NCBI GenBank assembly: GCA_022565805.1
Contig: JAIULZ010000008.1
Location: 1 to 54,384 of the forward strand
Length of the DNA: 54,384 nt
Direction: 5' to 3'
From: Balneolales bacterium
GTDB taxonomy: Bacteria; Bacteroidota; Rhodothermia; Balneolales; Cyclonatronaceae
Made by a program: the position numbers and the translations under genes. The notes below the pieces were generated by a model. The model did not search any database, was not told the DNA's origin, and saw nothing but the letters and a program-made list of their open reading frames with translations. Shown piece after piece: positions 1-54,384 of the stretch (position 1 is the first letter of the stretch; each line of letters starts with the position of its first letter).

Positions 1-94
1 AAAAATAAAACCGGAGTATAGGCTATCTATTCGAAGATTTTATTTTTGCTCCAAGAAAGAAGGCGGGCAAAAGAGTGGTTTTGCAAAGCCTTCT
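1..94 (+). repeat. Dispersed intergenic element, copy A (left end outside window)
   Basis: This is the right-hand part of the roughly 140-bp intergenic element seen again at 22203, 28969 and 48013. It shares the internal A/T-rich block ending in TTTTATTTTTGCTCC, the GGCGGGCAAAAG block, and the right terminal repeat GGTTTTGCAAAGCCTTCT at 77-94. The left terminus would lie before base 1. No coding capacity is visible. Confidence 0.75.
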
Positions 95-1682
95 ATCCAA
101 TACAATAGATCACTGTTGGAATAGCTCATCTGTGCTTTAATCCAAAGAATCAGATTTTGATACCCCATTAGTCTTTTTTTAAAATCAATAAAAAATAAAC
201 TGGAAAACGCTATGGTTTCGTTTTCTACATAAATGCCTTAGTAGCAGTATCTGCTCAAATCAAACAGTTCATTTACTAAGCCAATGAATAAAGAGTCTAT
301 ACTGCTAAAGAAAGTTTTTTTCTTTTGCAGATTCTTTGTTTTTAATCAATTATGTTTGCTCTTCTTAATTTAAATGAGTACAATTCAGTAGCTTAAGTTG
401 AGTCCTTCAATCATAAGAGCATAGTATATAGAAATGTTAAGAATGCGTAAATCAATGCCCGATGACCTTCGGGGGCTAAATGCCATGAGTTATTATTTTT
501 AAGAAATTTAGCTCTGTACTTTTTACCTTCAAAGGTTACCTAATCGCTAGCTACTGAATATGTATTGATGTTACATTTCTGCTTTTTTTTGAATTAAGCT
601 GTTTCAATTGTTATCTGCACTCTATTTTTATAAAAGATATACACACTTAAAACAACTACATACAAAAGGATTAGTAAAATCGTTTACAGACATATATTCT
701 GCTCTACGACCAAACACAGTTCTGCATAAATGGTCTTTTCAAAGTTTTTCTTTGGGTATCTAATACAATCATGTTATTGTTTTTTTATGTTCAGCTTTTC
801 ATAATTCTTCTTATTAAAATTGATTTGGCCGTGTGATTTTATAAAATTGAGTATCTATGTCTTGATAGCCGAATTGTTTCGGCTAAAACTTCTAAGTGAC
901 TTTTTATGTCACCCAAGAATTTTAGTAAATTGCGATAAGCACTGAGTTTAATCTATAATCTGAACATTGCACGTATTTACCACTTTTATTTTGGCAGTAT
1001 GACAGCTTCTAAAATTTACACGATCTCATACCATGTGCGACAGTTTTAGATAATAAACCAAAAGCTAATTGAGCAAAATAACTTTCAATTTTTATAAAGA
1101 AACATTCTTTATAAAGTTCAAGTGTCTGATATTTATGGCTTTTTATACACATATAAACAGATGTTAAATCTTTTAGGCTTTTTAAAAATTTCAAATTTAA
1201 AAATTGATTACGATTAACTATTATTAGAGTCCGCATTTTGTCTCAATAATGTGTTAATAAAGAACGATACAAAAAGAAGTGTCAATCAAATGTCACAACA
1301 GATCAAAGTTAGGCTGGGTATTTTTTACGTTCAAGTATGAAAAAGCCCTTTCGAATTTAGTTAGATAGCTTTGAATAGCAATGTAAGATTTAAAGCCTAA
1401 CTGGCTTTTCAAAAAAATACGGATAGAAATAAAGAATCACTCTTAACAGAAATAATCAAACATAAAAGATGAATCATATTAGCTTTATTAAAGGTGGGAA
1501 TATATTTAAGAAAGCAATATTGTTTAGGCATAATCTAGTCAAGTGTTTTGTCCATAAAAGAATAGCAAAACCGTTTTTGATTCCTGCGGTTTTGGTGCAT
1601 TAATGAAAGTACACAAAGAATAAACTGAGGTAATCGCATAGGGACTGTAGATACCTCCTAATCCTGCATAAAAGCAGAAATA
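95..1682. other. AT-rich gap without a recognisable gene; leader hairpins near its end
   Basis: Nearly 1.6 kb of very AT-rich sequence in which I recognise no protein. A 75-codon frame at 1009-1236 (minus) has no family signature and looks like chance. There is a perfect 8-bp hairpin with a 4-base loop at 866-885 (arms TAGCCGAA and TTCGGCTA). Another 8-bp hairpin lies at 1566-1594 (CAAAACCG/CGGTTTTG), and a 6-bp one at 1627-1657 (GAGGTA/TACCTC). The last two sit in the probable leader of the gene starting at 1683. Promoters cannot be assigned with confidence. Confidence 0.5.
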
Positions 1683-2630
1683 ATGAGATCTATGTTAAAA
1701 AGTATGAAACGAATTCGTCTGGCATTAGACTGGACACCAAGTGTAGTTCACGCGGGCTTTTTTTACGCTTTGCATAAAGGCTGGTACGACGAAGCCGATT
1801 TAGACGTTGAGTTTATATATCCGGCTTTCGACGGATATAATATGACTCCGGCTCGAAGGTTGGCCAAGCAAAAGGTAGATTTTGCTATATCAAGTAGTGA
1901 AAGCATAATTGCCTATGTTACAACCACCCGCAAAATTCCAACCATAGTATCTGTTGCTACTATTTTTCAGCAAGATCCAAGTGCTGTTGCCACACTTAGA
2001 GAAAGTGGTCTTGGCAGACCCTCCATTCTCGACGGAAGACGATACTTGAGCTACGGATTCAAGTATGAAGAAGACATGTTGCGCATGCTCATCAGGAATG
2101 ATGGAGGTAACGGCGAATTTGATTCCTTCGATCGCGAAAAGCCGCAGATTTGGGATGAATTCATTAAGGGAGAAGCTGATGCAACATGGATCTACCAGCC
2201 ATGGGAAGGAGTTAAAGCAGCACATAATAATGTAAACCTGAATATTTTCCCGCTCAGAAAATATCATGTGCCTTATGCTTACTCTCACCTGCTCATGTGC
2301 CATGTTAAGCAGTTACCACGCAAAAAAGTAGTTTTCAAGAAGTTCATGGAAGTCTCCGAAAAAGCATTTCGGGAAATCTGCGAACAGCCAGAATCTGCAG
2401 CCGCTTTTCTATGCAATGTAATAGACCACGACGATTGGAATGATGTTGAGTTCATAACCAAGTCGATTAACGCTGCAAAAGGATTCTACTTCGGCGAGAA
2501 CAACGAGTGGGGAACAATGAACCGCTCAGTTTGGAAAAAATATATGGATTGGCTTGTGGCAAACAAAATTCTTACCCTAAGTAAGCCGCTCGACGATTCT
2601 AAGCTGTTTAATAACCAGCTATTCGATTAG
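1683..2630 (+). CDS. THI5/NMT1-like periplasmic-binding-fold protein (pyrimidine precursor type)
   Basis: The protein has 315 residues and the type-II binding-protein fold of the NMT1/THI5-like family, whose members bind thiamine pyrimidine precursors or related small molecules. The N-terminal segment IRLALDWTP at about residue 11 is the family hallmark, and an SSSES stretch near residue 70 lies where ligand-binding residues occur. There is no signal peptide or lipobox, and no ABC permease or ATPase gene beside it. It may therefore act in the cytoplasm, like yeast THI5, or be a binding protein whose export signal is missing or whose partners are elsewhere. In-frame ATGs at 1695 and 1704 are alternative starts. 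It converges on the voltage-sensor gene with only 13 bases between them. I see no TPP riboswitch in its leader, so a thiamine role is a family-level guess. Confidence 0.7.
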   Translation: MRSMLKSMKRIRLALDWTPSVVHAGFFYALHKGWYDEADLDVEFIYPAFDGYNMTPARRLAKQKVDFAISSSESIIAYVTTTRKIPTIVSVATIFQQDPSAVATLRESGLGRPSILDGRRYLSYGFKYEEDMLRMLIRNDGGNGEFDSFDREKPQIWDEFIKGEADATWIYQPWEGVKAAHNNVNLNIFPLRKYHVPYAYSHLLMCHVKQLPRKKVVFKKFMEVSEKAFREICEQPESAAAFLCNVIDHDDWNDVEFITKSINAAKGFYFGENNEWGTMNRSVWKKYMDWLVANKILTLSKPLDDSKLFNNQLFD

Positions 2631-2643
2631 AATAAATTTATTC

Positions 2644-3690
2644 TCATTTACTGGCAGAATGCAGAACTTTTTTCTCCATACGAAGTTCTGCTTCTGCCAG
2701 TTCTCTGGGAGTCCATTTTCGCTCTTTCACGCGGTCGATTACAACAGATATACTCTCCGACAATATATCTGCGACCTGAAGATTCAGAAGCCTTGCCTCC
2801 GGGGTTTCTTTAGGGTCTTCTGCGATCAATAAATCCGACAGATCCTCAATAAAAGCTTTATTATTCGGCGAACTTAAGTCGCGTATTATACCGTGCACTA
2901 CGCCAAAAACGATGTCTTTAATAGCATCTTCAATTTGCCGGGTTATCAGCCTTCCCATAACTGGCAAAACCTCCAGACTTCGTAGCTCCTTATTCTTTTC
3001 TACGGCATCGTTTATTTTTTGATGAACATATGCTTTTATTTCATCTTCGTGCACAGCATACCCCGCAGACACTGCATGCTGCAACCTTGCCGAAACCCAT
3101 TGTGTTAGCTCAGCCTGTCTTGGTCTTAGAACTTCGTCTACAATACGGTCTATAACAGGGGTTCCGTCTTCGAGCTCTTCACGCACATTCGAAAGTATAG
3201 TAAGAGTTACCCTATCTGTTACTTCCTGAATAAACAGGTTGAAATAATGCATTATAAAACGATAAAGGCCAAAGTTTTCAAGTACAAGCCACCCTATTCT
3301 CTGAAGTCTGACAATTATCGTTACAATACGTAGCAACCTCAGAAAACGGAAGCCTCCTATGGGTATACAGCCTACCAAATCGTACCAATACACAAATGGA
3401 TAATAGTACCACTTTGCAAATTCTTTATTTCGTAAAGAAATGATCCACCTTACAAAAAACTCGGTCAAAAAAATTAGTATAAATGCCAGATCATAAAGAA
3501 TAAAATCGGCATGAATAGTTGAATCATAAAACTCATAGAAAACAGGTGAAATATTAAAAACCAGATCCCTGAACAGCTGGCTATGAAAAAGCCAGTCGAA
3601 AAGAATAAGACCAAGGTTTATAAGAAGTAAACCAAGCATAACGAGATCTCCCGCTATATAGCTTACTTTTTTTCGTTTTATATCAGCCAT
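2644..3690 (-). CDS. Stand-alone voltage-sensor-like membrane protein with a long helical tail
   Basis: The 348-residue protein has four predicted membrane segments at about 12-34, 63-86, 94-112 and 113-136. They follow the S1-S4 plan of voltage-gated cation channels. S2 carries Glu77 and Arg81, S3 carries Asp104 in YWYDLVGCIP, and S4 has arginines at 115, 118, 121, 128 and 131. The pore module expected next (S5, selectivity filter such as GYG, S6) is absent. Residues about 150-348 are instead a soluble, mostly helical, charged region. It is therefore not an ordinary potassium channel. It could be a voltage- or lipid-sensing protein, a proton pathway like Hv1, or an accessory subunit. Its start overlaps the end of the AbiEi-like gene by 8 bases, so the two are very likely cotranscribed and translationally coupled. 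The function is unknown. Confidence 0.75.
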   Translation of the reverse strand: MADIKRKKVSYIAGDLVMLGLLLINLGLILFDWLFHSQLFRDLVFNISPVFYEFYDSTIHADFILYDLAFILIFLTEFFVRWIISLRNKEFAKWYYYPFVYWYDLVGCIPIGGFRFLRLLRIVTIIVRLQRIGWLVLENFGLYRFIMHYFNLFIQEVTDRVTLTILSNVREELEDGTPVIDRIVDEVLRPRQAELTQWVSARLQHAVSAGYAVHEDEIKAYVHQKINDAVEKNKELRSLEVLPVMGRLITRQIEDAIKDIVFGVVHGIIRDLSSPNNKAFIEDLSDLLIAEDPKETPEARLLNLQVADILSESISVVIDRVKERKWTPRELAEAELRMEKKVLHSASK

Positions 3691-4450
3691 TATCTGTAGG
3701 TTTCCGGGTTTTTTCCAGGTTAATATTCAAACTGCGTAAAAAAGCTTCCACCTCTTTTATACAGCCTCTCCTCGATGCATAGCGTTGTAGTGAGCTATGA
3801 TTTATAATATTATTTTCAAAAGCCAGCTTAATGAAGTTTCGGGTCGGGTTTCCAACCATTTCCTTAAGATAAAGCTCCCCGGCCTGCAGGTCTACTATCA
3901 GCTTTTCTAATGACGGGATGGTGTGATTACCGATTTTTTCAAGTGGTGCTTCAGAAATAAGCGGAGAGACAAGTACTGGCTTTTCGTGCATGCTGGCGTA
4001 TCTCCTCAGAATAATTTCATCCGGATTAAGAAACACATCTTTCCTCCACCGGCAAAGTAAAGAAAACACGGTTTCTGTGGCTTCTTTGTCGACCTCTGCT
4101 AACAGATAAGGATTAGTTGTGTTTATTTCTAAAAGCCTGAAAAGCCTCGATGTATCCCATACTGCTGTATTAATATGCGGTAATTCTTCAGTAAGTTTTT
4201 GCTGTAGGGTGATGGCTTCATCAGTAGAAAGTTGTTGTAGCCATGGGCGCCCCCCAACTACAAAAATGCCGCGCTTTTTACTTGAAATAATGCCTTTTTG
4301 CTTAAGCGCGAAAATACGCGCAAGCAACGTATTTTTATTGAGATCCGGCTCACCCATCGAATCATAAAAAAAAGCTAAATCAGCAGCATTAAATTCTTTC
4401 CCATCGCTGAAATACGCCTTCAATTCTTCTGGCCTCAGTTTAGCACTCAT
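3683..4450 (-). CDS. AbiEi-like winged-helix protein (type IV antitoxin-related, DUF6577-like)
   Basis: The 255-residue protein starts with a winged-helix-like segment (about residues 1-70, including LARIFALKQKGIISSKKRG and the wing-like GIFVVGG). This is how AbiEi antitoxin-family proteins begin. The middle carries a segment around IPSLEKLIVDLQAG, resembling the conserved EKLLVDL stretch of AbiEi C-terminal domains. In classical AbiE loci the next gene is the AbiEii nucleotidyltransferase toxin. Here it is the pore-less voltage-sensor protein, overlapping by 8 bases. The pair lies 99 bases downstream of the NUDIX gene on the same strand. The family assignment is by eye, and a plain transcription regulator is an alternative reading. 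Confidence 0.55.
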   Translation of the reverse strand: MSAKLRPEELKAYFSDGKEFNAADLAFFYDSMGEPDLNKNTLLARIFALKQKGIISSKKRGIFVVGGRPWLQQLSTDEAITLQQKLTEELPHINTAVWDTSRLFRLLEINTTNPYLLAEVDKEATETVFSLLCRWRKDVFLNPDEIILRRYASMHEKPVLVSPLISEAPLEKIGNHTIPSLEKLIVDLQAGELYLKEMVGNPTRNFIKLAFENNIINHSSLQRYASRRGCIKEVEAFLRSLNINLEKTRKPTDNG

Positions 4451-4549
4451 GAGTTCTCGGTTTGAAATATAATATGTTTCTTAGATATATGGGTGTTTTA
4501 ACAATAAACAATAACGGCAAAATTTATAATATTTGCCATTTATTTATAA

Positions 4550-5119
4550 TTAAACGTCTAAGCTAACTCTTTTATGCAATAGAAATAATCCTGCAGCAGC
4601 TACAGCAAGCGCATGATCAATTTCACCGTTTTTAATGCGATTGAAGAAATCATCCAGAGACAGTTTAATTAATTCAATTCGCTCGTGCTCATCTAGCTGC
4701 TGTTGGTGAGTTTGTTTGCATTCTTCCGCCAAAAAAACGTGACAGCTATTATTAAACAAAGCCGGATTACTGGTAATAACTCCTAATTTAGACCATTTTT
4801 TTGCTGTATAACCCGTTTCTTCCATTAGCTCTCGCTTAGCGGTATAGAGCGGGTTTTCATCATCCGGATCGATAACCCCGCCCGGAATTTCAAGGGAAAG
4901 GCGTTCGGTTCCATAGCGAAATTGCTTTACAAGAAGCACTTCTCCAGCTGAGCTTACAGCCACAACATTAATCCAGTCGGGTGCATATAAAGTAGAAAAT
5001 TCTGCTTCCTTCCCCCTCAAATCTAAAGGTCGCATTATTTTCTGAACAACTTCAAACACTCTTGTTTTGCAGATTATTTTTTTAGAAGTGGTTTCCCACT
5101 CCAATTTCTTATTACCCAT
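4550..5119 (-). CDS. NUDIX hydrolase, ADP-ribose pyrophosphatase-like
   Basis: The 189-residue protein carries a Nudix box from GGVIDPDD to RELMEETGY (about residues 79-103). The box has six rather than five residues between the glycine and the first glutamate, then the usual seven before REL, followed by EETG. This helix-loop-helix binds Mg2+ and cleaves nucleoside diphosphates linked to another group. The sequence before the box (VLLVKQFRYGTERLSLEIPGG) matches the ADP-ribose/NDP-sugar pyrophosphatase group, with a glutamate just before PGG. Substrate choice cannot be fixed by reading. It faces away from the AMP nucleosidase gene across a 326-base gap. Both enzymes act on adenine nucleotides, which may be coincidence. 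Confidence 0.85.
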   Translation of the reverse strand: MGNKKLEWETTSKKIICKTRVFEVVQKIMRPLDLRGKEAEFSTLYAPDWINVVAVSSAGEVLLVKQFRYGTERLSLEIPGGVIDPDDENPLYTAKRELMEETGYTAKKWSKLGVITSNPALFNNSCHVFLAEECKQTHQQQLDEHERIELIKLSLDDFFNRIKNGEIDHALAVAAAGLFLLHKRVSLDV

Positions 5120-5445
5120 TAGCTAGTTTTATTATTTGAGAAGCATTAGAAGAAAAGTCTGAAAGGTATTTCGGGTAAATGTCTTTCGCATAAACATCAG
5201 GAACAAGCATTCCGCATTTAGGCCTAAATACGCTATATTAAGCAAATTTAAATGGAATTCAGGATTCCGGCCTCATTTTTAGATCTTGCACAGGTTTTAT
5301 GAATAAGCAGAAGCCGGTAACTGTTAGTAGCATCAACAATAATGCTATCGCCATTCCATACCCGATTTATTTTCCGGCTATCCAATCGATTCTGATATCG
5401 AACTACGGAAGCACCGACTGTATTTAAACTTGCTAACAACCTATT
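5120..5445. other. Divergent intergenic region between NUDIX and amn genes
   Basis: This 326-base gap must contain the promoters of both divergent genes, but I cannot identify boxes with confidence. A 67-codon minus-strand frame at 5248-5451 overlaps the amn start, has no recognisable features and is regarded as chance. No repeat or stable hairpin stands out. Confidence 0.4.
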
Positions 5446-6630
5446 ATGCAATACTCATTCGAATATATTAAAACCGATAAATGTACCGAGGAAGATATTT
5501 CCAAAGCGGTCCTTAAAGCTTGCGACTGTCTTGAGCAAATATACGATAGTGGTTTTTATCCTAAACTAACCGTAAAAAGGGAATGGTCTGAACACAATCC
5601 GGATATAACCGGTGAGTTCGCCAAACCCAAAGTTTACCGCTGGTACCTGAATCGCGAATTGCGCAAGCTCATAAATATGGGCGCACGAATTACGATTACC
5701 CCATCTAACAAAATATTAAAGCTAAACAACCCGGCACTGCTCGATTTTCTGGATGAAGACGATATGGACTTCACCATGAAAAAGCTTTTTTTATTTCGCC
5801 CCGAACGTATAGATCTTAGTCTGGATCGCCTCGAACATTATACAGGTACTAAGGCAGAAGATTTTCAACGGTTTATTTTATTTACTAACTACGATATGCA
5901 TGTTGAGGTTTTCAAGCATAAATTTCCTGATTGCGTAAAACCTTCCAGGGATGGGGTTCAAATGCCGGCTTATCATCACAAACTAGACGACAATCTAGGG
6001 TTTTCACTTGTCAATATCGGCGTGGGTCCTTCCAATGCAAAAACCTGTACCGACCATATTGCGGTTCTTCGGCCAGACTTAATGGTTATGGTTGGTCACT
6101 GTGGCGGACTTCGTAACCACCAGGAAATTGGCGATTTTGTGCTAGCAAGCGGGTATATGCGAGCCGATCATGTGCTTGATGAAGATATACCGTTAAGCGT
6201 GCCCATTATCCCGAATTATTCTCTTAATCTTTACCTGAAAGAAACTCTTGAGCGCTATGGTATGAACTACCGTATAGGTACCGTATATACTACTGCCAAT
6301 AGAAACTGGGAGTTCTCCAAGAAGCGATCTATAGGCGAAATCCATATTAGTCGTAGCATTGGTGTAGACATGGAGTCGGCCACAGTAGCTACAAACGGCT
6401 TCCGGTACAGGATACCCAATGCAACCCTCCTTTGCGTAAGCGACAAACCATTACACGGTAAGCCAAAGTTGAGTGGAGCTGCTCAGTCTTTCTACCAAAA
6501 TTCAAAAGAAAAACATCTTGAAATTGTTCTGGATGCCATCAAAATGATTCGAACCGCAAATCCCGATGGTCTGCCAAATGCCAGCATTCGCTCAGCCAAC
6601 GAGCCACTTATGGGAGGACCTGGAATCTGA
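5446..6630 (+). CDS. amn: AMP nucleosidase
   Basis: The 394-residue enzyme would hydrolyse AMP to adenine and ribose 5-phosphate, controlling AMP levels and feeding purine salvage. Residues 1 to about 140 form the AMP-nucleosidase-specific N-terminal domain. The remainder is the nucleoside-phosphorylase-like catalytic domain, with the phosphate/ribose site GVGPSNAKT, the MVGHCGGLR turn, GVDMESATVA (purine-nucleosidase Met-Glu pair) and a late VSDKPLHGKPK segment. It is shorter than the E. coli protein (484 residues), mostly in the regulatory part. ATG at 5446 is chosen because the preceding frame has no better start; no Shine-Dalgarno is visible. The gene stands alone and is followed by a clear terminator hairpin. 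Confidence 0.93.
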   Translation: MQYSFEYIKTDKCTEEDISKAVLKACDCLEQIYDSGFYPKLTVKREWSEHNPDITGEFAKPKVYRWYLNRELRKLINMGARITITPSNKILKLNNPALLDFLDEDDMDFTMKKLFLFRPERIDLSLDRLEHYTGTKAEDFQRFILFTNYDMHVEVFKHKFPDCVKPSRDGVQMPAYHHKLDDNLGFSLVNIGVGPSNAKTCTDHIAVLRPDLMVMVGHCGGLRNHQEIGDFVLASGYMRADHVLDEDIPLSVPIIPNYSLNLYLKETLERYGMNYRIGTVYTTANRNWEFSKKRSIGEIHISRSIGVDMESATVATNGFRYRIPNATLLCVSDKPLHGKPKLSGAAQSFYQNSKEKHLEIVLDAIKMIRTANPDGLPNASIRSANEPLMGGPGI

Positions 6631-7006
6631 CGGTATGGTATCAAAACAATATTAGCGACAAACCTCGGGTGGGCTGCTAAACGCCCGGTAATCCATCATA
6701 AGGTATAAAGACTACAGCAAGCGGCAGCGAGATCAACGTAACCATACTACACAGATCGGGCTGGAAATGAGCGCCTGGTAAAGCCGGATACCCGGAGAAA
6801 ACAAATACGATAATATTATGTTTCTCCGGGTAACATATTTTTCAAATTATACCTCCCTTCCTGCGCTGCGGTCTTGTTGTTTTGTTACGCTCAACACATG
6901 CCCAGAAAGGGTTAAGACACCGTTTTGATATAAAATTTTTCTTTTCCTGTAAGGTTTTGGCTGTTTCCCTCTCTGGTTAAAAAAAATAATAACCAGATTG
7001 ATTCCT
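6631..7006. other. Intergenic region between amn and radC
   Basis: The gap carries the amn terminator at 6790-6831 and otherwise non-coding, mildly GC-richer sequence. No repeat copy or small gene is recognised. The radC promoter must lie near its end but is not assignable. Confidence 0.4.
6790..6841 (+). terminator. Rho-independent terminator after amn
   Basis: A perfect 11-bp stem (ACCCGGAGAAA at 6790-6800, TTTCTCCGGGT at 6821-6831) encloses a 20-base AT-rich loop. It is followed within a few bases by a T-rich run (ATATTTTTC). It lies about 160 bases after the amn stop and before radC, and fits an intrinsic terminator. Confidence 0.7.
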
Positions 7007-7750
7007 ATGAATGAAGTAGCTTTAGTAGATACCCACTACGAAACCACTAAAAAAGAAACTGCCCCAAGCCGGCAGGGAGTGCGAAACCTGCTGGAAAATG
7101 AGCAGCCAAGAGAAAAACTAATGCAGAATGGCGCAGATGTATTAACCGAATCGGAGCTCATCGCAATACTTTTGCGTTCGGGCTCGAAAGGTATGAATGT
7201 GCTTGAAACAGCACGGAGCCTGTTAGAGCAGGCTAATGGGTTGCATCAGCTGGCCCGATGCGACTGGGAAGAGATAAGCCGGATTAAAGGTATTGGAAAG
7301 GTTAAGGCCATTACACTTATGGCTACTTTCGAGCTCGCCCGCAGACTAAATCAAGATTCCGATAAAGAAAAAATTGTTTTTCGCCAGCCGGAGGAAGTAT
7401 ATGGCTACTTTGGTCCGGTGCTCCGGGATTTACATAAAGAGGTCTTCATTGTAGCTTATGTTAATTCGGCTAAAATATTGCTCAGTTACGATAAAATAAG
7501 CATAGGCGGCAGTAATGCTACTATTGTAGATCCACCGGAAGTTCTTCGGCGCTCGGTCATGAACAGAGCACATGGAATTATTTTAGTCCATAATCATCCC
7601 TCCGGAAACAACAGACCATCAAGAGCGGATATACAGCTCACCAAACGAATTCATGAAGGCGCAAAAATGGTGGGTATCGATCTGGTAGACCATCTCATAG
7701 TTGCGGGTTACCAATACACGAGCCTTAAATCAGAGGGGCTACTTTCATGA
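7007..7750 (+). CDS. radC: RadC family JAB/MPN-domain protein
   Basis: The 247-residue protein (ATG at 7007 preferred over an upstream in-frame TTG at 6998) has the RadC layout. An N-terminal region contains a helix-hairpin-helix (ISRIKGIGKVKA, about residues 87-98). The C-terminal JAB/MPN+ metalloprotease-fold domain carries the zinc motif HNHPSG followed eight residues later by Asp in NNRPSRAD. Despite the old name, a direct role in DNA repair is doubtful; the molecular function of RadC remains uncertain. Length matches the family (about 225-250). It stands alone, with a dispersed-element copy 44 bases downstream. Confidence 0.93.
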   Translation: MNEVALVDTHYETTKKETAPSRQGVRNLLENEQPREKLMQNGADVLTESELIAILLRSGSKGMNVLETARSLLEQANGLHQLARCDWEEISRIKGIGKVKAITLMATFELARRLNQDSDKEKIVFRQPEEVYGYFGPVLRDLHKEVFIVAYVNSAKILLSYDKISIGGSNATIVDPPEVLRRSVMNRAHGIILVHNHPSGNNRPSRADIQLTKRIHEGAKMVGIDLVDHLIVAGYQYTSLKSEGLLS

Positions 7751-7794
7751 CTTGGCTACATTACAATTTACTTGTTTATCAATATTAAGCAAGC

Positions 7795-7910
7795 GAAGGC
7801 TTTGAAAAACCAGATTCAAAGAGAATGCGGTAAACAAACTTGGTCTAACCCCGACTCGACGAGGCGACTGGAAGAACCCGTGCAAGAAGAACGGTTTTTC
7901 AAAGCTTTCT
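7795..7910. repeat. Dispersed intergenic element, copy F (short variant)
   Basis: The 116-bp segment is bounded by inverted termini GAAGGCTTTGAAAAACC (7795-7811) and GGTTTTTCAAAGCTTTC (7893-7909). They pair at 16 of 17 positions and match the termini of the other copies. The interior differs from the long copies, with only scattered similarity, so it may be an internally rearranged or different subtype. It lies 44 bases after radC. Confidence 0.6.
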
Positions 7911-8271
7911 AAACATCTTTTCACAGGTTAATACTGTAAAATACCCGAGAATACCTTAGATTTGAAGCCAACTTAACGGATGCAGTAGTTATCATCGGTA
8001 AGTTTTTAAAAAATACCTTGCAGGGATTAACAAGCCGAGTTTTCTTATATACCGCAGCTACTATTATGCTACAGCAATAAGATTATAAATAGTCTTGGCA
8101 AAGCCCTCGCTTATTTTCGGTTCGTTTAAAGTGCAACATGCATTTGAAACGAAATGTAACGTACTTTGAGGCATAACAGGCTTTCATTAATAAAGCCTTA
8201 CGACATAAGCACCTGATGTTCTATTATTGTATTGTATTCCGTATTCATTTTTTTCTGATTTTCTTTTATTT

Positions 8272-9918
8272 ATGAAAGTGTACCTCGAGGAAGTGCTTCG
8301 CGAAGCACTAATTAGCTTATCTGCAGAGTATCCGTCATTGGCTGGAGCAGAAATCCAAATTGAAAAACCAAGAAGCCCGGAGCATGGAGATGCAGCAACC
8401 AATTTGGCTTTAACCCTTGCGGGAGCTATGAAAATGCCGCCCAGGAAAATTGCGGAAAAAATCGTGGCTGCCCTAAATACAGACGATTCTCTAATATCAA
8501 GTGCTGAGATTGCAGGGCCGGGCTTTATTAATTTCAGGTTCGCACATAAGTGGCTGCAGAACCAACTTCTAACCATCACAAAAGCCAGTGGTGAATACGG
8601 CAAAACTACCGATAATAAAGACAAAAAAGTACTTATCGAGTTTGTGAGCGCAAACCCTACGGGGCCGTTAACCGTCGGGCACGGCCGCAATGCCGTTTTG
8701 GGAGATACCATTGCACGACTGCTTGAGTGGAGCGGCGCTTTGGTAGACAGAGAGTATTATTTCAATAATGCCGGCAGGCAAATGCGTGTACTTGGCGAAA
8801 GTGTTTTGGCCAGATACAGCGAACTTTGTGGTAAAGCCACAGATTTTCCCGATGGCGGCTATGAAGGCGACTACATTAAAGATATTGCATCTCTGCTATT
8901 TGATGAACACCAAAATACACTTTTGAACCGGGAAGATGCGGTTGCAATATGCAAAGGTGCAGCTGAAGCTCAGATTTTTGAAGATATCCAGAATACGCTA
9001 AAGCGCATGAATATTCGGATGGATGCTTTCTTTAACGAGTATTCTCTTTACGAGAGCGGGGCTATTGAAAGCGTGGTAGAACGGTTGCGAGACAAGAACC
9101 TTGCCTACGATGCCGACGGCGCAGTATGGTTTAAGACTACGGAATTCGGAAAAGAAAAAGACACCGTCTTAATTAAAAGTAGTGGCGAACCAACTTATCG
9201 CCTGCCCGATATTGCTTATCACATCCATAAACTTGATCGCGGTTACGATATCGCTATAGATATTTTTGGCGCCGACCATATCGCCACTTACCCGGATGTG
9301 GTCTCTGCCGTAAATGCTTTAGGGTATGATGGCTCCAAAATTGACGTTCAGGTCTATCAGTTTGTGACCATTGTGAAGGATGGGAAGCCATTTAAAATGA
9401 GTACACGTAAAGCAAACTTCGTTACTCTGGATGAACTAATGGACGAAGTTGGTCCCGATGTTACCCGTTTCTTCTTTTTAATGCGTTCTCCCGGTACTCA
9501 TCTTGAGTTTGACATTGCCGAAGCCAAAGAGGCTGGAGAAAAAAACCCCGTCTTTTATTTACAATACGCGCACGCCCGAATTTGCAGTATTCTTAGAAAG
9601 GCAGATGAAACGATTAACAGTGGAGATGCAGACGCAGACCCTTCACTACTTAATCACGATTCGGAGATCAACCTGATCAAACATTTACTCGAGTTTCCTG
9701 ATGCCGTTTCGGTATCTGCGCGCCACCGGGAGCCCCATCGCCTCATCACCTATTTAAACGAAGCAGCCGCTCACTTCCATAAATTTTACCACGATTGCAG
9801 AATCTTAGGTGAAGAAGAGAAACTAGCAAGCGCAAGAGTGCTACTGCTACATGCGACTGCGAACGTACTTCATAACGGACTTACTATTCTCGGAATTGAA
9901 GCACCGGATCAAATGTAA
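8272..9918 (+). CDS. argS: Arginyl-tRNA synthetase
   Basis: The 548-residue class I aminoacyl-tRNA synthetase charges tRNA-Arg with arginine. It has the N-terminal ArgRS-specific domain, then the ATP-binding signature SANPTGPLTVGHGRN (HIGH equivalent VGHG). A KMSTRKANFVTL segment is the KMSKS equivalent. The C-terminal DALR anticodon-binding domain begins near NPVFYLQYAHARI. ATG at 8272 is chosen: the frame extends upstream to a TTG at 8227, but that adds a hydrophobic tail alien to the family. The gene is monocistronic, converges with the methyltransferase gene and is followed by three consecutive hairpins. Confidence 0.96.
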   Translation: MKVYLEEVLREALISLSAEYPSLAGAEIQIEKPRSPEHGDAATNLALTLAGAMKMPPRKIAEKIVAALNTDDSLISSAEIAGPGFINFRFAHKWLQNQLLTITKASGEYGKTTDNKDKKVLIEFVSANPTGPLTVGHGRNAVLGDTIARLLEWSGALVDREYYFNNAGRQMRVLGESVLARYSELCGKATDFPDGGYEGDYIKDIASLLFDEHQNTLLNREDAVAICKGAAEAQIFEDIQNTLKRMNIRMDAFFNEYSLYESGAIESVVERLRDKNLAYDADGAVWFKTTEFGKEKDTVLIKSSGEPTYRLPDIAYHIHKLDRGYDIAIDIFGADHIATYPDVVSAVNALGYDGSKIDVQVYQFVTIVKDGKPFKMSTRKANFVTLDELMDEVGPDVTRFFFLMRSPGTHLEFDIAEAKEAGEKNPVFYLQYAHARICSILRKADETINSGDADADPSLLNHDSEINLIKHLLEFPDAVSVSARHREPHRLITYLNEAAAHFHKFYHDCRILGEEEKLASARVLLLHATANVLHNGLTILGIEAPDQM

Positions 9919-9927
9919 TTGACTACG

Positions 9928-10070
9928 CCTGATTTGCGAATCTAAAATAAAGTTTCGCAAATCAGGTACTTCAAATGCCGATTCGAATTGCTACAAATGT
10001 GAATAATCTTTAATACTGCTTACGGTATTAAAGATATAGGAAATCTTTTGCACCTCCCTACCGGTGCAAG
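9928..10070. terminator. Three successive hairpins between convergent argS and methyltransferase genes
   Basis: Three separate stems occur in 143 bases. The first is a perfect 13-bp stem CCTGATTTGCGAA (9928-9940)/TTCGCAAATCAGG (9954-9966). The second is an 11-bp stem ATCTTTAATAC (10006-10016)/GTATTAAAGAT (10025-10035). The third is a 7-8 bp stem TTGCACC (10048-10054)/GGTGCAA (10063-10069). The convergent gene order suggests bidirectional termination or protection of 3' ends. T-runs are weak, so at least some may be RNA-stability structures. Confidence 0.6.
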
Positions 10071-10107
10071 ATACCTCACGAAATTTCTTATTAAATAACT
10101 CTGATCG

Positions 10108-10926
10108 CTACTTTTCGACCTGAAGAAGCGAAAACATTACAATTCCTACGCTATGTTTTCTTTGAATTAGAAAATCTGCCTTTGAAAAAAGTTTGCGTGA
10201 TTCATCCTCAGTCCAAAAATGAATCCCACCCGTTTCAGAAGTTTTTTGGGCGACCTTTCCTATGAAATGATCCGAACGAAGAAGATGCATCATAAACACC
10301 TTTCCTCCCGGTTTTAAAACCCTTCTCATCTCATAAAGAGCTTTTTCCGGGTTTGCGAACTCGTTTAAACTCCCGCCACAAACCACTTTGTCTACAGTAT
10401 TCGCATAGAATGGCAGGTTTTCGGCATCTGCCTGCAGTAAATAAACCGATACGCCATCTTTCGCTGCCTTCTCTCTTGCCTCTCTTAGCATGGGTAAAGA
10501 AAAGTCTAAAGCAATCGGAGTAATCTGAGGCTCTTTTCGGGACATGGCTCTGGCGTAAAGCGCTGTTGAACAGCCAATATCAGCTATAATTTCCCCGGGG
10601 CGTGGATCGATCCAGCTTAACAATAGCCGCTCTTCATCTTCTATACTAAAGTTCTCTCCCGATAGAATACCGATAGACCTTTTCCGCCAGATATCTTCAT
10701 AAGCAGAAGCCGTTGCGGGGATAAAATTGGTTCGCTGCGCCAATGTAATACCAGCCGGAGATTTAGGCATATAGCAAATAATATTATCACGGATCAGAAC
10801 TTCTGTTCCGGCCGCGGAGGTCAGGTTTCCATTATAGGGGTTTGCAAGCTGCCCTACTTCCGGCAATACCCGCAGGCTGTCGCGTTCATCACCTGTAGTT
10901 TTAAGATCTATCTCTTTTAAAGCCAT
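10108..10926 (-). CDS. Class I SAM-dependent methyltransferase
   Basis: The 272-residue protein has a Rossmann-type methyltransferase core in its second half. Motif I is IADIGCSTALYARAM (about residues 114-128). An acidic residue follows in ALDFS, then LQADAENLPF (motif II/adenine site), and VLKPGGKVFMMHL (motif III). This is the UbiE/Methyltransf_11 pattern. The first 90 residues have no recognisable domain but include a cysteine-poor segment and a probable substrate region. The substrate is unknown; small molecules, quinones or lipids are possible. It is a lone gene converging with argS. Confidence 0.85.
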   Translation of the reverse strand: MALKEIDLKTTGDERDSLRVLPEVGQLANPYNGNLTSAAGTEVLIRDNIICYMPKSPAGITLAQRTNFIPATASAYEDIWRKRSIGILSGENFSIEDEERLLLSWIDPRPGEIIADIGCSTALYARAMSRKEPQITPIALDFSLPMLREAREKAAKDGVSVYLLQADAENLPFYANTVDKVVCGGSLNEFANPEKALYEMRRVLKPGGKVFMMHLLRSDHFIGKVAQKTSETGGIHFWTEDESRKLFSKADFLIQRKHSVGIVMFSLLQVEK

Positions 10927-11378
10927 TTACATTTAATAGTTGGTTAATTAAGCGAGTATCTACTAAGGTAGGGTTTCCCTGTAAACCGGAAAACAATTAT
11001 CATATGAATCATTTCATGCTACATATTTGCTTGCAATGCTTTTAACTGCCAGTTTAAACAATGAATTCATTTTCCGAAACTCTGAAGAACTGAGATATAA
11101 ATGATTATCTTACGCACTCTGTTCGAATTAGATACCAGAAATCTTTTCGTTTCTGTAATTTTTGTATAACACGAACCATATTCACTAATGCAATGGTATA
11201 GTTTGAGCTGCAATCTAAGCCTGCTTTTGATTATCTGAATCCTGTTTATTGAAAAATCAAGGCCGGTACAAAGCTACGAAAAACCACCTTTACAAGAATA
11301 AGGTTTGCAATACTTATTGGCCCGGAACTACCGCAAACTATATTTTATTTTGTTTATTTTTTTGAAATTTCTCCAACA
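10927..11378. other. Divergent intergenic region upstream of methyltransferase and pcm
   Basis: This 452-base AT-rich gap separates two divergently transcribed methyltransferase genes. No clear promoter boxes, repeats or open frames are recognised. It presumably holds both promoters. Confidence 0.35.
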
Positions 11379-12047
11379 GTGATTCATAATTATAACGAAC
11401 CCAAGTACAAGAACCGAAGAAAAAATCTCTTGCGAACCCTTACAGAAAAAGGTATTCGTGATACAAAGGTTTTAGCTGCAATCGAAGCTGTACCCCGGCA
11501 TTTATTTATAGATTCTGCATTTGCAGACAGTGCTTATGAAGATTGTGCGCTTCCAATCGGGTTTGGCCAAACTATTTCACAGCCGTACACCGTAGCACGG
11601 CAAACCGAGCTGCTTGCTCCGCAGCCTGGTGAGCGAATTTTAGAAATCGGAACTGGTTCGGGTTATCAAACTGCTATTTTATGCCAGTTAGATGCCTTTG
11701 TATACTCAATAGAACGATTCCCGCAACTGTACCAGGTTTCCGGGAAAAGACTTAGAACGATGGGTTATCGCAAGCTGATGCTTAAAAGCGGCGATGGCAC
11801 ACTTGGCTGGGCGGCATATGCTCCTTTCAACGGAATAATTGTAACTGCAGGTGCTCCCGTTGTGCCCGAAACTTTAAAACAACAGCTTGCAGATGGGGGC
11901 AGACTCATTATTCCTGTGGGTAACAATACTACTCAAACCATGCTGAGAATTACGCGCATTGGCGACGATTTTTCAACAGAAGAGTTTTCAAGCTTTACCT
12001 TTGTGCCACTAATCGGCCATGAGGGCTGGAACAACAGCTCAACGTAG
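11379..12047 (+). CDS. pcm: Protein-L-isoaspartate O-methyltransferase
   Basis: The 222-residue enzyme uses SAM to methylate isoaspartyl residues in damaged proteins, starting their repair. Family marks are PRHLFI near residue 41, the substrate loop ALPIGFGQTISQPY (about 59-72), motif I ILEIGTGSGYQTAIL (about 90-104), and the segment around IIVTAGAPVVPETL. A GTG at 11379 is the start: no in-frame ATG exists upstream, and the next methionine lies inside the SAM domain. Length is typical. The gene appears monocistronic, with DUF368 starting 247 bases later. Confidence 0.93.
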   Translation: MIHNYNEPKYKNRRKNLLRTLTEKGIRDTKVLAAIEAVPRHLFIDSAFADSAYEDCALPIGFGQTISQPYTVARQTELLAPQPGERILEIGTGSGYQTAILCQLDAFVYSIERFPQLYQVSGKRLRTMGYRKLMLKSGDGTLGWAAYAPFNGIIVTAGAPVVPETLKQQLADGGRLIIPVGNNTTQTMLRITRIGDDFSTEEFSSFTFVPLIGHEGWNNSST

Positions 12048-12094
12048 ATCTGGTTCTAATTATATTTCACACCCAATTCGGCTTTCAGCATTAG

Positions 12095-12106
12095 TAAAGC
12101 GCTTTA
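12095..12106. promoter_or_regulatory. AAAGCGCTTT palindrome (LacI/CcpA-type operator-like)
   Basis: A perfect 12-bp palindrome, TAAAGCGCTTTA, sits between pcm and the DUF368 gene, 188 bases before the latter. It shares the AAGCGCTT core with sites before glpK and before the symporter operon. Palindromes centred on CG with A/T flanks are typical of LacI-family operators. Whether it acts here is inference; it could also be a chance palindrome. Confidence 0.35.
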
Positions 12107-12293
12107 AGAAGGGTTTAAAAAACATTTTTTTGCACTTCTTCTTACTTGGATTGGTAGTAGAGTTTTTTTCTAAGCTTACTATTAGCTTAGCAGAATTATA
12201 AAAGTAAGTTTTTGTACACCTTGCTATAATTTTATATTTACGACTCAACTACCCGAACCGAGGTCATTTCAATTCTTTTTTATTCTACAAATA

Positions 12294-13466
12294 ATGGATT
12301 TTAGTAAAGGCAAACCAGAAAAAGACAAAACTCCGAATTCAGAGTTTTTCAGCCTGTTTGGTAAAGGTTTTATTCTTGGATCTGCAGATGTAATTCCGGG
12401 CGTAAGCGGCGGAACTATGGCGTTAATATTGGGTATCTACAAACGCCTGCTCGACGCCATTCGAAGCGTAGACTCAACTGCTATCAAGCAGCTTTTCAGG
12501 CTCCGCTTATCCTCTTTTTTCGAGTCTGTTCACTGGAAATTTGGTTTAATCCTGTTTGCAGGTATCTTTTCGGCACTTTTATTTTTTACGCGGGTTGTTC
12601 CCTTACCCGTGTTTATGTACACCCATCCCGAGTTAATTTACGGTCTCTTCTTTGGGTTAATTCTGGGATCTGTTTTTTTACTGGTGAAAGACTTGCCAAA
12701 TTTTTCACCAATTGTTTTTATTTCTATCGGGGCGGGAACCCTTGCCGGCTTCTGGGTTGTAACTCTTGTGCCTACAGATACTCCCGACCATCCGCTCTTT
12801 CTTTTTTTTACCGGTAGCCTGTCTATTACCGCACTTGTACTTCCCGGTATATCCGGCTCTTTCATACTGCTGATTCTCCGTAAATACGATACCATACTTG
12901 GCTCTATTGGCCAGCTTGGCACAGCTCAGACCATAGATGCACTGTTTATTTTAGTACCCTTCGGCTTTGGTGTTGTTTTCGGCCTGGCTGCATTTGCAAG
13001 GGTTCTTTCGTGGCTGCTTCGCAAATATTATCTTCCTACATTATGTATTCTTATTGGGTTTATGGCCGGCTCTCTTTACATTTTATGGCCGTTTCAGGAC
13101 CGGGAATTTACCGAATCTTACCGCTCACAAACCGTAGCTGTTAACAGCCCTATAGCATCTTTGGCCGAAAACAGCAGCCCAACCGACAGAGCACCGGATT
13201 ATCTCATCCTGGGCGATATTGTTAATCCGGATGCACCGGAAAGCGAGCAGTTAGTTGAGGTTATTACGGTTAAAAACAAACTGGTTTCCAGTAAACCATT
13301 TCTTCCGGGTTTCAATAGAAATGTATTGAAAAAAGATGACCGCCTTACCGATGGATTAAAATCAGTAATTCAGGGGTTTTCTATGCTAACTGCTGGCCTC
13401 GGTATAATTCTCCTTATCGGATTTCTGTCGCGCAAGAAGTTTATTAAACCCGAAAGTAAAGAATAA
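12294..13466 (+). CDS. DUF368 (PopT-type) polyprenyl-phosphate transporter
   Basis: The 390-residue polytopic inner-membrane protein carries the DUF368 signature GFILGSADVIPGVSGGTMALI (about residues 26-46) and its internal echo ALVLPGISGSFILLIL (about 181-196). This inverted-repeat transporter plan is shared with DedA-like carriers. DUF368 proteins (PopT) have been shown in other bacteria to return undecaprenyl phosphate across the membrane for cell-wall recycling. About eight to nine membrane segments are visible. A hydrophilic stretch of about 80 residues (roughly 270-350) sits between the last two membrane helices; I regard it as an unusual insertion. The gene seems to be alone. ATG at 12294 lies just after an A/T-rich leader. 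Confidence 0.85.
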   Translation: MDFSKGKPEKDKTPNSEFFSLFGKGFILGSADVIPGVSGGTMALILGIYKRLLDAIRSVDSTAIKQLFRLRLSSFFESVHWKFGLILFAGIFSALLFFTRVVPLPVFMYTHPELIYGLFFGLILGSVFLLVKDLPNFSPIVFISIGAGTLAGFWVVTLVPTDTPDHPLFLFFTGSLSITALVLPGISGSFILLILRKYDTILGSIGQLGTAQTIDALFILVPFGFGVVFGLAAFARVLSWLLRKYYLPTLCILIGFMAGSLYILWPFQDREFTESYRSQTVAVNSPIASLAENSSPTDRAPDYLILGDIVNPDAPESEQLVEVITVKNKLVSSKPFLPGFNRNVLKKDDRLTDGLKSVIQGFSMLTAGLGIILLIGFLSRKKFIKPESKE

Positions 13467-13824
13467 ATCTTTTATTTATCATCTGCTAAAACCGTATTTG
13501 GTTTATAGTCAACGGCTTATTTCGTACTTTACAATTCAAAGCTTTTTTTTAGAATTGCTGGAAAAAGAGATTAAAGAAAGCATTTAAACCAGATGATATA
13601 GTCGTACTAAATGGCAAAGCATAATACGGGCAAGTGAAGCGTTTAGTAAAGCCTTCTACTTAAGGTTGATACACTCCCCGCTTATACGACTGTTGGAACC
13701 TTTAACGTGCTTTGCGGATAGTTCAAAGAAACAAAAGACATTTTCATATATAACAAATACTTTCAGTTAAACGATGCTTATAAGAAGCAGCGTTTTCCCA
13801 CAAATCATATCAGGCACTCTTACT
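13467..13824. other. Intergenic region between DUF368 and usp, with a degraded element copy
   Basis: This 358-base gap contains a probable degraded copy of the dispersed element (annotated at 13510-13657). The remaining 170 bases carry no recognisable gene or hairpin terminator. Confidence 0.35.
13510..13657 (+). repeat. Dispersed intergenic element, copy H (degraded)
   Basis: The right part aligns with the family: GGGCAAGTGAAGCG followed by GTTTAGTAAAGCCTTCT ending at 13657, against GGGCAAAAGAGTG and GGTTTTGCAAAGCCTTCT in intact copies. The left boundary (near CAACGGCTTATTTCG) is uncertain. It is much more diverged than copies A-D. Confidence 0.4.
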
Positions 13825-14814
13825 ATGCTGAAGCTAAATAAAATACTAGTCCCAACTGACTTCTCCGACGGATCCAAAGATGCGTATAAATATGCACGCG
13901 CACTCGCAACCAAGTTTGGTGGAAAAGTAGATCTTTTGCACGTTATTCCGATGCTCAAGTACCTGAATGAAAGCATTAAAAAACTTGGATTACCTCTCGA
14001 TATGGATAAAGACATTTATCCAAAAATACTTTCTGATGCACAAAAACGCGCTTCAGCAGAATTAGATATCAATATCCCATCAGAAATACGTGGCGAGGTA
14101 TTCGTTAAAATCGACCGTAAGCCACACGAAAAAATCGTCTCATTTGCCGAAAAGCGCAGTTACGAAATGATTGTAATGGGTGCACGTGGCTCTCATAAAA
14201 ATAGTTTTTTGAAGGGTTCAACGGCCGAAAAAGTAATTCGGGAATCGAAAGTACCGGTTTTAACCGTTAACGGAGACCTGCCTCCAGGCGGCGTTAACAG
14301 AGTACTTATACCAACCGATTTTTCCAGTCTTTCGGTTGGGGCACTCGCCTACGCAGCCAGTATGGCCAACAGTTTTGGAACCACTATAACCATGCTTCAT
14401 GTAATGGAGCTTTACGGCAGCCCCCTTGAAAACCTGCCAAAAGGTAAAGGAGAGCCAGGTCGCGGAGATCTTGAGTCACTAACAACCAAGGTACTCGATA
14501 AAATCAAGAAATTTTTGGATGAAAATAATCTTGGGGACGAGAAATGGCTTTTAAGTGAAGAAGACGGCATTTACTGGCTAAAGCCCAAAGACACTAATGA
14601 CCGCGGCATTCGTTTTAACGTAGTCATTTTAAGAGGAATATCTGCCCATTATGAAATAACCGAATTCGCCAACACAGAATCAGACATTGTGGTGATGGCA
14701 ACCCACGGTAGAAGCGGACTATCGCATCTGTTCCTGGGCTCAACCACAGAAAAAGTAATGATGAGCGCCGAAGTACCGGTTTTGACGATTCGCCCGGAAA
14801 AAGCAAAAAAGTAG
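13825..14814 (+). CDS. Tandem universal stress protein (two UspA domains)
   Basis: The 329-residue cytoplasmic protein has two UspA domains, at about 1-148 and 155-329. Each ends with an ATP-binding type G-x2-G-x(8-9)-G-S/T loop: MGARGSHKNSFLKGSTAEKV in the first and ATHGRSGLSHLFLGSTTEKV in the second. Both are followed by the VPVLT strand. Such proteins bind ATP and help cells survive stress or starvation. ATG at 13825 (MLKLNKILVPTDFS) is preferred over the ATG at 13774, because the family always begins at the KILVPTDFS strand. No operon partner is adjacent. Confidence 0.92.
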   Translation: MLKLNKILVPTDFSDGSKDAYKYARALATKFGGKVDLLHVIPMLKYLNESIKKLGLPLDMDKDIYPKILSDAQKRASAELDINIPSEIRGEVFVKIDRKPHEKIVSFAEKRSYEMIVMGARGSHKNSFLKGSTAEKVIRESKVPVLTVNGDLPPGGVNRVLIPTDFSSLSVGALAYAASMANSFGTTITMLHVMELYGSPLENLPKGKGEPGRGDLESLTTKVLDKIKKFLDENNLGDEKWLLSEEDGIYWLKPKDTNDRGIRFNVVILRGISAHYEITEFANTESDIVVMATHGRSGLSHLFLGSTTEKVMMSAEVPVLTIRPEKAKK

Positions 14815-14946
14815 ATGAGGCGTTTTGAGTTTGGGCGGTGCAGTTGAGTGAATTGAAAAAGTATTAGTGAACTGCTACTCAAAAACGGATTTTAAAAAAA
14901 GACAGCATCAACAAGCCGAGAACATAGCCCGGGGTGAAGAATTGAA

Positions 14947-15182
14947 ATGCAGAAAATCCCGGGTTACCATTTTTCTCTGAGCGAAAATTGTTATCAGGGG
15001 TTGATTTTTGATTTCATCAAAGAATAAGCCCCGAAATGGAATATCCAAAAAGATTTCTGGCTACGCTCAGGCGCGGAATTCAATGTAGGTTTGAGATATC
15101 AAGACAGAAACGGAAAAGCAAAACCGTATCAAGTTAAACTATTGCTGACAGTAATAAATGAATACAACCTATGGGCAATATA
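14947..15182 (+). pseudogene. Possible decayed reading frame with one in-frame stop
   Basis: From ATG at 14947 one frame runs to a stop at 15182, interrupted only by TAA at 15025-15027. The second part reads as ordinary protein (for example FWLRSGAEFNVGLRYQDRNG), reminiscent of barrel or secreted proteins. A second frame follows immediately (ATG 15171 to stop 15308, 45 residues). No family is recognised. This is either a gene remnant with frameshifts or chance. Confidence 0.2.
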
Positions 15183-15876
15183 AATGTGAGAAGGCTTATC
15201 TTTGGCGAATACTGCAAACACTCTTCGGAATTTAAGAATAAAGTAAAGTCGGCCAATGAAAATGTTACCATTCAAAACTGGTCTCATTCTTTTGATTTTG
15301 ACCAGTGAATGACGTTTTTATTCTGCTTCAGATTGGTATTTTGCGATCTTACATTTGAGATGTGATGCGAGTATGGGGAGTGTAAGTCTGTATAAAAACG
15401 CTATGAAAGATCTATTCATTTGACCTATCTGTAAATTCCCTTTTAGCCAACTTATTATACATTTTATCTATAAATGTATGAGTCTTCTACGAAATGCCCA
15501 TTGATTGTTTTCCGGAAACAACTGATGCCAGATTTTTCACTAACAACGTTTATAGCTTGATTTAGATATAGCGGATATATCCATCACCAGTCTAACAGAG
15601 AAACCAGTAATGCAATTACTTTAATTTGTTATCCCGGGAAAAAGAACATCCAGCCACTTTCGGCGCGAAACGGCTTTACAATTAAAGTAAAGCTTATATA
15701 GATTCCACGCTTATGAACATTTATATCCACCATTTTTTCGCAAAGCCCCAAGAGGTTTCAAATTACGAACTACCAATTCGTGGCGGACTGAACGGTGATG
15801 GGAAGGACAAGATGGAGGCGTGGGAGATGGCGAGGTCGAGATACTGTGCGTCTTGTTAATTAGCTGGATAAATATA

Positions 15877-15904
15877 GACCGAAGACGGAGGGACGAGGGG
15901 CAGA
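15877..15904 (+). repeat. Degenerate purine-rich heptad tract
   Basis: Four consecutive seven-base units, GACCGAA, GACGGAG, GGACGAG and GGGCAGA, lie in the middle of the 1.4-kb gap. Similar heptads occur at 54235-54276, and a related complementary-strand sequence (AGACCGATGACCGGAGG) lies at 49711-49727. No function is evident. Confidence 0.4.
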
Positions 15905-15930
15905 GGCGTGGCGCAGAAATTAATTGGGCA

Positions 15931-15963
15931 TCTAAAATGCCTGTATTACGTTTAGAAGCCTGA
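15931..15963 (+). repeat. 33-base dispersed repeat, copy 1
   Basis: The block from TCTAAAATGCC to TTTAGAAGCCTGA matches 54351-54383 at 27 of 33 positions by direct comparison. Its ends (TCTAAA and TTTAGA) are inverted, so it can fold into a hairpin. Both copies lie in gene-free DNA downstream of a purine-rich heptad tract. Confidence 0.5.
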
Positions 15964-16253
15964 ACCCAATAATGCCCTTAGCCACAACCTGTATTGCAAC
16001 CCCAGATTGTGGACTCCGCGAAGCAGTCCGGATTCCGGGTATAAAAACAAAACAGAAATAAGCGCGAGCCGGGATTTTTTTAGAAATCTGGGAGTCTGCC
16101 GAGGGCTACCATCTAAAAACATCAGAATAATAATCTCATATGCTCAGAAAGCCCACAAGCAAATTATAGACTGCCCAAATTTCGGATCAAAAATACATTT
16201 TGCGATCCTGAAATTTGAATGGCAAAAGTGGAGTTAAAAGCCTTAAACCCGAT

Positions 16254-17780
16254 TCAATCAATAGCCATTAAGTCTGCATCGGTTTGCCTTCTCGTTTGGT
16301 TTTGTGCCATCGATTCGTAGTGGGAGTAGATATACCGGATTTGAGAAACGTAGCGAACGGGTTCGAGTCCTCTTGCGTATCCGAACCTTACTACATCGTG
16401 GGTGTAATATTCGGGGTTTGATTTTTTTTCCATGAATCTCGCTACGTTGTTGAGCCATACGTTTGGATTTGCACCGTGGTATTCGGCCAGTCTTCTGGCG
16501 TCCTGCACATGGCCCTGCCCCACGTTATATGAGGCAAGCACAAAGTTTTTTCGTTCTTCTTCGTCCTCAATGTGATTTTCCCAGTACTCGTTTAGCCATA
16601 TCAGGAAAGAAGTTCCGGCCTCAATGCTTTGCCGTGGATCATTGGTATTTACGGCTCCGTAAGCAGCTGCAGTTCTTGGCATCAGCTGCATCAAACCTGT
16701 AGCTCCAGCCCATGACCTGGCATCGGGGTTAAACTGCGATTCCTGAAAAATAAGGGCTGCCAGGAGTTTCCAGTCCCAGCCTAAACGCTCTGCATTCTCC
16801 TTAATCAGATCATCATAAATAGACACATTACCACTTTGAGAAAATAACAGCGGTGATGATAAACGAGCGCGAAAAGCCCGGGTGTTTTCGAAATACTTAT
16901 TGTAAATCACATAATATTCGGAGTCCCGCTGATAAGATTCCAACCATTCATTTATTTCATTTAGCAGATTCGGTGAAGATTTCCTTATAGCCCAGGCTGT
17001 TTGCTGAGGCAAACTTAATTCGGTATTAATATCTAAATTCGGGAAAAAAGCTCTGTTAAGGCGTGCAATATTTTCATCAGATACGGTAAACTCTATTTCC
17101 CGCTCTGCAACCATTTGTATTAGCTCTTCTGTTGTAATTCCAGACTGTGCTTCAATTACTTCGATATTCTGGCCGATTTCGTCCTGCAGGTTTTCGAGCC
17201 GGTCTAAATAGGATGATGCTCTTCGAACCATTATTTCTTTGTCTGCCAGGTCCTGTGGACTTCTAATGAGCACTCCTTCGATTTCATGCAGCCGCATTTG
17301 TCGCCAGCCTTCTGGTTTGCGTTGCACCAAAACCTGACGGGTTGTATTAAGTGGTATACTAAATTCTACCTGTTCTCTTCTGTCGCGAGTAATGGTTAGC
17401 CCATAGGCAATTAAATCGCCTTCCCCATTTTTAAGCATTTCCAACATATGATCGAAGTCTCTGGCGACTATCATTTCAACGTCCAGATCGTAGCGACTTG
17501 CAAATATATTTATTAGTTCGTATTCATACCCCATCGGTAGTCCGCGATAAATAAAATAGCTGACCGGGCTGTAGCTGGTTATAGCCCGAATGACACCGCG
17601 CTCCAGAATCTGATCAAAATCTTCTGACGATTCCTTGTCTTTCTTTTCTGATGTTGTGCAGGTAGCCGTAAACAGGATTCCCATAAATAGTATAGCGAAT
17701 ACGTTCATCAAAGAATATGACACTCCTCGCCTTACTTTTCTTTTTGTAATGGTAAATAATATTTTAACGGCTGAATTCAT
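16254..17780 (-). CDS. mltF: MltF-like membrane-bound lytic murein transglycosylase
   Basis: The 508-residue protein would cleave peptidoglycan between MurNAc and GlcNAc, leaving anhydro ends, during wall turnover. It starts with a basic n-region and a hydrophobic helix (about 20-40) ending in FTATC, a plausible but weak lipobox with Cys41. Residues about 55-300 are a family-3 solute-binding-like regulatory domain (GLPMGYEYELINIFA, YGLTITRDR). Residues about 320-480 are an SLT goose-lysozyme-like domain with the catalytic Glu in LIFQESQFNPDA, followed by WAGATGLMQLMP. This two-domain order defines MltF. ATG at 17708 is an alternative start but would lose the basic n-region. The gene is monocistronic. 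Confidence 0.9.
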   Translation of the reverse strand: MNSAVKILFTITKRKVRRGVSYSLMNVFAILFMGILFTATCTTSEKKDKESSEDFDQILERGVIRAITSYSPVSYFIYRGLPMGYEYELINIFASRYDLDVEMIVARDFDHMLEMLKNGEGDLIAYGLTITRDRREQVEFSIPLNTTRQVLVQRKPEGWRQMRLHEIEGVLIRSPQDLADKEIMVRRASSYLDRLENLQDEIGQNIEVIEAQSGITTEELIQMVAEREIEFTVSDENIARLNRAFFPNLDINTELSLPQQTAWAIRKSSPNLLNEINEWLESYQRDSEYYVIYNKYFENTRAFRARLSSPLLFSQSGNVSIYDDLIKENAERLGWDWKLLAALIFQESQFNPDARSWAGATGLMQLMPRTAAAYGAVNTNDPRQSIEAGTSFLIWLNEYWENHIEDEEERKNFVLASYNVGQGHVQDARRLAEYHGANPNVWLNNVARFMEKKSNPEYYTHDVVRFGYARGLEPVRYVSQIRYIYSHYESMAQNQTRRQTDADLMAID

Positions 17781-17849
17781 ATGGTTCCTTTTTTTAAGTT
17801 TATCAATATCCTCACCAATGGCAGGATGTTGCTAAAGATTTCGGCTTAT

Positions 17850-17992
17850 AGAAGGCTTTGTAAAAGGTCCTATTTGGTTCATACCCGAAACCGGTTCAAT
17901 TAACAAAACAGAATCCTAGAATCGTTGGGACCCAATATTCTATTTTGGGTTAAAAAAAGAAGATGGCAAGATATTCTCTATACAAACCTTCT
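17850..17992 (+). repeat. Dispersed intergenic element, copy G (diverged)
   Basis: The left terminus AGAAGGCTTTGTAAAAGG begins at 17850. The right terminus TACAAACCTTCT ends at 17992 and follows a GGCAAGATATTCTC block that aligns with GGCAAAAGAGTGG of intact copies. The spacing of 143 bp equals that of copies C and D. It lies 69 bases upstream of the mltF start, so it may sit over that promoter. Confidence 0.55.
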
Positions 17993-18450
17993 TACCCTTA
18001 ATTATCGATATTATTTAACTGGCTAATATCTGTACATCAAACAGATTCTACAAGCACTCATATATAAAACGTTGATTTTTAACGAATCATTCAATTCAAC
18101 ATTTTCATACTTTTGCTGAGATCAAAATTTCAGGCAGTTTTTTGAGACTCAACGGACTTTCAAAAGTATATTATGCAAAATAAGCTGTTGGTGTTTCGCA
18201 AACCATTTATAAACAACGAATATAGAGAAGCTGAACAAATTTCAAAACTTTAACGTATTTCTTCAACAGTTCTGGCCAAGCGAGCTCAACACAGCAACAC
18301 TCAAATTTTGTATATTAGAGCATCCTTATCCTATCACTTTACATAGGCCAAAACCCGGCAAAGAAATCTCTCATCTTTTTTTAAATAAAACACTCGAAAG
18401 GCTAATTCTAAAATATTTTGATATAGGCCTTTATTGAGATCAGCTTTTTT
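17993..18450. other. AT-rich gap before tsaD
   Basis: This 458-base stretch contains no recognisable gene, repeat copy or clear hairpin. It presumably carries the tsaD promoter. Confidence 0.35.
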
Positions 18451-19470
18451 ATGAAAATTTTAGCAATTGAATCATCATGTGATGAAACAGCGGCGGCGGT
18501 CTTTACCGACGATGGCCTTTTGTCTAATGTGGTAGCTTCCCAAACGATTCACGAAAAATATGGGGGAGTTGTTCCCGAATTAGCTTCGCGTGCGCATCAG
18601 AGAACGATTTATGGCACGGTGGGTCAGGCTCTTTCTGAGGCCGGCCTTTCGCCAGCAGACATTGATGCAGTAGCCGTAACGCAGGGACCGGGACTTATGG
18701 GCGCACTGCTTGTGGGTATTTGCTTTGCGAAAGGCTTTTCGATTGCCCATCGCACCAAGCTGATAGGCGTGAATCATATCGATGCGCATATGTACGCCAA
18801 CTTTATTCTGGAACCTCCGGTGTACCCTTTTATCTGTTTAACAGTCTCGGGCGGACATACGCAGCTCGTTTATGTTAAAGAGCCTCTCAAGCATACCGTT
18901 TTAGGGAAAACACGGGATGATGCAGCTGGTGAAGCATTCGATAAAATTGGCAAAATTCTTGGACTTCCTTATCCGGCCGGCCCCGTTATGGACGCCAAGT
19001 CGCGCCTGGGCAACCCGAATTTTCATACATTTCCCATTGCGCTACCCAACGATCCGTTCGATTTCAGCTATTCCGGTCTGAAAACATCTGTGATGTATTA
19101 TTTGAGGGATAACGCACCGGCCCCCGAACAAAGCGAAGAGCATAACAAATGGATGAGCGCTCAATTAAACGATATTTGCGCCAGTGTTTCCCATGCCATC
19201 ACAGAATCTCTCGTTCTAAAGCTTAGAAACGCCGTTCGGTCTACCGGCTGCAAAACAATTCTGATGGCGGGCGGGGTTAGCGCAAATTCCATGCTTCGGG
19301 CAAAGGCAGTCGAACTCGCAAAAGCCGAAGGCGCAAAGCTCTATGTGCCTCCTATGCAGTTTTGCACCGATAACGCGGCCATGATAGCAGTTACCGGCTA
19401 CATGCAGGCAGAAAAAGGACTATTCACAGACCTAACGATGAAGCCATATGCGCGGATAAATCCTAAATAG
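18451..19470 (+). CDS. tsaD: tRNA N6-adenosine threonylcarbamoyltransferase TsaD
   Basis: The 339-residue ASKHA-fold enzyme transfers threonylcarbamoyl from TC-AMP to A37 of ANN-decoding tRNAs, working with TsaB, TsaC and TsaE. The opening MKILAIESSCDETAAAVF, the metal-binding His-x3-His in VNHIDAHMYA (about residues 109-118), SGGHTQLVYV, and the nucleotide segment LMAGGVSANSMLRAK (about 271-285) are diagnostic. Length matches the family. It is a single gene converging with rnhA. No Shine-Dalgarno is visible ahead of ATG 18451. Confidence 0.97.
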   Translation: MKILAIESSCDETAAAVFTDDGLLSNVVASQTIHEKYGGVVPELASRAHQRTIYGTVGQALSEAGLSPADIDAVAVTQGPGLMGALLVGICFAKGFSIAHRTKLIGVNHIDAHMYANFILEPPVYPFICLTVSGGHTQLVYVKEPLKHTVLGKTRDDAAGEAFDKIGKILGLPYPAGPVMDAKSRLGNPNFHTFPIALPNDPFDFSYSGLKTSVMYYLRDNAPAPEQSEEHNKWMSAQLNDICASVSHAITESLVLKLRNAVRSTGCKTILMAGGVSANSMLRAKAVELAKAEGAKLYVPPMQFCTDNAAMIAVTGYMQAEKGLFTDLTMKPYARINPK

Positions 19471-19515
19471 CCCCGCTTAACTAGTATACTCTAATGACTA
19501 TCAGAAGAAGTTCAG

Positions 19516-20034
19516 CTACACTTTTTTTGATGCTTCTACAGCGAGCCGGTCGGCTCGTTCGTTAAACTCCACACCGGAATGCCCCTTAACCTTTACCCAG
19601 CTTACCGAATGGCGCTGCATTTCGTCGAGCATTTGCAGCCAAAGATCTTTGTTTTCAACCGGCTTTTTATCTGCCTTAAGCCACCCCCTTTTTTGCCAGC
19701 CGCCAATCCAGTTTTTCTGAAACGCATTTATGATGAGGGCCGAGTCGCTAAAAATAGTTACCTCGCAAGATTTTTTCAGTCGCTTTAATCCCTCGATTAC
19801 CGCACGCATTTCCATACGGTTATTCGTTGTAGCCGGCTCGCCCCCGTTCAATTCAATTTGATGCTCTTTCCACAAAAGCACAACTCCCCAGCCTCCCGGG
19901 CCCGGGTTTCCGCTACAGGCTCCATCGGTGTACATTCGTACTTTCGGTTTTAGAGAAGTCGCCGCCGTTTTCTTTTCTTGATTCTGCATCTGATATTTTT
20001 TCCGGATGGCTTCTACGGTGGTTTGTGCAGCCAT
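19516..20034 (-). CDS. rnhA: Ribonuclease HI
   Basis: The 172-residue endonuclease removes the RNA strand of RNA-DNA hybrids. Its acidic catalytic set is visible: Asp in MYTDGACSGNPGPGGWG, Glu in NNRMEMRAV, Asp in FSDSALI, and the final Asp in ERADRLA preceded by the flexible KGHSG histidine loop. About 28 extra residues precede the core. They are charged and look like a linker rather than an RNA-binding HBD domain. The gene lies 45 bases after pyrF on the same strand, so cotranscription is likely. Confidence 0.95.
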   Translation of the reverse strand: MAAQTTVEAIRKKYQMQNQEKKTAATSLKPKVRMYTDGACSGNPGPGGWGVVLLWKEHQIELNGGEPATTNNRMEMRAVIEGLKRLKKSCEVTIFSDSALIINAFQKNWIGGWQKRGWLKADKKPVENKDLWLQMLDEMQRHSVSWVKVKGHSGVEFNERADRLAVEASKKV

Positions 20035-20079
20035 CCTATTTGGTTGTTTTTGAAGTAAATTGAGGTTTTTATGTTCTTT

Positions 20080-20913
20080 CTAGTAGCTAAACTCGACCGC
20101 AAACTTTCGGGCAGCATTTTGCACCTGTTGCTCCCAGTTTATTTCAGAGTCGTTAAATGCGTATAAAATAGCCCGGCTTATCACGGGCATAGCCCAGTTT
20201 TTGCGTCCAGCTAACGCTGCGTGTATATCGGTGGCACTACCACCCTGTGCACCTATACCCGGTATAAGCAGAGGAGCATTGGGCAAAGCATCTAGCAATG
20301 GCTTCCATTTTGCGCACTGTGTTGCACCAAGCACCATTCCTGCTGTTCCCCCTAACGATTCAGATTCCAGAAGTCTGCTAATATGCATAGCAATTTCCAA
20401 AGAGAGTTCATTGCCCGAATCCAGTTTACGGGTTAGAAAATCAGATGCTCCCTCATTACTAGTTAAAACCAGAAAGAAAGCCGCCTTGTTACTGTGGCTA
20501 AGAAAAGGCGACATACTGTCTTCGCCCATCAGGGGGTTTACGGTGATGGCATCACAATCGAAAGCATCATAAAAAGCAGACGCATATTTTCGTGCTGTAT
20601 TTCCTATATCACCTCGTTTAGCATCTGCTATAACAACCATATCCCCGGGAATTGATTGCCGTACTTTATCAAACACAAAGAGCCCTTCTGGTCCAAGAGC
20701 TTCAAAAAAGGCCAGATTGAGCTTGTAGCCACAACAATCAGACTCTGTTAACGATATCACCTTTTCGCAGAAGTGAAATACGGCCTCTGAAACCGATGCC
20801 GATTTTTCTACAATGGAAAACGGAATCTTATCAGGTTCGGGATCAAGGCCTATTAAGAGTTGAGTACCACTTCTGCGAGCCTGTATTCTGGCTTTTTCAA
20901 GAAAAGAAGACAT
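20080..20913 (-). CDS. pyrF: Orotidine 5'-phosphate decarboxylase
   Basis: The 277-residue TIM-barrel enzyme makes UMP from OMP, the last step of pyrimidine synthesis. The catalytic lysine motif ADAKRGDIGNTA (about residues 93-104) and the opening LLIGLDPEPDKIP identify it. The length and sequence fit the type 2 (longer) PyrF group. Phosphate-binding residues lie in the late LLIPGIGAQGG stretch. It is first in a likely pyrF-rnhA transcript. ATG at 20913 has an A/T-rich leader without Shine-Dalgarno. Confidence 0.93.
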   Translation of the reverse strand: MSSFLEKARIQARRSGTQLLIGLDPEPDKIPFSIVEKSASVSEAVFHFCEKVISLTESDCCGYKLNLAFFEALGPEGLFVFDKVRQSIPGDMVVIADAKRGDIGNTARKYASAFYDAFDCDAITVNPLMGEDSMSPFLSHSNKAAFFLVLTSNEGASDFLTRKLDSGNELSLEIAMHISRLLESESLGGTAGMVLGATQCAKWKPLLDALPNAPLLIPGIGAQGGSATDIHAALAGRKNWAMPVISRAILYAFNDSEINWEQQVQNAARKFAVEFSY

Positions 20914-21057
20914 TTTATTAATTTAGTAAATAAAGCCCTGCATGTTGTAGTTATACATTAAAATAAACAGCAAGGCTATCAAAAGGGCAGAAGCCTGAAA
21001 TATCACTCAATTAAAAGAATAATCTGTTTTAATGGGGTAGTAATTGCCAGTGCTTTC

Positions 21058-22164
21058 TTACGATTCACTAACATAAGGTATACTAAATGTGGCCTTTAAT
21101 CCCCCGGACGGTCCCGGTTCGAAAAAAATATTGCCGTCGTGTTCATCCAGCTGCTGCCGGCAGAGCATGATTCCTAGTCCGGATCCTTTTTCATTCCGCG
21201 TTCCCTCCGTACTGCCAATACGCACCATGCCACCACGGTTTAATGCGCTTAGCTGTGCAGGTCCAGCACCACTTCCCTCATCAATAATACTGCAGAATAC
21301 ATGTTTTCTTTCGCTGTCTATTCCTGTCTCTACCCGAATACTTCCACTATTGTAGGAAAATTTAACCGCGTTACTAAAAAGATTTCGCACGACAGACCGA
21401 AGCATTTTTGCATCTGCATCTACAATTACATCTTTTGTAGGCTCTAATGCTACCACGCAGTCAAGGTTTTTCTGAGACATAGAACTGCTAAATAATGAGA
21501 TCGAATCATTAATAATCTGGTTAAAAAGAAACTCTCTTTTCCGGGCTTCAACCAATCCGCGTTCAAATAAAGACCATTCCAACAGGTTTTCGAGCAAGCG
21601 AAAAACGCTCTGAGCCGATACATGCAATGCATCGCTTAGCTCCGTTATTTCCTCGGGCTTCATATTCGCCACTTCTTTCGACAAAATTTCTGACAGACCC
21701 AGCAATCCTTGAAATGGCCCTCTCAAATCATGGGCAATAAGCGAAAAAAAATGGTCTTTTTTTTGATTCAACTCCTGAAGCAGCTCCCGCTGCTCTTTCA
21801 GCCGTATATGTGTGCGTATCCGGGCCAGAAGCTCGGCCTGCTGAAAAGGTTTGGTAACATAGTCTGAGCCTCCTATTTCAAAACCCTTTATCATATCGGA
21901 AGTCTCACTGCGGCCAGTAACAAAGATGATAGGTATCGAAGCCGTTTCCTCGCGGTTTTTCAAAATACTGCATACTTCGTAACCATCCATCCCGGGCATC
22001 ATAACATCCAAAAGAATAAGGTCGGGTTTACGTCTTTCAACTAAACGTAAAGCGGCCTGCCCCGAAGTAGCAAAGGCTGTTTCGAATTGGTTGTTTGAAA
22101 GTATTGTACCAATTAACTGAAGATTTTTTGGTACATCATCTACTGCTAAAATAAATGTTGCCAT
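21058..22164 (-). CDS. Response-regulator/histidine-kinase fusion (receiver then kinase)
   Basis: The 368-residue soluble protein has an N-terminal receiver domain (about 1-120; Asp9/Asp10, phospho-acceptor Asp53 in LLDVMMPGMDGYE, Lys105 in VTKPF). A histidine-kinase core follows: His145 in SLIAHDLRGPFQG within a HisKA helix, the N box RNLFSNAVKFS, G1 IDEGSGAG, and G2 GSGLGIMLC. It has no input or membrane segment, so it must be switched by phosphorylation of its receiver from another kinase or by binding a partner. This class often acts inside larger phosphorelays. Its partner is not visible nearby. Confidence 0.9.
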   Translation of the reverse strand: MATFILAVDDVPKNLQLIGTILSNNQFETAFATSGQAALRLVERRKPDLILLDVMMPGMDGYEVCSILKNREETASIPIIFVTGRSETSDMIKGFEIGGSDYVTKPFQQAELLARIRTHIRLKEQRELLQELNQKKDHFFSLIAHDLRGPFQGLLGLSEILSKEVANMKPEEITELSDALHVSAQSVFRLLENLLEWSLFERGLVEARKREFLFNQIINDSISLFSSSMSQKNLDCVVALEPTKDVIVDADAKMLRSVVRNLFSNAVKFSYNSGSIRVETGIDSERKHVFCSIIDEGSGAGPAQLSALNRGGMVRIGSTEGTRNEKGSGLGIMLCRQQLDEHDGNIFFEPGPSGGLKATFSIPYVSES

Positions 22165-22202
22165 ACTACAAAAAGTAAAGAAGCCCGTGTTAATTGCTTT
22201 AA

Positions 22203-22343
22203 GGAAGTCTGTAAGAAACCTTCCGTTATATTTGTGTTCTGCAACGGATCAAAATTAAAACCAGTTCAGATTATTCTATTCCAGAATTTTATTTTTTCTC
22301 CAAGGAAGAGAGCAGGCAAAAAAGTGGTTTTGCAAAGCCTTCT
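22203..22343 (+). repeat. Dispersed intergenic element, copy B
   Basis: The right part is nearly identical to copies A, C and D: TTTATTTTTTCTCC, then a GCAGGCAAAAAAGTGG block and the exact terminus GGTTTTGCAAAGCCTTCT at 22326-22343. The left end (GGAAGTCTGTAAGAAACC from 22203) is a weaker inverted match. It lies upstream of the receiver-kinase gene. Confidence 0.65.
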
Positions 22344-22620
22344 TAAAAGCATTTCGCTAAAATAGAAGGTAACTGTCTGTAAGCTCTTTACCCCCCTAAA
22401 CGATTTCTTTTAGCGCTAATTCAATCATTAAACCAATACCTATAATGGAGATAATCAGAAATTTAATTTTTTGATTGAAAAAAAAGGCGATTAGCGGGAG
22501 TCTTTTCCTATTCTTCGTTTAAAAAATTAAACCGGTAAGGTTTGTGCAAAAAAATTTACTACCAATATAAGGAATTAAACAAGTGTTATCTTCTTATAAG
22601 CGCACCAATGCAAAATCGTA
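22344..22620. other. Gap with a small hydrophobic reading frame
   Basis: On the minus strand, 22396 to about 22518 is open and ends in a hydrophobic helix followed by ELALKEIV and a stop. It lacks an ATG, GTG or TTG near its 5' end. It may be a tiny membrane protein with an unusual start, a remnant, or chance. A TTAGCGCTAA palindrome lies at about 22410-22419. Nothing else is recognised. Confidence 0.2.
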
Positions 22621-23898
22621 CTAACTTAACGAATTAACCGCACTTATACCGGCAAGACGACCGCTTACCCAAGCCCAATAAAAGTTAAAACCGCCAATAC
22701 GGCCGAAAATATCCAGTATTTCACCACAAAGAAATAATCCTGGATGATAATGGCTTTCCATAGTCGAAGCATTTACCTCAGATAAAGGAATTCCACCTCC
22801 GGTTACTTCAGCCTTTTTATACCCTTCATCTCCGTTTACACTAAGGGGGTAATCGCAAAGCAATGTAAGCAGTTTTTTCCGCTCTTTTTTGTTCAATTCT
22901 GCTGTTTTACGATTATTGAGTGCGATTTCATCAGAAATTGAGTCTGCTAGTCGTGCGGGTAAATGTTTACGAAGAAGAGCCTGAACCGTTTCTTTACCAT
23001 CAAATTTTCGGTTCCATTCATCCGCAGATATGCCTGTCCAGTTTACTTTATATACAGCCGTATTTTCTTCTCTGCCACCTGATAACTTGCTGTCTGCAAC
23101 CCGGAATTCCGGGTTTTGAAAATGGGATAAATCCAGAACAGAAGGGCCACTGTAGCCACGGTGCGTAAATAAAAAGCCACCTCGATTCGAAGTAGCTATT
23201 TTTTTCTGATTACTTCTTACTTCAAGCACTACATCAAGACTTATGCCCGCCAGTTCATGATGTTTTTGGTTTGCTGTTGTTAGCGGTGTGAGTGCCGGGT
23301 AGCAGGATGCACTATTATGGCCCAAGCCTGCCGCAATGCGATGCCCCATACCATCTGTTCCGGTTTTAGGAATAGAGTAACCACCGGAACAAAGGATAAC
23401 CCGGCAGGACTCAACTACCAAACCCGCCGATGTTTTTACCGTCCAAGCTGTTTTTCCAGTTCCAGGAGACAGCATGGTAACCGGCTGGTTATACATAAAC
23501 GTTACTCCGAGGCGCGAGGCGTAGTTTAGCAAACAGTCGCGAACTTCAATAGCGGAGTTACTTTTGGGAAACCATTTATTGGTTTCGGCCTCGCAGGAAA
23601 GCGCAAGACCAGTATCTTCTTCGAACCATGTTTTACAAGACTCGAGCGACCATGATTTAAAAATTTTCTTAAGGCTGTTTTTGGATGATGATGTAACATA
23701 ATCGTCTAGCGACATTCGAACCGGAAGTACATTACATCTCGTGCCGCCAGACATTAAAATTTTTCGCCCAGCCTGATTGGTTCGCTCGAGTACAACCACA
23801 GAAACCCTTTTTCCTTGGGAAAGTTGCTCTTGTGCTGCAAAAATAGCTGCGGTTAGACCAGCTGCGCCAGCTCCGCAAATAAGAATATCGGATTTCAT
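22621..23898 (-). CDS. BaiN/HI0933-like FAD-dependent oxidoreductase
   Basis: The 425-residue flavoprotein begins with a dinucleotide-binding fold, ILICGAGAAGLTAAIFAAQ (about residues 5-23), and then GRKILMSGGTRCNVLP, the diagnostic HI0933/YhiN segment. Later CSGGYSIPKTGTDGMGH and a C-terminal LFLCGEILDIFGRIGGFNFYW motif complete the FAD site. Family members include BaiN, but the physiological substrate of most is unknown. The start overlaps the stop of the GH13 gene by four bases (ATGA), so the two are probably translated from one message; the functional link is unclear. Confidence 0.9.
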   Translation of the reverse strand: MKSDILICGAGAAGLTAAIFAAQEQLSQGKRVSVVVLERTNQAGRKILMSGGTRCNVLPVRMSLDDYVTSSSKNSLKKIFKSWSLESCKTWFEEDTGLALSCEAETNKWFPKSNSAIEVRDCLLNYASRLGVTFMYNQPVTMLSPGTGKTAWTVKTSAGLVVESCRVILCSGGYSIPKTGTDGMGHRIAAGLGHNSASCYPALTPLTTANQKHHELAGISLDVVLEVRSNQKKIATSNRGGFLFTHRGYSGPSVLDLSHFQNPEFRVADSKLSGGREENTAVYKVNWTGISADEWNRKFDGKETVQALLRKHLPARLADSISDEIALNNRKTAELNKKERKKLLTLLCDYPLSVNGDEGYKKAEVTGGGIPLSEVNASTMESHYHPGLFLCGEILDIFGRIGGFNFYWAWVSGRLAGISAVNSLS

Positions 23899-25649
23899 TT
23901 TCGAAGAATTATTACGCTGCCGGGCCGGAGCAGGCAGCTTCCATTGGGGCTTTTCTCCGCATCGATAGCAAAAAGAAGCTCACTATTCGTATAACCTTCC
24001 GGCAGACATTCATATACGGATGTTCCGGAATTAAACAGAATAGCCGTTCTTGCTGTTTCTAAGAACCTTTCGAAACCAAAAACGCCGAAATCATCGTCGC
24101 AAAGCATTGTTTGATAATCACCTACAGAAAGTTCGGCATATTTCTTACGTATCGAAATTAGCTCTTTATGAAGCGAAAAAAGCTCCTGATCGAAACCGTA
24201 TACCTCAGGTACTCTATCGGGCTCGTTTGGAAATATATACTCCGCTTCATATGAGAACTCTGGCCAGACCATAGGCTTACGGTTACAAGGATCGTTTGCG
24301 CCCCACATCCCCGCTTCATCCCCGTAATAAATTACGGGAGAACCTATATACATCATCTGAAATACAATCATAAGCCGCTGTATTTTACGATGCGATTCAT
24401 CCGGTTTTCCTGTTTTATAGGCAGGGTTTACCATTTTAGCTTTTTCGTAATAGTCGTTCCACCAGCGCATGTTAAACAAACTGGAGTTAAGTATTCTTGA
24501 AGCAACACGATCTGTATCATGAGAACCAAGCAAGTTATGCATCACATGGCTAACTTGTGAAGAGTATGCCCCTCTAAGTTCGCTAAGCTTTTGATCTAGT
24601 CCTGAGGGCAGCAGTGGCCGGTTTTCTTTTATGAAGAATTCGGAGACAGCAAACGCAAAATTGTAATTCATTACAGCATCGAACTCATCACCCTTTAAAT
24701 AGGGCTTCTGTTTTTCCGGCGAGTCTATTATCTCGGCCAATAAAAAAGCTTCTGCATTAATAGATCGCACATGTTTGCGCCATTTTTTCCAAAAGGGGTG
24801 CTTTACACAAAATGCTACATCCAAACGCCAGCCATCTATGCCTTTGCTTAAATCTCCATTGCCATGCGGATCCATCCACCTGCGGGTGATATCAAAAATA
24901 TAGTTTCGCGGGCCTTCAACAATGCCAGATCGGTTTTGATTCAGTTCCGGCAGCTCTTTATACCCTTCCCAGGTTCGGATTCTGGTAGTGCCATCTTCGC
25001 TTTCGTCGGCCCACTGCTCCACTTTCATCCAGTCTTTGTATGGAGATTTACGCTGATTCTTCACAATATCTTTGTAAATCCAGCTGTTTAGCCCCATATG
25101 GTTAAATACACCATCAATAATGATATAAATACCGCGATCATGACATTTCTCAATGATTTCGAGGAACAGCTTGTCTGCAGATGTCCAGACCCATGTATCG
25201 GGGGCGCCCGGAATTTCTGATTCTATGAGCTTCCGGTCGCCATCCGGATCCGGGCCGAAATTTGGGTCTACATGATGATATGTTGATGCATCGTATTTAT
25301 GGCTGGACGGCGCCTCAAACAGCGGGTTAAAATAGATACCCTGAACTCCTAAATCCGACAGATAATCTAATTTTTGAAGAACACCCAACAGGTCGCCCCC
25401 ATACCTTCTGCGCTGAAGCGTATCTGATAAGTTGAGACCGTTTTCTTTTTCATAATCAGCTCTTGCATACCAGTCGCTGGTCCACGAATGGTTTTCATAG
25501 GGAGCTGTTTGATTATGAGGCCATGAATTTAACTGATCTATTAATTTCGGATTATTGGTATCCGATCCTTTGGCGAAACGCTCCGGAAATATTTGATACC
25601 ATACAATTCCTTTTGCCCATTCAGGAACAAACTTTTTCTCTGTACTCAT
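23895..25649 (-). CDS. GH13 alpha-amylase family enzyme, neopullulanase/cyclomaltodextrinase-like
   Basis: The 584-residue (beta/alpha)8 glycosidase has all four GH13 regions: DGVFNH (179-184), GWRLDVAF with nucleophile Asp277, LLAEI with acid Glu306, and LGSHDTDR with Asp378. The start WAKGIVWYQIFPERFAKG fits the neopullulanase/maltogenic group. The N-terminal CBM34 domain common there is missing, and there is no signal peptide. It probably degrades maltooligosaccharides or cyclodextrins in the cytoplasm. It lies first in a two-gene unit with the flavoprotein. Product specificity cannot be read from sequence. Confidence 0.88.
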   Translation of the reverse strand: MSTEKKFVPEWAKGIVWYQIFPERFAKGSDTNNPKLIDQLNSWPHNQTAPYENHSWTSDWYARADYEKENGLNLSDTLQRRRYGGDLLGVLQKLDYLSDLGVQGIYFNPLFEAPSSHKYDASTYHHVDPNFGPDPDGDRKLIESEIPGAPDTWVWTSADKLFLEIIEKCHDRGIYIIIDGVFNHMGLNSWIYKDIVKNQRKSPYKDWMKVEQWADESEDGTTRIRTWEGYKELPELNQNRSGIVEGPRNYIFDITRRWMDPHGNGDLSKGIDGWRLDVAFCVKHPFWKKWRKHVRSINAEAFLLAEIIDSPEKQKPYLKGDEFDAVMNYNFAFAVSEFFIKENRPLLPSGLDQKLSELRGAYSSQVSHVMHNLLGSHDTDRVASRILNSSLFNMRWWNDYYEKAKMVNPAYKTGKPDESHRKIQRLMIVFQMMYIGSPVIYYGDEAGMWGANDPCNRKPMVWPEFSYEAEYIFPNEPDRVPEVYGFDQELFSLHKELISIRKKYAELSVGDYQTMLCDDDFGVFGFERFLETARTAILFNSGTSVYECLPEGYTNSELLFAIDAEKSPNGSCLLRPGSVIILRK

Positions 25650-25869
25650 GCAGTAATATTAAAATAGATATATGTGTTACCAGCTGGCTTTTCCTAATCG
25701 TTATTTGCCTGTATTCAGGTTTTTAAAAGCCTTCTGCTATAAATTTACGTCAGTTTTTTTGGCCCGGATGCAGATTTATGATTACTAATGCCCAAAAAGC
25801 AGTTAAGTTCCGATAAAACCAGTACGGACAAATTAATTCGGCTGATTATGCATAAAAGGAAATTAAGCA
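25650..25869. other. Upstream region of GH13 gene with a stray element terminus
   Basis: At 25718-25735 a single GGTTTTTAAAAGCCTTCT matches the right terminus of the dispersed element at 16 of 18 positions, without the rest of an element around it. No gene is recognised. Confidence 0.35.
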
Positions 25870-26012
25870 ATATAAGACTTCGATAAACAAGCAGGTTTGG
25901 TCGTATTCTATCCTAGAGTAAAAACAAAACCAAAGCATAGATTATCTGTTCGAGGATTTTGTTTTTGCGATAAGGCAGAAAACGGGCAAATATTCGGTAT
26001 TACAAAACCTTG
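25870..26012 (+). repeat. Dispersed intergenic element, copy E (diverged)
   Basis: It aligns along its length with copy C: ATAAGACTTCG against ATAAGGCTTTT, TCGTATTC, GAGTAAAAAC, GATTTTGTTTTTGC and ACGGGCAAA blocks in the same order. It ends in GGTATTACAAAACCTTG at 25996-26012 (13 of 17 with the consensus). The length of 143 bp equals that of other copies. A 66-codon frame across it (25897-26097) is regarded as chance. Confidence 0.5.
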
Positions 26013-26103
26013 CAAAAATGCATTCGATTTCCTCTTTAAAATAAGAGGAAATCTCACATGTCTAAAAATGCTAATTCGGGCGATCTGTATTTACTAAGAT
26101 GGC

Positions 26104-28623
26104 TTATTTCAACAATGCTTCCCGAAGTGTTTTCTGAACGTCTGCCGATTTCTTGCAAGAACGCACCTCCGAAGCAATAGTCGCGGCTGTAGCGGCATCC
26201 AATCCCCGCAAATAAAATTTAAATTCTGGAATACCAGAAACGCTCATACTAAACTTTCTAAGGCCACAATCGATAAGAAAGGGGGTTAAAAGCGGATCTC
26301 TGGCCATTTCCCCACAAATTGAAATTTCGATGCCGGCTTCGATGGTGCTTCTTATAATTTTTTCGACTGCTTTTAAAACAGCAGGCTGAAAGTACGAAGC
26401 TAAGTTGGCTACCTGACTATTGGTGCGGTCTGCAGCCATTACATATTGAGCAAGGTCGTTTGTGCCTATACTTACGAAGTCAATTTTTCCGGAAAGATCC
26501 GGGATGAGCTCAATAATTGAAGGCACTTCTGCCATAATACCCAATTTCAGGTTTTGCGTAACTTCCTTTTCTATATCCGGAAACTGGGTGAAGACTTTTT
26601 TCTTCGAATCTTCCAGCAGCAACAGAACAGCATCGAGTTCTTCAATAGTAGCAACCATCGGGAACATAATACCAACCGATCCGTGCGCAGCTGATCTAAT
26701 AATAGCACGAATCTGCTCACAAAATAAATCGGGCTCACTTAGGCTGTACCTTATACCTCTCTTGCCTAAAAATGGGTTTTCTTCTGCATCCATTGGCAGG
26801 TAATCTACCGGTTTATCCCCTCCCACATCGATGGTACGTATAGTTAGCATACCCCGCCCGTCTAAAACCTGTACTGCCTTTTTATAAACTTTGTATTGCT
26901 CATGCTCGTCGGGCCGGCTGTCTCTTTCCATAAACAGAAATTCGGTTCTAAAAAGACCAACACCATTTGCTCTAACGTCCTGCACCTGATTTAGATCATG
27001 CTCATTTCCGATATTTGCCATTACTGCTACCGGAATACCGTCTTTTGTTACGGCTTTCTTTTTGCGGTTTGCAAATGCTTTATCTTTAACCTGTTGCCAT
27101 TTTTCTCTCATCCGGTTAGTCTGCAGGAGCTGGTCTTCTGTTGGGTTAACAAAAACATGCCCTAATTCGCTATCCATTGCAATAATCTCACCTTCTTCGA
27201 TATCGCGCAGCCTGCGACCTAAATTAAAGATAGAAGGAATACCCAGAGAGCGTGCGATAATTGCGCTATGCGATAAATCGCTTCCCTGCTCACACAAAAT
27301 ACCCATAACTAAATCCGGGTCGAGCCCGGCAGTGTCTGAGGGGCTAATATCTTTCATACAGAGAATACAAGGCTCCTTAATATCCGGGCCTTCGAACGAC
27401 TTGCCGGTTAAACGACTAATTACCCGCTTGCCTATATCCACAAGATCGATAACCCGGGTGGCTACCAACGAGTCTCCTGTTATGTTTTGATACATTTGCA
27501 CAACCTCCTGCAAAGCAGAGTACCATGCATACGTTGCGTCTAGATTATTCTCTATTTTAGCGTATACGCGATCTAGAAGCTCAGGGTCGTTTAAGAGCAG
27601 CAGTTGGGCTTCGAAAATAGCAGCTTCGTTGGCGCCCATTCTTTTTCTACTTTTCTCAACAAGCTCTTTCATTTGAGCCTCTGCCTCGCCAAGAGCTTTA
27701 TCGAAAGCCTGCTTTTCTTTTTTCTTGTCTTTTCTATCTTGGGCTGGCTGTATTTCCGGTAGCTCGATGGTGTAGTGGGTTGCCGGTCCACTGGCGTAAC
27801 CATGAGTAATAGGAATACCTTTCAGAAAATCTGTATCAACTTCTTCTGCTTTACTCTGCATTCCAAAATGACGCTTTTTGGGTGCTGGCGCGGTAGATTC
27901 TCCAAAGTGGGTTTCAAACATCTCATTTAACTCTGTAGCAACCTCATCCATTTCTTCGCCCGATATCACTATCTTCACTTCATCTCCCTGCCTTGCAGCA
28001 AGAGAAATAATGGAGTTCATACTACCGGCAGACACCGCATTTGAGTTCTTAGAGATGTTTGTTATTCTTGCCGAAACCTTACGGCCTGTAACAGACTGAA
28101 CAATTTTTGCCGCTGGGCGGGCATGCAGACCCATTGTATTTCTTAGTGTAAAAATGAGCTTTAACGAATCTTCTTCATCTGTGCCAACGGGCTCTTCGTT
28201 ACCGGTAGTAACCTCTTCCCCCAATTGTGCCGCTTTACCTTTTGCAGAAGCCATTGCTTCTCGTATCACCTCATTTATCCCGGCACCGGCACCCGCAAGC
28301 GCTGCAGCGGCTACCACTCCTTCAACGATAGGAGCCGAGCATAATCTTACGTTTCCACGTTGCTCTTCATCCAAAAATTCCAGAGCCATTTCTGTACTCA
28401 TAATTGCGCTGCCCATATCCATAAAAACAATAACTCCCTCTTCTGAGTATACCGTTTGAATGGCATTCAAAATACGCATTGCATCGGTCCCAATAGGATT
28501 ATCCGGATCGTCGATGCCACCTGCCGTCTCTATTTTTGCATTTCCCCGCCCCATCTCCAATGATAATTCCTTTAAGCTTTCGGCCAGCTTTTCGCTGTGA
28601 GATACTATGACTAATCCTACCAT
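26104..28623 (-). CDS. dhaM: DhaM-HPr-Enzyme I fusion: phosphoryl donor for dihydroxyacetone kinase
   Basis: The 839-residue cytoplasmic protein is a three-part PTS relay. Residues 1-130 are a mannose-type EIIA (DhaM), with His9 in VSHSEKL. Residues about 155-240 are HPr, with His168 in MGLHARPAAK. Residues about 265-839 are complete Enzyme I, with His452 in DLSHSAIIARS and the PEP-binding barrel ending around ICGEMARDPLLTPF. E. coli DhaM has only a truncated Enzyme I piece. Here the whole chain PEP to EI to HPr to EIIA is in one polypeptide, which would phosphorylate the ADP of DhaL. It lies downstream of dhaK-dhaL after an unusual 1.1-kb gap on the same strand. Confidence 0.93.
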   Translation of the reverse strand: MVGLVIVSHSEKLAESLKELSLEMGRGNAKIETAGGIDDPDNPIGTDAMRILNAIQTVYSEEGVIVFMDMGSAIMSTEMALEFLDEEQRGNVRLCSAPIVEGVVAAAALAGAGAGINEVIREAMASAKGKAAQLGEEVTTGNEEPVGTDEEDSLKLIFTLRNTMGLHARPAAKIVQSVTGRKVSARITNISKNSNAVSAGSMNSIISLAARQGDEVKIVISGEEMDEVATELNEMFETHFGESTAPAPKKRHFGMQSKAEEVDTDFLKGIPITHGYASGPATHYTIELPEIQPAQDRKDKKKEKQAFDKALGEAEAQMKELVEKSRKRMGANEAAIFEAQLLLLNDPELLDRVYAKIENNLDATYAWYSALQEVVQMYQNITGDSLVATRVIDLVDIGKRVISRLTGKSFEGPDIKEPCILCMKDISPSDTAGLDPDLVMGILCEQGSDLSHSAIIARSLGIPSIFNLGRRLRDIEEGEIIAMDSELGHVFVNPTEDQLLQTNRMREKWQQVKDKAFANRKKKAVTKDGIPVAVMANIGNEHDLNQVQDVRANGVGLFRTEFLFMERDSRPDEHEQYKVYKKAVQVLDGRGMLTIRTIDVGGDKPVDYLPMDAEENPFLGKRGIRYSLSEPDLFCEQIRAIIRSAAHGSVGIMFPMVATIEELDAVLLLLEDSKKKVFTQFPDIEKEVTQNLKLGIMAEVPSIIELIPDLSGKIDFVSIGTNDLAQYVMAADRTNSQVANLASYFQPAVLKAVEKIIRSTIEAGIEISICGEMARDPLLTPFLIDCGLRKFSMSVSGIPEFKFYLRGLDAATAATIASEVRSCKKSADVQKTLREALLK

Positions 28624-29729
28624 AAATTTCTATTTATTTTATTCGTAAAGGTTTTCCGAAGTGCCGGTTAGCGCTTGATTTTTGGGGGATTTGGCATAAA
28701 TGAATCTGAGACAGCCGCAAGTTTTATTGGTTCTCTACGAAACCAGATAAAAAGCCATCATAGCCTATAAATATGGCCTTCTAATCCGGAAATTGCAGTT
28801 CTAATTAACGTAATATAGAGATCCTGCGCTTTATGAAATGTCTGCCAGCACTTTTAGCTCAGTTTTATGCCACACTAAGCGTACTCCTGCATTTATATTA
28901 AGAGGTAGTACCCCGCACAAACTTCTAATTCGAACAATTTTATAATCCGATCTGTTTTCAATCCCACATAAGGCTTTTTAGGCTTCTATTTTTATTCGTA
29001 TTCGACGCCGGAGTAAAAAATAAACCGGAGTATAGGCTACGTAAACAAGGATTTTATTTTTGCCACAAATAATAAAACCGGCAAAAGAGTGGTTTTGCAA
29101 AGCCTCCTCTTACTATTTACAAGAATCTATAAAGTAGATTAAGTACGAATATGAGAAAGAGATGAATGAATGAATTTTTAAAAAAGCTCGCTGCATCCTG
29201 CTTTATAGAATTATGCAGATAACCATTAACATAATAGAATTAATTGCAAGAATTGTTTACTTGCCCTATTTCTGCAAAACAAAACAATGACCCAAGCAGG
29301 TTTTCATTTTTAGAATTAAAGTAATCAGCCGCAGGCTATTTCGTATCTCTTTGAGATAATATTTCAAATCGCTGATTTAAGCCGAAATCGCATTATCGTT
29401 ATCAAACAACACGAACCTAACCACATAAGGCTAATTGTAAGTCGCTTTAATTAGTTACAGTGGGAATCACAACAATAGGAAACCGTAATCTGCTGTGAAT
29501 GGTATCAATCCGGATATTTTAGGAATAGCAGCCAAACAGTCTGTTCTTGAATCCATCCTATTTCTGAAAAGGCACTTATTTTCTTTGTGTATAAAACTAT
29601 TCCCAAAAGTAAATCATGAATCAAAAAAACAGATGTTCAAGACTTAGTTTACCTTCTAACAGAGGGTGGCAAGCATAACTTTCGTGCTAAATTTAAAATA
29701 AGCAGATTTCCCACTCAGCTTTAGAAAAA
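28624..29729. other. 1.1-kb gap between dhaL and dhaM
   Basis: The gap separates genes that are usually tightly linked. It contains element copy C (28969-29108) and otherwise AT-rich sequence without an open frame of note. dhaM may thus have its own promoter. No terminator with a clear T-run was found after dhaL. Confidence 0.45.
28969..29108 (+). repeat. Dispersed intergenic element, copy C
   Basis: A full-length copy of 140 bp. The left end TAAGGCTTTTTAGG is followed by TTTTTATTCGTATTCGACGCC, shared with copy D (48013). The middle GAGTAAAAAATAAACCGGAG is shared with copy A. The right terminus at 29091-29108 differs from consensus by one base. It lies between dhaL and dhaM. Confidence 0.75.
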
Positions 29730-30356
29730 TCAGGAAATAGCTTTAGAAAAAGCTTCGAGAATAAACATTGAGGAAGTAGCGCCAGGATCCTGATGCCCCT
29801 TACTTCTTTCACCCAGATAGCTGGCGCGACCTTTTTTTGCAATCATTGGGATGGTTTCCTTAAGCTTTTCCATGGCTACAGACACGGCTTCCTTAATGGC
29901 TATATCAAGCGGCTCGCCTTTTTCTACAAGCTCACTTAGGGTAGTGGTAGCCGGCTCCAGCACGTCTATCATGGTTTTATCTCCGGGCTGTGCTTTCCCA
30001 CGCATTTTGACCCCCTGCAATCCAGCCTTAAACATCACACTTACTTCCTGAGGAGTAAGCTCATCCTTGCCAGTGCATTTAGTTGCAGCCTGCAAGAAAA
30101 AAGTGCCATACAGTGGTCCGGAAGCTCCGCCCACTGTAGATATGAGCGTCATTGCAACTGCCTTTAGCACAGCTCCTATATCTTTGCCTTCAAGGGCAGG
30201 CAGCTGTTCATTAACCTTTTTAAACCCCCTGTACATATTGTTACCATGATCTGCATCTCCTATGGCGGTGTCTAGCTGGGTAAGATACTGTCTATTCTCT
30301 TCTAAAACCGAAAATGACTCGCTGAGCCAGCTTATTACATGTTCTTTTTTAAGCAT
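29730..30356 (-). CDS. dhaL: Dihydroxyacetone kinase subunit DhaL
   Basis: The 208-residue subunit holds ADP as a bound cofactor that is rephosphorylated by DhaM and then phosphorylates the dihydroxyacetone bound to DhaK. The Mg2+-binding aspartates are in LDTAIGDADHGNN (Asp29, Asp34, Asp36). GGASGPLYGTFF and the late QDPGATSSMF segment are family marks. ATG at 30356 (MLKKEHVISW) is chosen over the ATG at 30422: the latter would add 22 residues not seen in the family. It lies 209 bases after dhaK, looser than usual. The pair is likely cotranscribed. Confidence 0.95.
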   Translation of the reverse strand: MLKKEHVISWLSESFSVLEENRQYLTQLDTAIGDADHGNNMYRGFKKVNEQLPALEGKDIGAVLKAVAMTLISTVGGASGPLYGTFFLQAATKCTGKDELTPQEVSVMFKAGLQGVKMRGKAQPGDKTMIDVLEPATTTLSELVEKGEPLDIAIKEAVSVAMEKLKETIPMIAKKGRASYLGERSKGHQDPGATSSMFILEAFSKAIS

Positions 30357-30565
30357 AAACCTGGGCTGATTAAAGATGAGTAAATGGTGTACCAGAATAT
30401 TTTCTGCGCAGATATTTAACACAGGCCCGAACGATTGTCAAGCTTTAAGCATCATTTTTGTTAAAATTCTAAGAATACGTTACGCAACCTGATACAAATA
30501 TAAAATAATCAGCCCGCCGAGATTATCAGCAGGCTGATCAATTTTTAAAGTAACACAAAAGTTAA

Positions 30566-31639
30566 TTAAACTCCCCAACGCAGACCCGGGGTTTTAACAG
30601 GTGCGTCCCATAGCTTAATCATACTATCATCTACTTTCATTAAGGTAATGGAGCAACCCTGCATTTCTAAAGCGGTGATGTAAGGTCCTATAAGATTACG
30701 AACAATTTTAACTCCGAACTTCTCTGTAACCTGTGCGACTTTACGATATACGCCATATAATTCAGAAACGGGAGTACCCCCCATACTATTTACAAATGCG
30801 ATAACCTTATCGCCTTTCTTAAAGGGCTCATCCACGATTTCTCTTTCTACCCACTCATTTTTTTCGAAATCCCATTCTTTAAGAGCTCTTGAGTATGCAG
30901 CGTCTTCAAGAATAGAAACGGTCATCATTTCAGCGATTTCGTCTACTGTTTTAATTTTTTCCCGCTGTATACCCGGTTCGCCATGTATACCAATTCCAAT
31001 TTCCATTTCGTCGTCGCCTATATCGAAACTTGGCGATCCGTTTGCTGGAGTAATACATGATGTAAGCGCCATGCCCATGCTCCGGCCATTTTGGTTTAAT
31101 GTGCGGCATAAAGCTGAGAGGCTTTGTAAATCGTAGCCCTCTTCTGAAGCAGCACCGCATATTTTCTCGATGAGAACAGTAGAACCAACCCCTCTTCGAC
31201 CAGCGGTATACAAACTGTCTTTTACGGCAATATCATCGTCTATAACAATGTTCTGCACCTTAATACCATCTGCCATAGCGAGTTCGGCCGCCATTTCGAA
31301 ATTCATTACGTCGCCGGTATAATTTTTAACAATATTAAGTACTCCGGCACCACCGTCTGCTGCTTTTGCGGCCAAGTGCATCTGGTCTGGTGTAGGGGAA
31401 GTAAAGACCTCTCCGGGGCATGCTGCATGAAGCATCCCGTGGCCAACGAAACCGCCGTGCATTGGCTCATGACCGCTGCCACCACCAGAAATAAGAGCTA
31501 CTTTGCCTTTAACCGGGCCACCCGCTCGTGTTATATAGTACGGCTCAAAATTCACTTTAATTAAATCCGGATGAGCGGCCTGCATGCCTTCGAGCTGCTC
31601 TTTAATAATATCGTCCGGATTATTGATCAATTTTTTCAT
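30566..31639 (-). CDS. dhaK: Dihydroxyacetone kinase subunit DhaK (PTS-dependent)
   Basis: The 357-residue subunit binds dihydroxyacetone covalently and presents it to DhaL-ADP-phosphate. The hemiaminal-forming His219 is in GIGIHGEPG. Active-site His57 is in SGGGSGHEPMHGG and Asp110 in KNYTGDVMNFE. Length equals the E. coli PTS-dependent protein, and there is no fused ATP domain. A strong Shine-Dalgarno (AGGAGAAAG) lies about ten bases before the ATG, rare in this window. It is the first gene of the dha group, which with glpK/glpD/glpF makes a complete route from glycerol or dihydroxyacetone to dihydroxyacetone phosphate. Confidence 0.96.
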   Translation of the reverse strand: MKKLINNPDDIIKEQLEGMQAAHPDLIKVNFEPYYITRAGGPVKGKVALISGGGSGHEPMHGGFVGHGMLHAACPGEVFTSPTPDQMHLAAKAADGGAGVLNIVKNYTGDVMNFEMAAELAMADGIKVQNIVIDDDIAVKDSLYTAGRRGVGSTVLIEKICGAASEEGYDLQSLSALCRTLNQNGRSMGMALTSCITPANGSPSFDIGDDEMEIGIGIHGEPGIQREKIKTVDEIAEMMTVSILEDAAYSRALKEWDFEKNEWVEREIVDEPFKKGDKVIAFVNSMGGTPVSELYGVYRKVAQVTEKFGVKIVRNLIGPYITALEMQGCSITLMKVDDSMIKLWDAPVKTPGLRWGV

Positions 31640-31645
31640 AATTGG

Positions 31646-31654
31646 CTTTCTCCT
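31646..31654 (-). promoter_or_regulatory. Strong Shine-Dalgarno of dhaK
   Basis: On the minus strand AGGAGAAAG precedes the dhaK ATG with about ten bases from AGGAG to the start. Most genes here have A/T-rich leaders with no such sequence, as is common in Bacteroidota-type genomes. The site supports the chosen start and suggests unusually efficient initiation. Confidence 0.6.
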
Positions 31655-31895
31655 GGTTACATTTTGGGTTATTTAAACATTCAAGTATATCTGCAATTTT
31701 TTAACAGTGCAATTTGCGAATCATTCTACGATCTGAGGCTTGTTTAACTAAATTAGACCTTACTTTCTGAGGCGGAAATACTTTGTTCTCCCATTAAAGC
31801 ATTTCCGGAAAACTGTCTAAAAAACGGCAGACCATATTATTGAGTAAGAGTATGATGTAAAGCCGAAATTTCTACTTCGTAATTCACTGTCAGAA

Positions 31896-31913
31896 GGTTT
31901 TTCAAGCCCTTCT
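31896..31913 (+). repeat. Right terminus of a dispersed element (copy I, remnant)
   Basis: GGTTTTTCAAGCCCTTCT resembles the consensus terminus GGTTTTGCAAAGCCTTCT at 15 of 18 positions. No convincing left half is visible about 140 bases upstream, so this is probably a worn remnant or chance. Confidence 0.3.
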
Positions 31914-32142
31914 ATCTATTGCTATAGTATCATAATTCGGGAATAGGAAAGTGTATCCATTACCGGAAATATTGAAGAAACAACAGCGTGAATTATTCTT
32001 AAACGGTACACGCATCCCTGCATAGCAGAAATGCGTGACACCTCAAATTATCCCGTTAAGGTTTGGTCGGGCGAAAGAAACAGCTACGTTAAGCAAATCT
32101 TGTGAGGAAGCCGTTTGTGCCCGTAAATCATCCATTCGTAGT

Positions 32143-32865
32143 TTAGAAGCTTATACTAAAAGCAGCAAACGCTCTTTCAGTTTTAGGATTCATGGCGAAG
32201 AGTACGCCCACAGGAACTGAGATAGAGTCTGAAATCTTGAGTGATCGGGACAAACCTAAACCAACCTGATTTATCACGAAATCACCTTCGTAACCAAGAT
32301 CAACAAAACCGCCCTCATCAGAATACTGACCCGAGATAAACGGTCTCAGACCTGTATTCCCAACCGAAAAATTTACACCGGCTTCGAGGTAAATAGTATC
32401 TTCGGCGCCATCTGCAGTAGAAAACGCATATCCAACTAGAAAGTCGGGTGCTACATCACCTTTGCCGGCAAAACGAAGAGAGGCCTGCCACCAGTAATTA
32501 TCACCTTCAGTAATATCACCATTTGCATTAAAGTGGTTCTCAAACTGAGGAGTAATGCTAAAACTGTCGAGATCGATGGTGTAATTCATCCAGAATTTAA
32601 CTTCTTTGTAATCATCGCCATCGGGCGTAGATGCCAATGGGTGCGAAGCCCATAGTGAAAAGTTGAAGTTACCATAGTTGAAACCAACCATTGGCTGTAC
32701 CTGAGGCGAAGAACCAAGATCTAAACCGCGGTAAATAAACCGGCTGGTTATTGTCGCTCCGGGATCTACGGAAAGCTCTTGTGCTTTGGCTTCGTACGGA
32801 AGAGCAGCAAAGGTCATAAAAAGAACTGCTGCTGCAGATAAAAGACCTAAGATTTTTTTATTCAT
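32143..32865 (-). CDS. Small outer-membrane beta-barrel protein (TorF-like putative porin)
   Basis: The 240-residue protein has a classic signal peptide (basic MNKK, hydrophobic core to about residue 22, cleavage after EAKAQ near 29). It then has alternating amphipathic strands rich in aromatic residues and ends in the outer-membrane sorting phenylalanine (AAFSISF). The opening TITSRFIYRGLDLGSSPQVQP resembles the TorF putative-porin group. The position between glpF and dhaK on the same strand suggests a role in letting glycerol or dihydroxyacetone cross the outer membrane, but this is context only. The length fits a barrel of about ten to twelve strands. Confidence 0.75.
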   Translation of the reverse strand: MNKKILGLLSAAAVLFMTFAALPYEAKAQELSVDPGATITSRFIYRGLDLGSSPQVQPMVGFNYGNFNFSLWASHPLASTPDGDDYKEVKFWMNYTIDLDSFSITPQFENHFNANGDITEGDNYWWQASLRFAGKGDVAPDFLVGYAFSTADGAEDTIYLEAGVNFSVGNTGLRPFISGQYSDEGGFVDLGYEGDFVINQVGLGLSRSLKISDSISVPVGVLFAMNPKTERAFAAFSISF

Positions 32866-33000
32866 AATAGTAATGGTAAAGATAAGTTATACTTATTTAT
32901 ATGTTGGATTTATTACCTGCCATATGTTTTATACTTTCTACTTTATAAATAGGATTAAGCAAAAAAACAGATTGGCATTTCGGGTTTTAAAGCTGCCTTA

Positions 33001-33060
33001 TGGCAGAGCTGAATTAAAGAAATAATCAGGGTAATTCGGTATATATATCAGCCCTGCCAT
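33001..33060 (-). terminator. Hairpin between glpF and the barrel gene
   Basis: TGGCAGAGCTGA (33001-33012) and TCAGCCCTGCCA (33048-33059) form a 12-bp stem with one imperfect pair around a 35-base AT-rich loop. It lies just after the glpF stop on the minus strand. It may partly terminate or stabilise the glpF end of the message. There is no strong T-run. Confidence 0.4.
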
Positions 33061-33091
33061 AAAACCAGCCTGGTAAAAGAAATTTTACTTT

Positions 33092-33859
33092 TTAGTTAAA
33101 CAGGCCAAAGAGTAGGGCTGCGATAACTGCGCCAATAATAGGGCCTACAATGGGTACCCATGAGTATCCCCAGTCAGAGTCGCCTTTATTAGGAATTGGC
33201 AACACGGCATGGGCGATACGTGGACCTAGGTCACGAGCAGGGTTAATGGCATAGCCTGTTGGTCCACCGAGTGATAAACCAATACCCAATACTAATAAAC
33301 CAACCGGAAGAGCCGATAATGAGCCCAGACCAAATCCTACTTCCTGCCCATTAATTACGATGGCTTCCAGCATTTGCCCGTCTGCGGTCATAAATCCGGG
33401 TGAGGCAAGATAGAATACACCAAAAACAAGCATTATTGTACCTATTATCTCCGTTACCGTATTCATTGGCAAATTACGAATTGCCGGACCGGTAGAGTGT
33501 ACGGCAAGCTTGGCGGGGCCGTCTTCGGTTGCCGCAAAATGATCTTTATAGGCCAACCATACAAGTACTGCGCCGGTAAAGGCACCTAATACCTGAGCTG
33601 CAACAAAAGCCGGCACTTGTGCCCAATCGAATAAACCAGCTGTAGCCAGGCCGACTGTAACCGCAGGATTAATGTGTGCACCAGAAAACTGACCCACAAC
33701 AAAAACAGCAGTAAAGACGGCCATACCCCAGCCAAATGTTATTACAATCCAGCCTGAATTGTTTCCTTTCGTTTGATTAAGTACCACGTTTGCTACAACC
33801 CCATTACCAAGCAGGATTAGTATAGCAGTACCTATAAACTCTGCAACAAATGGACTCAT
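33092..33859 (-). CDS. glpF: Glycerol uptake facilitator (aquaglyceroporin)
   Basis: The 255-residue inner-membrane channel of the MIP family has six membrane helices and two half-helices carrying the NPA boxes: GAHINPAVTVG (about residues 61-71) and GYAINPARDLGPR (about 203-215). The aspartate right after the second box marks glycerol-conducting rather than strict water channels. Length is typical (E. coli 281). A strong AGGAG lies ten bases before the ATG. It follows glpD by 156 bases in the same direction; GlpK would trap the entering glycerol. Confidence 0.95.
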   Translation of the reverse strand: MSPFVAEFIGTAILILLGNGVVANVVLNQTKGNNSGWIVITFGWGMAVFTAVFVVGQFSGAHINPAVTVGLATAGLFDWAQVPAFVAAQVLGAFTGAVLVWLAYKDHFAATEDGPAKLAVHSTGPAIRNLPMNTVTEIIGTIMLVFGVFYLASPGFMTADGQMLEAIVINGQEVGFGLGSLSALPVGLLVLGIGLSLGGPTGYAINPARDLGPRIAHAVLPIPNKGDSDWGYSWVPIVGPIIGAVIAALLFGLFN

Positions 33860-34015
33860 ATTCTGAATCTCCTAAGATTTTATTATTAGTTTAGATTTTT
33901 AGCAAAGATGTACCCTAACTCAGGAACAAGTCACCCCCACGTACAGTGTAAACTGCCTTTTTGGTACATCTCTACTAAAAACGTGTTTTTAAAATGGTAT
34001 TAGATGAGACGGGAA

Positions 34016-35578
34016 TCAGCTTAATGTATACCCCTCTGCAAGTTTTTTATAGGTATCCACCTGTGCTTTTTGCCACGCCTCATCGTAACCAAGTTCTTCT
34101 GCAAGTAATGATGCTACATCGGCAGCAACCTCCATACTGGCTTTAGCATTAAGAAGTATAGCTCTGGTTCTTCTCGCCAGTACATCCTCTACGGTCATTG
34201 CCATTTCATTTCTTGCAGCCCATACAACTTCTGCACGTATATAAGGCAAGTCTTTGTGCAGTAGCTCTTTAAGATCCGGCCTGTCGGCATATAATTTCCG
34301 GATTGATGGTGCATCAGACCCGTAAAGATGCAAATTATCATCTTTATCTGTGTTTTTCAGCCATCCGTGAATCCGCATATTTTCGGTTACACAGTTTCGT
34401 GTTTCTAATCCGGCGACAATTGCGGCCTGATCAATCGTATCCTGACCCATTTTCCTGTAAGTCGTCCATTTCCCACCGGTAATGGTAACCAGCCCCGACT
34501 CTGAAACCAAAAGGGTATGGTCTCTTGAAATAGCAGCAGTGCCTTTGTCGTCCTGTGGTTTTACCAATGGTCTCAGACCCGCAAAAACGCTTCTAACGTC
34601 TTTAATTTCGGGGTCTTTTGTGAGGTATCTTGCAGCATGCACCATTACAAAATTAATTTCTTCTTCAAGTGCTCTGGGCTCAAAATCCGGCGCATCCATG
34701 GCCGTATCGGTCGTACCGACAACCACTTTATCATGCCATGGTACTGCAAAAAGTACGCGCCCGTCGTCTGTCTGCGGTACCATTATCGCAGAATCTCCGG
34801 GTAAAAATTCTTTATCTAAAACGATGTGAATTCCCTGGCTGGGTTTAATCATCGGCTTAGATTCGGGGTTATCCATTTTGAGGATAGAGTCTGTAAATAC
34901 ACCGGTGGCATTAATTACAACGCGACCGTTAATTTCATATTCTTCATTACTAAGAGTATCTACTGCTTTAACACCCTGTACAATATTATCTTTGCTCTTA
35001 ATAATACCTTCTACACTCATGTAGTTTAACAAACATCCGCCTTGTTCTGCAGCGGTTTGAGCCAGGTTAATTGACAAACGTGAATCGTCGAATTGGCCAT
35101 CATAATAAATTACTCCACCTCTAAGGCCTTCCGGCTCTATCGTTGGCAGTCTTTTAATGGTTTCTTCACGTGATAAAATTTTGGAAGGACCGAGGCCTAA
35201 TTTTCCGGCAAGCATATCATAAACTTTCATACCAACACCATAAAACGGGCCACCCCACCAATCGTAGTTGGGTACTACAAAAGATTGGTTTCGGCAAAGG
35301 TGAGGCGCATTTTGAATCATCAATCCGCGTTCTCTAAGTGCCTCCAGCACAAGGCTTACATTGCCTTGCTGCAGATAGCGCACACCACCGTGTACCAGTT
35401 TGGTCGACCTGCTTGATGTACCTTTCGAAAAATCGTACTTCTCCAATAATAATGTCTTATAACCGCGTGATGCTGCTTCCAGCGCAGAACCCAGGCCCGT
35501 TGCACCACCACCAATAATAATTACATCCCAAAAGCCCGAATAATTACGAACTTCGTCTAACATCTGTTGTCTTTTCAT
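34016..35578 (-). CDS. glpD: Glycerol-3-phosphate dehydrogenase (FAD-dependent)
   Basis: The 520-residue membrane-associated flavoenzyme oxidises glycerol 3-phosphate to dihydroxyacetone phosphate and passes electrons to quinone. The FAD-binding IIGGGATGLGSALEAASRG (about residues 20-38), KGTSSRSTKLVHGGVRYLQQ (about 53-72) and the late GGKWTTYRKM segment are diagnostic. The C-terminal helical domain (EVVWAARNEMAMTVEDVLARRTR) completes the family plan. It lies 85 bases after glpK and 156 before glpF on the same strand, so the three form the core glycerol operon. Confidence 0.96.
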   Translation of the reverse strand: MKRQQMLDEVRNYSGFWDVIIIGGGATGLGSALEAASRGYKTLLLEKYDFSKGTSSRSTKLVHGGVRYLQQGNVSLVLEALRERGLMIQNAPHLCRNQSFVVPNYDWWGGPFYGVGMKVYDMLAGKLGLGPSKILSREETIKRLPTIEPEGLRGGVIYYDGQFDDSRLSINLAQTAAEQGGCLLNYMSVEGIIKSKDNIVQGVKAVDTLSNEEYEINGRVVINATGVFTDSILKMDNPESKPMIKPSQGIHIVLDKEFLPGDSAIMVPQTDDGRVLFAVPWHDKVVVGTTDTAMDAPDFEPRALEEEINFVMVHAARYLTKDPEIKDVRSVFAGLRPLVKPQDDKGTAAISRDHTLLVSESGLVTITGGKWTTYRKMGQDTIDQAAIVAGLETRNCVTENMRIHGWLKNTDKDDNLHLYGSDAPSIRKLYADRPDLKELLHKDLPYIRAEVVWAARNEMAMTVEDVLARRTRAILLNAKASMEVAADVASLLAEELGYDEAWQKAQVDTYKKLAEGYTLS

Positions 35579-35663
35579 AGAGTAAACCTCGCTTGCAGAG
35601 TTTTATGATAAGGAACCTGACCCGGTGCCAGGCTCCTCATTAGATACTAAATAATTTTGCTAC

Positions 35664-37160
35664 TTACCGGGATTCTGACCACGTACGTGCGGCCTTAATT
35701 GCTCTTTTCCAGCCTTTTGTAAGCTCGGCAACCTTTTCTTTATCCATAGATGGCTCAAAGCGTTTATCAACTTGCCATTGCTCACTTATTTCATCCATTG
35801 TTTCCCAGTAGCCAACTGCCAGACCAGCCAGATAAGCTGCTCCTAGAGCGGTAGTTTCGGTAACTTTGGGGCGAACTACAGGCACCTGTAAAATGTCGGA
35901 CTGAAACTGCATCATCAGATTATTAACAGTTGCTCCACCATCTACCCTTAATTCGCGCATATCTATACCGGAGTCGGCATTCATTGCGCTCAAAACATCA
36001 AGGGTTTGGTAACAGATGGAATCCAGAGAAGCCCTTGCAAGATGCCCGGCACCCGTTCCCCTTGTCATGCCAACAACGGTGCCTCGTGCATATTGATCCC
36101 AATGGGGTGCGCCTAAACCAGCAAAAGCCGGAACTAAATAAGCACCACCGGCATCTTCCACGCTGGATGCCAATTTCTCAACATCGCTCGATTTAGAAAT
36201 AAGACCCATTTCATCCCGTAGCCACTGAACAACAGCACCGGCTATAAAAATAGAACCCTCAAGCGCATACGTTGTTTTACCATTAATCTTCCATGCAACA
36301 GTCGTTAGCAGGTTATTTTTAGAAGGCACTGGCTTCTCACCAATATTCATTAACATAAAGCACCCTGTGCCGTAGGTATTCTTCACCATACCTTCTTTAT
36401 TACACATCTGGCCGAAAAGTGCTGCCTGCTGATCGCCAGCTATACCTGCAATAGGAACCTTTGATGCAAAAATCGTTGTCTTAGTACGACCATAGAGCTC
36501 AGAAGACTGCTTAACTTCCGGCATCATGCTTTCGGGCACATCCATAATTTCAAGCATCTCTTTATCCCACTCCATAGTATTGATATTAAACAGAAGCGTA
36601 CGAGAAGCGTTGGTTACGTCGGTAATATGGAGCTCACCACGGGTAAGGTTCCAGATTAACCAGGAATCGATAGTACCAAAAGCAAGTTTTCCTTCTTCTG
36701 CTTTTTTCCTGGCACCCTCAACATTATCCAGAATCCATTTAACTTTTGTACCGGAGAAATATGCATCCAGAACCAATCCGGTTTTTTCCTGAATTTTTCC
36801 AGCCAATCCTTTTTCTTTCAATTCATCGCAAAATTCGGATGTTCTCCTATCCTGCCACACAATTGCATTATATACAGGTGTACCGGTTTCGCGATCCCAA
36901 ACTACGGTGGTTTCCCGCTGGTTTGTTATACCAATAGCCGCAATGTTATTCCCATTATATCCTTTGGCGGTTACAGCCTCTGCGGCTACACCGGCCTGTG
37001 TAGACCAAATTTCCTGAGGATCATGCTCAACCCAACCTGGCTTAGGATAAATCTGACGAAATTCCTTTTGTGCAACTGAAACGATTGAGCCTGCCTTGTT
37101 AAATAGTATAGCACGTGAACTTGTAGTGCCCTGATCCAGAGCTAAAATATATTTTTCCAT
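35664..37160 (-). CDS. glpK: Glycerol kinase
   Basis: The 498-residue FGGY-family kinase converts glycerol and ATP to glycerol 3-phosphate. The start [19 protein letters not shown] (phosphate 1), [18 protein letters not shown], the substrate segment [14 protein letters not shown], and the C-terminal [19 protein letters not shown] site are all present. Length equals E. coli GlpK (502). It is first in the minus-strand glpK-glpD-glpF group. Two AAGCGCTT palindromes lie upstream (37194-37207 and 37508-37523), and the hybrid regulator is divergent, so it is probably tightly regulated. Confidence 0.97.
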
Positions 37161-37189
37161 AATATTCCGATTTAAATATGATATTAATA

Positions 37190-37210
37190 CTCAAAAAAGC
37201 GCTTTTTGAG
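37190..37210. promoter_or_regulatory. Operator-like palindrome before glpK
   Basis: A near-perfect 21-base palindrome with the uninterrupted inner core AAAAAGCGCTTTTT (37194-37207) lies 30 to 50 bases before the glpK ATG. It has the CG-centred symmetry of LacI/CcpA-family operators. It could block transcription or form an RNA hairpin. The cognate regulator is unknown. Confidence 0.5.
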
Positions 37211-37507
37211 CTCAATTTGTTTATTACCCTGATGTTTATACACCCCAATAAATGAATTTTCAATTAAAGATGAAAGTATTTTCAAAAAAAAATGAAACTT
37301 TTTTTTGAAAATTGCTCCTCCAGTAGTCAAACGTCGAAATTATTGACCATAAATAGTTTACAGCGGTAAAAATTAGTTTATCTCTTCTAATTACTTCCTG
37401 AATCAAAGTTTAAACTTAATGTCTAACACATGAGAAATTAAATCCTAACATTTTTTTCGAGTTAATAAAACTCTTGAAAAAATGCCTGATTTAAGCTGAT
37501 ATAGATG

Positions 37508-37523
37508 TTGTAAGCGCTTTCCA
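37508..37523. promoter_or_regulatory. cre-like operator in the glpK/regulator intergenic region
   Basis: TGTAAGCGCTTTCC (37509-37522) matches the CcpA-type cre pattern TGWAARCGYTWWCA at all but the last base and is flanked by TTG and CAA. The core is the same AAGCGCTT as at 37194 and 47666. It suggests catabolite or sugar control of glycerol use by a LacI-family protein. Binding is inference. Confidence 0.5.
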
Positions 37524-38280
37524 AGTATAATTAAGACTCACAATTTCTGCACCATTTAAACCAATAGTTCATATACACTTTTTCCCGAATGACTATAAGA
37601 AATCGATATGGTTTTACTCAGCAATAATTAAGCATACGAACCACTGATTTACTTTCTATGGTTTTTGTAAAATGTTTGTTTTAGTAAAGCAGAAAACTAT
37701 AGATAATCCTGATTCGAGTAAACCCGGCATCAAGTTCTGATTGAAATTAACACCCAAGACCGAATGTGTAAGTTCGAACAGGTAGCAGACCGACAGTTAA
37801 CCAGTTTTGTAAAGTCTGCCATTACTTAGCCATTTCACTCTGCATACGCAACAATTATTAAATACAGTTCTTTAAAATTTTTGGAGGCCAGAGTTTTTAT
37901 TTAAAATTTTTGGTTATACTCCTATAATACAGTTTCAATGAAAACTGATTTAATTTCCGCCTGCACTCTTTATATTTTGAATGAAATTGTTTTCGATTGT
38001 CTTACAGTGCAGAATAGTTCGGTAATATTTTTCGATTCCTTTACCTTTATAATAGAAGCCTTAGTAGCAACTAACAATCACTATTTCGAGACTTTTGTTA
38101 CATTAGCATCATACTATATATTGCAATTAGTAAATTTTGAATAGTTTAAAAAGACTGAGCTAAAACCCCAGCTCAATATTCATTACCGTATATTGCTATG
38201 CTACAGATCAGCATCAAGCTGGATCAGAAAATATTTTGCACTGCAATTAAGACTACACTTAACTCTGAAAAGGCAGTTAA

Positions 38281-41200
38281 ATGTCTGTTATAAATTATTG
38301 TTTTTCCTGCTTTAAAGCACCAAAACACTACTACTTTCATGCAGTAGTGTTATTACTTATTCTGTTCTTAGCTCCTTATTTGTCGCTATACGCACAAAGT
38401 AATGAGCAGAGTACGGTCGAAAAATTTGTAAATAACAAAGCCCAGCCCTTTTTACACCACTTTTTGCCTTCAGATTACGGCGCTGCAACCCAAAACTGGA
38501 GCATTACAGAAGATAGCAGAGGTATAATTTACGTAGCCAATAGCGGTGGCATTTTAGAGTATGATGGCATAAACTGGTCTTTAATAGAAACTAACGCTCC
38601 AATGCGGGCCTTTACCACAACACAAGAAGGCCGCATTTTTGCCTCAGGCAGAAATTCATTCGGATATTTAGATTCAAATAGTCGTGGTGAAACCACTTTT
38701 ACTGATCTATCGCACAAAATACATGACCTTGGCTTAAGTACATTTACAGGCTGGAGGCTTTTGTATTATAATGGAGAAATTTACATCAGAGACACCCGCT
38801 TTCTTGTTCGCTTCTCTCCGGAAACCCAGACTGCTTATCAATACGAAACAGAATATCAGTTTACATCGCTTTACCCTGGAACAGATGGGCTATTCGCAAT
38901 CGTCTTTAAAGGGTCTGATCAGTTTCTGGCGAAAGTTACGAATACCGGACTAACAGATTTAAAACCCTTTGAAACCACTCCGCTTAGTATGCAGGGTTCT
39001 CAGTTCTGGAAGTTTGATGAACATACAGGCGAGGCTTTATGGTTGCTGCAGCGTGGTTATCAGCTATTTTCTTTCCAGCCCGACACCTTCGATTTTCGCG
39101 AAGAAATTATAATTGGAGGCCACAATAGCGATACTTTTTACAATGTATCTCGCTTAATATACCATACCGCAGTTTTTGATGATGGCTCATTCGGGTTTAG
39201 CTTAATAAATCACGGTTTTTTTTATGTAGATAAGAACTACAGCATACGCTTCAATCTCGATAATACTACAGGGTTATCGGGCGATACTGTTATGTTTAGC
39301 TACAAAGATTCCCGTGGCAACATATGGCTGGGCACAGGCGATGGAATTACATACATCCGAGATCCGAGATACCCTTGGCTTATCGAAAGAAAAGATGAGC
39401 TTAACGGGGTACCATACGGCATGAACGAGTTCAATAACGAATTCTGGGTATTTACATCCGATAATGCCATTCGGTATGATGGCGACCTCGTCTTTATTAA
39501 AGAAGAAAACTTGCATCAGGTTTTCAAAAGCGAGCTGGTTACAACTCCCCTTGGCACGAATGCGCTGGCCATATTGGCGCGCAACAAAATTCTGTACTGG
39601 GATGGAAACACCTTTAAAGAAACAACACAAGAAAGAGCAGGTTGGGGAGACCTCACTTTTTTGCATAACCCGGGAAATAGCAGTCAGATTGTAATTAGTG
39701 GTAATGGCCATGTTTCCTTCACAGAAACCGATTGGAGTACGACCCCTTTTCCAATAAATGCTAATTTCGTTTATGAGGGCTATTCTAATCGGTTATCTAA
39801 ATTAGTATGGGGAGCAGATAACGCGTTATGGGCCGTTAGTGAAAACAGCTCGTTATTTCGCTTCACCAATAGTGATGAATCTATTGATGGTTTTTTTAGC
39901 GACAAAACAGATATCAACGTCTTTACTTTTCCCATAATTACGGATGAATACAGCGATGATCTGTTCATAGATATGTTTGTTATTGATGGGGATATAATTT
40001 TACATCATTACCCAAGCAGTTCTTTGCGAAGACTACTTCCTGAATACTACGCCGAAAATCAAGTTAGACTTTCTCATACAGAGCCATATGCCCCGAATCT
40101 GCGCTTTCCAGACGGAAAAGCCGTTTTTTACACAGAAAAAACTGACAGTAGTTTTGTATTCCATACCCGCAGAAATACTGTAGAAGCATCAACTATTACT
40201 CTATTTGAAGACGGCCGGGTACATATCGACTCTCTATCCTCGCGTCATTATGAGTCTTACCCATTTCTGGGTCTTTACACCAATGATCGTTTCCGTTTTA
40301 AACATACATCCAGAGGCATATTTGTAACAGATTTCAAACACGATTATCACGGTTCACCGCGTAGACATGATGTATCTGTGCCATCAGATTTTCTGCCGGC
40401 AATTCGCTCTATTGTTGTTGGAACAGACTCTCTTTTTTATGGAGGCGCAGCAAACTTTGAGATATACAACCCTGCACTGGATTATCACAACAGAAGCATC
40501 AGCTTTACTTATTCGCAACCACTATTCCCTTCTCAGGATACAGAAATTCTATTTCAAACAAGATTGGCCGGATATGAAGAGGAATGGGGCGAATGGTCGA
40601 CTCGTACCTTTAGAGAGTTTGTTGGTCTGCCCCATGGCCGCTATGTATTCGAAATCAGATCCTTAACACCAGCAGGAATTTCCGAACCTGTTTTATATCC
40701 GTTTTCCATTAGCGCTCCGCTTTATCTATCTGCCTGGGCCTTCTTATTTTATACTCTGTTGCTAATTGGCCTAATTGCAACGGCCACTTCTTTACGCACA
40801 ATAAATCTCAGGCGTAAACAGCAAGAGATGCAAAAGAAAATTGATGAGCAAACAGAAGATTTGCTATCCGAAAAACTAGCGCTGGAAAAAGCACAGGGCG
40901 AGCTCAAGGAACTTTCTGAAATTAAAGACCTCCTTTTTTCGAATATCTCTCACGAGCTTAGAACCCCGCTAACGCTTATCATAGGGAATCTCGAAGAGCT
41001 TGGTAAAAATATTGATCGCAACGACAGCTCTTATAAAGTAGCAAAGAATAACGCCTACCGCATGAATCAGCTTATTAGTCAGATTCTGGATATCACCCGA
41101 ATACATGATAATGCTGTTGAGCTTAAGGAAGTTGTAGTTGCAACCAATGCGCTTATTCGCAAAATCGTTTACTCATTCGAATCGCTTGCCAAGAGCAAGA

Positions 41201-42618
41201 AAATAAAGTTTAATGTGAGTATAGATGATCAGCTACCTAATATTTTCGCAGATCCGGATAAACTCGAGAAAATTCTGATGAACCTTATTTCCAATGCAAT
41301 TAAGTTCACAGATAATGACGGTCTTATTGAAATCTCTGCATTCGAGGAAGATGACAGTCTCGTATTTCGAGTAGAAGATACCGGTAAAGGTATTCCGGCA
41401 GATGACATCCCAAAACTTTTTGACCGCTATTTTAAATCTGCTAACTCCCAATCGCCAAAAGATTATAGTGAGGGGCTCGGGTTAGGTCTGCCTATTTGTA
41501 AGAATTTTGTAAAAATGATGGGAGGTACTGTAGAGGTACATAGTACATTAAACGAAGGAAGCACTTTTATTGTACGAATTCCTTTATCAGACAGGCGTTT
41601 TGCAGGCGAAGTAGAGGCATCGGATTATGAAGTAATTAACGCCAAAAATCTGCCTGATAGCGAATACGACGAATTTATAGAAGATCCTTACGATGATGCC
41701 GTGCCTCAGTTATCTTTTATGGCTAAAGATATGAACATACTCGTTGCCGACGATAATGCGGAAATGCGTTTTTATATCGGTCGTTTGCTTAAAGACCAGG
41801 GTTTTAATATCGACTTGGCCGAAAACGGCCTTGAAGTATTAAAGAAGCTGGAAACGGCAAATAAGAACCACTATGCACTTGTTGTTACAGATGTGATGAT
41901 GCCAGGTATGGATGGATACGAACTTGCTGAGCAAATGAGAAAACTCCCTCATTATGAGCATACACCGGTTATCTTTGTTACAGCCAGAGCCGATCTTGAT
42001 GAGAAAATTAAAGCACTCCGCCTCGGAGTTAACGATTATGTAACCAAGCCTTTTGAAGCAGATGAGCTCGTAATACGATGTCTTAATTTGGTACGACTTA
42101 GCTATCAACGACTTTCTGAAGCTGAAAATACTACCAATGAAGACGAAGAGCCCGAATCTGTTCTTGTTTCGCAAGACAATGGTAATGGTAGTGCCAATAG
42201 GAATAGCAATGGTTACAATAAACCAGCTACAGCAGCAAGCACCGGCACGGAACAGGGCAAAATTAAGGAAAAATTCAACGCTGCCGAAGAAGCCTTAGAA
42301 AGGGAAGATCTGATTGGTGAGTTGCGAAAATTAGTACTCGAACGTATTAACGACCCTAATATGACGTTGTCTGATTTCGCGTACGAGCTAAACATTTCGG
42401 AAAGAGGGCTGTTCAGGAAAATAAAGCAAGAAACCGGACTCACACCAAATAACTTTATTCGTGAAATCCGGCTACTTCACGCCAGACACCTGCTCGAACG
42501 CAAAAAAGTTTCCACTTTACGTGAGCTAACCTTCGATATTGGCTTTTCACAGCCCTCCTATTTGAAAAAACTGTTTATACAGCGTTTTGGCAAAGATCCG
42601 GCATCTTATCTAAAATAA
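38281..42618 (+). CDS. Hybrid two-component system regulator (periplasmic sensor, kinase, receiver, AraC)
   Basis: The 1445-residue inner-membrane protein combines a whole signalling path. A signal/anchor helix (about 20-39) precedes a periplasmic beta-propeller sensor with Reg_prop-like repeats (NIWLGTGDGITYI) and a Y_Y_Y domain (about 760-810, ending GRYVFEIRS). A membrane helix lies at about 815-840, followed by a coiled linker. HisKA carries His891 in SNISHELRTPL. The ATPase has NLISNAIKFT, VEDTGKGIP and GLGLGLPIC. The receiver has Asp1204 in VTDVMMPGMDGYE. The C-terminal AraC-type DNA-binding domain spans about 1345-1445. Such regulators normally switch on polysaccharide loci; here the neighbours are glpK (divergent) and the sucrose module. 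The ligand is unknown. Confidence 0.92.
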   Translation: MSVINYCFSCFKAPKHYYFHAVVLLLILFLAPYLSLYAQSNEQSTVEKFVNNKAQPFLHHFLPSDYGAATQNWSITEDSRGIIYVANSGGILEYDGINWSLIETNAPMRAFTTTQEGRIFASGRNSFGYLDSNSRGETTFTDLSHKIHDLGLSTFTGWRLLYYNGEIYIRDTRFLVRFSPETQTAYQYETEYQFTSLYPGTDGLFAIVFKGSDQFLAKVTNTGLTDLKPFETTPLSMQGSQFWKFDEHTGEALWLLQRGYQLFSFQPDTFDFREEIIIGGHNSDTFYNVSRLIYHTAVFDDGSFGFSLINHGFFYVDKNYSIRFNLDNTTGLSGDTVMFSYKDSRGNIWLGTGDGITYIRDPRYPWLIERKDELNGVPYGMNEFNNEFWVFTSDNAIRYDGDLVFIKEENLHQVFKSELVTTPLGTNALAILARNKILYWDGNTFKETTQERAGWGDLTFLHNPGNSSQIVISGNGHVSFTETDWSTTPFPINANFVYEGYSNRLSKLVWGADNALWAVSENSSLFRFTNSDESIDGFFSDKTDINVFTFPIITDEYSDDLFIDMFVIDGDIILHHYPSSSLRRLLPEYYAENQVRLSHTEPYAPNLRFPDGKAVFYTEKTDSSFVFHTRRNTVEASTITLFEDGRVHIDSLSSRHYESYPFLGLYTNDRFRFKHTSRGIFVTDFKHDYHGSPRRHDVSVPSDFLPAIRSIVVGTDSLFYGGAANFEIYNPALDYHNRSISFTYSQPLFPSQDTEILFQTRLAGYEEEWGEWSTRTFREFVGLPHGRYVFEIRSLTPAGISEPVLYPFSISAPLYLSAWAFLFYTLLLIGLIATATSLRTINLRRKQQEMQKKIDEQTEDLLSEKLALEKAQGELKELSEIKDLLFSNISHELRTPLTLIIGNLEELGKNIDRNDSSYKVAKNNAYRMNQLISQILDITRIHDNAVELKEVVVATNALIRKIVYSFESLAKSKKIKFNVSIDDQLPNIFADPDKLEKILMNLISNAIKFTDNDGLIEISAFEEDDSLVFRVEDTGKGIPADDIPKLFDRYFKSANSQSPKDYSEGLGLGLPICKNFVKMMGGTVEVHSTLNEGSTFIVRIPLSDRRFAGEVEASDYEVINAKNLPDSEYDEFIEDPYDDAVPQLSFMAKDMNILVADDNAEMRFYIGRLLKDQGFNIDLAENGLEVLKKLETANKNHYALVVTDVMMPGMDGYELAEQMRKLPHYEHTPVIFVTARADLDEKIKALRLGVNDYVTKPFEADELVIRCLNLVRLSYQRLSEAENTTNEDEEPESVLVSQDNGNGSANRNSNGYNKPATAASTGTEQGKIKEKFNAAEEALEREDLIGELRKLVLERINDPNMTLSDFAYELNISERGLFRKIKQETGLTPNNFIREIRLLHARHLLERKKVSTLRELTFDIGFSQPSYLKKLFIQRFGKDPASYLK

Positions 42619-42870
42619 ACAGAGCTTAGCTCCGAAGAACTAACCTGAATAGGGCTAAAAGGAGTGCGGATCGTATTAAGCATCGAGCCTGCAGCCCGAT
42701 TCTTAATACAGAAATACACTGTTGCTGTCTACCAAATTAATTGTCAGGTCTTGTAGTATTAATCCCTTAGCAGAGCCAAAAGACAGATTTATATAGCCAG
42801 CAAAATTTACCCATAGACAACGGGTTTACTGTAGTCCTTAATTAATACACATTTAGTGATGCAAATGGTT
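42619..42870. other. Convergent gap between the hybrid regulator and amylosucrase genes
   Basis: This 252-base convergent gap shows no clear hairpin-plus-T terminator and no repeat copy. Nothing else is recognised. Confidence 0.3.
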
Positions 42871-44838
42871 TTAGCTCTGTAACTTGCACCACATAAGGCC
42901 GTAACCCGGAAATGTATGTTTAGTATCGAAAGCAAAAGTATTACCGCTCAGCAGATCGGTAAATGTTCCCGCATTAGCTGCCTTAATATCTTCAAGGCTT
43001 ATCAAATGTTCTTTTTCCGAAAAGTTTGCCACAACTACAACTTTTTCATTTCCGGAATCTTTAACAAAAACCAGAAGTGAACTCCAGCTATGGGGTGGTA
43101 TGTATATCTCATTTTTACTGAAGCAGTTCGTTTTTTTTCGTATGGCAATCATTTTCCGTAATCCGTTCCAAAGGCCTAGTGCGGCCTCTTCTCTCAGATT
43201 ATTTGGCTTGTAGTCTGGCTTTGCTTCAAAAACCAGTTTCATCAAATCCTGGTCTGCAGCAACGCGATGCACCCAGCGACTATCACCTTTTTTATTAGAA
43301 TCTTCGCTAAAACCGTAATCGTTAAGAGATGCGATTTCATCGCCCAGATAAATTAACGGAATACCACCTACACTCATGCATATCCCGTAAATAAGCAACA
43401 CTCGCCTAACGCCATCTGCAACAAAATCGGAATCTCCGCTTTGTATTCCCTTCTCTATACCGGCTAAAGAAGCTGTAGTACCACAAATACGCATATCCCC
43501 GTTAGAAGGGTTGTACTGGAACGGCATACCGTTAGCAAATGAGCCAGTAAACCGGCCACTATAAAACTGGTTTAAAAAATGCCGGTGATCATACCCGTTT
43601 ATACCAAGATTAGCGGCGTCATCGTCGGAGAAAGTCCAGCCAATATCGTCGTGAGACCGAACATAGTTAATCCAGGATGTATCTGGATGTATGCGAAAAC
43701 GATGATGCAGCGATTCGGTTAAAAGTCTGGAGCTTCGGGTTGCAAGAGCTTCCCACAACAGGGCCATCAAGGTTGGATTATACGAAACCTGACATTTCGC
43801 CGGATGTACATATTTGCTTACATCATCGGGGTGAACTATTGCCTCAGATTTAAACATGAGCGAGGGCGCTGCAAGCCTTGCGCACACGTTTAATACTTTT
43901 ATTATAGCATGAGCCTGCGGTAGATTTTCACAATTTGTGCCGGCTTCTTTCCATGTAAATGGTACAGCGTCGAGCCGGAGAAATTCTACGCCTTGGTTGG
44001 CTAAAAAAAGCATCTCGCCAGCCATTGCAGCAAGCACCTCCGGGTTACGATAGTTTAAATCCCATTGATAGCTGTGAAAACTGGTCCAGACCCATTTGGC
44101 GGCATCTTCGTTGTAGGTAAAACAACCTCTGCGGGATTCCGGGAAGATTTCGCGAAGATACGGCTCAAACTGATCCGGAATGGTACGATCATCGAACATA
44201 TAGTAATACTGCTGAAATTCAGGATCACCGTTCTTTGCTTTAACTGCCCATTCGTGCTCGTCTGAAGTATGATTATTTATAAAATCGAGAACCAGAGAAA
44301 TACCATCGGCCTGTAGCTTTTTGGCCAGCGCAGACAAGCCTTTCATAGTACCCAGCCCTTCCTTAACTTTTCTGTAGCTACTAACCGCATAGCCTCCATC
44401 ATTCTCTTCCTTCGGCGAGTCGAAAAGTGGCATAAGGTGCAGGTATCGTATACCGAGTTCTTTAAAATAGGGTATTTGCTGCTCTATACCCTTTAAGTCT
44501 CCGGCAAACAAATCAACATAGCAAACTGCACCCACCATACCCGAATCTTGATACCAGCTACTGTTTTCTATACGACTACCGTCTTGTTTTTTAAGCCATT
44601 CTGCTCTTGACTTCCAGCTGCCGGCAAGCTGTACACAAAGTGACCTAAGCACATCGAAATAATCGTACTGGTCGGCATACAGGCTGTGTAGTAAACTGGC
44701 AAGATCTTCAAAGCTAGAGTCGTAGCGCTGCAGAAACGCATCTTTATGGGTTTTCTTGAGCCCCTTTAATGCGGCCTCAACTTCACTTCTTATCTTAATT
44801 TTTGCTCTTTTTCGGGATATTTCGCTGAAGTAATGCAT
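42871..44838 (-). CDS. Amylosucrase-like GH13 enzyme (sucrose-cleaving)
   Basis: The 655-residue protein matches the amylosucrase plan. A helical N-terminal domain (1 to about 90) is followed by the GH13 barrel with nucleophile Asp290 (GVEFLRLDAVPFTWK), acid Glu332 (FKSEAIVHPDDV) and Asp397 (YVRSHDDIGWTF), and a C-terminal beta domain. Positions are within four residues of those in Neisseria amylosucrase. It would split sucrose, releasing fructose, with glucose either polymerised or hydrolysed (sucrose hydrolase is the alternative). It has no signal peptide, so it acts in the cytoplasm. It begins four bases after the fructokinase stop, implying a shared pathway and message. Confidence 0.9.
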   Translation of the reverse strand: MHYFSEISRKRAKIKIRSEVEAALKGLKKTHKDAFLQRYDSSFEDLASLLHSLYADQYDYFDVLRSLCVQLAGSWKSRAEWLKKQDGSRIENSSWYQDSGMVGAVCYVDLFAGDLKGIEQQIPYFKELGIRYLHLMPLFDSPKEENDGGYAVSSYRKVKEGLGTMKGLSALAKKLQADGISLVLDFINNHTSDEHEWAVKAKNGDPEFQQYYYMFDDRTIPDQFEPYLREIFPESRRGCFTYNEDAAKWVWTSFHSYQWDLNYRNPEVLAAMAGEMLFLANQGVEFLRLDAVPFTWKEAGTNCENLPQAHAIIKVLNVCARLAAPSLMFKSEAIVHPDDVSKYVHPAKCQVSYNPTLMALLWEALATRSSRLLTESLHHRFRIHPDTSWINYVRSHDDIGWTFSDDDAANLGINGYDHRHFLNQFYSGRFTGSFANGMPFQYNPSNGDMRICGTTASLAGIEKGIQSGDSDFVADGVRRVLLIYGICMSVGGIPLIYLGDEIASLNDYGFSEDSNKKGDSRWVHRVAADQDLMKLVFEAKPDYKPNNLREEAALGLWNGLRKMIAIRKKTNCFSKNEIYIPPHSWSSLLVFVKDSGNEKVVVVANFSEKEHLISLEDIKAANAGTFTDLLSGNTFAFDTKHTFPGYGLMWCKLQS

Positions 44839-44842
44839 CAGA

Positions 44843-45721
44843 TCAAATTACGCGGGATATCAGGTTTGGTGGAAAATCGACAATAGCTCCTTTTTGTGAA
44901 GCAACGTAGCCGGCAAAAGTATTGGCTTTTTTCATCATCTCATGTGGTCCGGAACCTTTTAGCAAATGAAGTATAATACAGGAAATGAAAGCATCTCCCA
45001 CTCCAACGGCATCCCCGTTTTTAACATTTACTTTTTCGGCAGGGAATTCGGTAGTAAGGGATGTAGTAATATACACACTACCATCGGCGCCCCGGGTTCG
45101 AATAATCCCCTTAAGGTCATAAATCTCAAACAAAGCATCTACGGGGTGCTTCTCCCCTGTCATCTCAGTGATATACTTGTACTCTTCTTCGTTCACTTTA
45201 ACAAAATCGGCACGCAACAGACTATCGTGTATAATTTTATTAGTATAAAATGGTGGCCTCAAATTCAAATCAAGAACTTTTATAGCACTTTCGGGCATAT
45301 GATCTAAAAATGCCAGAATGGTTTTACGGCTTCTATCAGACCGCTGAGCAAGAGTAGAGTAGCAAACAGCGTGTGTTTTTTTTGCAAGAGCGGGAAGCTG
45401 CTCGTTCCAGCGAATATCATCCCAGGCAACATTCGAAGCGATCGAAAACGAAGGTTCGCCTTCATTAAAAGTTACATCTACAACACCACTAGGCTTGTTG
45501 CTAAGCTGCATCCATTCGTCTGAAAGACCTTTGGAAATAATTTCTTTCCGTATTTCCCGGCCTGTTTCATCGTCTCCGGTAGCGCTTAAACAAATCCCAT
45601 TTTGACCCAGAACCGTTGCGTTATAAGCTACATTACACGGCGCACCGCCCAATCTCGAGTATTCCGGGAACCGATCTATAAGTACTTCGCCAATACCAAC
45701 AATAGTTTGTTTTTGAGACAT
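44843..45721 (-). CDS. PfkB-family fructokinase
   Basis: The 292-residue ribokinase-fold enzyme would phosphorylate fructose released by the amylosucrase. It opens with IVGIGEVLIDRFPEYSRLGGAPCNVAYNA, where the GGAPCNVA segment is the fructokinase sugar site. The C-terminal PfkB signature is DAVGVGDAF, a variant of D-T-x-G-A-G-D that keeps the catalytic second Asp. Length is typical. It lies between the symporter (101 bases upstream) and the amylosucrase (four bases downstream). The assignment to fructose rests on the operon and the N-terminal motif. Confidence 0.88.
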   Translation of the reverse strand: MSQKQTIVGIGEVLIDRFPEYSRLGGAPCNVAYNATVLGQNGICLSATGDDETGREIRKEIISKGLSDEWMQLSNKPSGVVDVTFNEGEPSFSIASNVAWDDIRWNEQLPALAKKTHAVCYSTLAQRSDRSRKTILAFLDHMPESAIKVLDLNLRPPFYTNKIIHDSLLRADFVKVNEEEYKYITEMTGEKHPVDALFEIYDLKGIIRTRGADGSVYITTSLTTEFPAEKVNVKNGDAVGVGDAFISCIILHLLKGSGPHEMMKKANTFAGYVASQKGAIVDFPPNLISRVI

Positions 45722-45822
45722 AATTCAATTTTGGGATCAGAATTTGAAATTTGGATCCATCTAACGACTCCTGTTTTAGCCTTTATATCGAAGGCTCGTG
45801 ATCTCAGGTAATAATATCATAA

Positions 45823-47418
45823 TCAGAAAATAATGAGCAGAGCAGCAACCAGAATTAATAGCCCCACCGATTGATAGCGGTAGTTATAATACCATGGTAA
45901 ATCTGCCAGCTCTACGGTTTCTGCATCGAAGAAAGAACGATCATAAATCAGTTTCTTCCAGTCTTTTCCTTCATCAGGCGGTGTTAAGAGACTTACGCCC
46001 ACCAAAATAATACTGCAAACGATAAAGATGATGCCTGCAAGATAAAGGTAATGAGGCAGGATATCTTCTACTCCGGTAATATTAACATAGATCTTGTAGA
46101 AAAGACTCATAAGGCTTAGTGCTACGCCAGTTATAATAGATGCATTTGCACCTTTTGTATTAATTCGTTTAGAGAAAAGCCCGAATACGAAAAGAGCAAC
46201 AATAGGAGGACAAATAAAGGATAATACCATCTGTAGATAATCCCAGAACGATTCGAACTTAACAATCTGAGGTGCCCATAGAGCAGCAACAATTGTTAAC
46301 CCGAACATTACCACTTTAGATACAGCCATTGTTTGTTTAAGGTCGGCATCGGGTCTGAATTTCTTATAAAAATCGTAGGTAAATAGAGTAGTAGCTGAGT
46401 TGAGGCCACTATCAACGCTAGACATAAGCGCTGCTATAAAGCCGGCGAGTGTGAGTCCGAGCAAGCCAACAGGTAGCAGGTCAAAAATAAGTGCAGGATA
46501 GGCATTTACGGCTTCATCAAGCTCGGGATATAGCATAAGCGCCATAACGCCCGGCAAAACCATAATAAAGAGCGTAAACAACTTGAGGAAACCGGCAAAC
46601 AAAGCGCCCCACTGCCCTTCCCTTGTGCTTTTAGAAGCTAGTGCCCGCTGTGCAATAAACTGATTAGTAACCCAGAAATAAAAACCTAGCAGAAAAACCC
46701 CCGAAAAAAGACCAGGCCACGGAAGATCCGGATCGTCTGCCGGACGAATAATAGACAGATGTTCGCTGCCAACACTGGCAACTATATTATCCCAGCCACC
46801 AACTGCATTAAAAGCAGAAATGGTTACCACAATGGAGCTAATAATGAGAAGAATAGCTTGTATAGTATCGGAATATACAACAGAGGCAAGACCACCAAGC
46901 ATAGTGTAAAACATAGCCACAATGGAAATAACCCATATAATAGTTGTAAGCGAAAGCTCCGGAAAAGCCATTTTAACAACCAGTGCTCCGGCAAAAAGTC
47001 CGGAAGCAATATCTATGAAGACATTCAGGAACATAGTAACGCCCGAGAAATAAGAGCGGGCAAAACGGCCATACCTAAGCTCGAGAAACTCGGGTATGGT
47101 ATAAATTTTGTTCTTGAGATAGTAGGGTAAAAAGAAAATAGCGAACAGTATCAGAACGATGGTGGCCATCCACTCATAGCTGAAAACAGCAAAACCAGAT
47201 CGGTAGCCACTTTCGGCCAATCCAATCAGACTGATACTGCCCATATTGCTGGCAAATAAGGAAAAACCAATAATTGGCCATGTGAGTGCCCGGCCGGCGA
47301 GGAAATAATCCTCTTCAGATTTGCTTTGGTTTCGAAAATAGAAACCCAGGCCGATAACAAAGCTGAAATAAACAGCTATAAGTATGTAATCAATAAGCGA
47401 AATAGATACATCAGGCAT
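45823..47418 (-). CDS. Sodium/solute symporter (SSS family), probable sugar transporter
   Basis: The 531-residue inner-membrane protein has about 13-14 hydrophobic helices with the SSS pattern: an opening YFSFVIGLGFYFRNQSKSEEDY then FLAGRALTWPIIGFSLFASN, the segment YTIPEFLELRYGR (about 105-117), and SSVDSGLNSATTLFTYDFYK (about 336-355), which includes the Na2-site serines. The SGLT-like group in this phylum carries sugars. Its place ahead of fructokinase and amylosucrase points to sucrose or a related sugar driven by Na+. AAGG lies close to the ATG. It is the first gene of the three-gene operon, preceded by operators and a leader terminator. Confidence 0.88.
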   Translation of the reverse strand: MPDVSISLIDYILIAVYFSFVIGLGFYFRNQSKSEEDYFLAGRALTWPIIGFSLFASNMGSISLIGLAESGYRSGFAVFSYEWMATIVLILFAIFFLPYYLKNKIYTIPEFLELRYGRFARSYFSGVTMFLNVFIDIASGLFAGALVVKMAFPELSLTTIIWVISIVAMFYTMLGGLASVVYSDTIQAILLIISSIVVTISAFNAVGGWDNIVASVGSEHLSIIRPADDPDLPWPGLFSGVFLLGFYFWVTNQFIAQRALASKSTREGQWGALFAGFLKLFTLFIMVLPGVMALMLYPELDEAVNAYPALIFDLLPVGLLGLTLAGFIAALMSSVDSGLNSATTLFTYDFYKKFRPDADLKQTMAVSKVVMFGLTIVAALWAPQIVKFESFWDYLQMVLSFICPPIVALFVFGLFSKRINTKGANASIITGVALSLMSLFYKIYVNITGVEDILPHYLYLAGIIFIVCSIILVGVSLLTPPDEGKDWKKLIYDRSFFDAETVELADLPWYYNYRYQSVGLLILVAALLIIF

Positions 47419-47550
47419 TTAACCTTTTCCTATTTTTGGTTCAACACATTCTTTTAGTTAAAAAGCACTACCCTCAATTCTTACGCAACGGAAATGGGAA
47501 CTCCGAATCCCTCTAATGGCGCCGACGCCTGCCCTCAACAATGCTGTATT

Positions 47551-47593
47551 TCTAAAAAAAGGAGCGGAAGCAGATCTTTTCCACTGCTTCCGC
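47551..47593 (-). terminator. Intrinsic terminator in the symporter leader
   Basis: Reading the minus strand, a perfect 10-bp stem (GCGGAAGCAG, ten-base loop, CTGCTTCCGC; 47593 to 47564) is followed by TCC and seven Ts. This is a textbook intrinsic terminator. It stands about 130 bases before the symporter ATG, with no minus-strand gene upstream that would need ending. It therefore probably halts the operon's own message and may be conditional. Confidence 0.65.
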
Positions 47594-47598
47594 ACAGA

Positions 47599-47622
47599 TC
47601 AATCCAACACAACCAACAGCAT
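47599..47622 (-). CDS. Possible seven-residue leader peptide before the terminator
   Basis: ATG at 47622 opens a frame encoding MLLVVLD and then TGA, ending six bases before the terminator stem. A mini-ORF just ahead of a leader terminator recalls attenuation leaders. At eight codons it may easily be chance, and no Shine-Dalgarno is seen. It is recorded because of its position only. Confidence 0.2.
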   Translation of the reverse strand: MLLVVLD

Positions 47623-47663
47623 GTATCTATGAGGTCAACAAGCTGCAGTTAAAACGCTTTCTT

Positions 47664-47675
47664 GGAAGCGCTTTT
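47664..47675. promoter_or_regulatory. LacI-type operator-like palindrome 1 upstream of symporter
   Basis: GGAAGCGCTTTT contains the perfect palindrome AAGCGCTT (47666-47673), also found before glpK. It lies about 250 bases before the symporter ATG, probably around its promoter, and is likely a target of the divergent LacI-family regulator or of a global one. Confidence 0.5.
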
Positions 47676-47716
47676 AAAGCTATATTATTTAGCACAATTT
47701 TAATAATTTCATAATG

Positions 47717-47726
47717 CAAACGTTTG
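47717..47726. promoter_or_regulatory. LacI-type operator-like palindrome 2 upstream of symporter
   Basis: CAAACGTTTG is a perfect 10-bp CG-centred palindrome, 48 bases (centre to centre about 52) from the first. Two such sites at this spacing suit cooperative or looping repression by a LacI-family dimer or tetramer. Confidence 0.5.
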
Positions 47727-48012
47727 TGAATTAAATGGAGCGATATTTTTGGCGTAAAATGGCCAATCCGGCTTTAAACGCTTTAATGTACACCATTGAT
47801 AAAATGTAGACAAAATGTACCTGGTGGAGCCATGCGACCCGTATTATTTTCAGAATACCTGCTTTAAAACATGAGAAGCCCGATCAGAAACAGATTGCAA
47901 TATCTGTAGCGAGCAATAACCCGGATCTCATCATGCTTTATTTGCCCTTAAAATGATGGTATATATGTAAATAATTATTTTAATGGTTTTAGGGTAGCTG
48001 TATTCTTCTTTT

Positions 48013-48158
48013 AGAAGGCGTTGAAAATCCTTCAATTTTTGCTCGTATACGACGCCGGAGCATAACTAAAATCGAAGTCTACGAAGGTTCGGAGCCGGAG
48101 ATTTTATTTTTGCTCCAAGAAAGAAGGCGGGCAAAAGGGTGGTTTTGCAAAGCCTTCT
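48013..48158 (+). repeat. Dispersed intergenic element, copy D (full length, with possible target duplication)
   Basis: The best full copy, 146 bp. The left terminus AGAAGGCGTTGAAAATCC (48013-48030) and right terminus GGTTTTGCAAAGCCTTCT (48141-48158) are inverted repeats matching at 15 of 18 positions. If the element is taken as GAAGGC to GCCTTC, both sides are flanked by TTTTA, a possible 5-bp target duplication. The interior includes CGTATACG and TTTTATTTTTGCTCC. It lies between the symporter operon and the LacI gene. Confidence 0.75.
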
Positions 48159-48232
48159 TTTAATGAACAATTATCATCCATTTTAATGGCAGACTTTAAA
48201 AACCATGGGATTGAGTCGTATTTGAGGCCTAG

Positions 48233-48248
48233 CCCCGAAGTATCGGGG
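48233..48248 (+). repeat. Short GC hairpin CCCCGAAGTATCGGGG
   Basis: A stem of CCCCGA with TCGGGG around a four-base loop (16 bases in all), 63 bases before the LacI-regulator ATG. It could be a leader hairpin or a small repeat; no second copy is seen in the window. Confidence 0.4.
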
Positions 48249-48310
48249 TGAGGAGGCAGGAAACGAGCCAATAACCGGGTTTACATAGGTTTCTAATAAC
48301 TATCTGATAT

Positions 48311-49348
48311 ATGCCCAGAGTTACGATTAAAGATTTAGCCCGCAGTTTGGGTGTAGCCCCATCCACAATTTCAAGAGCTCTTGCAGATCATCCTGCGATT
48401 AGTCAGGATATGAAAGCAAAAGTAAAAGCTCTTGCCGCAGAAATGAACTATACCCCGAATTTAAGGGCGAGATTTCTGCAATCCAGGCATGCTAATATCA
48501 TTGCACTCATTATTCCCGAAGTTCACTCCTTTTTTATACCCGAAATGATTTACGGTGTAAATACAGCTGCCGCCGAACATGATTTTTCTGTAATAATCCT
48601 TCAGTCTGACAATTCTCTGGAAAATGAAATTAAAATGCTGCAGTATGCGGCAAACCTTCCCGTAGAAGGCATATTACTAAGCGTTTCTGAGGAAACCGAC
48701 AATGAAGAACATATAGAAAAAGTAGAGGCTCTTGGCATTGCATGCGTTATGGTAGACCGTTTTGTAGAAGACAGCCGTTTTAGCTACGTCTCCATGAATG
48801 ATGTTGAAGCGGCATTTGTAGCGACAAAACACCTAATTGACCGTGGCCATAAACATGTGCTTGGATTAATGGGTAACCCCAATCTTACTATGACCCGTCT
48901 TAGAAAAAAAGGATTTAAAGCAGCCTTGGGGGAAGCAAACCTGCAGCAGCACCACATTCTGGAAGTTAAGCACATTCTGGAACTAGAGCGCGCCGTTTCT
49001 GACTACCTGAAAATTTATCCGGAAATTACGGCCGTTTTCAGCATGTCTGATGAGCTCCTGGTTAGCCTTTATCATGCATTGCTCAAAAGCGGATATAAAA
49101 TTCCGGATGATATCTCACTTATAAGTATAAGCGATGGCTTCGCTCCTTACTATTTATATCCTAACATTACCTACCTTAACCACTCCGGATTTGAAGTAGG
49201 CATTAAAGCCGTAGATATGCTTATGAAACGCATCCGAATGGATGAAAACCGGCGAAGCACAGAAACATTCAACGTTCCAACAAGAGTCTTTGAGCTGGAT
49301 TCTATTGCCGATTTACGAAAGGAAAAAATAAAGTACGAGCAGCGTTAA
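48311..49348 (+). CDS. LacI-family transcriptional regulator
   Basis: The 345-residue protein has the LacI helix-turn-helix and hinge at residues 2-60 (VTIKDLARSLGVAPSTISRAL, then MNYTPNLRAR). The periplasmic-binding-like sugar-sensing core follows (IIALIIPEVHSFF, VMVDRF, VFSMSDELLVSLYHAL). It is transcribed away from the symporter-fructokinase-amylosucrase operon. With two operator-like palindromes there, it is most likely the local, sugar-responsive repressor of that operon. Possible ligands are sucrose, fructose or their phosphates. Its own start has no Shine-Dalgarno. Confidence 0.92.
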   Translation: MPRVTIKDLARSLGVAPSTISRALADHPAISQDMKAKVKALAAEMNYTPNLRARFLQSRHANIIALIIPEVHSFFIPEMIYGVNTAAAEHDFSVIILQSDNSLENEIKMLQYAANLPVEGILLSVSEETDNEEHIEKVEALGIACVMVDRFVEDSRFSYVSMNDVEAAFVATKHLIDRGHKHVLGLMGNPNLTMTRLRKKGFKAALGEANLQQHHILEVKHILELERAVSDYLKIYPEITAVFSMSDELLVSLYHALLKSGYKIPDDISLISISDGFAPYYLYPNITYLNHSGFEVGIKAVDMLMKRIRMDENRRSTETFNVPTRVFELDSIADLRKEKIKYEQR

Positions 49349-49578
49349 AAAAATCCATGATTCCCTCTTTAACATGGAAAAGAGTAAATAACTAACTCAA
49401 CTGTCGCAGTTCGAATAGAGGGATTAGCAAAAGTGATTTTAAACCCTCAATTTGATTGCCTATAATTTGGTCTTGGGTGACACAACCATGTGAGATTATC
49501 ACTTTGATGTGTTTAGAACGTTGCCCTCGGCCGATTTTCTGCTTTCAAAAACATCCCGACTCTGGCTTTTTTAATTCC

Positions 49579-49657
49579 ATTCCTCACCCGGGGTTCACGA
49601 CCGGGCTTCGCAGCGGCCTTTCCACCCCGGGCTAGGAATATGTCGCCGCGTTGCGGC
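49579..49657. repeat. GC-rich palindromic intergenic element
   Basis: ATTCCTCACCCGGGGT (49579-49594) and ACCCCGGGCTAGGAAT (49624-49639) form a 16-bp stem with two mismatches around a GC-rich loop. A second small hairpin, GCCGCGTTGCGGC (49645-49657), follows. It differs sharply in composition from its surroundings. Similar CCCGGGGT-centred palindromes are familiar from Bacteroidota intergenic DNA, from memory and unverified. A partial likeness lies near 14925-14970. Confidence 0.5.
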
Positions 49658-49687
49658 TATGTTTTGGTATTGTGATTTGTTTTTAAC

Positions 49688-49711
49688 CTCAACCTTAGCC
49701 TCAACCTTAGC
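49688..49711. repeat. 12-base tandem repeat
   Basis: Two perfect copies of CTCAACCTTAGC, followed by a partial third (CTC). The complementary strand is purine-rich, and continues into AGACCGATGACCGGAGG at 49711-49727, recalling the heptad tract at 15877. No function is evident. Confidence 0.5.
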
Positions 49712-50135
49712 CTCCGGTCATCGGTCTATTAAAATCAGACTCATAAAGTATTTTTGTCGCGAAATATTCTTTTTTATGGTTTTTAATTGGTTTCATTATT
49801 TTACAGATGTTATATTACAACAACTAGATGCCTGATGTTAGTACAGTATTTCCTGCCTGTTAATCCATTTTGAAACTATCAATGCTGAGTTTGAAAGGTT
49901 TACTATATAAGTTGTCTCTCAATAAGTTAATGCTTTAACAAAAGACTCACCCATTACAAAAAACACCCTTTTTCAGTTGAGCCTGGCAAACAGGTTTGTT
50001 TAAAGTATCGGAGCATCTCCTTTAAAAATCTCAACTGATTTCATGTGGAAGATAATACACAGGCCTCGCCTTTATTTATTTGACACTTTACTATAAGCGT
50101 CTGTTATTGTTACAGGCATCATAAACTTGCACATT

Positions 50136-52121
50136 ATGATTAAATTATTCCCCCCTCTCTGTATTCTTGCGCTACTTATTTTCAACTCCTCTGCACTTGC
50201 AGACCGCCCTATTTCTTGGGGAAACATATCCAATCAGGAATGGGAAATCATGTCTTTTGAGGATGATGAAGAGGCCAATGCCATTATACTTACAGACTTT
50301 GGTGAAAGTTATTTCGACGACAGGGGCAATTCTATTTTTAAACGCCATATTCGCATTAAAATTCTGGATCCCGATAACTCTGATTTCACAGATGTAACCC
50401 TCAGAGTTTTTAGAGAAGACAGGGCTCAAAACTTAAGCAGCCTGCAGGCTCAGACATTTAATCGCGATGAGAATGGCCGGGTTACACGCGACAGGCTGGG
50501 TCGCCGGGATTTCAACTCCGAAAGAAGCGGTAGCTACGAAGTTACCCGGTTCTCATTTCCGAATGTAAGGGAGGGCTCGATTATAGAGTATACCTACCAA
50601 ATTATGACACGAAACCGTTTTCGGATACAAGACTGGTACTTTCAGTGGCACGAGCCGGTATTGCACAGCGAGTACCGGGTATTAATACCGCATCAGCTTA
50701 CGTTTCAAACCTATCGTGTAGGGTTTATGCCATTCGACAAAGACGAAACCGTACAGCTAGGCTCTAACGCTGGTTTTTACCCGGATACCTTCCCTAGCAC
50801 AATTTCTGTTTATCACAGATTTATTTTAAATAATGCGCCTGCAATCAGAAATGAGTCGCATATTTCATCCAGAAATAACTATCGAAACAGAGTTGAGTTT
50901 ACTCTTTCTGCATATTTAGAGCCAAACGGCAGACCCAGAAATCTAACCCAAAGCTGGGATGACATTTCAGAACGACTAACCGACATTCACCGTTTCGACG
51001 GGCAAATGCGCTCCAACCGGGATACACGCGAGCTTGCAGCCCGGCTCACAGATGGTCTCGGCACAGATTTTGAGAAAGCACGTGCTTTGTATAACTATGT
51101 TGCCAGAGAGGTAAACTGGAACAACAGATACTCCATATTTGCATCCGACCGAAACGGCGTGCGCGATGCCTTACGTAACAATAGCGGCAACTCTGCTGAA
51201 AAGGCAATAATCTTAATTAACTTATTGCGCGAAACAGGTATTGAGGTTAACCCCGTGCTTATTAATGTTCGTAATCAGGGTTATATAAACTGGGCAAACC
51301 CTTCTCTTGAAAACTTTTCTCATTTACTGCTAAAAGTATACCTCGAGGATGGAGTATTCCTGCTTGATCCCCTCACATCCGATATCCCGTTCGGGATGCT
51401 TTACCCAAGCTCTCTTAACTATGAAGGCATGGTAGTTGATGGAGATAAGTGGCGACAAATAGGAATAGATGCGCAGCTCGGTAGCGCCTCCCAAACCGTT
51501 GCCATAGCTAACTTGAGTGAAGATGGGTCTGTAGATTTACAATTACAAATGCGCTACTCCGGCTACGAAGCCATTGCCCAGCGCATTTTGCTAAGGAACG
51601 GCGAAAAGGATACGTATTACAGAGAAACCCTGTTGGGTAACAATCCTGATATAGAAATAATCTCTGCTGACACACAAAACCTGGATCAGCCTGAAGAGAC
51701 GCTTCAAAACCGGCTGGAGCTAAAATCGGAAAATTTTGCTATGATTTCCGGCGACATGATGTATGTAAATCCGTTTATGGTAACCCAGACTTCGAGAAAC
51801 CCTTTCAGCAACAGACAAAGAAATTTCCCAGTTGAGTTTTTATATGGCTTGGAAAACATGTACAGCATTACCCTCCAAATTCCGGAAGGCTTCGAAGTAG
51901 ACTATATTCCCGAATCGAGAACTTTGCAGCTGAGCGACAATACCGCTTTTCTGCTGCAAATAGAGCAAATGGGCAACATCATACAGTTAAGTACACGCTT
52001 AATAAGAAATGATGTCTTTTTTGAAGCTGAAGACTACGAAAAAAATCGTGCATTTTATAGCGACATTGTTGCCATAAACGAAGAACAAATTATTCTAAGT
52101 AGATCAACGGCCTCCAGATAA
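50136..52121 (+). CDS. Exported DUF3857/transglutaminase-fold protein, catalytic Cys replaced by Ser
   Basis: The 661-residue protein begins with a signal peptide (MIKLFPPLCILALLIF to ALA, about residue 23). Residues about 35-230 are a DUF3857 beta-sandwich domain (RHIRIKILDP, EGSIIEYTYQI). Residues about 290-415 are a transglutaminase-like domain. The expected catalytic Cys is Ser353 (in SGNSAEK); His396 (FSHLLLK) and Asp411 (LLDPLT) remain. It is therefore probably a binding or scaffold protein rather than an active enzyme. ATG at 50136 is preferred to the TTG at 50127. The paralogue follows after 55 bases, likely in one operon. The role in the envelope is unknown. Confidence 0.82.
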   Translation: MIKLFPPLCILALLIFNSSALADRPISWGNISNQEWEIMSFEDDEEANAIILTDFGESYFDDRGNSIFKRHIRIKILDPDNSDFTDVTLRVFREDRAQNLSSLQAQTFNRDENGRVTRDRLGRRDFNSERSGSYEVTRFSFPNVREGSIIEYTYQIMTRNRFRIQDWYFQWHEPVLHSEYRVLIPHQLTFQTYRVGFMPFDKDETVQLGSNAGFYPDTFPSTISVYHRFILNNAPAIRNESHISSRNNYRNRVEFTLSAYLEPNGRPRNLTQSWDDISERLTDIHRFDGQMRSNRDTRELAARLTDGLGTDFEKARALYNYVAREVNWNNRYSIFASDRNGVRDALRNNSGNSAEKAIILINLLRETGIEVNPVLINVRNQGYINWANPSLENFSHLLLKVYLEDGVFLLDPLTSDIPFGMLYPSSLNYEGMVVDGDKWRQIGIDAQLGSASQTVAIANLSEDGSVDLQLQMRYSGYEAIAQRILLRNGEKDTYYRETLLGNNPDIEIISADTQNLDQPEETLQNRLELKSENFAMISGDMMYVNPFMVTQTSRNPFSNRQRNFPVEFLYGLENMYSITLQIPEGFEVDYIPESRTLQLSDNTAFLLQIEQMGNIIQLSTRLIRNDVFFEAEDYEKNRAFYSDIVAINEEQIILSRSTASR

Positions 52122-52176
52122 AACCCATTTTACCGCCAAATTCTTATTGTAATAAGTCATTTAATCCGGAATCTGC

Positions 52177-54114
52177 ATGAATGCTTTAGCAATGCTCTAT
52201 GGCCCTTTTTTAGTGATATTCGCACTGTTTACGGCTGCTTTAACCAAGCCGGCCGATTTAGTCGCAAATGACCTTGCCGTGGGCAATATGAATCCACTGC
52301 TTACCATTCATGCAGATGCGGTTGTAAGAGAATATAGCATGTACTTCGAATACCAGGAGCCGGGGCGTGGTGAACTGCATGTAAGGCGGGTAGTAACAAT
52401 TCTGAACAGCGAAGGACGTTCACATGCAGATATATCGCTTCGTTACGACTCTTTTTCAAGAATCGGCTCGATACAGGCCGCTATGTACGATGCCAACGGT
52501 AACCGGATAAGAAGATACCGAAACAGAGATATCGACGATAATCCAGCTATCAGCAATATAAATTTTGTAGACGATGCCAGAATAAAGTCGTTTCAAATGT
52601 ACCATAGCAGCTATCCATATACTATCGAGCTGGAATACCGGTACGATTACAGAGGCTTTATTAATCTACCTGGTTTTGCTCCTCAAACAAGTGAGCGAAC
52701 CTCTGTAGAAAATGCCAGTTTCAAAGTAAAACTTCCCGTTTTACAGCCTTTCGAGTTCCGTACTTACAATTTTGCTGAAACTGAGCCATCCGAAGATCTG
52801 AGGGGCGGGAACAGAACCCTGGTTTGGGAAACCTCAAACCTTCCGGCAGTTCGCAGAGAACCCTTCAGCAAAGCGGCCAGAGATTTAGTGCCTCTTATTC
52901 TAATAAAGAGTGATCAGTTTAGCATGGATGGGAAAAACGGTTCCCTGGAAAGCTGGAACAACTTTGGCCGATGGATTAACGAGTTGTGGAGCGGTCGACA
53001 GCAGCTTACGCCAGCTACTATAGAAAGAGTTGAGCAGATTGCAGCCTCGCATGACAGGCCCGAGGATGTTATTCTCGAGCTCTATAGCTATTTACAGCGT
53101 AATACGCGCTATGTGAGCGTGCAGCTTGGCATAGGTGGGCTACAAACCGAAACGGCCCTATTTACTGACAGGAACCGTTACGGAGACTGCAAAGCTCTCA
53201 CAAATATGTTAAAAGCCATGCTGGATGTGGCCGGTATACCGTCTTATCCTGCGCTTATAGAAAGCGGAACTTTCCATAGAGAAATTGACCCCGAGTTCCC
53301 TTTTAACTCGTTTAATCACGTAATCCTAATGGTCCCGCTAGAGCAAGATACAATATGGGTGGAGTCTACAAGTAACCATTTCCCACCGGGCTACATCGGC
53401 AGAGCGAATCACGACAGGTATACGCTGGTCTTTAGTGAAGACGGCGGAACCCTCGTACGAACTCCAAGGCTAAGCCCGGAACAGAATTTTCAAAAAAGAG
53501 AGGCTGAGATACATATTTTGGCAAATGGTGATGCATCCGCCCGGGTGAAAACGAGATACGGCGGGCATCAGCATGAAAGCATCCGCTTTGTTGCAGGATT
53601 GTCGGCCGGACAACAGCTTCAGCGGCTAAATAATATGATTTCAATCAATCGGTTCGAAATAACTAATCATCTTGTAGAGGCAGCAGCCGTTAGTGATGAA
53701 GCCGTAATTCTGCTCGAAATGGATCTTCCTTCTTTTGGCAGACAAATGGGCAACAGACTATTTCTGGAACCCAATTTGTTAGAAGGCCCGATGCGTGCTG
53801 TTCCTGCTGTCGAAAACCGCACACAAAGCGTACACTTAACCGCTAATTACTACGATCATGATCAGCTGATTTACGTTATACCTGAAAATTATCGAATAGA
53901 AGCTCTGCCCGATAACATTCATCTTGAAACAGATTTTGGCCTTTATGTATCTTCTTTCGTTCATGAAGAGGATTCTAATCGAGTAATCTATACGAGAGAA
54001 GTTCGCTTCGAGCCGGGTGTATTTCCAGCAGATCGTTACGAAGAGTTCAGGGATTTCAGAAACGATATTTTCCGTCAGGATCAGCCACGAATTGTGCTGG
54101 TGCAAGCCGATTAA
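52177..54114 (+). CDS. Exported DUF3857/transglutaminase-domain protein (cysteine retained)
   Basis: The 645-residue paralogue of the preceding gene has an N-terminal hydrophobic signal (residues about 5-24), a DUF3857 domain (about 45-230, YRYDYRGFINLPGF) and a transglutaminase-like domain (about 270-400). Cys338 (RYGDCKALTNML), His381 (FNHVILMV) and Glu396 (WVEST, in the usual Asp position) sit at exactly the spacing (43 and 15 residues) of Ser/His/Asp in its neighbour. It may be the catalytic member of the pair, acting on peptides or envelope proteins. A C-terminal beta domain completes it. The gene closes the likely two-gene operon. Substrates are unknown. Confidence 0.82.
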   Translation: MNALAMLYGPFLVIFALFTAALTKPADLVANDLAVGNMNPLLTIHADAVVREYSMYFEYQEPGRGELHVRRVVTILNSEGRSHADISLRYDSFSRIGSIQAAMYDANGNRIRRYRNRDIDDNPAISNINFVDDARIKSFQMYHSSYPYTIELEYRYDYRGFINLPGFAPQTSERTSVENASFKVKLPVLQPFEFRTYNFAETEPSEDLRGGNRTLVWETSNLPAVRREPFSKAARDLVPLILIKSDQFSMDGKNGSLESWNNFGRWINELWSGRQQLTPATIERVEQIAASHDRPEDVILELYSYLQRNTRYVSVQLGIGGLQTETALFTDRNRYGDCKALTNMLKAMLDVAGIPSYPALIESGTFHREIDPEFPFNSFNHVILMVPLEQDTIWVESTSNHFPPGYIGRANHDRYTLVFSEDGGTLVRTPRLSPEQNFQKREAEIHILANGDASARVKTRYGGHQHESIRFVAGLSAGQQLQRLNNMISINRFEITNHLVEAAAVSDEAVILLEMDLPSFGRQMGNRLFLEPNLLEGPMRAVPAVENRTQSVHLTANYYDHDQLIYVIPENYRIEALPDNIHLETDFGLYVSSFVHEEDSNRVIYTREVRFEPGVFPADRYEEFRDFRNDIFRQDQPRIVLVQAD

Positions 54115-54234
54115 GCTTTATTTCAGAGTGAGATGAAGATGCGCGGAAACTTAAGCCAGCTTTTTTGTTCTCTGATATGAAGTAGGCAGGTTCTAAGAAG
54201 CGATATCGATAGCAGCCATTTTAGCCAGGAGACA

Positions 54235-54276
54235 GAGAGCAGAGATCAGACGCCAGACGCCAGAAGTCAGAAGTCA
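54235..54276 (+). repeat. Tandem heptad tract, six units
   Basis: Six consecutive seven-base units read GAGAGCA, GAGATCA, GACGCCA, GACGCCA, GAAGTCA and GAAGTCA (consensus GARRYCA, loosely). Adjacent identical units suggest slippage-type duplication. Comparable purine-rich heptads lie at 15877-15904. Confidence 0.6.
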
Positions 54277-54350
54277 GTGGGAGAGCTCAAAAATAGGTTA
54301 GCACGTCAAAGCCGACCCGCAACCCTTACGGCATACAAATTCGATGCGCT

Positions 54351-54383
54351 TCTAAAAGGCCAGTTTTAGGCTTAGAAGCCCGA
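54351..54383 (+). repeat. 33-base dispersed repeat, copy 2
   Basis: This matches 15931-15963 at 27 of 33 positions. It contains nested inverted arms: GCTTCTAA (54348-54355) pairs with TTAGAAGC (54372-54379), and CTAAAA with TTTTAG inside. The window edge may cut a longer element. Confidence 0.5.
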
Positions 54384-54384
54384 T

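Follow-up and report, generated by a model that had tools for sequence, protein, structure and literature searches.

Voltage-sensor domains (VSDs) of ion channels, as seen in the NavAb and Kv structures, carry the motif N(x6)D/E in the S1 helix and the motif F-x-x-E in S2. In the voltage-sensing phosphatase Ci-VSP, the VSD has no pore and is followed by a conserved cytoplasmic domain. Pore-less voltage sensors were thought to be restricted to eukaryotes, and bacteria are not known, to us, to have a dedicated voltage-sensing protein that is not a channel. On the basis of database searches, a review of proton channels from 2023 stated that every known prokaryotic VSD is accompanied by a pore (PMC10377628). 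In open-access papers, we came across no VSD from bacteria that lacks a pore, and likewise nothing on the Acinetobacter gene discussed below.

The membrane protein described here resembles the compact-turn bacterial Kv channels (KvAP-like, PF00520 Ion_trans) in its S2 acid, its S3 aspartate, its S4 arginines at i+3 and the spacing of 11–12 residues between the aspartate and the first arginine. Unlike these channels, it is predicted to have a soluble helical domain of 210 residues in place of S5, filter and S6, and it lacks GYGD. The likeness to Ci-VSP, a pore-less VSD with a conserved cytoplasmic domain, is one of architecture only: the present protein is bacterial, its cytoplasmic domain is predicted to be all-helical, and no match to a PTEN-type phosphatase domain was found among the Pfam and NCBIfam phosphatase models. 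With Hv1 it shares a pore-less VSD and a helical C-terminus, whereas its conserved C-terminal domain is far larger and, at the corresponding position by spacing, S1 has N and not D. The locus is similar to the AbiE type IV toxin–antitoxin system (AbiEi/AbiEii) in having an AbiEi-type winged-helix gene upstream and an operator-like motif; it differs in that AbiEi has no AbiEii partner, the downstream gene codes for a membrane protein and the AbiEi belongs to a solitary clade. VSDs and pore-less VSD proteins are already known kinds of protein; a family of them from bacteria, with this cytoplasmic domain and no pore, is a new form.

Two overlapping genes and their local linkage

The window, a stretch of 54 384 nucleotides, is a contig of a Balneolia-type member of the Bacteroidota. 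Its named relatives are Balneolia metagenome-assembled genomes (MAGs), several with sediment-type isolate names, and the host may be an inhabitant of soda lakes. The features of the locus are listed in table 1. Both reading frames lie on the minus strand where the sequence-only reading of this DNA had placed them, with the overlap that it reported. Its assignment of the upstream gene to a winged-helix AbiEi-like protein was borne out by Pfam (DUF6577, 1.5e-48) and PADLOC (AbiEi, 3.5e-54). Profile searches, proposed for both proteins, left the membrane protein with no family in Pfam, NCBIfam or PDB. The surrounding genes (Nudix, nucleoside phosphorylase, RadC-like, ArgS-like and methyltransferase) are housekeeping genes. 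No defence island was found around the pair among the annotated neighbours in the window, the PADLOC matches there reflecting generic methyltransferase or Nudix similarity.

Table 1. Features of the locus (window positions unless a locus label, L, is given) and small genes adjoining the VSD gene in other Balneolia.
Feature	Position	Strand	Details
AbiEi-type gene (DUF6577), solitary	3683..4450	-	255 aa; Pfam and PADLOC matches, tree
Gene of the predicted pore-less VSD membrane protein	2644..3690	-	348 aa; family alignments
Reading-frame overlap ATGGCTGA, 8 bases	3683..3690	-	common to the AbiEi and membrane-protein ORFs
Inverted repeat GGCAAA-N10-TTTGCC, AbiEi leader	4516..4537	.	candidate operator; sole such match in 54 kb
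S1, aa 10-35	3586..3663	-	N25 in 97/102 (D in one), D32 in 94/102; AF2 helix 2-35; hydropathy
S2, aa 63-88	3427..3504	-	F74-x-x-E77 charge-transfer motif, then R81 W82; AF2 helix 63-88
S3, short, aa 94-110	3361..3411	-	WYD(104)...P110; AF2 helices 96-100 and 102-106
S4, aa 112-132	3295..3357	-	R115/R118/R121 at i+3 spacing, then R128; AF2 helix 112-132
Cytoplasmic helical domain, aa 136-348, replacing S5-filter-S6	2647..3285	-	hydropathy, AF2, alignment
Beta-barrel-like genes	L029 8425-8922; L030 6648-7118; L034 10219-10869; L041 8703-9233; L045 4334-4849	varying	adjoin the VSD gene

In all five genomes of the window's genus that hold both genes, AbiEi and the VSD gene are direct neighbours and point in the same direction. 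One small gene comes between them in G008 and G009, which represent two sister genera; in another genus (G007, G010) they are unlinked. In the next family, 16 genomes have the VSD gene; AbiEi of this type is present in one of them, elsewhere in the genome and beside an AbiEii-cluster gene. Among 80 named loci, AbiEi lies within 7 kb of the VSD gene in three, all from Balneolia, and near none of the other 77. The comparison of gene neighbourhoods, which was to reveal whether the pair is conserved, therefore confines the linkage to the window's own bacterial family.

As the sequence-only reading had remarked, the partner of this AbiEi is not a nucleotidyltransferase: there is no AbiEii adjacent to it, nor any AbiEii match in the genomes G001, G009 (88% complete) and G010. 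In a midpoint-rooted tree of 12 sequences, the AbiEi of this locus falls in a clade apart from the AbiEii-linked paralogues (support 93/91). The motif GGCAAWA is present in eight of the 10 leaders of this AbiEi group, against 0.42 expected from first-order shuffles (500 rounds, maximum 3). The leader of the AbiEii-linked AbiEi of genome G012 (DUF6577; L052, upstream of 5934) contains a perfect palindrome, CGGCAATA-N8-TATTGCCG, which is probably the operator of this AbiEi subfamily. Inverted-repeat binding and autorepression are known for AbiEi proteins (PMC3985639). The simplest and most likely reading is that AbiEi is a solitary autorepressor of the two-gene operon, acting via a putative GGCAAWA operator. 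No perfect GGCAA...TTGCC repeat was seen by eye upstream of the unlinked VSD genes (G007, G010), so that control of an unlinked gene by AbiEi is unsupported. The AbiEi–VSD pairing is a minor local feature, probably regulatory.

In genome G005, an Abi_2-like gene (PF07751, sub-threshold; L027 7197-7883) adjoins the VSD gene; it is absent from this position in sister genomes.

A voltage-sensor domain without a pore

Conservation in the membrane protein was assessed on an alignment of 102 diverse homologues. The acidic residues E77 and D104 and the arginines R115, R118, R121, R128 and R131 are found exactly where they had been read. Eight positions (F70, W82, P98, Y103, G107, P110, R118 and R121) are invariant. 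Position 74 is F or Y in 100 homologues and position 77 is E or D in all of them; D104 is replaced by E in two and is D in the other 100, and R115 is retained in 96. The family thus has the S2 aromatic-x-x-acid, the S3 acid, the spaced S4 arginines and the channel-VSD homology by which a VSD is recognized. In the bundle, the S4 arginines would face the acidic E77 and D104.

The homology is with Kv channels. In hhalign comparisons, the family matched nine independently fetched Kv channels (PF00520) with a probability of 93.5% and the compact-turn Kv channels (TVGYGD) with a probability of 97.5%; a control set of 20 multi-TM families, unrelated but drawn from the same neighbourhoods, stayed at or below 0.5%. 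When whole genomes were searched with the family profile, the matches next after the members were genuine TVGYGD Kv channels. One of these, L145, is KvAP-like in a PDB search, and a compact S3–S4 turn like that of the family is present in two real channels, L145 and L159. Weak Pfam matches occur among the members, the commonest being Ion_trans (16/102). Profile comparison detected no homology to NavBac-type channels. Homology and hallmark residues together show that the S1–S4 region is, at the level of sequence, a Kv-type VSD.

Hydropathy shows four hydrophobic segments in the protein. After S4, no segment exceeds the threshold in any of the 102 members (19-residue windows, Kyte–Doolittle 1.6), and the K+ filter motif is absent from all of them; the members lack the S5, filter and S6 that characterize voltage-gated ion channels (PF00520). 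The AlphaFold2 (AF2) model based on the 102-sequence alignment (pLDDT 91.2, pTM 0.64) is all-helical. It contains helices 2–35, 63–88, 96–106 (broken) and 112–132, of the size of S1–S4, followed by a long soluble helical stretch (141–347), and no complete pore; it supersedes an earlier, poor model from 27 close sequences (pLDDT 54.8). The absence of a pore from the predicted protein, with a helical tail in its place, is thereby shown, as had been proposed from the letters. Foldseek searches with the whole AF2 model gave no match at E ≤ 0.001 among PDB and viral structures; the VSD assignment therefore rests on homology in sequence, the fold being unconfirmed by structure comparison.

The cytoplasmic domain has its own near-invariant residues among the 102 homologues (Y149, E156, D159, E172, P243, V321 and W326). 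Since this domain is conserved across phyla, it has a function of its own. PDB profile matches to V-ATPase subunit H, Pumilio and designed helical repeats were weak, inconsistent and limited to the C-terminal helices, and were set aside as helical background. In two shorter proteins (L157 1309-2094, 261 aa; L189 1246-2085, 279 aa), the VSD is kept and the cytoplasmic domain is partial; they are suited to work on a minimal domain.

Distribution of the family and genomic context

A plain single-protein scan of genome contigs found no relatives, and the family was recovered with an alignment query alone: a pattern scan of GTDB genomes with this query yielded at least 515 related loci. There are full-length members in Bacteroidota, Pseudomonadota, Calditrichota and Spirochaetota, and the identity between phyla is 36–42% across about 320 residues. 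By alignment, this conservation of the membrane protein is far beyond chance. The gene was found in 25 of 60 genomes comprising the window's own and its relatives, and it is kept, in the manner of a core gene, in most genomes of two families.

Profile searches gave full-length members in 10 of 249 genomes of Pseudomonadota (about 4%), plus one short variant. The gene was also detected in five of 40 genomes from the phylum to which a Calditrichota MAG belongs, in 23 of 198 (about 12%) from that of a Spirochaetaceae MAG, where one extra match is a Kv channel, and in 20 of 177 from the order containing a Cytophagales MAG; the phyla are named here after the record titles of the central genomes. 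For the order of Marinobacter, a search of 175 genomes gave 37 matches, most of them family members. In spirochaete-type genomes, up to several diverged copies, of about 440–580 aa, occur per genome (loci L163, L164, L166, L184, L185 and L186), and many of these copies have an extracytoplasmic insert of roughly 120–250 residues between S1 and S2.

The neighbourhood search found no operon partner common to all phyla, and the partners are lineage-specific. In one Balneolia family, the QueG gene lies side by side with the VSD gene. A small outer-membrane beta-barrel-like gene adjoins it in five Balneolia genomes from two families (table 1).

In Acinetobacter baumannii, the homologue (L270 5821-6867; CP040048.1 404189-405235) has an acyltransferase gene upstream of it and is itself directly upstream of minC-minD-minE. 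It is labelled 'preprotein translocase subunit SecA' in QCP21999.1 and 'hypothetical protein' in WP_001181648.1; the SecA label is evidently wrong. A1S_0883 of strain ATCC 17978 is listed among the LPAAT paralogues, and the neighbouring tags suggest that it is the acyltransferase gene beside the VSD gene. The same gene order, acyltransferase-VSD-minC-minD-minE, is present in another three genomes, probably of Moraxellaceae (G930, G954 and G408; loci L287, L288 and L289). Their VSD proteins are 37–38% identical to the Acinetobacter protein, against 76% for MinD. The min linkage is limited to Acinetobacter and these three genomes, and the other lineages share no neighbour. OmpA, encoded near minCDE, was considered as a counterpart of the small Balneolia barrel and ruled out as not homologous. 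Membrane potential determines the localization of MinD (PMC4829611). Limited to four genomes, the minCDE neighbourhood is the best hint to a function.

Possible functions of the membrane protein

The explanation that we favour is a Kv-type, pore-less VSD acting as a membrane-potential transducer, encoded behind an autoregulating solitary AbiEi; we put the chances of this whole explanation at about even. The S1–S4 bundle would sit in the inner membrane, where a change in membrane potential would cause S4 to move or to re-register. The motion would pass through the S4 extension (aa 132–175) to the conserved cytoplasmic helical domain, which would then bind or release a membrane-associated partner. 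As S4 motion would be passed to a partner-binding cytoplasmic domain, the protein would be a transducer and not an ion conductor. S3 and the S3–S4 turn are very short, so that S4 may travel little or not at all.

Alternatively, S1–S4 might be a voltage-insensitive anchor for a cytoplasmic scaffold, its arginines forming structural salt bridges, as a frozen VSD of the kind known from many TRP-type channels. The short S3 and S3–S4 turn leave this as a serious rival, which we rate as rather unlikely. It would also account for the regular S4 arginines numbering only three and for the conserved W82, P98, Y103, G107 and P110, which suggest a rigid bundle. However, nearly all 102 homologues retain the gating-charge arginines together with the F-x-x-E/D charge-transfer residues, whereas those of a mere anchor would be expected to drift, and the channels L145 and L159 have the same compact turn. 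A prokaryotic Hv1-like channel, with a proton-conducting VSD dimerized by the C-terminal helices, would have the same layout of S1–S4 and helical C-terminus, and many of the hosts come, to judge by the titles of their records, from saline or soda-lake habitats. Proton conduction is nevertheless made less likely by N25 (97/102), which stands, by spacing, where the S1 selectivity aspartate of Hv1 would be expected. Moreover, the cytoplasmic domain of about 210 residues is highly conserved and is no simple coiled coil, and no prokaryotic Hv has been reported (PMC10377628); we regard such a channel as improbable.

Equally improbable is a role as accessory subunit to one of the cell's own Kv channels. 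The host genome does have separate Nav/Kv-type channels, but no channel gene was noticed beside the VSD gene in the annotated neighbourhoods, and two carrier genomes (G001, G181) have no PF00520 match. The least probable alternative is an AbiE-like toxin–antitoxin or anti-phage module with the membrane protein as a potential-sensing toxin, close to the stress, toxin–antitoxin or anti-phage pair that the sequence-only reading had suggested. The AbiEi identity, the co-direction and the overlap of the genes are in its favour. It fails because the linkage is confined to one family, the neighbours are housekeeping genes and no AbiEii is adjacent; in addition, nearly all genomes with the membrane protein, hundreds in number, are free of AbiEi, and its retention resembles that of a core gene. 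The gene pair is not a toxin–antitoxin system.

Our transducer reading, extended to all members, would make them a widespread family of bacterial voltage sensors without a pore, which pass the membrane potential on to a cytoplasmic domain and are tied to minCDE in the Acinetobacter lineage, a claim we hold tentatively, at a little less than even. The family, which has gone unnoticed for want of a Pfam or NCBIfam model and under the SecA and hypothetical labels in A. baumannii, contradicts, across at least four phyla, the statement that all prokaryotic VSDs have a pore (PMC10377628). If the reading is true, the family would be the first equivalent, in prokaryotes, of the pore-less voltage sensors of eukaryotes, and a candidate means by which bacteria monitor their own membrane potential. 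This potential governs MinD localization (PMC4829611) and affects division, and the minCDE-adjacent member of Acinetobacter makes the question directly testable.
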